A program made the translations under genes and the position numbers. A stretch of DNA of 36,364 nt from an uncultured Oscillospiraceae bacterium (GTDB lineage: Bacteria; Bacillota; Clostridia; Oscillospirales; Oscillospiraceae): positions 1-36,364 of the forward strand of contig CANQVL010000029.1 of the NCBI GenBank assembly GCA_947627285.1. Reading direction: 5' to 3'. Shown in pieces: positions 1 to 36,364 of the stretch. The stretch's first letter is position 1. Each line of letters starts with the position of its first letter. Below the pieces are notes generated by a model, which made no database searches, was not told the DNA's origin, and saw only the letters and a list, made by a program, of their open reading frames with translations.

Positions 1-2
1 AC

Positions 3-281
3 TTCAATATGCTGTCCCAGAAGTACCAAGCCGAGCAAAGCGAGCTGATCGACAAGATTGACCGCATCAAAGCAGAGCTTGCCACCGAGCGGCAGACGGC
101 ATCCGACGCTGAGAAATGGGTCGCGCTGATAAAACAATACTCCCACCCCACAGAGCTGACCGCCGAGCTTCTGAACACTCTGATTGAAAAAATCGTGATT
201 CACGAAGCAACGAAAGACGCGGACGGTATGCGGGAGCAGGAGATCGAGATTTACTACCGTTTCGTCGGTAAAATCGACTGA
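3..281 (+). CDS. Large serine recombinase, C-terminal part (cut by window start)
   Basis: The visible reading frame is open to the left edge and ends at a TGA at 279-281. Its sequence has a charged coiled-coil stretch followed by the end IEIYYRFVGKID, which is typical of the DUF4368-type C-terminus of TndX/TnpX-like large serine recombinases. In the family these enzymes excise and integrate Tn4451/Tn5397-type elements, and the recombinase gene sits next to one end of the element. The catalytic serine domain and zinc-ribbon would lie left of the window. The next gene, a decapitated regulator, starts about 30 bp later, which fits an element end in between. Family assignment rests on the C-terminal ~90 residues only. 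Confidence 0.75.
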   Translation, partial: FNMLSQKYQAEQSELIDKIDRIKAELATERQTASDAEKWVALIKQYSHPTELTAELLNTLIEKIVIHEATKDADGMREQEIEIYYRFVGKID

Positions 282-320
282 CGGACGGAAAATGCACATT
301 TATATCTTTAACTAAGTGAA
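282..320. mobile_element. Probable right end / attachment junction of a serine-recombinase element
   Basis: The recombinase stops at 281. From about 312 the sequence reads in frame into the middle of an XRE-type regulator (SESAQTVPDLEKILALSRLF), which normally follows a helix-turn-helix. The junction between element and chromosome should therefore lie in this AT-rich stretch. A GA dinucleotide at 318-319 would suit the GA crossover known for TndX/TnpX-type recombinases, but the exact point cannot be set without the other end of the element. Confidence 0.5.
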
Positions 321-1184
321 TCCGCGCAGACTGTGCCGGACCTGGAGAAGATTCTGGCGCTGAGCCGGCTCTTTGGCGTCACAACGGATTACCTTCTCAA
401 GGACGAGATCGAGAACGAAGAGTTTACGGACGAATCGGAGCGTGAGCCAATAAAACGCGTCTCTCTCTCCCTCGCCGGCGAATTTCTCGACTGGAGAGCA
501 AAGGCCGCCAGACGCATCGCCTTCGCCACCCTCCTGTGTATCGTTGCCGTGATCCCGCTGATGCTTTTGGCTGCCGCAACGGAAACGATCCCCGAAAATC
601 TTGCTGCGGGATTGGGACTTGTCATTTTGCTTGTCCTCGTTGCCGCCGCCGTTGCGGTCTTCGTCTCCTGCGGTTTCAAAAACGCCCCCTTCGAGTTCAT
701 CGACAAGGAGCCCTTTGAAACAGAGTACGGAGTGGACGGCATGGTAAAGGAGCGGCAAAAAGCATACAGACCCGCCTATGTAAGGATCAATATAATCGCC
801 GCCTGCCTGTGCGTCCTCTCCCCTGTCCCTCTCTTTGTGGGTCTTGTAACGGGAAAAGAGCTTTTCACGGTGGTCATGCTGTCCGCCACGATACTGCTTG
901 CGGGCGTCGGGGCTTCCCTCTTCACCCTTGCGGGCGTGCGCTGGGCGAGTATGCAAAAGCTTTTGAAGGAGGGCGAATACGCCCTGCGGGACAAGAGAAA
1001 GATCCGTATCAAGGAAACCGTCTCCACGGCATATTGGCTTACCGCCACCGCCGTCTATCTAGGCTGGAGCTTTTTGACAAACGATTGGAAGCTCACATGG
1101 GTCGTCTGGCCTGTCGCGGGGATACTGTTCGCCGTAGTCATGTGCCTTTGCAATCTCATAACAGAAAGAGACGAAAGGCGTTAA
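312..1184 (+). pseudogene. XRE-family membrane regulator lacking its N-terminal HTH (disrupted)
   Basis: The frame opens after a stop at 309-311. It begins with the tail of a Cro/C1-type HTH domain: the phrase TVPDLEKILALSRLFGVTTDYLLKDE normally follows the recognition helix and is preceded by about 40 further HTH residues, which are absent. A GTG at 333 could restart translation but would give no DNA-binding domain. The remainder (about 230 residues) has roughly six hydrophobic helices, as in the common Clostridia architecture of an N-terminal HTH with a membrane-embedded C-terminus. The missing front is probably at the far side of the mobile element to the left, so excision could restore the gene. 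Its native target is unknown. Confidence 0.7.
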
Positions 1185-1220
1185 ATTCTTAAAATTTACT
1201 TGAAAAAGAGAGGATAACCT

Positions 1221-2933
1221 ATGGAGCTTTCGGCTGTTTGCCATTTTGCGGACAAGAGGTACTGCTTTGCCCTGGAGCCGGGGAAATTTCTCATCCGTAT
1301 CCGTGTGAAAAAGGGGGATATGCGAAGGGTTGTCCTGCACACCCAGGACAAGTACCTGCCGCTGCGTATACACGACACCCGCGGCACCGTAAATATGGCT
1401 TTGGCAGCCAGTGACCGGGTCAGCGACTATTACGAGGCTGTCGTCGAGATACACATGGTGTGTCTGCGCTACTGGTTTGAGCTGGAGGGCACGGACGGGG
1501 AGCGGGTTTGTTACGGCAATTACGAGTTCCGGTCCCGGCCCTTTGAGGACATCGAGCGTATGTTCGACTGTCCCCAGAACCTCCGTGAGGAGGAGCGCCT
1601 CACCGTGCCGGAGTGGGCGAAAAACAAGGTGGTCTACCAAATCTTCCCCGCAAGCTTCGCCCCCGACGGCGAGCCGGGACGGGGCTGGAACAAGCCCGTG
1701 GACCACCGCCGGGACCTGGGCGGGACGCTCCGTGGGATCACGCGGCATTTGGAGCACATACGGGAGCTTGGAGCGGACGTCCTCTACATGACCCCCATCT
1801 TCCACGCCCTGAGCGTCCACAGGTACGACACCGTTGACTACTACAGCGTGGACCCCGGACTCGGGACGCTTGAGGACCTGAAGGAGCTGGTGGAGAGCGC
1901 CCACAGCATGGGGCTTCGGGTTATTTTGGACGGCGTCTTCAACCACTCCTCCCCCAGTTTTTTCCCCTTCGCTGACATCGCTGAGAAGGGGCGGGCTTCC
2001 GAATATTGGGACTGGTACTTCATCGAGGGCTGGCCCCTCCGCGCAAGATGGGGCGAGAAGCCCAACTTCAAAACCTTTAGCTATTTTGGGGGAATGCCAA
2101 AGCTCAACCTCCGAAATCCCGCTGTGGAGAAATACTTCATCGACGTGGGTTTATACTGGCTCCGTGAGTGCGGCATAGACGGCTGGCGTCTGGACGTGGC
2201 GGACGAGATTGGGCACCGGTTCTGGCGACGCTTCCGCGAGGCGGTGAAGGCGGAGTTTCCCGACGCCCTCATCGTGGGCGAGGAGTGGCACTACGGCGGC
2301 GACTTCCTTCTGGGCGACGAGTGGGACAGCGTCATGAACTACCCCTTCTACAACGCGGTAACGGACCTGGTGGCGCGGGAGAGCATCACCGTCACGGAGT
2401 TTTTTGAGGATCTTGGCTTTCTCCGCGGGAACCTCCACCCGGATACATATAAGGTCCTTTGGAACCTCATCGGCTCCCACGACACTCAGCGCTTCGTCAC
2501 CGCCTGCAAGGGTGACCGGGAAAAGCTGCGAATGGCGGCGGCGCTCCAGCTTTTGCTGCCGGGGATGCCTATGATTTACTACGGCGACGAATACGCTATG
2601 GAAGGCGGCGATAACGGAGGCAGCAGGCGTGGAATGGCTTGGGGCTCTAAGGATCAGGACGCGGAGACCTTCGAGCATTACCGGCGGCTTGCCGGGTTGA
2701 GACGCGGCTGCAGGTGCCTTACGGAGGGTGAAATTACGGGCTTTTGGACCGATGATAAGGGGGGGGTAGCCGCCATTACACGGTGCTTAGAGGGCGAAAA
2801 GACCACTGTTTTACTCCATTGTAAGCCCGGTTCGGCGTGTATTTCCGACTATAAAGGGCGCAAAAATCTCATCACCTCACTCCCCTTTTCCGGCGTCCTG
2901 GGGCCGTGGGAGGCCGCGGTGCTCGTCGGTTAG
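1221..2933 (+). CDS. GH13 neopullulanase / cyclomaltodextrinase / maltogenic amylase
   Basis: A 570-residue cytoplasmic alpha-glucan hydrolase with no signal peptide. Residues 1 to about 105 resemble the N-terminal CBM34-type beta-sandwich of the GH13_20 group. The TIM barrel starts near KVVYQIFPASF (about residue 136). The four GH13 regions are visible: DGVFNHSS (about 236), GWRLDVADE with the nucleophile Asp (about 320), GEEWH with the acid Glu (about 353) and SHDTQR (about 419). Length and N-domain point to an enzyme acting on cyclodextrins, pullulan or malto-oligosaccharides rather than a secreted amylase. The start is supported by a purine-rich AAGAGAGG about 8 nt upstream. It appears monocistronic and not obviously linked to its neighbours. 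Exact substrate preference cannot be read from the sequence. Confidence 0.9.
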   Translation: MELSAVCHFADKRYCFALEPGKFLIRIRVKKGDMRRVVLHTQDKYLPLRIHDTRGTVNMALAASDRVSDYYEAVVEIHMVCLRYWFELEGTDGERVCYGNYEFRSRPFEDIERMFDCPQNLREEERLTVPEWAKNKVVYQIFPASFAPDGEPGRGWNKPVDHRRDLGGTLRGITRHLEHIRELGADVLYMTPIFHALSVHRYDTVDYYSVDPGLGTLEDLKELVESAHSMGLRVILDGVFNHSSPSFFPFADIAEKGRASEYWDWYFIEGWPLRARWGEKPNFKTFSYFGGMPKLNLRNPAVEKYFIDVGLYWLRECGIDGWRLDVADEIGHRFWRRFREAVKAEFPDALIVGEEWHYGGDFLLGDEWDSVMNYPFYNAVTDLVARESITVTEFFEDLGFLRGNLHPDTYKVLWNLIGSHDTQRFVTACKGDREKLRMAAALQLLLPGMPMIYYGDEYAMEGGDNGGSRRGMAWGSKDQDAETFEHYRRLAGLRRGCRCLTEGEITGFWTDDKGGVAAITRCLEGEKTTVLLHCKPGSACISDYKGRKNLITSLPFSGVLGPWEAAVLVG

Positions 2934-2972
2934 CCAGAATTTGGTCATATTTACATATTTTGGCAGCTATTT

Positions 2973-2996
2973 TGTAAAGTCACTTGACAAATAAAT
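2973..2996 (+). repeat. Direct repeat motif, copy 1 (TGTAAAGTC..TTGACAAA)
   Basis: This 24-nt stretch matches 3983-4006 at 20 of 24 positions: TGTAAAGTC, two variable bases, TTGACAAA, then an A-rich tail. The two copies bracket the recombinase gene about 1 kb apart in the same orientation. Each contains a TTGACA box, but no -10 sequence is present at 16-18 bp from either, so a simple promoter is not supported. An accessory binding site for the recombinase or a shared regulator site are alternatives. Confidence 0.45.
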
Positions 2997-3030
2997 CGGG
3001 GGTTTTGCCACCGGTTTGACATCGATTTTT

Positions 3031-3077
3031 CCCTCCCGTTGTAGGGTATAATAGCCTTACCAAATCAAGCGGGAGGG
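3031..3077. promoter_or_regulatory. Inverted repeat around TATAAT and the ribosome binding site of the recombinase
   Basis: CCCTCCCG at 3031-3038 is the exact reverse complement of CGGGAGGG at 3070-3077, which contains the Shine-Dalgarno sequence. A perfect TATAAT (3047-3052) lies between them. A transcript starting from that -10 would lack the left arm and leave the ribosome site free. Read-through RNA from upstream would contain both arms and could hide it. As DNA the dyad could also be an operator. The TTGACA at 3016 is 25 bp from the TATAAT, too far for a normal promoter. Confidence 0.4.
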
Positions 3078-3083
3078 ATTATT

Positions 3084-3893
3084 ATGTCATTTTGTGAATT
3101 CATATCAAATCTCATAGCTCACGAAAAGAGTCCGGGGACGGTGGAGAAGTACAGCCGCGACGTGTCCCGGTTCCTGCGTGAGACGGGCGGCTCCGCGCTG
3201 AGCCGCGAGACCGTGGCGGCGTGGCGGGATTCGCTCACCGCCCGGGGGTACAGCGCCGTGACGGTGAACTCCATGCTCTCCGCCGTCAACAGATACCTCG
3301 CGTTCATCGGCGAGGACGGCTGCCGGGCGAGCTTCCTCAGCGTCCAGCGCCGGGTCTTTCGGGCGAAGGAGCGGGAGCTGACGCGCGAGGAGTACGAACG
3401 CCTCCTCGCCGCCGCGCCGGAGAGGACGGGGCTCATCATGGAGACTGTCTGCGCCACGGGGATCCGCGTTTCGGAGCTGCGATACATCACCGTTGAAGCC
3501 GCCCGGAGCGGCTGCGCGGAGATACGCTTAAAGGGCAAGATCCGCACGATCCTACTCCCCGGAAAGCTGTGCCGAAAGCTGCTCAAGTATGCCAAAAAGC
3601 AGAAAACCGTCTCCGGCGAGATATTCCTCACCGGAAACGGAAAGCCCCTGACGCGGGGTCAAATATGGGCTGAAATGAAAGCGGTGTGCAAAAAAGCGGG
3701 GGTGGACCCGCGAAAGGTCTTCCCCCACAATTTAAGACACTTATTTGCCCGGACATTTTACCGCGTCACCCGCGACATCGCAAAGCTGGCGGACGTGCTG
3801 GGTCACAGCTCCATCGAAACCACCCGTATCTATCTAATATCCACCGGCGAGGAACACGCGCGGGTGCTGGACCGGTTGGGGCTTGTAAGTTAG
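3084..3893 (+). CDS. Tyrosine recombinase (XerC/D-like), probable DNA invertase of the adjacent switch
   Basis: A 269-residue lambda-integrase-type recombinase. The N-terminal SAM-like core-binding domain occupies about 1-90, with the catalytic domain after it. The catalytic set is complete: Arg128 in ATGIRVSEL, Lys150 or Lys152, His215 and Arg218 in HNLRH, His241 in LGHSS, Tyr250 in RIYL. It is short and lacks the arm-binding domain of phage integrases, like recombinases that work at simple core sites. A strong GGGAGG precedes the ATG by 8 nt. The stop codon TAG at 3891-3893 abuts an inverted repeat whose partner lies 243 bp downstream, just before a surface-protein operon. Context therefore suggests a dedicated phase-variation invertase rather than a chromosome-dimer XerD or a phage integrase. 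Activity on the repeats is inferred, not shown. Confidence 0.85.
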   Translation: MSFCEFISNLIAHEKSPGTVEKYSRDVSRFLRETGGSALSRETVAAWRDSLTARGYSAVTVNSMLSAVNRYLAFIGEDGCRASFLSVQRRVFRAKERELTREEYERLLAAAPERTGLIMETVCATGIRVSELRYITVEAARSGCAEIRLKGKIRTILLPGKLCRKLLKYAKKQKTVSGEIFLTGNGKPLTRGQIWAEMKAVCKKAGVDPRKVFPHNLRHLFARTFYRVTRDIAKLADVLGHSSIETTRIYLISTGEEHARVLDRLGLVS

Positions 3894-3982
3894 GACAAAA
3901 TTTCTATTTTGTATCCTACATAAAATTATTTTTAGGGCACTAATGCCCTATACAAACAGATTTTATCACGGAGGGAACGAAA

Positions 3983-4006
3983 TGTAAAGTCGTTTGACAA
4001 AGAAAA
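3983..4006 (+). repeat. Direct repeat motif, copy 2 (TGTAAAGTC..TTGACAAA)
   Basis: Second copy of the motif at 2973-2996 (20 of 24 positions identical), here inside the invertible segment. Inversion would flip it relative to copy 1. Its GACAAA core loosely resembles the arms of the inverted repeats. No -10 lies at a usable distance from its TTGACA. Confidence 0.45.
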
Positions 4007-4030
4007 TAGCAAAAAATTGCACAATGAACA

Positions 4031-4061
4031 GGACCGCAAAACGAAAAAATTTCGTCGGTCC
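4031..4061. terminator. Terminator-like hairpin inside the invertible segment
   Basis: GGACCG (4031-4036) pairs with CGGTCC (4056-4061), and ACGAAA (4041-4046) pairs with TTTCGT (4050-4055) across a 3-nt loop, with a 4-nt bulge. The T-rich TTGTTGT follows on the plus strand, a weak U tract. It lies between the recombinase end and the promoter at 4114, so it could insulate the surface operon from recombinase transcripts in this orientation and, when flipped, from anything upstream. Confidence 0.45.
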
Positions 4062-4113
4062 TTGTTGTCGTTCCAAAATATGCCTACGTTCGCGCTTTTT
4101 CGACGGCGACGAG

Positions 4114-4122
4114 TGTTATACT
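4114..4122 (+). promoter_or_regulatory. Extended -10 promoter (TGTTATACT) facing the surface operon
   Basis: TG at 4114-4115 followed by TATACT at 4117-4122 fits the extended -10 consensus TGnTATAAT, which can work without a good -35; none is seen. Transcription would begin near 4129, cross the right inverted repeat and enter the gene at 4248. It lies inside the inverted-repeat-bounded segment and so would point away from the surface genes after inversion. In the orientation sequenced here the operon should be ON. Confidence 0.55.
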
Positions 4123-4247
4123 TTTAGACGAACAAGACAAAATAGAAATTTTGTCTTGAGCGCCATGGAAGGAGGCGGTGCGCGACAGCGGGGCGGGAAT
4201 ATTATATTTCTGAATCCAAAATGAATTGCAAAAAGGAGGTTATTTTA

Positions 4248-5816
4248 ATGAAACGCAAAATCTTTTCAGCGGTGCTGGCGCTTGTCATGCTTCTGACCCT
4301 GGCGCCCATGGCGTTCGCGACTGAGGAAACGGACGAGCCGGTTGTCATTCTGCCTGACGGGACGAAGGTGGTGGGGATACCAACCATCGACGAACCGAAA
4401 ACGAGGAGCGCAGAGCAAACCGTCTACACCATCAACAACGAGGCGGATTTGGACGCACTTCTCGGCACTGCAAATGAAGCGAAATGGGTTGCCGGTGATA
4501 TATTTGAGATTACCGGAAACCTGAATCTGGAAGACCTGTATAAGAAATATAATCCAGCAAACTATGCAGGCCTTATCAATTTCTTTTACGGCACAATCCG
4601 GGGCGTCGCGGACGCTGACGGGAATTACCCCGTTATCAGCGGTATACCCAGCGGGAAAGGCCTTATCCGTTATCCCATTGGTGGTACTATCGAGAATCTG
4701 ACCTTTGATCACGGAACAAGGACACCCTTTATTACCGTTCTTGCCGGTTCTTTCGGGTCTGGGAGAGAGGTCCAGACGCTTACATTTAACAATATCACCG
4801 TTGTCGGTGATAAAACAGTCCCGACCTTAGTACCGTCAAACTATTCGCCGTTTGTTTACACTTGCCCCTCCAGCGGCATTATCATGAATAATTGCGTAAA
4901 TAAAATCAAGATGTACGGCAATGCGTACAGCAGCATATTCTTTGGTTATTATCCCGCTTATGTCAATTCCGGTGGCGTTGATGTAGCGGATAAAATGCAG
5001 ATCGAATTCAGAAACTGCGTGAACGAAGGAAGCCTTACCACCAACCGGGCGGGTATGTTCTTCGGCAACTCCACAGGGCTTGACAATTACATTGGCAAGG
5101 TCAAGTTGGTGATCGAGGGTTGCAAAAATAACGGTTCGATTCTTGGCTTTTCCAGCGCCAATTACCTGTGCGCCGCCGCAGCTCAGGACGGAGAATACAA
5201 TCCCGGTAACCCGTCGGATATTATCGAGCAGATTTTAGCTGGAACAGCCAGCGAGGAAGACGCGGCAAAATATCCGAACATTAAAGCCGTCTCACGCGGT
5301 ACGAACGGGAAATTGGGAACTGCGGATAAGCTCGCAGGTTTTGAAGCTCATTGGAACGCCAATAATACGATTACCTTTACTCCTGCGACGAGCGGAAGTC
5401 AAGTTGCCAAATATACAATCAACGTGGGAGCATATCTAAATGCATGGGATACAAGCAAAAACAGATTTTCTGGCACAACACTTTACGTTGTCAATGAGGA
5501 GATTACTCCTGAAGAAATAGGAGATCAAACTGAAGTAACGGCAGAGCTGATGGCATACGGCTTTGCAAACAGCGATTTTGGCGATCCCGGCGGCACTTTA
5601 GGCGACTATCTCTTGCGTGAAGGCGATGGCAACAAATACTATGAGATTGATAATGATAATGATAATATTTTCAAGTATTATGCGTCGGGAGAATTGGGGA
5701 GCGATGGTCAGCCGCTTAACAATGGGGCGGTTCCTCCATACGTTGTCATAGTTACAGCCTATGGTACGGATGGCGGCATATTGCAGTCTGATTGGATCAC
5801 TAAACCGGAGGCGTAA
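4248..5816 (+). CDS. Exported protein of unknown function, likely beta-helix/beta-solenoid
   Basis: The start is set at the ATG at 4248, preceded by AAAGGAGG at 8 nt, rather than the in-frame ATG at 4221. This gives 522 residues beginning with a clear Sec signal peptide: MKRK, a hydrophobic core, and cleavage after AFA at residue 24. The mature protein has many short beta-type segments rich in Gly, Asn, Thr and Ile, with phrases such as FYGTIRGVADADGNYPVIS and ENLTFDHG that resemble right-handed beta-helix (GLUG-like) turns. No SLH, LPXTG or lipobox anchor was seen, so it may be released or bind its partner encoded 2 nt downstream. Base composition is less GC-rich than the surroundings. It probably functions at the cell surface; no enzyme motif was recognised. 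Confidence 0.75.
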   Translation: MKRKIFSAVLALVMLLTLAPMAFATEETDEPVVILPDGTKVVGIPTIDEPKTRSAEQTVYTINNEADLDALLGTANEAKWVAGDIFEITGNLNLEDLYKKYNPANYAGLINFFYGTIRGVADADGNYPVISGIPSGKGLIRYPIGGTIENLTFDHGTRTPFITVLAGSFGSGREVQTLTFNNITVVGDKTVPTLVPSNYSPFVYTCPSSGIIMNNCVNKIKMYGNAYSSIFFGYYPAYVNSGGVDVADKMQIEFRNCVNEGSLTTNRAGMFFGNSTGLDNYIGKVKLVIEGCKNNGSILGFSSANYLCAAAAQDGEYNPGNPSDIIEQILAGTASEEDAAKYPNIKAVSRGTNGKLGTADKLAGFEAHWNANNTITFTPATSGSQVAKYTINVGAYLNAWDTSKNRFSGTTLYVVNEEITPEEIGDQTEVTAELMAYGFANSDFGDPGGTLGDYLLREGDGNKYYEIDNDNDNIFKYYASGELGSDGQPLNNGAVPPYVVIVTAYGTDGGILQSDWITKPEA

Positions 5817-5818
5817 TA

Positions 5819-8782
5819 ATGAAAAAATTCTTCATGAGGCCGATAGCTGTCCTTGCTTTGCTTGCGGTTCTGCTTGTTTCTCTTGTCCCCTCCGCGCTTG
5901 CCAATTCTGAAACTCAAACTGGAAACGGAAGAATTTCCATTAGTTGCAAGTATGAAAGGTATGCGCTTTCAGCTAATGACCAAGACGGCCAGAGAGATGA
6001 AAACATAACGCGTACATTAAATGATACGGAAAAGAAGAAAAATACAGTTCGGACAATCACTCTGAAAGTGCATAATTTGCAGGATGTCTTAGAAAGCCTT
6101 GCGAATGGGGTGTACACGGACGAGTGGACAAATCAGTCAGGAAAATGGAAATCTACAGAATATGTCATTAACATGGACGCTCCCGTTTCAATCAAATTAG
6201 AGAATATAAGCACAGAGAAATACGCAAGTATTGTTAACGAGATCAATAAGAAGGTCGTTTTCACCGGAGAGCAGCAAGAAGCTGAGATCGCCGCAGTTGA
6301 CGAAGAAGACGTTATTAAAATTTATAACGGCAGCTCGGAAGGAATAACGATTTCAAGCTACTCGACAGACAGTACCCATCCCGTGCTCGACAATCCTCCG
6401 GCGGACAACAAGATCATATTCTCAAAAGGCCTTGAAGTCACGGGCGGCGCCGTGGTCAACTTTGAAACAAATGGTCTTCCTAATAATTTGTCGACCACAC
6501 ACCGTCTCACGATTGAGGTAGGGGATCAGTCCAACGCCAATTCGGAGCTTAATGTAAACAGCGGAACGCTGAATATCAACGGACTTGAAACTTACCTTGG
6601 CACAAACTACGAGGATAAGGAAGGATACTCCTGGCTCTCCAGCATGTATCTGGTCCTCAACAACGGAGCGTCTGTGAAAATAGGTGAGAACGGTGCGGTC
6701 ACGCTTTCTGGTGCGCAGGTGGAGAACGCCGACATAACCGTCGCAAGTTCCGGCACGTTGACAGTCAAGGATGCTGATGGTTCCGCTAATAAAAAAGTTC
6801 CTTCCAACGTTACGGCCGTCAATGGCTCCCCCGCCGTCAAGTGCGAGAAAGGCTCCAGCCTGACCATCACAGGCAACAGCGCCGTCAAGAGCACCGGGAC
6901 AAAGGCCGTGGAGCTTGAACCCGGCGCGAAAGTGACCACTGACGCCGTGAAGGACCTGACCGTGGCGGAGGACATGGAAGAGGCGTATGTAGACAACGCG
7001 GGAAATGTTATCCAGAAGGCCGACAAGAACGATTTGCCAGCTTTTATGGAGCCGACAGAGGCGAAGGGTACTTTAGCAAGCGGTGTCGAGGACACGGGCA
7101 ACAAGTTGCAAGAGGCCGCAGGAAATGTCGGCGCTGAGCTTCCCACAGACGCGCAGACCGCCGCCGCCCATGAATGGGCTCACGACAAGGCTGACGAGGC
7201 GAAGGAAGCGCTGGATAGCGCTGATGAGGATGTCAACATTTACGTCCTGACCACCGTAAAAACTGAGGTGGAGAATTTCATAGCTGACACCGCCATGACG
7301 CTGGACATCACGCCCTATTATGAGGTCATCGCCACCACAGCGGATAAAAAGGACGATATACACCTCGAAGGAGAGAGCGGGCAGGAGAAAAACGCAGTCC
7401 TGTTGAGTGAAAAGGAACTTGTAGTAAATGAACCTGTCCAAATGACGATTCCCATTCCGGATACCCTATACTCCACCGGTGGTGTAGGCGAGAAAACGCC
7501 GAGCTTTGTGGTCCTCCACAAGCATAATGGAAATGTCTATCTCTATCACGCGACATATAGCTCTACCGGCTCTGGTGGTTTAGGCGCGCATATCACATTT
7601 ACCAACGAGCACGGCTTTTCCGAGTTTACCGTCATCGTCGTGAGGCAGGGCAATCTCTCAAATCTGACCGCCTCCGATGGAACTATGGAGACGTTTGACC
7701 CCAGCAAGGCAGTAAAGTCCTACACCGTCAACGTCCCCTACAGCGTTTCCAATCTGACCCTCACCGCGACGGCGGCGGTAAAGGGCGATACGGTCACGGC
7801 GAAGATGGGCGACAGCGATTTGGAGCCCGTCAAGGACACCACCGTTGCCGACAAAGATGTTTACACGATTTCCGTTTCCGACCTTGAGGTTGGCAAGAAC
7901 ACCGTCACTATCACGGTGACGCACGGCAGCGGTGATCCCACCACCTACACCGTCACCATCGTTCGCGCGGCGTATGTGCCGCCTGCTTACTCTGTGAAGG
8001 CTGAGGCGGCGGAGAACGCAGAGGTCAAGCTTTCCGCCACGAGCGCGGCGGCGGGGAGCAAGGTCACCGTTACGGTCACAGCAGGTGAGAACTACCACGT
8101 CTCCGGGCTCACTGTCACCGGCGCAAACGGAAAGACCGTTGATGTCACGGACAATGAGGACGGAACCTACACCTTCACCATGCCTGCCTCCAACGTCACC
8201 GTCGCGGCTGAGGTCTACGAGTGCCCGTCGCTGGCGTTCCCCGACATCGACTTGACGGAATGGTATCACGAATACGTGGACTACGCCATAGCCCACAACC
8301 TCATGCGCGGCATTGACGTGGGCGTGTTCGCCCCCGAAAAGACCGTCACCCGCGCGGAAATGGCAGGTATCCTCTGGAACCTTGAGGGTCAACCCGTTGT
8401 CGACTACGAGAACCCCTTCCCCGACGTGCCCGCAAACGAGTGGTACACCGAGGCGATCCGCTGGGCGGCGAGCGTGGAGGTCGTCAGCGGCTGCGGCGAC
8501 GGGACGTTTAAGCCGGAGGAGAATATCAACCGCGAGCAGATGGCGGCGATGCTGTACTTCTACGAGCAGAAGATCGGCTCCGGCGGATTCGCGGCAGACG
8601 AGACCTTTGAGTTGACCTTCGACGACGCCTCTGCCGTCTCCGATTGGGCGCGGGAGGCTGTGGCCTGGTGCACCATGAAGGGCGTCATCACGGGCAGCGA
8701 GAACAAATTTAACCCCGCCAACACAGCCAAGAGGTCGGATCTGGCGACTATACTCTCCCTCTACGACCAGTTGGCAAAATAA
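5819..8782 (+). CDS. SLH-anchored multidomain surface protein
   Basis: 987 residues. A Sec signal peptide ends after SALA (residue 28). Residues about 30-600 form a Thr/Ser/Asn-rich beta-type region without a recognised family. Residues about 611-717 match a cadherin-like beta-sandwich (LSNLTASDG to YTVTIVRA). Residues about 723-800 match a divergent InlB B-repeat (the phrase TMPASNVTVAAEV is typical). Three S-layer homology domains follow from about 803 to the end, each with the FPDI/V-W-A pattern, which would bind secondary cell-wall polymer. GGAGG precedes the ATG, and the gene starts 2 nt after the previous stop, so the two are translationally coupled. Domains imply an adhesin or S-layer-associated protein. 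The N-terminal half is AT-richer than the SLH end, suggesting a mosaic origin. The ligand is unknown. Confidence 0.9.
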   Translation: MKKFFMRPIAVLALLAVLLVSLVPSALANSETQTGNGRISISCKYERYALSANDQDGQRDENITRTLNDTEKKKNTVRTITLKVHNLQDVLESLANGVYTDEWTNQSGKWKSTEYVINMDAPVSIKLENISTEKYASIVNEINKKVVFTGEQQEAEIAAVDEEDVIKIYNGSSEGITISSYSTDSTHPVLDNPPADNKIIFSKGLEVTGGAVVNFETNGLPNNLSTTHRLTIEVGDQSNANSELNVNSGTLNINGLETYLGTNYEDKEGYSWLSSMYLVLNNGASVKIGENGAVTLSGAQVENADITVASSGTLTVKDADGSANKKVPSNVTAVNGSPAVKCEKGSSLTITGNSAVKSTGTKAVELEPGAKVTTDAVKDLTVAEDMEEAYVDNAGNVIQKADKNDLPAFMEPTEAKGTLASGVEDTGNKLQEAAGNVGAELPTDAQTAAAHEWAHDKADEAKEALDSADEDVNIYVLTTVKTEVENFIADTAMTLDITPYYEVIATTADKKDDIHLEGESGQEKNAVLLSEKELVVNEPVQMTIPIPDTLYSTGGVGEKTPSFVVLHKHNGNVYLYHATYSSTGSGGLGAHITFTNEHGFSEFTVIVVRQGNLSNLTASDGTMETFDPSKAVKSYTVNVPYSVSNLTLTATAAVKGDTVTAKMGDSDLEPVKDTTVADKDVYTISVSDLEVGKNTVTITVTHGSGDPTTYTVTIVRAAYVPPAYSVKAEAAENAEVKLSATSAAAGSKVTVTVTAGENYHVSGLTVTGANGKTVDVTDNEDGTYTFTMPASNVTVAAEVYECPSLAFPDIDLTEWYHEYVDYAIAHNLMRGIDVGVFAPEKTVTRAEMAGILWNLEGQPVVDYENPFPDVPANEWYTEAIRWAASVEVVSGCGDGTFKPEENINREQMAAMLYFYEQKIGSGGFAADETFELTFDDASAVSDWAREAVAWCTMKGVITGSENKFNPANTAKRSDLATILSLYDQLAK

Positions 8783-8815
8783 CTCAGCTTTCTTCCATAT
8801 CACCTCAAATTCCCA

Positions 8816-8846
8816 CCCCCGGGCCGGTGGAACTCCGGTCCGGGGG
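8816..8846. terminator. GC-rich hairpin after the surface operon
   Basis: CCCCCGGGCCGG and CCGGTCCGGGGG form an imperfect GC-rich stem with a short loop, 34 bp after the SLH gene stop. It lacks a U tract of its own and lies just before the strong terminator at 8866. It may assist termination. Confidence 0.4.
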
Positions 8847-8865
8847 CACGGGGAACAAAAAAATC

Positions 8866-8898
8866 ACGGGCAGCGGTAATTGTCGCTGCCCGTTTTTT
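8866..8898. terminator. Bidirectional rho-independent terminator
   Basis: ACGGGCAGCG (8866-8875) and CGCTGCCCGT (8884-8893) form a perfect 10-bp stem with an 8-nt loop. Six T residues follow on the plus strand (8893-8898), and a run of seven A precedes it, giving a U tract for the minus strand as well. It sits between the convergent surface operon and the GH1 gene and should serve both. Confidence 0.9.
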
Positions 8899-8911
8899 GT
8901 CCGCTTTGTTC

Positions 8912-10210
8912 TTACCGAGGATTGTGTGAGCCGAGGAAGCGCAGGCTTGGTTTGGGATACCGCGTTTGGGTCTTGCGGTCAACGGCTATCACGCCGAACT
9001 GCATGGAGAAGCCCTTTTGCCACTCGAAGTTGTCGATCATGCTCCAATAGAAATAGCCCTTCACGGGGAGACCGTCGTCAAGGCAGTTTTGTACGCCCTT
9101 CAAAGCCGTTTCTATGAACGCCACGCGGCGGGTATCGTCGGCGGTGGCGACGCCGTTCTCCGTGACTATAAGGTCGCCCTTGAACTCCTTTGCCACGCGG
9201 CGGATCACATTCTCCAGGGCCCGGGGGTAAAACTCGTAGTTCATCTGGGTCAGCTCCGCGCCATCGGGAGCGGGCATGGGGCCGTTTTCATCGTAACGGG
9301 ACCTGGTGTAATTCTGGACGCCAAGGAAATCGTCGCCCTCAATGGCGGGGAGATAGTGGGTAAACTCGTCGTCCCAGTCCTTCCGCGCGTTTGCCTCCCC
9401 TCCGGGAAGGGCCTGGATGTCGTGGAGGCTGAGGGTCAGGCCGAGCTTGATGTGGGGGCAAAGCTCACGGATGACGGCCCGCGCGGCCTTGTGCGCCTCC
9501 ATCACAAGCCGGTCGCCACGGGGCGTGCGGGGGCTTGTGAAGCACTGGGGCTGAGGGACGCCAAAGACCTCCAGGCTTTCCCGGGCGATGGCCTGCTGGT
9601 TCTCCATCATCTTTTGCATATTGAGGCCCATCTGGACGCCGCTGTCCACGTCTGTGCCTGACGCCCGGGCCTTTGCCAGCTGCGCCATCATCTGCCGACG
9701 GTAACGCTCCGCGATCGCCGCGACCTGAACGCCCATGTTGGCCTCGTTGATTGTGCAGACGTAGCGAAGCTCGCTCCCCAGCCGCTCCATGATGAAGCGA
9801 ACGTATTTCGCGAAGTCGGCGGGGGTGGTCTCCGCCTCCCAGCCGCCCTTGGATATGAGCCACTTGGGGCTGGAGAAGTGGTGGAGGGTCACGACGGGCT
9901 CGATGCCGTTTTCCTTACAGCACCGGATCACGGCGCGGTAGTGCTCAACCTCAGATTCGTCGAAGCGACCCTCCTCCGGCTCGACGCGAGCCCACTCGAT
10001 GGAGAAGCGGTAGGCGTTGAGGCCGGCATCCGCCATGAGGCGGATGTCCTCCGCATAGCGGTGGTAATGGTCCACCGCATCCAGGGAGGGCTCTACGTAG
10101 CTTGTGTGGGTCATCTGCTCCTGCGCCCAGCAGTCGCTATGGACGTTATTGCCCTCCACCTGATGGGCGGCGGTGGCGGCGCCGATCATAAAATTGTTGG
10201 GGAAGCGCAT
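8912..10210 (-). CDS. GH1 family beta-glycosidase (last gene of left glycan operon)
   Basis: A 432-residue cytoplasmic (beta/alpha)8 barrel enzyme. The GH1 start FMIGAATAAHQVEGN, the helix phrase NAYRFSIEWARVEP, the acid/base Glu156 in TINEAN and the nucleophile Glu351 in VTENG are visible. Family members hydrolyse beta-glucosides, beta-galactosides or related glycosides with retention. The usual TFNEP/TINEP acid motif is changed here to NEAN, a sign of a divergent subgroup whose aglycone side may differ. The gene follows the isomerase-like gene by 14 bp in a run with GH2 and a GPH symporter, and is followed by the strong terminator at 8866. Substrate cannot be set from the sequence. Confidence 0.9.
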   Translation of the reverse strand: MRFPNNFMIGAATAAHQVEGNNVHSDCWAQEQMTHTSYVEPSLDAVDHYHRYAEDIRLMADAGLNAYRFSIEWARVEPEEGRFDESEVEHYRAVIRCCKENGIEPVVTLHHFSSPKWLISKGGWEAETTPADFAKYVRFIMERLGSELRYVCTINEANMGVQVAAIAERYRRQMMAQLAKARASGTDVDSGVQMGLNMQKMMENQQAIARESLEVFGVPQPQCFTSPRTPRGDRLVMEAHKAARAVIRELCPHIKLGLTLSLHDIQALPGGEANARKDWDDEFTHYLPAIEGDDFLGVQNYTRSRYDENGPMPAPDGAELTQMNYEFYPRALENVIRRVAKEFKGDLIVTENGVATADDTRRVAFIETALKGVQNCLDDGLPVKGYFYWSMIDNFEWQKGFSMQFGVIAVDRKTQTRYPKPSLRFLGSHNPR

Positions 10211-10224
10211 GGGTTATCCTCCTT

Positions 10225-11073
10225 TTAAAATCTCTCGTTCAGCCATTTGGCGCTCTGCTCCAGGCTCTTCACCGGGGATCTGTCGATCCAGTTGCGGTGG
10301 CTCTCCAGTATGACGGCGTCGATGCCGTTGGCTTTTGCCTTTTCAGCCAGGGTGTCCAACGGCATGTTGCCTGTCCCCAGTTCAACGCTGTCGGACTTTA
10401 AGATAGGCGTCATGGCGGGGCCGGTGAGTCGCGCTCCCCTGTCGGCGATGTGCCAGAGCTTCATGCGGGTTCCGAGGCGCTCCATCCAATACGCGGGGTC
10501 GGCGCCGCCCTCGGCGAACCAGTAGCTGTCAAATTCAAAGTTTACAAGGTCCGGTCTTGTACCGTCGATGAGTATATCGTAGGCACGTTTTCCTCCGGGG
10601 AGGCGCTGCAACTCGCAGTTGTGGTTGTGGTAGAGGAGGTGGACGCCCTCCCTTTCCAGCGCCTCGCCCGCGTCGTTGAGGCGGGAGGCCAGCTTGCGTA
10701 CCTCCCCCTCGTCCCCGTAGGCGAAGCGGTACATGCCGGTGATGACGATCTTGTCCGTGCCGAAGGATCTTGCCTCCTCCGCCGCGGCTTTGGCGTCACG
10801 CTCGATGCTCCCCAAGTCGTAGTGGAGGCTTACGACCTCAAGGCCGCTGTCGTCAACGAGCCTGTGCCAGTCGAGCTTCCCGCCGTTTCCAGTGGGCATA
10901 CCGGCGGCCTTTGTCAGCATACGCACCATGAAGCCCGTGGGGTGGATCATAAAGCCGCACAGCTCGATACCGCCGTAGCCTGCCACGCGGATTGCTGCCA
11001 GAGTATCCCGCGCCTGGGACTCCTTGCCTATGACCGTACCCAGCATAAACTGCTGGACCGCTTTTATTGGCAT
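10225..11073 (-). CDS. Sugar phosphate isomerase/epimerase-like protein (xylose-isomerase-like TIM barrel)
   Basis: 282 residues when started at the ATG at 11073, which has AAAGGAG 8 nt upstream; an in-frame GTG nine bases earlier would overlap that site. The fold is suggested by repeating beta-alpha units and a metal-binding set typical of AP-endonuclease-2/xylose-isomerase-like barrels: Glu37 in GIELCG, His149/His151 in YHNHN, Asp182 in FEFDSYW, His208 in LWHIAD, Glu257 in ILESHRN. Such proteins isomerise, epimerise or dehydrate sugars, ketosugars and inositols. It lies between GH2 and GH1 genes, so it probably handles a sugar they release. Exact reaction unknown. Its fold is shared with DgpC-type C-deglycosidases, but the usual oxidoreductase partner is absent. 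Confidence 0.8.
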   Translation of the reverse strand: MPIKAVQQFMLGTVIGKESQARDTLAAIRVAGYGGIELCGFMIHPTGFMVRMLTKAAGMPTGNGGKLDWHRLVDDSGLEVVSLHYDLGSIERDAKAAAEEARSFGTDKIVITGMYRFAYGDEGEVRKLASRLNDAGEALEREGVHLLYHNHNCELQRLPGGKRAYDILIDGTRPDLVNFEFDSYWFAEGGADPAYWMERLGTRMKLWHIADRGARLTGPAMTPILKSDSVELGTGNMPLDTLAEKAKANGIDAVILESHRNWIDRSPVKSLEQSAKWLNERF

Positions 11074-11095
11074 GGCAAACACTCCTTTCTTCTCC

Positions 11096-13279
11096 TCAAT
11101 CCGGCTTTTTGATGGTCTGCAAAACGCGGTTGAGCTGCTTTATGCTCTCCCCGTCCGCGCCGCCCTGCTTTAATAGGCTTATGAGCGTCATGCGGCCCAT
11201 CATGCGCACAAGTCCGGGGTTGTCCTTCACCGCCGCCGCCACGTCGCCACGGCTCTCCGCGCCCTTTGCCATCATCTGAGCCACAATAGCCCCGGCTTTG
11301 GGGTCGGACTGAAGCTCCGCGAGCTTGTCGTGGACTGAGAAATACTTAGGGTCGGAAACCTCGTTGTCAAACCAGTTGGTCACGGCGGTCCTGCCAGGGA
11401 GAGTGTAAGCCGGATTCGGCTCCGCGACCTTACTTATCTGTATCACGTCCTTGCACCCGCCGGCGCGGGCCTCGACGGAGTGGGAGCCGGTGATGGGGAC
11501 GTTGAATTTAAAGACAATGTGTCCTGCGCGCGTCTCAAAGAGCTTTCCATCCACGTACAGGGAAACTTCAGGCTGGTTGGAGTAGACCTTAACCTCCGTC
11601 ACGTCCTCGCACCTGTCCGCGTACCGGGAGCCGCACAGGTGAACGAAGGGCTCTTTTTTGTTCCAGGCGGCCTTGTAGAGGTAGAAGGCGTCCTTTTTGA
11701 GCTGTCGGTCGAAGGTCACAAGGCCCTTCTGATTCTGCCCGTTTTTGCCCCCCTCGTCCCTGCCGTCGGCGGCGAAGTCAAAGAGGTTCCACACGTGGGT
11801 GGCCCAGAGCCAAGGGCGCTTTTCAATCATGGCAAGCATATGCTCATGGTATACCGCCTGGTAGCTCTCGGTGTAGTCGCCCTTTTCGGGGCGGCTGGAC
11901 TGATAGGCGGGGTTTGCGTCCGCGCCGTATTCGGAAAATCCGATGCACCTGTCGGGATATTTGGCGTGATACTCGTCAAAGAACTCGTCGTTCTGCTCAA
12001 GCTCCCCCAGATACCAGCCGAAGTAAAGGTTGTAGCTGTTCACATCGGGGATCTCAAGGATCGGACTGTCGGTCTCCAGCATAAAGACGTTAGCCATTGT
12101 GGTCTTGCGGGTGGGATCCAGGCGGTGGCAGAGGTCGTTGAGGAGCCGGTGGTTATTGAGCAGATCCTCGTTCACCGCGCTGGCGGCGGTGATCTCGTTG
12201 GAGAGCCCCCACACGGCGATTGAGGGGTGGTTGTAGTTCTGTACAATCAGCTCCTCCATCTGGGAGAGGGTGTTTGCCCGCCCGTTTGTCATGTGCATGG
12301 TGATGTAGGGTATCTCCGCCCAGACCACGATGCCGTTTTCGTCGCACAGGTCGTAAAATTCCTGAGCGTGCTGATAGTGGGCCAGCCGCAGGGTGTTTGC
12401 TCCCAGCTCACGGATGATCTCCATGTCCTCCCGGTGGTCCTCACAGCTCAGGGCGTTTCCCTTTCCCCAGCGGTCCTGGTGGCGGCTGACGCCCCGGAGG
12501 GGATATTCGCGCCCGTTGAGTATGAAGCCGCGCTGCGGGTCAATCTCAAACACCCGGCAGCCGAAGCGGGCGCTGACCTCGTCGCCGCTCTTGAGCCGCG
12601 CCGTGGCGGTGTAGAGATATGGATCGTCAAGCCCGTCCCAGAGGCGGACGTTTTCAATGGTGAACACGGCGGTCCTCTCCACCCTCTGGGTCTGACCGTC
12701 TACCGTGATCTCCACCGATTTGGCGTTGTGCCAGGTCTCCACGGTGACGGAGGCGGTTTTATTTTTAAGGTCCACCTCCGGCGTGACCTTTATGCCCGGC
12801 GTGCCGCAGTACCCAAGCTCAAAGTGCTCCGCCGGAACCACTATCAGCTTTACGTCACGGTAAAGTCCGCCGTAAAAGGTGAAATCAGCCTTTTGCGGAT
12901 ATACGGTGTCGTTGTCGGAGTTATCCACCAGGACGCAAAGCTCATTGGTGTCGCGCAGACGATCCGTCAGCTCCACCCTGAAGGCGGAATAGCCGCCCTC
13001 ATGGTGGCAGAGCTTCTCGCCGTTTAAGAAAACCTCGGCGGTCATTGCCGCGCCGTCAAACTCTATAAAGACGCGCTCGCCCTCCCCGTGCGCTGGGCAG
13101 TCAAAGGTTTTATGATATTCAGCCGTGCCGCGCCGGTAGTCGTTGCCGCCGTCCTGCCCGTCCACGGCGTTCCATGTGTGCGGAAGGGTAACCTCCTGCC
13201 GGTCGGGGCTCAGCGCCGCGTCAGCTCCGCTCGCCACGGAAAAAAGCCAGTTATCGTTGAAATTGATGATCCTTCGCAT
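11096..13279 (-). CDS. GH2 family beta-glycosidase (beta-galactosidase/beta-glucuronidase type)
   Basis: 727 residues, no signal peptide. Domain order is the GH2 sugar-binding jelly roll (about 1-170, with the LPHTWNA and YRRGTAEY phrases), an immunoglobulin-like domain (about 170-265), the TIM barrel (about 265-560) and an extra C-terminal Ig-like plus helical tail (NWFDNEVSDPKYFSVHD onward). The acid/base Glu362 lies in LSNEI and the nucleophile Glu450 in FSEYGAD. SD GGGGAG lies 6 nt before the ATG. The protein is paralogous to the product at 23334-25496, with catalytic residues at nearly the same positions and the same unusual C-terminal tail. Whether it takes galactosides, glucuronides or other beta-glycosides is open. 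Confidence 0.9.
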   Translation of the reverse strand: MRRIINFNDNWLFSVASGADAALSPDRQEVTLPHTWNAVDGQDGGNDYRRGTAEYHKTFDCPAHGEGERVFIEFDGAAMTAEVFLNGEKLCHHEGGYSAFRVELTDRLRDTNELCVLVDNSDNDTVYPQKADFTFYGGLYRDVKLIVVPAEHFELGYCGTPGIKVTPEVDLKNKTASVTVETWHNAKSVEITVDGQTQRVERTAVFTIENVRLWDGLDDPYLYTATARLKSGDEVSARFGCRVFEIDPQRGFILNGREYPLRGVSRHQDRWGKGNALSCEDHREDMEIIRELGANTLRLAHYQHAQEFYDLCDENGIVVWAEIPYITMHMTNGRANTLSQMEELIVQNYNHPSIAVWGLSNEITAASAVNEDLLNNHRLLNDLCHRLDPTRKTTMANVFMLETDSPILEIPDVNSYNLYFGWYLGELEQNDEFFDEYHAKYPDRCIGFSEYGADANPAYQSSRPEKGDYTESYQAVYHEHMLAMIEKRPWLWATHVWNLFDFAADGRDEGGKNGQNQKGLVTFDRQLKKDAFYLYKAAWNKKEPFVHLCGSRYADRCEDVTEVKVYSNQPEVSLYVDGKLFETRAGHIVFKFNVPITGSHSVEARAGGCKDVIQISKVAEPNPAYTLPGRTAVTNWFDNEVSDPKYFSVHDKLAELQSDPKAGAIVAQMMAKGAESRGDVAAAVKDNPGLVRMMGRMTLISLLKQGGADGESIKQLNRVLQTIKKPD

Positions 13280-13307
13280 AATTAACTCCCCGTAAAAGTG
13301 ATGGTTA

Positions 13308-14825
13308 TCAGTTTTCAGCCTTCAGCGCGGCCTTCTTCTCGGCGATGCGCTTCTGGACGTTGACCATCTCCTCCCGCGTCAGCGGGCAGAACCTCATGGC
13401 GACGATGGTGATGATCCAGCCCAAAATCGGGAAGCCGAACTTGACAGCCATTGCGACCCAGAATACGCCGGGTGTAGAGGGATCGCCGGGCTGGGGCATG
13501 GTGTCGGTATAGCCGATGAGTGCGACGGCGCCGGTGGCGATTACGGCTGAGAGGGACGTGATGAGCTTGTCTATGAGGCTGTAGGTGCCGGTGACCACGG
13601 CGGGGATATACTTGCCGGAGCGGTCAAGCTCATAGTCGATGGTGTCCGCCATAAAGGAGTTGTTGGCGGTGGTCACGCACATATTGGAGCCGTTTTGCAA
13701 AAGCGTCAGCAGAACGTAGATGATCATTGCGGGGCTCATCATAACGCCGATCTGCCTGGGGTCGATGACAAGGAAGAAAACCAGTGTGACGGCGGAGATG
13801 CCCATGCTGACCCATGTCCAGAAGGTGATGCCCTTCTTGCTTCCATGCCGCCCAACATACCGTGCGCCGAAGGCGGCAAAGAAGATGGAGGGGATCATGC
13901 TGATGACGGTGAGCATTGTGGCGATCTGGAGATTTCCGATGAGGATACCGTTTACAAGGGTGTTGATGACCGCCTGGGTCATTGTCTGCTGGGCGATCTT
14001 GTCAGATGCGTTGGAGGCGATATAGCACTGGAGGGGCCGGTTGTGCGACAGCACGTTCCACATATCCCGGAGCTTCAGGTTCTCATGCTTTTTGGTGGTG
14101 CCCTCCAAAAACTCCGGCTTGTCGTATTCGCTGATTCCGATGCACACAAGGAGCGTGCCGACGGCGGCGACGATCACAGTTGCCCAAACCGCTGACGTGA
14201 GGAACGCCTGATTGTAGTTGTAGCTCACAACACCGTCCGCGCCGGTGACGGGGGTGCCGAATTTGGGGAGAAGCACCATGTTCAGCACCATGGTCATGAT
14301 CATGGGCACAAGGTAATTCATGGCGGTGGTCCACACGCCGATGGTGGGCCGCTGTTTGGGGTCGTTGGTCATGATGGCAGGAAGTGTCTGGGCGGTCATG
14401 TTGGTGATGGTGTAGCCGATTATGTAGACGATGTATGTGAGGGTGAACACCACGATGCCCATAGCCCCGGCAAAGCCCTTGCTGGACAGGAAGCTGAACA
14501 TACAAAGGAGCGCCAGGGCCTCGACCGCAAAGCCCGCGATCATCAAAATTCTCAGCTTGCCCCACTTTGTGTTGACCCGGTCATAGACAAACGCCAGAAG
14601 GGGGTCCGTGATTCCGTCCAGGATACGAGAAAACGCCACGATGGTGCCCACGGTCACGGTGGCGATGCCGTAGCCGATGTTGCCGGCATAGGACGCCATA
14701 CCTATCAGTGAGTAGACGCTCATGCCGACTAACGCGTTGCACGCCTGAAGGATGATTTGCCAGGTCTTGGCGCGGCGGTACTGCACACCGTCTACCTGGC
14801 TTGCGGACAGCTTTTCTTTTGCCAT
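13308..14825 (-). CDS. GPH-family (MelB-like) glycoside:cation symporter
   Basis: 505 residues with about twelve hydrophobic helices. Features of the glycoside-pentoside-hexuronide:cation symporter family include the N-terminal GMASYAGNIGYGIATVTVG region, the RILDGITDPLLAFVYDRVNTKWGK loop between helices 2 and 3 (conserved D..TDP and K.GK) and a charged C-terminal tail. Family members bring in melibiose, xylosides, glucuronides and similar glycosides with Na+ or H+. AGGAG lies 9 nt upstream of the ATG. The gene stands between a rhamnosidase remnant and GH2, so it probably imports the glycoside that the GH2, GH1 and GH78 enzymes of this operon split. Confidence 0.9.
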   Translation of the reverse strand: MAKEKLSASQVDGVQYRRAKTWQIILQACNALVGMSVYSLIGMASYAGNIGYGIATVTVGTIVAFSRILDGITDPLLAFVYDRVNTKWGKLRILMIAGFAVEALALLCMFSFLSSKGFAGAMGIVVFTLTYIVYIIGYTITNMTAQTLPAIMTNDPKQRPTIGVWTTAMNYLVPMIMTMVLNMVLLPKFGTPVTGADGVVSYNYNQAFLTSAVWATVIVAAVGTLLVCIGISEYDKPEFLEGTTKKHENLKLRDMWNVLSHNRPLQCYIASNASDKIAQQTMTQAVINTLVNGILIGNLQIATMLTVISMIPSIFFAAFGARYVGRHGSKKGITFWTWVSMGISAVTLVFFLVIDPRQIGVMMSPAMIIYVLLTLLQNGSNMCVTTANNSFMADTIDYELDRSGKYIPAVVTGTYSLIDKLITSLSAVIATGAVALIGYTDTMPQPGDPSTPGVFWVAMAVKFGFPILGWIITIVAMRFCPLTREEMVNVQKRIAEKKAALKAEN

Positions 14826-14846
14826 AGTGAACTCTCCTTTTAAAAA

Positions 14847-14984
14847 TTATTTTATTACACGCTCCCCCGGACCCAGAGTGAACCGGCGTCCGTCCGGGAG
14901 CGTAATGTCCGCGCTTGCGTTGGCGGGAATGCGGAAGGTATAGGCGACAGCGCCGTCCAGCCCATAGCGCCAGCCGCTTTCGAT
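14847..14984 (-). pseudogene. C-terminal remnant of a second GH78 alpha-L-rhamnosidase
   Basis: The minus-strand frame reads ESGWRYGLDGAVAYTFRIPA and continues to a TAA at 14847-14849. It aligns closely with the last ~45 residues of the intact GH78 at 15416 (VSGWRYGPDGSVTYTFSIPA and onward), and the DNA shares stretches such as CCCATAGCGCCAGCCGCT. Everything upstream of these residues is missing and replaced by an AT-rich small gene. It lies 21 bp before the symporter, where a full rhamnosidase gene probably once stood. A decayed tandem duplicate or a deletion by recombination are both possible. Confidence 0.8.
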
Positions 14985-15011
14985 TCAAAATATTACCAGT
15001 TTTGTTTGAAT
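14983..15011. terminator. Weak hairpin after the small membrane protein gene
   Basis: ATTCAAA (14983-14989) and TTTGAAT (15005-15011) form an inverted repeat with AT-rich flanks, directly after the TGA of the small gene and exactly at the junction with the rhamnosidase remnant. No strong GC stem is present, so termination would be weak. It may mark an insertion boundary. Confidence 0.35.
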
Positions 15012-15317
15012 TCAGTCCATACTATTATTCCGTATTATTCGGAGGACAACACCAGCCATCACGATTGCGACGCCGAATGCAAACATCAAAATATAGGTGA
15101 TTGCAATAGGTTTTTCGTATCCAAGTCCAAACCAGTCTGGCGAAAGAATTTTCCCGCTTGCAACCATCATTTCTTTAAACCCTTTGACTGACAGCACCAC
15201 AAAGGCCATGTCCAAGATTCCAAGGGGAATGGCAAACATATAGCGCCGCTTAGTAAGTAGCAGAATCAATCCACCAAAAATACACGCCGCAGCCAAACAG
15301 CCATATAATAAGCCCAT
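15012..15317 (-). CDS. Small membrane protein of unknown function
   Basis: 101 residues from the ATG at 15317, which has AGGAG 7 nt upstream; a TTG 24 bases earlier is less likely. Three hydrophobic helices are visible (about residues 2-22, 26-45 and 70-95) with basic ends, consistent with a small inner-membrane protein. No family was recognised. Its base composition is clearly AT-richer than the flanking glycosidase genes, and it lies between an intact GH78 and the tail fragment of another, so it looks like a recent insertion into the operon. Whether it is expressed with the operon is unknown. Confidence 0.6.
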   Translation of the reverse strand: MGLLYGCLAAACIFGGLILLLTKRRYMFAIPLGILDMAFVVLSVKGFKEMMVASGKILSPDWFGLGYEKPIAITYILMFAFGVAIVMAGVVLRIIRNNSMD

Positions 15318-15415
15318 ACCAATTCTCCTCATTTCTGACAAATAAATGATTTATGGCCTGCCGATGTGTCCGGACCCGTTCGCTCAGTGCCGTAGGCCGG
15401 GGAAAATCCGAAAAC

Positions 15416-18052
15416 TCACAGGGAATACTCTCCGGCGGTCAGCCGCAGGTGCCGTCCATCCGGCAGGCTGACTTCTGCCTCCCCATTGGCGGGGATGGAG
15501 AAGGTATAGGTGACGGAGCCGTCCGGCCCATAGCGCCAGCCGCTGACGATCTCGCCAAGGGGAGACTTGTATCTCGCCTCGGCGTGTCCCAAAAGCGGCG
15601 AGGGCTGCGGCGCGATATTGATTTTGCCGTTTTCCACCCGGATACCGCAGACGCCGGAGAAAAGCCAACCGCAGACAGCCCCCTTGGAGTAGTGGTTGAG
15701 AGACGCCTTCGCCTCGCCCTTCTCATTGATGCCGTCCCACTCCTCCCAGACGGTGGTGGCCCCGTGCCGCACCTCGTAGAGCCAGCCGGGACACGTGTCC
15801 TGGAGCAAAAGCCTGTATGCCGTGTCCGTGTACCCGTACTTCGCCAGCACCGGCAGGAGGGCTGGGGTGGAGAGGAAGCCGGTGTTCAGGTGGTAACCGC
15901 ACTTTATGACAAGCTCGTTCAGGTCCGCCGCCGCGCGGCGCTTCTCGTCCTCGCTCAGAAGGTCGAAGTCAATTGCCCGGACGTACTCCGCCTGACGGTC
16001 CGATTGGATCACTCCGTTTTTCGCGGCGATGAAGCGGAAGGCGTTTTTGGCGCCCTTGCCTCTTGCGGCGTAACGCCGCGCGTTTTCGGTTTCTCCAAGT
16101 GCCTCGGAAATTTCCGCCAGAAGCCTCCCGGAATACGCGTAGTAGGCCGTGGCGACCTTGCTCTGCGGCTTTCCCATTGCGTCGATGGAGCTTACATCCG
16201 GCTCGCACCACTCGCCGTAATCCGTACCCGCCTCAATGGCAAAATCGGCATATGGGTTTTCGTTATCGCTCTTTGGCGGGGCGAATTTTTTCATCATCTC
16301 CGCCAAAGCCTCCGGGGGCATGTTCTTCAGCATGGCCCGGTACTGCTCCGGGATGGCGTTCATGTCCACGGGCGCGGCGCTTTTCTTTTGCCCGGCGCGG
16401 CTTTCAAGATACCCGTACCAGCGGCGCATCATCTCGTAGTTTTCCGCGAGGATCCGCCTGTCGCCGTATCTGCGATAAAGCGCCCACGGGACGATTATGG
16501 AGGCGTCGCCCCAGCCCACGGACCCGGCAAGAAGCTCGGTGGTAAAGGTGGGGCGGTTATTTTTGGGCGCTATATTCGCCACCTTCCCGTCCGGGTACTG
16601 ACAGATCCTGCACTCCCCCAGCCACTTGCGAACGACGGTCCCGCAGTCCATAAGGTAGAGCCCCGTGTCGATAAAAACGCCCATATCACCGGTCCAGGCC
16701 GCCCGCTCGCGGGTGGGACAGTCCGTGGGTACATCGCAGAAATTGGACTTCATGCTCCAAAGAGTGTTATCCACCAGCCTATTGATGTCCTCATTTCCGC
16801 AGGTAAAGAAGCCGGTGCGCTCCATGTCGGAGTATACGGCGATGGCGGCGAACTGAGCGTCCGTGAGGTCAATATCCGTCTCCACCTTGGCGTAACGGAA
16901 GCCCCAGATGGAGAATTTCGTCTTGTAGTGATTGACGCCCTCCCGACAGGTGTAGACCACCTGCTGACGGGTGCCGCCCTCCTTGTGGCGCTTGCGATCC
17001 TGAAAATTCTCCTGGGTGAAATTCCCGTTCTCGTCCAGCGTCTCTCCGCAGGTCAGGGTGATGGTATCTCCCGCGCGGGCAGTCAGGGAAAACTCTATGT
17101 AGCCGGCAAGATTCTGCCCGAAGTCCAATGCCCTCTCGCCGTTTGGCGTGGTGATGAGCTTTCCGGGAAATCTCTCATGCTCCGTTATTGGGACGCAGTT
17201 GGAGGCGCAGAGGTTATCCGTCCCATAGTCCCGAACCGTCACTCCGTGAAAGCCCGTGAGCTCAGAAAGTCTGGCGTCCACCGTCTCCCCCTGCTGCATA
17301 TCGTCCATGCGTATGGGGCCGCATTGGGTGGCCTCCCAGCTCCCGTCGGAGACACAAACCGGCTTTCCGCCCACCTCCAGCCGGAGCCACAGCGCCACGT
17401 CCTCACCGTAGAGGTTCCTGTCCCCGTCCACGCCGGAACAGCTGCGATACCAGCCGTCGCCGAGGATAACAAGTATCTCGTTCTCCCCCTCCCGCAGAAG
17501 CTCCGCCACGTCGTATGTCTGAACAAAAAGGCGCTGATCATAGCTGGATACGCCGGGAGCAAGGACAAAATCCCCCACCCGCGTCCCGTTAAGCCACACC
17601 TCATAGAGCCCGTGGCAGGTCACATAGAGACGCGTGGGGCCGGTCTTGTCATCCACAGTGAAGCTCTTTTTCAAATAGCTTGCGGGCTTGTGCTCGTTTG
17701 GGTCCCGGTCAGGCTCCGGGTCGATCCATTGGGCCATAAAGTCGCTTTTCTCCAAAAGCCCCATCTCAAAGACGGCCTCATCGCTCCACTCTCCGGGTTC
17801 TCCGTTTTCGTCCCAGAGCCGCACCTGCCATTGGATCCGGTCACGGCTGTGGAGCGGCGCGCCAAAAAGCGCGCGCATTTCACAGCTCTCGACCATGCCG
17901 CTGTTCCAGACCTCCTCGCCGTCCCGGTACGCCCTCAGTTCATAAGCTGTCTGTCTCAGGCCGCCCTCGCACAGCCACGTAAGGCACGGCGACTTTATGT
18001 CTATTCCAACGGGGTTCGTCATGTATTCTGTTTTCAGCGTATTTGCTATCAT
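15416..18052 (-). CDS. GH78 alpha-L-rhamnosidase (first gene of left glycan operon)
   Basis: 878 residues from the ATG at 18052, chosen because GGAG lies 9 nt upstream; a GTG nine bases earlier falls closer to that site. Domain order matches bacterial GH78: an N-terminal Ig-like domain, Bac_rhamnosid_N beta-sandwich (lectin-like phrases LYVTCHGLYEVWLNGTRVGD), a second beta-domain, the (alpha/alpha)6 catalytic barrel and a C-terminal beta-sandwich (SGWRYGPDG, IPANGEAEVSLPDG). The catalytic acid is Glu449 in CPTRERAAWTGD, and a second acidic residue lies in TTVWEEWDG. GH78 enzymes invert while releasing terminal alpha-L-rhamnose from flavonoids, saponins and pectic or arabinogalactan chains. 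Lacking a signal peptide, it should act in the cytoplasm on imported substrate. The divergent AraC regulator probably controls it. Confidence 0.9.
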   Translation of the reverse strand: MIANTLKTEYMTNPVGIDIKSPCLTWLCEGGLRQTAYELRAYRDGEEVWNSGMVESCEMRALFGAPLHSRDRIQWQVRLWDENGEPGEWSDEAVFEMGLLEKSDFMAQWIDPEPDRDPNEHKPASYLKKSFTVDDKTGPTRLYVTCHGLYEVWLNGTRVGDFVLAPGVSSYDQRLFVQTYDVAELLREGENEILVILGDGWYRSCSGVDGDRNLYGEDVALWLRLEVGGKPVCVSDGSWEATQCGPIRMDDMQQGETVDARLSELTGFHGVTVRDYGTDNLCASNCVPITEHERFPGKLITTPNGERALDFGQNLAGYIEFSLTARAGDTITLTCGETLDENGNFTQENFQDRKRHKEGGTRQQVVYTCREGVNHYKTKFSIWGFRYAKVETDIDLTDAQFAAIAVYSDMERTGFFTCGNEDINRLVDNTLWSMKSNFCDVPTDCPTRERAAWTGDMGVFIDTGLYLMDCGTVVRKWLGECRICQYPDGKVANIAPKNNRPTFTTELLAGSVGWGDASIIVPWALYRRYGDRRILAENYEMMRRWYGYLESRAGQKKSAAPVDMNAIPEQYRAMLKNMPPEALAEMMKKFAPPKSDNENPYADFAIEAGTDYGEWCEPDVSSIDAMGKPQSKVATAYYAYSGRLLAEISEALGETENARRYAARGKGAKNAFRFIAAKNGVIQSDRQAEYVRAIDFDLLSEDEKRRAAADLNELVIKCGYHLNTGFLSTPALLPVLAKYGYTDTAYRLLLQDTCPGWLYEVRHGATTVWEEWDGINEKGEAKASLNHYSKGAVCGWLFSGVCGIRVENGKINIAPQPSPLLGHAEARYKSPLGEIVSGWRYGPDGSVTYTFSIPANGEAEVSLPDGRHLRLTAGEYSL

Positions 18053-18083
18053 TCGCCGCACTCTCCATGATGTAATTGTGGAT

Positions 18084-18089
18084 TTTATA
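18084..18089 (-). promoter_or_regulatory. -10 box of the GH78 operon promoter (weak -35)
   Basis: On the minus strand TATAAA (18089 down to 18084) lies about 35 bp before the GH78 start. At the expected -35 position the sequence is CGGGAG, far from TTGACA, which would fit a promoter that needs an activator. The paired repeats at 18128-18157 would then lie about 40 to 70 bp upstream of this -10. Confidence 0.45.
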
Positions 18090-18127
18090 CATATTTTAAG
18101 TTAAAACTCCCGTGCAGTAAAGTCACT

Positions 18128-18157
18128 AATTCTGGAATAATTACACCAATTCAGGAA
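18128..18157. promoter_or_regulatory. Probable AraC-type operator: two direct half-sites
   Basis: AATTCTGGAA (18128-18137) and AATTCAGGAA (18148-18157) are 9/10 identical direct repeats whose spacing is 20 bp, about two helical turns. AraC-family dimers typically bind such spaced direct half-sites. The pair sits between the divergent GH78 operon and the AraC-family gene, just upstream of the regulator's own -35, so it could serve both activation of the operon and autoregulation. Confidence 0.55.
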
Positions 18158-18162
18158 GTTTC

Positions 18163-18190
18163 TTGATTTCTTCTAATCATATGATATACT
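18163..18190 (+). promoter_or_regulatory. Promoter of the AraC-family regulator gene
   Basis: TTGATT (18163-18168), a 16-bp spacer and TATACT (18185-18190) form a good sigma-A-type promoter. The predicted start near 18197 is about 30 nt upstream of the ATG at 18229. The probable operator half-sites end 6 bp before the -35. Confidence 0.6.
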
Positions 18191-18228
18191 GGAATAAAAA
18201 ATCAAATGTGAAAAGGAGGCGCCGTCAG

Positions 18229-19467
18229 ATGGAGACCCCCATGACCCCGGAGGAGCAAAACCTTCTCTTGTTAGAGGGAATGATCCCCGCCGGGGAGAAA
18301 TTCTACGTATGGTGCTACGGTGAGAGCGGCAGGTGTCTCGCCACCTCCTGCCCCGAGCCGGAGCGCGAGGTTTTGGAGAAGGCGTTTCGGATATTCGGCG
18401 GCGCGGAAAAGGCCATGGACTACGCCGCTTCCAAGGAGACCCTGCCAATATTGGTGGGTTCGCCCATCGGTATGCAGTGGGCAGTAACCCTCGAGCCTGT
18501 GCGCAACCGGGGTCTTATCTTCGTCATGGGTCCCGTGTTCTACTCCATGCCGGTGAAAAATCAGGTCCGCGATGCCCTCCGCCCGTACCGGGACACCATA
18601 GAGGACGCAATCTGGGCGGGAGAGCTTACCGAGCGGCTTGGCTCCATGCCGGTCATGCCCCACGCCATCTTTGTCCGCTATGTGACCATGGTACACAACA
18701 CTCTGACAGGGCAGAGGCTTGACGTCTCCATCCTCTTCAGCGGTCAGGAGGGCGAGCAGACGTTCCCAATCCCGGCGCCGGTAAAGCGCGACAGAACGGA
18801 AATCTACTTAGCCGAGCGCACTCTGCTCCAAATGGTCCGAAACGGGGACATAAATTACCAGGACGCTCTGAACCGCAGCAGCTATCTGAGCTCCGGCGTG
18901 CCGGTGGAGGGCAGGGACCCCCTGCAAAAATTCAGGATCAGCATAATCGTCTTTACCTCCCTCGTGTGCCGCGCCGCCATGGAGGGCGGTCTGAGCCCGG
19001 AGGTGGCTTACCCCCTGGGCGACGCATATATCGAGGCCGCCGTACAGAGCCGCGACCTGGGGGAGCTCAATACCCTTTCGCTGTCCATGTACCATGATTT
19101 TATCTACCGAGTTCACAGCCTGAACTTAAACCCAAACTACTCCGCCGCCGTCCAGAAGTGCTGTGACTACATCGAGCTCAGCGTGGGCAGAAATATCCGT
19201 ATCGCTGATCTGGCGGCCCTTACGGGATATACGGAGTATTACCTCTCCGAAAAATTCAAAAAGGAGACTGGGACGCCCATTTTCCTCTATATCCGCTGTG
19301 CCAAGATAGAGCGAGCAAAGCTTCTTTTGGAGTCCACCTCCCTCTCCGTCAGAGAGATCGCGGAGGCCCTTGCCTTCAACACGCCAAACTACTTTTCCAA
19401 ATGCTTCCGCGAAATAGCCGGCTGTACCCCCGCGCAGTACAGGAAAGACCACTCCCGGATAATATAG
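18229..19467 (+). CDS. AraC-family transcriptional regulator of the glycan operons
   Basis: 412 residues from the ATG at 18229, which has AAAGGAGG 9 nt upstream. The C-terminal ~105 residues hold two helix-turn-helix units of the HTH_18 type: IRIADLAALTGYTEYYLSEKF and LSVREIAEALAFNTPNYFSK, ending with the family phrase GCTPAQYRK. The N-terminal ~300 residues contain no sugar-cupin signature or membrane helices; they form a mixed alpha/beta sensory region, probably followed by a helical linker. It is the only regulator in the glycan region and stands between the two minus-strand operons, divergent from GH78. It likely senses an imported sugar and activates one or both. The inducer is unknown. 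Confidence 0.88.
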   Translation: METPMTPEEQNLLLLEGMIPAGEKFYVWCYGESGRCLATSCPEPEREVLEKAFRIFGGAEKAMDYAASKETLPILVGSPIGMQWAVTLEPVRNRGLIFVMGPVFYSMPVKNQVRDALRPYRDTIEDAIWAGELTERLGSMPVMPHAIFVRYVTMVHNTLTGQRLDVSILFSGQEGEQTFPIPAPVKRDRTEIYLAERTLLQMVRNGDINYQDALNRSSYLSSGVPVEGRDPLQKFRISIIVFTSLVCRAAMEGGLSPEVAYPLGDAYIEAAVQSRDLGELNTLSLSMYHDFIYRVHSLNLNPNYSAAVQKCCDYIELSVGRNIRIADLAALTGYTEYYLSEKFKKETGTPIFLYIRCAKIERAKLLLESTSLSVREIAEALAFNTPNYFSKCFREIAGCTPAQYRKDHSRII

Positions 19468-19484
19468 CGCGTCAAATATGCAGG

Positions 19485-19513
19485 AAGCCGTGAAAGCAAA
19501 GCTTTCACGGCTT
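19485..19513. terminator. Strong hairpin between convergent AraC and SDR genes
   Basis: AAGCCGTGAAAG (19485-19496) pairs perfectly with CTTTCACGGCTT (19502-19513) around a 5-nt loop. It stands between the ends of the regulator gene (plus) and the mannonate oxidoreductase gene (minus) and could stop both, although the U tract is poor on both sides. Confidence 0.7.
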
Positions 19514-19566
19514 GTCTGTATGATTGCTTTTCCGAAACTGTTAATTTAAGCTCCCGTGCTGTTTTG

Positions 19567-20412
19567 TTATACCCCCGAATACGCGGCGAAGCCGGCGTCG
19601 ATGGGGAGGACTACGCCGGTTATGGCGCTGGCGGAGCGGTCGTCGCAGAGGAAGAACACGCCGCCCAAAAGCTCCTCGGCGTCCACGAAGCGGCCCATGG
19701 GGGTGCCGTTCAAAATCTTCTCGCTGCGGGCCGTGGGCGTGCCGTCGGGGTTGAACAGGAGGGCGCGGTTCTGGTTGCTCACCAAAAAGCCCGGAGCTAT
19801 GGCGTTACAGCGGATACCGGACTTTGCAAAATGGGTTGCCAGCCACTGTGTGAAGTTTGAAATGGCGGCCTTTGCGCCGGAATAGGCGGGGATCTTCGTC
19901 AGAGGTATATAGGCGTTCATTGAGCTTACGTTCAAAATAACGCCGGATTTGCGCTCCACCATGTCCTTGGCGAAAATCTGCGTAGGCAGTAAGGTGCCCT
20001 GGAAATTGAGCTTAAAGACGAAATCCACGCCGGAGGGGTCAAGGTCAAAGAAGGTCTTCTGCCCCTCCTTCGCCTCGTGCTGGTACTCGTTGTCCGTTGT
20101 GGCACGGGGATTGTTGCCGCCCGCGCCGTTCACCAGAATGTCCACGGGACCTAAGTCCTTTAAAATCGCCTCATGAGCGGCACGGATAGAATCCGGCTCC
20201 AGGACGTTGCACTTGCAGCCGTTGAGGACAAAGCCCTCCGCCCTCACCTCGTCGGACAGCTTTTTGACAGCCTCCTCGTTGAGGTCGAGAGCGGCAACCT
20301 TCGCCCCAGCCTGAGCGAAGGCGCGCGCCATGACGGAGCACAGCACCCCGCCCGCGCCGGTGACCACCACGGTTTTACCGGTAAAATCTACATTGAGAGG
20401 GAGATCAAGCAT
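19567..20412 (-). CDS. SDR-family D-mannonate oxidoreductase (fructuronate reductase-like)
   Basis: 281 residues from the ATG at 20412 (GAAAGGA 8 nt upstream). It is a classical NAD(P)-binding SDR with TGAGGVL at residues 18-24, NGAGG near 96, catalytic Ser163/164, Tyr177 and Lys181 in the YSGAK motif, and an end typical of the family (IDAGFAAYSGV). The insert NPRATTDNEYQHEAKEG and the phrase FKLNFQGTLLPTQIFAKDM match the SDR type annotated in Firmicutes as D-mannonate oxidoreductase, which interconverts fructuronate and mannonate in glucuronate use. As last gene of the right-hand operon it suggests that glycosides carrying uronic acid are handled there. The exact reaction is inferred from family resemblance. 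Confidence 0.8.
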   Translation of the reverse strand: MLDLPLNVDFTGKTVVVTGAGGVLCSVMARAFAQAGAKVAALDLNEEAVKKLSDEVRAEGFVLNGCKCNVLEPDSIRAAHEAILKDLGPVDILVNGAGGNNPRATTDNEYQHEAKEGQKTFFDLDPSGVDFVFKLNFQGTLLPTQIFAKDMVERKSGVILNVSSMNAYIPLTKIPAYSGAKAAISNFTQWLATHFAKSGIRCNAIAPGFLVSNQNRALLFNPDGTPTARSEKILNGTPMGRFVDAEELLGGVFFLCDDRSASAITGVVLPIDAGFAAYSGV

Positions 20413-20417
20413 ATATA

Positions 20418-20684
20418 TCATCCTTTCCGCAATTTTGTAATAATTATTCCGCAGTTGGCACAATGGAGGCTCACGGGCCGCTTCGCGGCGAAAAGCCCGA
20501 CCTTCGTGGCCTTACCCATCAGAAAACCGCCGCGCTTTTCAAGGGATTTTTCGGTCACAAACGTGCCGGGTTCCGCCCTGTCGGGAAGCCACCACGCCGC
20601 GTGGCCGCCATCGCTGTATATGCGGCCGGCCGTCATTTCTCCGCCGCAGTATGGACAGCGTTCCGCTTTTTCTTCATCGTCCAT
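20418..20684 (-). CDS. Small zinc-ribbon protein (PF20097/DUF6487-like)
   Basis: 88 residues with two CxxC pairs, Cys10/Cys13 in CPYCGGEM and Cys75/Cys78 in CANCG, that would hold one zinc ion. Between them lies a conserved-looking Trp-rich stretch (HAAWWLPD) and a GGF loop. This resembles the small PF20097-type proteins of Firmicutes, whose function is not known. Its stop codon TGA lies within the ribosome site of the SDR gene, so the two genes are tightly coupled. It may be a regulator or accessory protein; no enzyme motif is seen. Confidence 0.7.
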   Translation of the reverse strand: MDDEEKAERCPYCGGEMTAGRIYSDGGHAAWWLPDRAEPGTFVTEKSLEKRGGFLMGKATKVGLFAAKRPVSLHCANCGIIITKLRKG

Positions 20685-20728
20685 GTTGCTCCATCACACC
20701 TCCGATAAAGTTTTTTATTGTTTCCTTC

Positions 20729-22471
20729 TTACAGCCTTGTCTCCCAGCGTCCGCAGAAGACCGTGTCCTCGGCGACGCCGGTGAATTCGCTTTTACCGCA
20801 GATTTTCTCAATAAATGCCCGGATATTTTCACGCTTTGAGCCGTAGGCGTTGATGAAGGTCCTCGCCTGGGGCACGTCAATTAGGTGGTTTGTGAAGTTG
20901 AGGCTCACCGCCACCGTGGGGACCTCCGCCAGATACCAGGGCGAGTCGGCGGAGTGGTCGTGGCTCCAGGTGACACGCACCTCGTTCGTCTGGGAGTAGC
21001 CGGTGAAGTTGAGAACGAGAAGCACAAGGTCGTATTTCGCCTTGAATTTCTCCCTCTCTCCCCTGTCCATTATCTTTATCATGTTCATGAAGCTTACGCC
21101 GTTCTCCACCTCCAAATCGTAGAACGTTGGGCACACGTCCACGGCGAAGCCCACCCGCTCCAGCTCCTCAATGAGCATATCCTTCACCGGGTCTCCCTTG
21201 TAGCCCTTGGAGTTGGGAATGTTGTGGGCATAGACGAGAAATACCCGCTTGCCCTCTGGGGATACGGGGAGAAGCTTCTGTGTGTCCTTCACAAGCGTGG
21301 TGCACTTCTCCGCCGCCTCGCGGCGAAATTCGTTGTGCTCGGCACAGCCCACATATTTTTCCCGCATCTCCGGCGTGGGGAATCGGTAGCTCTCCGTAAG
21401 TCCCAGCTTCGCCTTCAAACCCAGAATCCGCTCCAGCGCCTCGTGAAGCCGCTCAGGTGTTACAGTGCCGTTCTCCAGTCCCTCCCGGATATATCCCATA
21501 TCCTCCGCCGGCTCGTTTGTGAAAAGTATCATGTCGCATCCGGCGGCGATGGCGTGTGGCAGGGCGGTGCGCCTTGGCTCCGCCACGTTGAAGCCTATCA
21601 TCTGGGTGGCGTCTGTGACGATGACGCCGTTGAAGCCGAGCTCCCCGCGCAGAACGTCGTTCAAAAGCTCCGGCGCCAGCGTCGCCGGCTTTATGTCCGC
21701 GTCGGTGAACTCCGGGCGGTACTTCTTTGAAAGAGCCCGCTGGGTGATGTGCCCCACCATCACGGCCTCCACGCCGTCGTCTATGAGCCCGCGGTAGACC
21801 TTTCCGAAGGTGCTCTCCCACTCGTCTACATCGAGGTCGTTGCACCCTATGACCAGGTGCTGGTCCCGCTCCTCGGTGCCGTCTCCTGGGAAGTGCTTGG
21901 CGGTTACCGCCATGTTGAAGCCCGAATCCCGGACGCCCCTTATGTAAGCTCTGCACATCTCCAGCACCCTGTCCGGGTCCGAGCCGTAGCTTCTTGTGTT
22001 GACAATTGTGTTTCGCCAGTTGAGGTACACATCGCACACCGGGTTAAAAAGCCAGTTCGCGCCGATGCTCCCCGCCTCACGGGCGCTGGCAAGGCCGATG
22101 CGGTATGCCGTCTCCGGGTCCCGCCCCGCCGTTGCCTGGGCGGCGGTGGCGACGAAGGTCCCGTCGGGCACGCACTCGGCGCCGCCTGTGTCGCAGTTGG
22201 CGGCTACGAGGACGGGAACCTTGCTGTATTTCTGGTAGAGCCTGTTTTGCTCATACGCCTCGGCGGAGCTCTTTCTCTGCCAGCGAAGGCCGCCCTGATG
22301 GAAGCTCTCCACGGTATTTTTTATGTTCTCCTCGTTTACGCCGGGGACGTAGGTCATGATGGTGAAGAGCTGTCCGATCTTCTCTTCCAACGTCATGCGG
22401 TCGATGGTGTCCTCCACCCACTTTACCTGCCCGTCTGTGAGATAAAAGGGCTTTTCCTTTAATTTTACCAT
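20729..22471 (-). CDS. GH3 family beta-glycosidase with NagZ-like His-Asp dyad
   Basis: 580 residues from the ATG at 22471, which has GAGGGG 7 nt upstream. The N-terminal barrel (about 1-360) carries KHFPGDG at 192-198 followed by RDQH, so Asp203 and His205 match the acid/base dyad of NagZ-type GH3 enzymes. The nucleophile is Asp287 in VTDATQM. The C-terminal ~200 residues form the second alpha/beta domain. Activity could be beta-N-acetylhexosaminidase, beta-glucosidase or, as shown for some dyad-bearing GH3 enzymes, phosphorylase. No signal peptide, so cytoplasmic. It is a paralog of the GH3 at 27068 and lies downstream of a HAD phosphatase gene in the right-hand operon. Confidence 0.88.
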   Translation of the reverse strand: MVKLKEKPFYLTDGQVKWVEDTIDRMTLEEKIGQLFTIMTYVPGVNEENIKNTVESFHQGGLRWQRKSSAEAYEQNRLYQKYSKVPVLVAANCDTGGAECVPDGTFVATAAQATAGRDPETAYRIGLASAREAGSIGANWLFNPVCDVYLNWRNTIVNTRSYGSDPDRVLEMCRAYIRGVRDSGFNMAVTAKHFPGDGTEERDQHLVIGCNDLDVDEWESTFGKVYRGLIDDGVEAVMVGHITQRALSKKYRPEFTDADIKPATLAPELLNDVLRGELGFNGVIVTDATQMIGFNVAEPRRTALPHAIAAGCDMILFTNEPAEDMGYIREGLENGTVTPERLHEALERILGLKAKLGLTESYRFPTPEMREKYVGCAEHNEFRREAAEKCTTLVKDTQKLLPVSPEGKRVFLVYAHNIPNSKGYKGDPVKDMLIEELERVGFAVDVCPTFYDLEVENGVSFMNMIKIMDRGEREKFKAKYDLVLLVLNFTGYSQTNEVRVTWSHDHSADSPWYLAEVPTVAVSLNFTNHLIDVPQARTFINAYGSKRENIRAFIEKICGKSEFTGVAEDTVFCGRWETRL

Positions 22472-22482
22472 AAAATCACCCC

Positions 22483-23325
22483 TCACGCTCCAAGATTTTT
22501 CAAAAATTCCGAGATTTTTTCCTTCTCATAGCCGGAATAATCCCCGGTTTTCAGCTTTTCAAGACCTGTATCGCGAAGCTCCGCCCAGCTGTCCGCCTCG
22601 TGGCGGACAAGGATAGGATAGAAGTGTACGCCGTCCTGCTCCGCCGCGTCCCGGTCGCCGGAGGCGTCGCCCACCATGAGGACCTTATCGGGATCATAGC
22701 CGAATTTCAGCATCTCGGCTATGCAGTGGGCCTTGCTGCCCATGTCCTGTGCCAGCATGATGTCCACGTGGTCCAGGAGCTCAAACTTTGTCCACTCCTC
22801 CACCACCGCGTCCCGGTTGGCGCTGGAGACAATGGCGACGTCGGCAAACTCGCTTGCCGCCGCCAGACCCTCCTCGGCCCCCTCGAAGGGCTTTTTCAGC
22901 TCCTCGGGAAGCTCAACGATGGCGGCGTTGACTGCCTTAGACCAGCTGAGAGCCTTTTTCAGCATGGAGCTGTCCGTCTCGTCGATTGCCCTTTGTATCG
23001 CGTCGTTGGAGGGCGCTGCCCCGGAGTTTACCCATGCGGTCAAGTCCTCCAAACGGTCAATGGGAGTGTACTTCCCGTTTACCTCCGTGAGCATGATGTT
23101 AAGCCCCTTGAAGCGGTTTATCCCACGGGTCACGGAGTAAAGATTTATCTCGTTCCACCGCTCCAAAATGGGCTCCTTCCACTGCTCAAGCCCCCACTCT
23201 TTAACCATGCAGGGACCAAAGCAGTGAATGTGCTTGCAGTCCATGGTGTCCATGGCGCAACCGTCGGAGTCCACGCACACAAGATAGTCGTGACGCTTCA
23301 CAAAATCCTCGAAACCCCTGAACAT
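22483..23325 (-). CDS. HAD-superfamily phosphatase of unknown substrate
   Basis: 280 residues from the ATG at 23325, with GAGGTG upstream. HAD motifs are clear: the nucleophile pair Asp19/Asp21 in VDSDGCAMDTM, the Ser in IVSSANRDA, and MVGDASGDRDAAEQ for Mg2+ binding near the end. A large helical cap of about 130 residues lies between motifs I and II. HAD enzymes with a DxD pair usually hydrolyse sugar phosphates or related phosphomonoesters, or act as mutases. The gene lies between GH2 and GH3 in the operon, and its start is a few bases before the GH2 stop, implying coupled translation. The substrate cannot be named. Confidence 0.75.
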   Translation of the reverse strand: MFRGFEDFVKRHDYLVCVDSDGCAMDTMDCKHIHCFGPCMVKEWGLEQWKEPILERWNEINLYSVTRGINRFKGLNIMLTEVNGKYTPIDRLEDLTAWVNSGAAPSNDAIQRAIDETDSSMLKKALSWSKAVNAAIVELPEELKKPFEGAEEGLAAASEFADVAIVSSANRDAVVEEWTKFELLDHVDIMLAQDMGSKAHCIAEMLKFGYDPDKVLMVGDASGDRDAAEQDGVHFYPILVRHEADSWAELRDTGLEKLKTGDYSGYEKEKISEFLKNLGA

Positions 23326-23333
23326 ACCGCACC

Positions 23334-25496
23334 TCACTTTAAAATTTTCATAAGCTCGCCGTTCAGCGCCTTAAGGTCCAACCCCTCCGGCGTCTCGCGG
23401 TTCAAAATGCTCTTCATCTCCAGCCCCAGCGGTATAACGCCCCGCTCCAAAACGGGACAAAGACCGGGGACGTATTTTTTGAGGACGGCATACGCCTCCG
23501 GCGAATCCATTATCTCCTGAGCTGTGTCGTTGAGGGAGTAGTAGGCGCCGGTGTCGATGTCCTCGTCCAAAAACCAGTTTTTCACCGTCTCCCCCGCGCC
23601 GGAGTTTGGGAGAATGTAGCTCTCCTCGGGCTCCGAAACCTTCTCAAAGGTCACGCTATCCTCAAAGTGCCGCCCCTCATGCTCCGCCGTGACGGTGAAT
23701 GTGGTTTTGCCCTCCGAAAGCGGCTGATTCGGGAAAACGATACGCCCGTTGCCGTCGTTTTCCGCAGTCACACCGTTCAATACGGCGGAGGGGAGATTTG
23801 TGTAAATCTTCACGTCTACGCTGTCCCGGCACCGCTTTTCAAACCGCTTCTCGCGTATATGCAAAAACGGCTCGGTCGACCATTTCGCCTTGTAGTAGTA
23901 AAACGCGTCCTTCCTTATCTCCCTGTCGTGGGTCACAAGGCCCTTGGCGTTTATGTACTTCTGCCCGCCCTCGTCCCGGCGAGAGCTGGAGAAGTCGAAC
24001 ATATTCCAGATGAAGCTGCCCCAAAGGTAGGGCTTGGAGTCGATTATGGGGTACACCGTCTCATGCCAGAGAGCCTGGAACTCCTCGGAGTAGTCCTTCA
24101 CCAGCGGATTTTCCGAATGGAACCGCAGATTGCAGTCCACACCGTATTCGCTGATGCCCAGAGCTGTTTCGGGAAGGTCCCGGTGCATATTGTCCAGAAA
24201 CGCGCCGTAGTCCCCCATTTTTCCGTAGTACCAGCCGAAATATATATTATATCCCACCATTGGCGTCAGGTGGTTGAGCCCGCTTTTGGATTTGACTGTG
24301 TTGAGATTGGCGCAGGTGACGACCCTGCCTGGGTCCAGGGTCCCGCACACATTCACAAGCCTTCTCACAGCCTCGTGGATTGGCGGCGCGTCCCGGAACA
24401 TTCCGATCTCGTTCTGCACGCCCCAGAAACATATACTTGGGCGGTGGATATTCTGCAAAATGAGCTCGGTGAGCTGGCTCACGGCGTTTTCCTGCAGTGC
24501 CGGGTCCTCGGTCATCTTCAGCATGGGTATCTCCGCCCATACCACATACCCCCGCCTGTCGCACTCGTCATATGTGTATGCCGGGTGCTGGTAGTGACTG
24601 AGCCTCAGGGCGTTGGCGCCGATCTCCTCTATGAGCTCAAAATTCCTGTCGATCTCCCTTTTCGTCACGGCGGAATACACCCCGGCGAAATCCTGATGCA
24701 CCGCCACGCCGTTTAACCTGAGGTGTTTCCCGTTGAGGAAAAAGCCCCTGTCCGGGTCCATGCGGAAAGAGCGAAAGCCTGTTTTCAGCTCCGTAATATC
24801 TGCCACATCACCGTTTACCAGCAGCTCCGCTCTCAGCGTGTACAGCGCCGGGTCACGCCTGCCGTCCCAGAGACGCGGGGAGGGGATCTGCCGCGTCTCC
24901 GGGACATTGGCAGCGCCCACGAATCGGGCTGTCTCCTGACCCTCAGGGTCAAGAAGCGTGTATCTTATAACGGCATCTCCCGTTACCGCCGTGTGGGGCT
25001 CAAGGCTCAGGATACCGTTTCCCGCCCCGTCCACCGCCGCCCTGACGATTACGCCGTCGGTGGCGTGGTAGAGGTAGTCAAAACGGTCCTCCCCGCAGGC
25101 AAGCAGGCTCACGCCCCGCGTGAGGCCGCCAAATACCGTGAAGTCCCCGGCGAGAGGCGACACGTCATTGACGGCGGAGTTATTAAGGTGAAGCTCCAGG
25201 TCGATTTTCCCGTCCTTCACGCACTCACGCGGGATCTGAAACCGCACCCGTGAATACCCGCCCTTGTGTGTTCCAATCTCCGTACCGCCCGCGTAAGCCG
25301 TCACCGTGTGGTCCGCCGCGCCGATCTCCAGTATGAGGCACGTATCATCTGGGACCTCCACCGTCTTTTTGTACACCGCCTCGCCCCGGTACTGGTCGTC
25401 GTCCTTATACCAGGTGTGGGGCAGATCCACGGTCGCCGCGGCGGAGCCGTTAAGCTTTTTAAAGCTCCAGCCCCGGTTTATTTCCATTCGTTCCAT
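23334..25496 (-). CDS. GH2 family beta-glycosidase, paralog of the left-operon enzyme
   Basis: 720 residues from the ATG at 25496; AGGGG overlapping the previous stop lies 7 nt upstream, and sequence further upstream is the neighbouring gene. The layout is the same as for the GH2 at 11096: jelly roll (LPHTWYKDD), Ig-like domain, TIM barrel and an extra C-terminal Ig/helical tail (NWFLDEDIDTGAYYSLND). The acid/base Glu363 is in VQNEIG and the nucleophile Glu450 in ISEYGVD. Enzymes of this layout act on beta-galactosides, beta-glucuronides or related sugars in the cytoplasm. Being a paralog with divergent detail, it may act on a different linkage of the same substrate class. Confidence 0.9.
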   Translation of the reverse strand: MERMEINRGWSFKKLNGSAAATVDLPHTWYKDDDQYRGEAVYKKTVEVPDDTCLILEIGAADHTVTAYAGGTEIGTHKGGYSRVRFQIPRECVKDGKIDLELHLNNSAVNDVSPLAGDFTVFGGLTRGVSLLACGEDRFDYLYHATDGVIVRAAVDGAGNGILSLEPHTAVTGDAVIRYTLLDPEGQETARFVGAANVPETRQIPSPRLWDGRRDPALYTLRAELLVNGDVADITELKTGFRSFRMDPDRGFFLNGKHLRLNGVAVHQDFAGVYSAVTKREIDRNFELIEEIGANALRLSHYQHPAYTYDECDRRGYVVWAEIPMLKMTEDPALQENAVSQLTELILQNIHRPSICFWGVQNEIGMFRDAPPIHEAVRRLVNVCGTLDPGRVVTCANLNTVKSKSGLNHLTPMVGYNIYFGWYYGKMGDYGAFLDNMHRDLPETALGISEYGVDCNLRFHSENPLVKDYSEEFQALWHETVYPIIDSKPYLWGSFIWNMFDFSSSRRDEGGQKYINAKGLVTHDREIRKDAFYYYKAKWSTEPFLHIREKRFEKRCRDSVDVKIYTNLPSAVLNGVTAENDGNGRIVFPNQPLSEGKTTFTVTAEHEGRHFEDSVTFEKVSEPEESYILPNSGAGETVKNWFLDEDIDTGAYYSLNDTAQEIMDSPEAYAVLKKYVPGLCPVLERGVIPLGLEMKSILNRETPEGLDLKALNGELMKILK

Positions 25497-25506
25497 CGCC
25501 TCACCC

Positions 25507-26142
25507 CTATTTGCAAATGTCCAGAAGCTCCGTAAAGCTCCCCATGTTCCAATCTCCCACTCCTGCTTGGGCGGCGTCGCCCACACATGCCACCTTGAAG
25601 CCTCCGGCGTGTCCCGCCTCGGCTCCCGACACGGCGTCCTCCACCACAAGGCACTCCGCCGGCTCCATTCCCAGGAATTCCGCCGCCTTCAAAAACACCT
25701 CTGGGTCGGGCTTGGAGCGTGTTATGTTGTTCCCGTCGGACACTGCGTCAAAGAAGCCCGAAAGCCCGATCTGCCCAAGAATGAAGGGCGTATTTTTACT
25801 GCTTGAGCCAATGGCAAGCTTGTAGCCGCGATTGCGCAGCTCTATAAGCGCCGCCTTTGTCTCCGGCGCAAGGTCAGCGGGGGACATATTCTTCAGGCTC
25901 TCCCGGTATATGTCGTTCTTCTCCGCGGCGAAAGCCTCCTTTTGCTCCTGGGAGAAGGGCTCGCCATGCCACTTCTCAAGGATTATCTCCAGGCTCGCCA
26001 TGCGGGACACGCCCCGAAGTCGGTTATTTATGGTGCGGTCAAACTCGATGCCCAGCCTGTCCGCCAGCTGTTTCCATGCCAGGTAGTGGTACTCGTCGGT
26101 AAAGCAGATGACCCCGTCCAGGTCAAATATAATGGCTTTCAT
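25507..26142 (-). CDS. pgmB: Beta-phosphoglucomutase
   Basis: 211 residues from the ATG at 26142, with GGAGGAG 4 nt upstream. The sequence follows the Lactococcus beta-phosphoglucomutase family closely: Asp7 and Asp9 in FDLDGV (nucleophile and acid/base), His19, the cap signature RGVSR (Arg47), the Ser run at 113-115 in IGSSSKN, Lys144 in SKPDP and Glu168/Asp169 in VVEDA. The enzyme turns beta-D-glucose-1-phosphate into glucose-6-phosphate through the 1,6-bisphosphate. Its substrate usually comes from inverting GH65 phosphorylases, but none is present in this window. Two GH3 enzymes with the His-Asp dyad are in the same operon. A related sugar phosphate cannot be excluded. Confidence 0.85.
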   Translation of the reverse strand: MKAIIFDLDGVICFTDEYHYLAWKQLADRLGIEFDRTINNRLRGVSRMASLEIILEKWHGEPFSQEQKEAFAAEKNDIYRESLKNMSPADLAPETKAALIELRNRGYKLAIGSSSKNTPFILGQIGLSGFFDAVSDGNNITRSKPDPEVFLKAAEFLGMEPAECLVVEDAVSGAEAGHAGGFKVACVGDAAQAGVGDWNMGSFTELLDICK

Positions 26143-26153
26143 AGTGCTCCTCC

Positions 26154-27071
26154 TCATTTATTTCCGTAAATCAACGCAAGCTTTGCGTATAGGTCGCTGA
26201 GTGTCATGCGAACATCCAGCGCCGTGTAGACCCGTATGGGCTTGCCTTCGGGGTCGTCCCCGTAGGTGAGGTCGGCGTTGAGCTTCGGCGCGGGCCGTGT
26301 GTACCAGTTGCCCCGAAAGCGGTTCATCAAAAGCGCCGCGACCGTTGCGTTATCCCCCAGAGTCCAGTTCTCCCCTGCCCGAATAAGAAAGTCCTGGTCA
26401 AACTCCCGTAAATTGTCCTCCTCAAGCTGTGAAAAGAGGTACTCCCCTATTCTCCCGCAGGGTCGGACATGGGCGGTAAGCTCCGCCAATGTCACCTCAA
26501 ATGCCGCGTACACATCCTGGGGAATCTGCCACACCTGGGCTGAGCTCTCAAGAAGCGTCCGCGCCGCGTCCGGGTCCTGCGCCACGTTAAATTCCGGCCT
26601 CCCCGCGGGGTATGGCCCGCCGCCGTTCCACACGGCGGTTATTTTCTCCCCAATCTCCGGCGCCGCCCTCAGCGCCGAGGCAAGGTTCGTCGCGGCGCCC
26701 AAAACAGCCACATACATCGGACGGGGGTCGTCCTTTCGGGCCTCGTCGATTATGAATTTTACCCCGTCGGAAAGCTCAGCGTCCCCGGGGCCATTTTGAC
26801 CCCGAAGGGCGGGCACGTCCTCGATTTCCATGAGCTCCAGGAGCTTTTGTATCTCCCGAAAGCTCCGCTCCATGCTGTCCCCGGTGCCCGCCTTGCCCTC
26901 AAAGTGGGCGGCGGTGACGGCCCTTATGTCCATCATGGGCGACAGGAGAAAATGGGCTATGGCGTACTGGTCGTCGGCCTCGTTTTTGGCGTCGGTATCC
27001 ACTATGACCCGTATCTTCGCCGCCTCCGGCACCGAAAAACCGAGCCGCGCAAGGAGCTCCGCCCTTTTCAT
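26154..27071 (-). CDS. Nucleoside hydrolase-like (IUNH superfamily) protein
   Basis: 305 residues from the ATG at 27071, which overlaps the upstream GH3 stop (ATGA). The N-terminal Ca2+-binding motif DTDAKNEADDQ (Asp25, Asp27, Asn30, Asp33, Asp34) is the IUNH variant of DTDPGxDD seen in divergent Firmicutes members. Later conserved phrases are LGAATNLA, NGGGPYPAG, FNVAQDPDAA and GDNATVAALL. Nucleoside hydrolases split the N-glycosidic bond of nucleosides to give ribose and base, but the divergent members found in glycan operons have no proven substrate. Here it might cleave another glycoside or ribosyl group. No signal peptide. Confidence 0.8.
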   Translation of the reverse strand: MKRAELLARLGFSVPEAAKIRVIVDTDAKNEADDQYAIAHFLLSPMMDIRAVTAAHFEGKAGTGDSMERSFREIQKLLELMEIEDVPALRGQNGPGDAELSDGVKFIIDEARKDDPRPMYVAVLGAATNLASALRAAPEIGEKITAVWNGGGPYPAGRPEFNVAQDPDAARTLLESSAQVWQIPQDVYAAFEVTLAELTAHVRPCGRIGEYLFSQLEEDNLREFDQDFLIRAGENWTLGDNATVAALLMNRFRGNWYTRPAPKLNADLTYGDDPEGKPIRVYTALDVRMTLSDLYAKLALIYGNK

Positions 27072-28816
27072 ATGTAGTCCTTCCCGCAAAGGGGATCCAC
27101 GGGGCTTTGCCCCTTAAATTCGCTCCGGCCCATGAGCTTATCCATGACGGCATTTGCTATCACCGGCGTGTTGGCGTATGCGTTTATGTACGTCTCCACC
27201 ATGGGCGCGTCAAAGAGGTGGTATGGGCAGGCGGTGGAGATCATGAGGACAGGGATCTCGCTGGTCAGCCACGGCGCGTCGTCGCCCAGACCAAATGTCA
27301 CGTTCCAGTTGAGGCGGAGCGTGGTGTTGTTGGAGGCGTTCTGCATATTGCAGACGTAGACATACAGGTCATAGCTGCGCTTCATCTCCTCCACGCTCCG
27401 GTACATCTCATAGAGCATCGCCCGCTTTTCCGGGGAGGGGTTGGGATCTGAAAAATCCGCCGGCTCGATGGTGGTCCGGCGGTCCCGGACGGTTACCTCA
27501 AACCCCTCACGCTCAAAGAGCGCCTTCCACTGCTGTACAAGCGGGTCGGAGGGGTCGGTGCTCTTCTGTATCACGTTGAGGTAGACGCGCTTGAATCTGT
27601 CCGGCGACAGCGGCAGGAGCTCCTGCGTGTCCCGAACCAGCGTAACGGACCTGTCCGCGCACTCTTGCGCCCACTTTTTGTGCTCCTCACAGCCAACGAT
27701 AGACAGCGCCTCGGGGCCCGGAACGACGGTGCCGGCGGCCTTCTTCTCAGGAAGCCGAAGTGAGACCTTTGTGGCCAAAATCCTCGTCACCGCCTCGTCA
27801 AGGCGCTCCTCGGTGACAAGCCCATTTTCCACGCCCTCCAGAAGGTAACGGTAATCCTCGTCCAGGTCCTTGTTAAACAGGATCATATCGCACCCCGCCG
27901 CGATTGCCGCGGGTACGGCGAGGCGTCTCGGCATGGCGGAGGTGAAGCCCACCATGGGCGTGGCGTCGGTGGAGATGAGGCCGTTGAAGCCCAGCTCGCC
28001 GCGCAAAAGCCCCTGCAAAATTGCGGGGTTCAGCGTGGCGGGCATAAGCGTCTCCCGCCTTGTGGCGTCGGGATTTATCTTCTTCGTCCATGCCGGCTGG
28101 GCGATGTGTCCCACCATCACGGTCTTTGCGCCCTTGTCAATGAGGGTCTTGTACACCTTCCCGTAGGTCTCCATCCACCTCTCCGCCGTCAGGGAGTTTA
28201 CGCTGGTCAAAATGTGCTGGTCCCGCTCGTCCACGCCGTCCCCGGGGAAGTGCTTTATGGACACAGCCACGTTCTCCTCGTCCGCCGCATCCATGTACCG
28301 GCTGCCACAGGCGATGACCCGCTCCACGTCGGAGCCGAAGGTCCGGGTGTTGGTGATGGGGTTGTGGAACTCCATGTCGATGTCCACGATGGGCGCGAAG
28401 GACCAGTTGAGGCCCATCGCCGCCCCTTCGGAGCAGGCCACCTTGCCCATCTTATATGCGTACTCCGGGTCGTTCGTCGCCGCCGCCGCCATGGGCGCGC
28501 CGAAACTCACGCCCTCAAAGGCAAGCCCGTTGCCGCCGCATTCGGTATTTGCCGCCAGCAGGAGCGGTATCTTCGCCATCTCCTGTATCCGCCGGTGGGT
28601 GTCCTGTATCTCCGCCGCCGCGCCGGGCCGGTACATCATTCCGCCCACGCCCAGCTCCGCCACCGTGTGGTGGAGCGAGGAGTCGTCGCTTGCGTACCCC
28701 ATGGGGCAAAATACCTGCCCCACCTTCTCCCGAAGCGTCATGGAGGATAGGGTATCCTCCACCCATTTGATCTGCCCGCCGTTTAAATTAAAGGGCCGCG
28801 CTTTTAAATCTACCAT
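27068..28816 (-). CDS. GH3 family beta-glycosidase with His-Asp dyad (second copy)
   Basis: 582 residues from the ATG at 28816 (AAGGAGG 9 nt upstream, inside the 3' end of the rhamnosidase gene). The architecture equals the GH3 at 20729: KHFPGDG at 188-194, dyad Asp199/His201 in RDQH, nucleophile Asp284 in STDATPM, C-terminal alpha/beta domain ending at CGKDYI. The N-terminus is also alike (LNGGQIKWVEDTLSSMTLREKVGQ against LTDGQVKWVEDTIDRMTLEEKIGQ), so the two genes are duplicates that have diverged. It overlaps the nucleoside hydrolase start by 4 bp, showing translational coupling. Hydrolase versus phosphorylase action is not decided by the sequence. Confidence 0.88.
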   Translation of the reverse strand: MVDLKARPFNLNGGQIKWVEDTLSSMTLREKVGQVFCPMGYASDDSSLHHTVAELGVGGMMYRPGAAAEIQDTHRRIQEMAKIPLLLAANTECGGNGLAFEGVSFGAPMAAAATNDPEYAYKMGKVACSEGAAMGLNWSFAPIVDIDMEFHNPITNTRTFGSDVERVIACGSRYMDAADEENVAVSIKHFPGDGVDERDQHILTSVNSLTAERWMETYGKVYKTLIDKGAKTVMVGHIAQPAWTKKINPDATRRETLMPATLNPAILQGLLRGELGFNGLISTDATPMVGFTSAMPRRLAVPAAIAAGCDMILFNKDLDEDYRYLLEGVENGLVTEERLDEAVTRILATKVSLRLPEKKAAGTVVPGPEALSIVGCEEHKKWAQECADRSVTLVRDTQELLPLSPDRFKRVYLNVIQKSTDPSDPLVQQWKALFEREGFEVTVRDRRTTIEPADFSDPNPSPEKRAMLYEMYRSVEEMKRSYDLYVYVCNMQNASNNTTLRLNWNVTFGLGDDAPWLTSEIPVLMISTACPYHLFDAPMVETYINAYANTPVIANAVMDKLMGRSEFKGQSPVDPLCGKDYI

Positions 28817-28820
28817 GGCG

Positions 28821-31565
28821 TTAGTCCTCCTTTTTATATTCATGCTTGAAAAGCGCATCTGTAACCTTGTCCATCTCCTCAGGTCCGAAGCCGAACCAGG
28901 GCATATCGTGGAGCTCCCTCAGTGTGAGACCCAAGCTTTCCACATCTCCGCTCTCCGCCATCGCCGCAAGGCCGAGGCTCACGCGCCTCACGGCCTCCAC
29001 CGCCGACGGGTCCGCCGCCACGTCGCCCAGCAGTGACTCCCAGGTGTAGATACAGCGGAAATCCCTCCGCGGGCGGTATACGATCTCATACTCCCCCGCC
29101 GAAAGCCTCTCCTCCTCCCTCTCCGGGAGCTTGAGGACGGCCTCACAGTCAAAGGGCACCGCCACACGCACTCTGAGCTCTCCGTTATCCTCAATATTCC
29201 AGCTCACGGCGTATTTACCGTAGGGCGATAGATATTCGCACTTCAAATGTCCGAGCCTTGCCTCAACGGTTGGCTCGATGACCGCCGCCCTATATCCCGG
29301 CTCCGACTGTCTCAAGCCAGCCAGGTGCCGGACGGCGTAATTTATAACGGAGCCGTAGGCGTAGTGGTTGAGGGAATTCATTCCGGTGCCGGAAATTGAA
29401 CCGTCGTCCAGTACGGAGTTCCACCTCTCCCATATGGTGGTGGCGCCCAGGTCAACACAGTGTAGCCAGCTGGGGAAGCCGTGGGACAGGAACATATGTA
29501 GCGCAATATCCCCCATGCCGTTCTCGGCAAGCGTCTCACACAGCAGCGGCGCTCCGGCAAAGCCGCATTTTATCCGATACCCGTCCAGCTTCAGCCTCGC
29601 TCTGAGCCCCCGTATCAGCGCCGCCTTATCCCGGTACAGCCCAAATTTCAGGGCGATTATGTACCCTGTCTGTGTCGTGACGGCAAGTCTCCCCGAGGGG
29701 GTAAAATACTCATTTAAAATGGCGTTTTTAATATTCTCCGCCAACTTATCATATTTTTCCGCGTCCTCGTCATATCCCAGGGTACGGGCGGCTCTCGCGG
29801 TCTTCACGGCGGAGGCGTAGTAGTAGACGCACCCCACGTACCCGTCCTCGGTGCCGCCCTTCATGCTCTGGTCCGTGACCCCGTCCATGGCAAGCCAGTC
29901 GCCGAAGGTGAAGTTGCAGTCGTATAGATACGTCTGCCGCCCGTGGCGCTGAGTGTCGCAACGGGTCACCCAATCCACCCAGTCGCGCATCATGGGGTAC
30001 TGCTCACGCAAAAGCCCCTCATCGGCAAAGACATCATACAGCGTGTCCGGTATGAACGTCGCCGCGTCCGCCCAAACAGCCGCCCCCTCCGGCGCGCCGC
30101 CGAAGTTCGGAAGATAAGCCGCCACAGCGCCGCCGTGCTTTACCTGGTCCGCCCGCAGGTCCCACAGGAATTTGCGGTAAAACGCCGCCGTGTCCATGAA
30201 AAAGCTCGCCGTGGGCGCGAAGACCTGTGCGTCTCCCGTCCAGCCCAGCCTCTCGTCGCGCTGAGGGCAGTCCGTGGGCATATCCACGAAGTTTGACCGA
30301 AGCCCCCAAAGTCCGTTTTCAATGAGCCGGTTTACGCCCCTGTGACCTGTGGAAAGCCGTCCCGTGCGCTCCATCTCCGAGTGGAGCACCACGCCCCGGA
30401 AGTCCTCGGCATTGAGCTCACCGGGCCACCCCTCAACCTTCACGTAACGGAAGCCCATGTAGGTGAAGGTGGGCGACACCCACTCCTCCGCCCCGCCGGA
30501 GACATACGTAAAGCGTACCTTGGCGGTTCGGTAGTTGTCGTTGTAAAAGCACCCGTTTTGCAAAATCTCCCCGTGCGTAAGCTCGATCCTGGTTCCCTTA
30601 GGGAAATTTGCGCGGAACCGGACAAAGCCCGCGAAATTTTGCCCAAAATCAAGTACCGTCTCGCCCTTTGGGGTGCGTATCACCTCCCTGACGGGAAGCT
30701 CCAGCTCCTCCGTCAACGGCGGGCTCATGCGCTCGGAAAGATTCTTGTCCAGCGCCAGGATACGCGCCGGGGCGCTCTCGCCCGAAACGCGCCTGTCAAT
30801 AGTCTCCCCGTCATAAATGTCGGAAAAGGTAATTTGTGAGGGGCGACAGCTCCAGCTTTCGTCTGAGGCGATGACCTCCTCTGTATCCCCGCTCACAACG
30901 CGGAGCTCCGCCAGCAGCGCGAAGGCGTCCCCGTACACCGCCGAGGCTCCCTCATAGCCCAGCCTGCCCTTGTACCAGCCGTTCCCAAGCCTGACCCGAA
31001 CGGTATTTTCGCCTTCCTCAAGCAGCTGCGTCACGTCATAGGCGCAGACCTGTACAGCCGTACCGTAGTCGTTGAAAAACGGCGCCAGGCGGTCATTCCC
31101 CACCCTTTTCCCGTTGATTTCCGCCTCAAAAAGCCCGAGGCCCGTGATATAGAGCCTTGCGGAACCGGGCTTTTCGGAGAGTGTAAAGCTTCTTTCAAAT
31201 TCCGGGTGGAAGTTATCCCCCGCTCGCTGTCCGATCCACCGCCCCACCCAGGGCTCGTTAAGCTTGCCCGTCTCAAAAAAGCTCTCGCTATGGGCGCTGT
31301 CTCCCAGGTCGCCGCTGACAGATACCCTTACGTAATACCGCGTCCTTGGCGTGAGCGTCAAATCAAAGGTAACGCCTGAGCAGGAAAGCCTGCCTGTCCT
31401 TTCGGCGGCAATATCCCGAAAATCCGGGTCTTTTGCGATGACGACGGAGCTTTTCGCGCTCTTTTTGCTCTCCGTCCCCTCCACGCGCCAGCTCACGGTG
31501 ACGTGGGAAAGGTCATACCCGATGGGCTCCGTAAGGCCGTTTATTTTGATCCCTGTGATTTTCAT
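28821..31565 (-). CDS. GH78 alpha-L-rhamnosidase (right operon)
   Basis: 914 residues. N-terminal Ig-like and Bac_rhamnosid_N beta-domains (SARLYITGLGLFEAEINGKRVG) lead to an (alpha/alpha)6 catalytic barrel carrying the full family motif CPQRDERLGWTGD (Asp437, Glu438) and GATTIWERWN, then a C-terminal beta-sandwich. A helical tail of about 70 residues after the sandwich (DVAADPSAVEAVRRVSLGL) is not usual for the family. The ATG overlaps the GH43 stop by TGATG, with GGAGGG 6 nt upstream. It should release terminal alpha-L-rhamnose from imported glycosides. The motif differs from the CPTRERAAW version in the left-operon copy, so the two belong to different GH78 branches. Confidence 0.9.
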   Translation of the reverse strand: MKITGIKINGLTEPIGYDLSHVTVSWRVEGTESKKSAKSSVVIAKDPDFRDIAAERTGRLSCSGVTFDLTLTPRTRYYVRVSVSGDLGDSAHSESFFETGKLNEPWVGRWIGQRAGDNFHPEFERSFTLSEKPGSARLYITGLGLFEAEINGKRVGNDRLAPFFNDYGTAVQVCAYDVTQLLEEGENTVRVRLGNGWYKGRLGYEGASAVYGDAFALLAELRVVSGDTEEVIASDESWSCRPSQITFSDIYDGETIDRRVSGESAPARILALDKNLSERMSPPLTEELELPVREVIRTPKGETVLDFGQNFAGFVRFRANFPKGTRIELTHGEILQNGCFYNDNYRTAKVRFTYVSGGAEEWVSPTFTYMGFRYVKVEGWPGELNAEDFRGVVLHSEMERTGRLSTGHRGVNRLIENGLWGLRSNFVDMPTDCPQRDERLGWTGDAQVFAPTASFFMDTAAFYRKFLWDLRADQVKHGGAVAAYLPNFGGAPEGAAVWADAATFIPDTLYDVFADEGLLREQYPMMRDWVDWVTRCDTQRHGRQTYLYDCNFTFGDWLAMDGVTDQSMKGGTEDGYVGCVYYYASAVKTARAARTLGYDEDAEKYDKLAENIKNAILNEYFTPSGRLAVTTQTGYIIALKFGLYRDKAALIRGLRARLKLDGYRIKCGFAGAPLLCETLAENGMGDIALHMFLSHGFPSWLHCVDLGATTIWERWNSVLDDGSISGTGMNSLNHYAYGSVINYAVRHLAGLRQSEPGYRAAVIEPTVEARLGHLKCEYLSPYGKYAVSWNIEDNGELRVRVAVPFDCEAVLKLPEREEERLSAGEYEIVYRPRRDFRCIYTWESLLGDVAADPSAVEAVRRVSLGLAAMAESGDVESLGLTLRELHDMPWFGFGPEEMDKVTDALFKHEYKKED

Positions 31566-32992
31566 CAGTCGCCCTCCAGTTCAAATTTCAAAAAGTCCAC
31601 CGACCCCTCGCCCACATACACAAAGCATAGCTGGGTAACGGGGTAAGGCGAGTTCCTCTCAAATGACGCCCGATATCGCGTCCACTCCCTTGTGGGCTCA
31701 ATATCTATCCACGCAAGCGCCTGCTCCTCGATGTAAGTCCCCACCAGCAGCTGCCCTTTGCCGGACCCGCGGACCCACACGCCAACGCCATTTACGCCCG
31801 TGAGGTCAAAGTATTTAAAGCACGCAAGACAATCCCCCGTCATGTTGGCGATATACTGCACGCCGTCCGGTCCCTGGGTGAAGTACGGGTGGTAGTCCTC
31901 TATCTCGCCGTCCACCGGGTACATTCTGGCTCCCCTGGCGCTCATGAGATTTGAGGCGATACGCGCCTCAAATGTCCCCCTTCCCGGAAGCGGCCAGCCG
32001 TTTAAGCCGCAGCTGGTCATCTCCACCTGTGGGATTGAGCCGTCGGGCAGGATCTCTATCCTCTCAGCGCACCCCTGGCGGGAGAACTGCCCTTTATTCG
32101 TGTGACGGTGGTAGAAGACGTACCACTGTTCCCCGATCTCCACAATGCTCCCGTGGTTGTTGCCGGTGTAGTTGGTGGCCTCCTCCGGGCCTATACCGTC
32201 ATAGCCGATGTCCCCGTTGGATATGACCGTTCCCCCGTACTTAAAGCTCCCCAGCGGCTTATCGCCCACAGCGTAACACAGCTCGTGGCTCAAAAGCGAT
32301 GAGTAGATGAAGTAATATTTCTCCCCCACCTTTCGCATGGACGGCGCCTCGAAAAACTCGTGTCCGTCAAAGTCCGTGTCACCGGCGTTCGCCCAGCATG
32401 GGGCAATAAAGTGCAGGTCCGATTTGACGGTGAGCATATCCGCCTCCAGCTCCACGCCCATGCACCCCCGGTCCGGGACCTTTTTCATCTCCCCGAAGAG
32501 GTTCGGGGAACAAAAGCCGGTGTAGAGGTATATCCTCCCGTTGTCATTGAGAAGCCCTGGGTCAAACTGGAAGGGGTCCCCCTCCCGCCTTCCCAGAAGC
32601 GTCCCGTCGGGCCAGCGGACGTGACCGTAAAACTCGTATCTCCCCGCCGGGGTGTCGCAGACGGCGACGCTGACCACGCCCTCAAAGTCGAAGCAGTAAT
32701 ATAAGTAGTACCGCCCGTCGGGACCTCGGCACACATCCGGGGCGAAGAGGAGCCTGTCGGGACCGGTACAAAGCGGGTCCCGCATTTTATCGTATATCTC
32801 CCCCTCATTTTTCCAGTCGCCCAGATCGTCCACCGGAGCCGACCAGCAGACGTAGTTTTCCATGCAGAATCTGTCCCCGCCGAAGCGGTCGTGACTTCCG
32901 TAGATATAGACCCGCCCGTCAAAGACGTGCGGCTCCCCGTCGGGTACATACTCCCAACCCGGCAAATATGGATTGAACGCCGGCTTTTTCAC
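31565..32992 (-). CDS. GH43 family glycosidase (arabinofuranosidase/xylosidase type) with C-terminal CBM6-like domain
   Basis: About 475 residues from the GTG at 32992, which has GGGGGTG 6 nt upstream; a GTG at 33001 is possible. The five-bladed propeller starts at NPYLPGWEYVPDGEPHVF, with the catalytic base Asp18. FAPDV (Asp86) is a family landmark, the pKa-modulating Asp is probably in QFDPGLL, and the acid Glu215 is in FFEAPSM. Residues about 345-475 form a beta-sandwich ending in DFLKFELEG, like CBM6 modules. Family members remove alpha-L-arabinofuranose, beta-xylose or beta-1,3-galactose. No signal peptide is present, so it acts on imported oligosaccharides. Its stop overlaps the GH78 start. 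Confidence 0.88.
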   Translation of the reverse strand: MKKPAFNPYLPGWEYVPDGEPHVFDGRVYIYGSHDRFGGDRFCMENYVCWSAPVDDLGDWKNEGEIYDKMRDPLCTGPDRLLFAPDVCRGPDGRYYLYYCFDFEGVVSVAVCDTPAGRYEFYGHVRWPDGTLLGRREGDPFQFDPGLLNDNGRIYLYTGFCSPNLFGEMKKVPDRGCMGVELEADMLTVKSDLHFIAPCWANAGDTDFDGHEFFEAPSMRKVGEKYYFIYSSLLSHELCYAVGDKPLGSFKYGGTVISNGDIGYDGIGPEEATNYTGNNHGSIVEIGEQWYVFYHRHTNKGQFSRQGCAERIEILPDGSIPQVEMTSCGLNGWPLPGRGTFEARIASNLMSARGARMYPVDGEIEDYHPYFTQGPDGVQYIANMTGDCLACFKYFDLTGVNGVGVWVRGSGKGQLLVGTYIEEQALAWIDIEPTREWTRYRASFERNSPYPVTQLCFVYVGEGSVDFLKFELEGD

Positions 32993-33019
32993 GCGTTTCA
33001 CCCCCAAAATTTGAATAAA

Positions 33020-33709
33020 CTATTCAAGCGTCCTCAAAATCGGCAAAAGCGCCTCCAGTATGGGCTTATACCCGTCGGAGTACATGTGCATTCCCTCAAC
33101 GGTAAACTCCGCGCGCATATCGCCCTTTTCGTCTGTTATGCGGTCGTTGAGGTCAAGAAACTCAGCGCCCAGCTTAGCTGCCAGCTCCTTCACCGCCCGG
33201 TTTGCCGAGGCTATTCGCTCGTTCGTGCGGTACTGAAAAAGTCCCCGGATATAGGGGTTCCTGTTCCCCACCTCGGGACACGTGGGATAGTAGGCAAGCA
33301 TATATATCCCTGTATCCGGCAGTCTCTCCCTTATGGCGCGAAGTATGTCCTCATACCGCCCCATGAGCTCCGCCTCAACGTAATCCGGCCCGTTTAAGTC
33401 GTTTGTGCCGATGTTGATAAAGATGTACTTTGGCGCAAGGTCAAATACGCAGGTTTGGAGCGCCGCCCGAAGCTCCCGTGTGGTATACCCGCCGATGCCC
33501 CTGTTGTAGACGCGAAGCGGCAGGCTCTCCCCCTCCAAAAGCTCCAGGATTGGGAACTGCTCCATAAGCGAGGAGCCCACAAGCAGTATCTGCCCCGGCT
33601 TTACAAATTTGTTGAGCCGTCTATATCGCTCCAGCTTATCCGCCTTTTCCCGCGCGTCCTGCTCGGCGTAAAATTTGCCCATCAGCGCCCCAATTTCAGC
33701 CTCGGTCAT
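33020..33709 (-). CDS. SGNH/GDSL-type esterase
   Basis: 229 residues, no signal peptide. The SGNH blocks are visible: block I LLVGSSLM with the nucleophile Ser47, block II NRGIGGYTT (Gly), block III INIGTNDLN with Asn103, and block V VEGMHMYSDGY with His208. In block V the usual Asp of DxxH is replaced by Glu205, an uncommon but chemically plausible change. Such enzymes take acetyl groups off acetylated sugars or rhamnogalacturonan-type chains. The ATG lies 2 nt after the GH1 stop, and the gene is followed by GH43, which suggests de-esterification of imported acetylated oligosaccharides before glycosidase action. Confidence 0.8.
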   Translation of the reverse strand: MTEAEIGALMGKFYAEQDAREKADKLERYRRLNKFVKPGQILLVGSSLMEQFPILELLEGESLPLRVYNRGIGGYTTRELRAALQTCVFDLAPKYIFINIGTNDLNGPDYVEAELMGRYEDILRAIRERLPDTGIYMLAYYPTCPEVGNRNPYIRGLFQYRTNERIASANRAVKELAAKLGAEFLDLNDRITDEKGDMRAEFTVEGMHMYSDGYKPILEALLPILRTLE

Positions 33710-33710
33710 T

Positions 33711-35063
33711 TCAAAGCTCCTCCCCGTTCGTCTCGATGACGCGCTTATACCAATAAGCGGAGTCCTTAATTGTCCTCTCTCCGGTCCTGTAGTCCACGTA
33801 AATAAGCCCGAAGCGTATGTCGTACCCCTGGTTCCACTCCATGTTGTCCATGACGGACCACACGTTGTAGCCTATTACCGGCACCCCGTCGTCCACGGCT
33901 CTTTTAAGCTCAAGAATGTACCGGTGCAGAAAATCCACCCGCTGCATATCGTGGACGCCGCCGTCTAAGCTCACCCAGTCCATGCCCGCCATACCGTTTT
34001 CCGTGACAAGTATGGGCTTTTTGTACCGCTCATAGAGGAATTTTGGCGACCAGTACATCACCTCCGGCGTAACCTCCCAGCCGCTCATGGTCCGGGGCGA
34101 CCCCTGATATGCGTACTCGCCGTAGCTCTCTCTTGGCGTATCGTGGGGCGTGGTGCCCTTGTAGGCGTTGAAGCCGTAAAAGTCCAGCGGCGCGGATATG
34201 AGCTCCATGTCCTCCGGGCTGAATATAGCCATCTCCTCCGGGTATGTCTCATATGCCCCCTCCGGGAAACGGCCTCGGAATATGGGATCGCCCCACCAGC
34301 TGTTTTGCATGGTGAAGCCGTATTTGTCAAAGTCAAATGACCGCTCCCTGGCGGCGTCAATATCCGCCGGAGCGTCGGATTTCGGAAGATACACGTCCCC
34401 CGTGGGCGCAAGACCGATGATGGGAGTGAGCTTTGCCCTCTCCTGCAGGACCCTCACTGCCCTCCCGTGGGCACGAAGTACATTTTTTGTCACCTTGATC
34501 TGCCCCGCGGCGTCAAGGCGTTTGAATGGCGGGTGAGCGCCCACGAAATACCCCAGCCCCACGAACATCTGAGGCTCATTGATGGTCATCCAGTACCGCA
34601 CCCGGTCCGAGAGAGCGTCGCAGACGACCTTCACGTACTCCGCGAACCACTCCTCTATCTCCGGGTTTTCCCAGCCGCCCCGCTTTTCTAAAGCAAGCGG
34701 CAGATCCCAGTGGTAGAGCGTCACCAGCGGCTCAATATTGTGCTTTTTAAGCTCGTCAACAAGGTCAGAATAAAACCGAAGCCCCGCCTCGTTGACCTTA
34801 CCGGTCCCCTCAGGTATGACCCTGGACCAGCTTATTGAGAAGCGAAAGGCTCGGAGCCCCATCTTCGCCATCAGCTCCACGTCGGAGCGCATCTTGTGGT
34901 AAAAATCGCAGGCCACGTTGCCCGTCTCGCCGTGGGCGGCAAAGCTTTTGTCCCTCACGGCCTCGTCCCATATGCTTCTCTCCTTGCCGTCGGCGTCAAA
35001 GCCGCCCTCGATCTGATATGCCGCGCAGGACGCGCCCCACAGAAAATCACCGGAAAAGCCCAT
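33711..35063 (-). CDS. GH1 family beta-glucosidase (right operon)
   Basis: 450 residues from the ATG at 35063, with AGGAGG 5 nt upstream. The classic GH1 features are complete: FLWGASCAAYQIEGG at the N-terminus, FRFSISWSRVIP, the acid/base Glu163 in TINEP, the nucleophile Glu355 in VTENG, and a C-terminal WSVMDNMEWNQGYDIRFG. Unlike the left-operon GH1, the NEP motif is canonical. Family enzymes act with retention on beta-glucosides, 6-phospho-beta-glucosides and others; no clear phospho-site motif was recognised. It is the first enzyme gene after the transporter genes, separated from them by a stable hairpin. It probably acts on an early step after import. Confidence 0.92.
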   Translation of the reverse strand: MGFSGDFLWGASCAAYQIEGGFDADGKERSIWDEAVRDKSFAAHGETGNVACDFYHKMRSDVELMAKMGLRAFRFSISWSRVIPEGTGKVNEAGLRFYSDLVDELKKHNIEPLVTLYHWDLPLALEKRGGWENPEIEEWFAEYVKVVCDALSDRVRYWMTINEPQMFVGLGYFVGAHPPFKRLDAAGQIKVTKNVLRAHGRAVRVLQERAKLTPIIGLAPTGDVYLPKSDAPADIDAARERSFDFDKYGFTMQNSWWGDPIFRGRFPEGAYETYPEEMAIFSPEDMELISAPLDFYGFNAYKGTTPHDTPRESYGEYAYQGSPRTMSGWEVTPEVMYWSPKFLYERYKKPILVTENGMAGMDWVSLDGGVHDMQRVDFLHRYILELKRAVDDGVPVIGYNVWSVMDNMEWNQGYDIRFGLIYVDYRTGERTIKDSAYWYKRVIETNGEEL

Positions 35064-35085
35064 TTTTACCTCCTTCTCTATACAG

Positions 35086-35116
35086 CAAGGGCCGCTCCGC
35101 CCTGGAGCGGCCCTTG
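35086..35116. terminator. Stable hairpin between transporter and enzyme genes
   Basis: CAAGGGCCGCTCC (35086-35098) and GGAGCGGCCCTTG (35104-35116) form a perfect 13-bp stem with a 5-nt loop in the 78-bp gap between permease and GH1. No U tract follows on the minus strand, so it is more likely a processing, stabilising or partial-termination element that separates transporter and glycosidase expression levels than a full terminator. Confidence 0.65.
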
Positions 35117-35141
35117 AGGACACACCTTTTGACCTATTAGC

Positions 35142-36131
35142 TTAAGCTTCTTTTTTCGTGACCTTCCTGAAGAGCTTCTGGATATTTCCGATCTGGCTGG
35201 ACATGGTGTAGAACGCCATTACGAACACGCCCATGATGATCTGCTGCCAGCCGCCGGCGCCCAGGTTCATGCAGTTGAGTCCGTAGTCCAAGATGGACAT
35301 ACTGACCGCCGCGATACCGATACCTATAACGTCGTTGGAGGCAAGCCCGATGAACCGGCCCATGAACACCGAGACGATATAGGAGAACATGACGCTGGAG
35401 GTGGAAAGCCCGGACTGGGGATTGACCCTGTTCTGGCTCAGGTAGATGATGGACGCGCACCCGATTATAAGCCCGGAGAACACGTAGCTCGTGATGGTGT
35501 TGTGGTACTCATTGATACCTATGTTCACGCCGGCCGACTGGTTGTTTGCCAGTATCTTGCCCCGGCGTCCGGCAACGGTCATCTTGTCGTAGAAGGTGAA
35601 CACCAGCATGGCGAGTATGGCGGGGACGAAGATCCCGGGCATCCGCCCGAAGACGGAAAGGCGCGTATCCTGATAGAATACCGAAATCCCCGTGCCTCCA
35701 AAGACGAGGTACGTCAGGGACTCGTAGAGAAGCGTCACGCCGATGGTGGAGATGATGATGGGCAGGCGCCCGTTCATATATACCACCGCCGTGAAGCAGC
35801 TGATGACCACGGCGGAAACCAGCGCCACAAGGAACCCGATATAGGGTGAGCCGGTCATATTGCCTATGTTTCCGGCAAAAATGGCGGAGAGTATCATGGC
35901 AGCGCCCGTGGAGAAGTCAAAGCGCCCGTTTTTCAGCTGAAGGTGGATCGCCAGCGCCACGCAGATGGTCTGGCAGGCGTCAAGGACCACATAGCGGATA
36001 AGGTCAAACTTGAGGAATATGAAATCGCCGTTCACATAGCACTTGGAGTTGCTTGCGGTGATGATGAGCATCGCGGTGAACATCAGCACCGGGAACAGCA
36101 GGGAGAGAAATACCTTTTTAAGAATTTTCAT
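35142..36131 (-). CDS. RbsC-type sugar ABC transporter permease
   Basis: 329 residues with about nine hydrophobic helices in the BPD_transp_2 layout. The conserved loop phrases include KNGRFDFSTGAAMILSA after helix 2-3 (corresponding to the IDLSVG region of RbsC), NGRLPIIISTIGV, and YVFSGLIIGCASIIYLSQ. Such permeases, with an ATPase and a periplasmic-type binding protein, import ribose, xylose, galactose or small oligosaccharides. AAAGGAG lies 6 nt before the ATG. The substrate-binding protein gene precedes it; the ATPase must lie outside the window. The permease is followed by the hairpin at 35086 and by GH1. Confidence 0.9.
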   Translation of the reverse strand: MKILKKVFLSLLFPVLMFTAMLIITASNSKCYVNGDFIFLKFDLIRYVVLDACQTICVALAIHLQLKNGRFDFSTGAAMILSAIFAGNIGNMTGSPYIGFLVALVSAVVISCFTAVVYMNGRLPIIISTIGVTLLYESLTYLVFGGTGISVFYQDTRLSVFGRMPGIFVPAILAMLVFTFYDKMTVAGRRGKILANNQSAGVNIGINEYHNTITSYVFSGLIIGCASIIYLSQNRVNPQSGLSTSSVMFSYIVSVFMGRFIGLASNDVIGIGIAAVSMSILDYGLNCMNLGAGGWQQIIMGVFVMAFYTMSSQIGNIQKLFRKVTKKEA

Positions 36132-36159
36132 CGTCTGCTCCTTTGCTCTTATTCATCGT

Positions 36160-36180
36160 GGGGACCGGGGACCGGTCCCC
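36160..36180. promoter_or_regulatory. Hairpin between binding protein and permease genes
   Basis: GGGGACCGGTCCCC at 36167-36180 is a perfect 14-bp palindrome, and GGGGACC at 36160-36166 can pair with its right half through a 7-nt loop. It follows the binding protein stop by 13 bp. Hairpins at this place in ABC operons often keep binding-protein mRNA more abundant than the rest, but the effect here is inferred. Confidence 0.5.
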
Positions 36181-36193
36181 ATATCGCTCTTCC

Positions 36194-36364
36194 TTACTTC
36201 GCCAGGTCCTCGATATTCATGTGGTTCAGTATCTCCACAAGGCCGGCGTAGGTGGCGTCCTCGTTGCCGAAGGCGGTGAGGTTGTACACGTCGTCCGGGG
36301 TGAGGAGGGCGTTGGCGGGGTCGTTGGTGAGGTAGATGCTCTTCTCGAAAAGCTCCATGTCCTC
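36194..36364 (-). CDS. Sugar ABC transporter substrate-binding protein, C-terminal end (cut by window end)
   Basis: The minus-strand frame is open from the right edge to a TAA at 36194-36196 and gives 56 residues, including FEKSIYLTNDPANALLTPDD and ending NHMNIEDLAK. It resembles the C-terminus of a periplasmic-binding-protein-1-like sugar-binding protein, in which a final strand precedes a short helix. Its position before an RbsC-type permease supports that role. The rest of the protein lies outside the window, so the identification depends mainly on context. Confidence 0.55.
   Translation of the reverse strand, partial: EDMELFEKSIYLTNDPANALLTPDDVYNLTAFGNEDATYAGLVEILNHMNIEDLAK

Follow-up and report, generated by a model that had tools for sequence, protein, structure and literature searches.

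A probable recombinase-linked promoter-inversion switch ahead of an SLH surface-protein operon, one of 16 related cassettes in an Oscillospiraceae genome

The genome of an uncultured Oscillospiraceae bacterium (2.81 Mb in 95 contigs) probably encodes a self-contained, fim-like promoter-inversion switch ahead of a surface-protein operon, one of 16 such cassettes. The locus was analysed in contig C29, all 36,364 nucleotides of which are referred to here as the window. A previous reading, made from the sequence only, had proposed a recombinase-linked invertible promoter for the surface operon. We retain this as the best explanation, but that reading probably took the wrong sequence for the promoter and assigned it the wrong direction.

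In the mechanism that we propose, the recombinase encoded at 3084-3893 would bind 18-bp dyad sites in both arms of an inverted repeat. Strand exchange across the central overlap, including TTCT, would then invert the 224-bp segment. As sequenced, the sole recognised promoter of the segment points left, and the operon for the exported and SLH proteins would be OFF; once inverted, the segment would have its promoter directed across the right arm at the operon, which would then be transcribed (ON). Because their central overlaps differ, most cassettes would be unable to recombine with one another, and SLH and pilin-like surface proteins could be switched independently. The kind of switch is known already; what is new is the number of cassettes per genome, the overlap pattern and the division of targets between SLH and pilin-like proteins, for none of which did we find a description in those parts of the literature that were searched. 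The search also returned no literature on DNA inversion of type IV pilin with phase variation in Clostridia.

Organization of the locus

The features of the locus, in window coordinates, are as follows.

3084..3893, plus strand: tyrosine recombinase, 269 aa, XerC/D-like (Pfam PF00589, E 6.7e-25; PF02899)
3894..3912: left inverted-repeat arm, starting right behind the recombinase stop codon
3895-3912: left-arm 18-bp dyad, ACAAAAT-TTCT-ATTTTGT
3913..4136: candidate invertible segment, 224 bp, bounded by the arms (segments of other cassettes occur both ways round)
3988-3960, minus strand: segment promoter-like sequence TTTACA-17-TGATAAAAT, pointing left at the recombinase
4027..4066: conserved hairpin AGGACCG...CGGTCCT, about -16.6 kcal/mol
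4114..4122, plus strand: extended -10 element TGTTATACT of the sequence-only reading, without a -35, probably not the switch promoter
4137..4155: right inverted-repeat arm, the reverse complement of the left arm
4137-4154: right-arm dyad, ACAAAAT-AGAA-ATTTTGT
4248..5816, plus strand: exported protein, 522 aa, with a signal peptide-like N-terminus
5819..8782, plus strand: SLH-domain surface protein, 987 aa, with three SLH stretches and Cadherin-like and Flg_new_2 domains (Pfam)

The arms, of 19 nt each, are 100% complementary and separated by 224 nt. Among perfect inverted matches of 16 nt or longer whose starts lie 100-500 bp apart, this is the only one in the window, and none arose in 200 dinucleotide shuffles of the window. 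The inverted repeat is not due to chance, as had been argued when the perfect 19-bp repeat around 224 bp was first noticed. The neighbourhood was also described correctly at that time: the recombinase ORF, said to end at the left repeat, stops one base ahead of the arm, and the exported and SLH genes, placed about 90 bp beyond the right repeat, begin at an ATG (4248) that lies 92 bp past it.

Each arm consists of an 18-bp dyad with a 7-4-7 arrangement (ACAAAAT-N4-ATTTTGT), a form typical of the core sites of tyrosine recombinases. The dyads in the two arms are the sole sites in the window that score at least 15/17. A stretch of 23 nt on the 5' side of the recombinase gene (2973-2995) is an 87% identical direct copy of positions 3983-4005 of the segment, and is perhaps the remnant of an older cassette.

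The recombinase

Phage_integrase and N-terminal SAM-like domains were identified in the recombinase (Pfam), and its closest solved structures are XerC-like 4a8e and XerD 1a0p. R128, K152, H215, R218, H241 and Y250, which we take to be the catalytic set, are each present in 144 or 145 of the 145 aligned relatives (three of the 148 were omitted from the alignment as short or interrupted). The NCBIfam equivalog models for XerD and XerC were not matched at their cut-offs (108.8 bits against 329.6 and 102.4 bits against 335.15, respectively). Because these scores are so far under the cut-offs, we treat the protein as belonging to a putative separate Xer-like family, and as the predicted catalyst of inversion at this locus.

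A family of cassettes

Elsewhere in the source genome the recombinase has 17 matches, of which 15 reach at least 43% identity. Counting the window's, 16 cassettes were recognised in this genome, and an inverted repeat lies behind every recombinase, the weakest (C70) at 12 nt. Eleven of the cassettes have a dyad of the window's type. The other five, which have ACATTAT-N4-ATAATGT, are located ahead of pilin-like genes. Relatives of the recombinase at E <=1e-40 occur in 19 of 34 genomes of the genus, the source genome included, and relatives at E <=1e-60 in 98 of 300 genomes sampled from the family (at most 8 candidates scored per genome). Judging by record titles, the 80 loci retained from GTDB belong mostly to Oscillospiraceae or to further Clostridia, a few lying outside these groups (e.g., Eggerthellaceae).

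The set that we compared comprises 148 distinct cassettes: 16 from the source genome, 57 from the genus and 75 from GTDB. The genus loci are 57 of 63 matches outside the source genome, those left out being G009:C105 and two pieces of G019:C92, all broken or incomplete, and L198-L200, whose recombinases are partial. From GTDB 123 loci were confirmed and 80 retained, of which five were then removed as duplicates of genus loci.

Inverted repeats were sought just downstream of the recombinase in 120 testable cassettes, the other 28 having too little downstream sequence. A repeat score of at least 14 was reached in 104 of the 120; the controls gave 3 among 117 upstream regions and none among 120 shuffles. 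With the threshold at 12, the counts were 111/120 for the cassettes, 4/117 upstream and 3/120 in shuffles. From end to end, most arm pairs are separated by about 180-420 bp. The 112 segments considered below are those with a score of at least 12, plus a manually included C27b; segment boundaries were placed manually for both C56 and C27b. An 18-bp dyad pair behind a Xer-like gene may serve as a signature for finding switches in genomes that come without reads.

Contigs end within 300 bp past the recombinase stop at 27 of 152 loci, and within 300 bp ahead of its start at one of 152 (this count still includes four duplicate loci, none of them among the 27). Nine of these 27 contig ends have a dyad scoring at least 14 in their final 130 bp, compared with 6 of 445 control windows, and three of the 27 contigs (G021_C74, G018_C42 and L123) end at or within the recombinase gene. 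Mixed orientation would produce contig breaks behind the recombinase, and so would repeats. We rejected contig ends as sole proof of flipping, since repeated cassettes break assemblies too.

A candidate segment promoter that faces the recombinase

The promoter-like sequence at 3988-3960 on the minus strand combines TTTACA, a 17-nt spacer and TAAAAT with an extended -10 TG, and matches the consensus at 10 of 12 hexamer positions. A -35/-10 scan of the window's segment, which requires a -35 and is blind to -10-only promoters, gave a score of 11.5 leftward and 0 rightward and detected no rightward promoter. When 15 segments were aligned, most of the leftward hexamer positions fell among the conserved columns, and the spacer between the hexamers was found to vary. 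The promoter is called from this conservation and from its match to the consensus. Because the pair points at the recombinase, we consider that the locus was most likely sequenced in the OFF state. Inversion of the segment would place the -10 about 158 nt ahead of the ATG at 4248 (computed).

The sequence-only reading had instead assigned the switch promoter to the outward extended -10 at 4114-4122, with the locus sequenced ON. This element does exist, a scan that requires a -35 could not have detected it, and G020 has an intact counterpart (TGCTATACT) at the same place. However, the window and G020 are the only two of the 15 aligned cassettes in which the element is intact; it is altered in G015:C32 and G033:C2 and unrecognisable in the remaining 11, whereas the leftward pair is largely conserved. 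In addition, cassettes of the source genome in which the segment is reversed (C33, C40, C56 and C27b) have a strong promoter facing the genes. We rejected the rightward element as the switch promoter despite the copy in G020, and consider it unlikely that the locus was sequenced ON with transcription from TGTTATACT.

Across the family, the best promoter points left in 76 of the 112 segments and right in 18, with two ties and none detected in 16, and a promoter score of at least 10 was obtained on 86 of 224 segment strands, compared with 7% of mononucleotide shuffles. Within the source genome the promoter is directed toward the genes in the four cassettes named above and away from them in the other 12, including the window's. 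It is plausible that the leftward promoter could exert antisense control of the recombinase.

Also present is a terminator-like hairpin inside the recombinase gene, in antisense (window 3640-3607, minus strand). Hairpins of this sort are expected by chance as well. It could halt a leftward transcript from the OFF-state promoter.

The hairpin within the segment (4027-4066) is possibly a terminator or insulator, and brings to mind a different switch, in which the operon would be transcribed from the recombinase promoter and the hairpin would stop transcription in one orientation. Such a terminator mechanism has been proposed for cwpV of C. difficile (in the portion of PMC2784873 available to us), and both the conservation of the hairpin and the collinearity of recombinase and operon would suit it. 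However, the hairpin folds almost equally well on the two strands (-16.6 and -17.4 kcal/mol), and is thus not clearly orientation-specific, and a terminator scan listed no site at 4027-4066. Furthermore, the segment contains a promoter-like pair with a largely conserved -35 and extended -10, in one direction only. We consider a terminator switch quite unlikely and favour inversion of a promoter.

Orientation of related segments

Among 123 alignable segment pairs 102 are collinear and 21 inverted; on reading they form four clusters, and the pairs are not independent. The interiors of cassettes C1 and C37 of G015 are 96.7% identical when one is inverted and 50.8% identical when compared directly, and their flanks match at 94.4% on the left and 95.0/91.3% on the right. 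Cassettes C33 and C37 of the source genome have interiors that are 92.8% identical in reverse, with right flanks at 92-96% and left flanks at just 53%. In the inverted pairs G013/G019 and G013/G025 the left flank alone aligns. Judged from these alignments, paralogous cassettes with matching flanks exist in opposite orientations.

No inverted version of the window's own segment was found among its closest interior relatives (C1a, C1b, C26, C27a, C10 and C31 of the source genome, and copies in G015, G020 and G033). A search of the source genome with the segment returned six matches, none inverted relative to its recombinase. The sequence-only reading had proposed that related genomes be searched for reversed copies, and held that one orientation in all of them, together with a lack of inverted reads, would count against a switch. 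For this locus the outcome goes partly that way: the two orthologous operons that were found, G015:C13 and G033:C2, share the window's orientation, whereas paralogues occur in both. We infer that the segment flips at the window's locus.

Central overlaps of the putative recombination sites

The central 4 bp of the dyads were compared between arms in 96 cassettes, which reduce to 87 distinct site pairs. Dyads were located in each arm independently by their outer bases, with the central bases unused. Over these 87 cassettes we found 50 different central sequences, yet the two arms agree with each other in 85 of the cassettes. Agreement expected with right arms shuffled among cassettes is 3.2 of 87 (maximum 10 in 1000 shuffles). 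At each central position the arms mismatch in 1-2 of 87 cassettes, and immediately outside the dyad they do so in at least 26 of 87. The scarcity of mismatches in the outer bases of the dyad is partly built in by the search rule. Tyrosine recombinases require identical overlaps for strand exchange, and thus arm-identical overlaps are what is expected of working, locus-specific sites.

These comparisons bear on whether the cassettes are relics that were copied around the genome, with repeats that no longer flip and orientation differences that record old events. The constant orientation of both orthologous loci would be in keeping with this, but the recombinase is intact, with its full set of catalytic residues, and paralogues as close as C1 and C37 of G015 differ in orientation. 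Agreement between arms at positions that are otherwise hypervariable suggests continuing exchange or selection. We regard the relic explanation as very unlikely.

There are 11 different overlaps among the 16 cassettes of the source genome. C1b, C26 and C27a have one in common, as do C27b and C56, and C11, C2 and C37. Because some cassettes of this genome have the same overlap, the claim that all cassettes are independent is weakened, and independence is predicted for most of them. Within genomes, interiors are at least 90% identical in 21 of 47 pairs with the same overlap vs 4 of 159 pairs with different overlaps, and in the same-overlap pairs that reach this identity the non-coding interiors resemble each other more closely than do the adjoining recombinase genes. 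C11 and C2 of the source genome have interiors that are 100% identical and recombinase genes that are 56% identical; the identity runs about 200 bp beyond the right arm and then falls. This pattern suggests that cassettes have exchanged sequence or undergone gene conversion with one another. Recent copying may explain many of the same-overlap pairs, but not C11 and C2.

We tentatively suggest, at somewhat less than even confidence, that the cassettes are orthogonal binary switches. A private overlap of 4 bp (or slightly more) would function as an address, so that a cassette flips itself only, and cassettes with a shared address would have their segments and leaders exchanged or homogenised. 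If this is correct, independent switching would be combined with promoter shuffling among surface genes. The overlap pattern predicts cross-talk upon swapping the 4 bp.

Another genome of the genus, G018, encodes 15 relatives of the recombinase. The interiors of its cassettes L190, L191, L192, L193 and L195, all ahead of pilin-like genes, are 100% identical. In the G018 pairs that were checked, DNA identity extends 200-300 bp past the right arm and then falls.

To the left of its promoter segment, cassette C56 of the source genome (L015) carries an additional dyad together with a 46-bp module; a module resembling it lies on the right in C27b (L013), in reverse. We do not claim a three-site shufflon for these cassettes, as both are at or near contig ends and could be assembly chimeras.

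Comparison with known inversion systems

The layout (recombinase, invertible promoter, surface gene) is nearest to that of fimE-fimS-fimA, and not to that of cwpV. The E. coli system, as outlined in PMC2784873 and otherwise generally known, likewise has a promoter in a short invertible segment, an adjoining tyrosine recombinase gene and a gene for an adhesive structure downstream. Unlike in fim, here there are many cassettes per genome, each with its own recombinase, and the targets are SLH proteins or proteins with a prepilin motif.

Bacteroides fragilis has many invertible promoters of surface structures, with one master recombinase, Mpi, for many sites. The Oscillospiraceae genome resembles it in having many switches for surface structures, but here every cassette is paired with a recombinase of its own and, in many cases, with a private overlap.

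The likeness to cwpV drawn in the sequence-only reading is loose. It applies insofar as both involve clostridial surface proteins under an inversion switch, the cell-wall protein CwpV being mostly OFF (PMC2784873, in part). The cwpV segment is 195 bp, between 21-bp imperfect repeats, and its recombinase, RecV, was found by testing candidate genes (same source). The cwpV promoter is outside the inverted region, whereas the window's promoter-like pair, as called from the consensus, is inside. Seven sites have been described in C. difficile, some of which require RecV, whose action is not confined to a single switch (PMC5903667, in part).

A closer relative may be inverton group 139, with 33 invertons, 32 of them in Clostridia, and with its most significant link to tyrosine invertase group 35 (PMC11892184, in part). 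An example in Intestinimonas butyriciproducens measures 255 or 257 bp, depending on which of two printed coordinate sets is used. Reads show its orientation shifting, and the reversed state was more frequent when cultures were attached to a surface (same source). Shared features are the occurrence in Clostridia, a tyrosine recombinase adjoining the inverton and a similar span, the comparison being one of size and class only. On this basis we infer that the window's cassettes could be of the group 139 family. The published coordinates of the Intestinimonas locus have no counterpart among the matches listed in our family sample. In its available portion, the account of group 139 makes no mention of 16 cassettes per genome, private overlaps, or SLH and pilin targets (PMC11892184).

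Surface proteins as predicted targets of the cassettes

The exported protein at 4248-5816 has no Pfam or NCBIfam match at E <=0.001. Its orthologues are 59% (G015:C13) and 74% (G033:C2) identical. SLH domains were identified in all six further tested targets of the window's dyad-type group (Pfam). Targets of the second dyad group have a prepilin N-methylation motif in three of three tested (Pfam), and all five of this group in the source genome match the prepilin pattern. By a simple heuristic, the ORFs downstream of the 112 segments divide into 28 pilin-like, 48 signal-like and 32 of neither kind, four segments having no ORF behind them; among 204 control ORFs from upstream, one is pilin-like and 34 are signal-like.

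These targets also argue against the sites being attachment sites of a mobile element or integrase (prophage or integron-like) that has no regulatory role. A XerC/D-type recombinase with copies dispersed in the genome could be read in this way, and the NCBIfam XerA and integron integrase models also score on it, under their cut-offs. However, the sites are inverted and not direct, and at mostly ~180-420 bp they are too close together for a typical element. The downstream ORF is exported-like or pilin-like in 76 of the 108 segments that have one (by the same simple heuristic), and the gene upstream of the window's recombinase encodes an alpha-amylase (Pfam). We regard a mobile element as extremely unlikely.

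If a promoter switch is the correct explanation, one gut bacterium could present very many combinations of SLH and pilin-like proteins. Each element of a combination would be set by its own recombinase and not by one master enzyme.

Three further genes of the source genome (G000), on contigs C78, C91 and C92, encode a prepilin motif similar to the one in the pilins of the cassettes. These genes may belong to further cassettes, in which case 16 is a lower bound.
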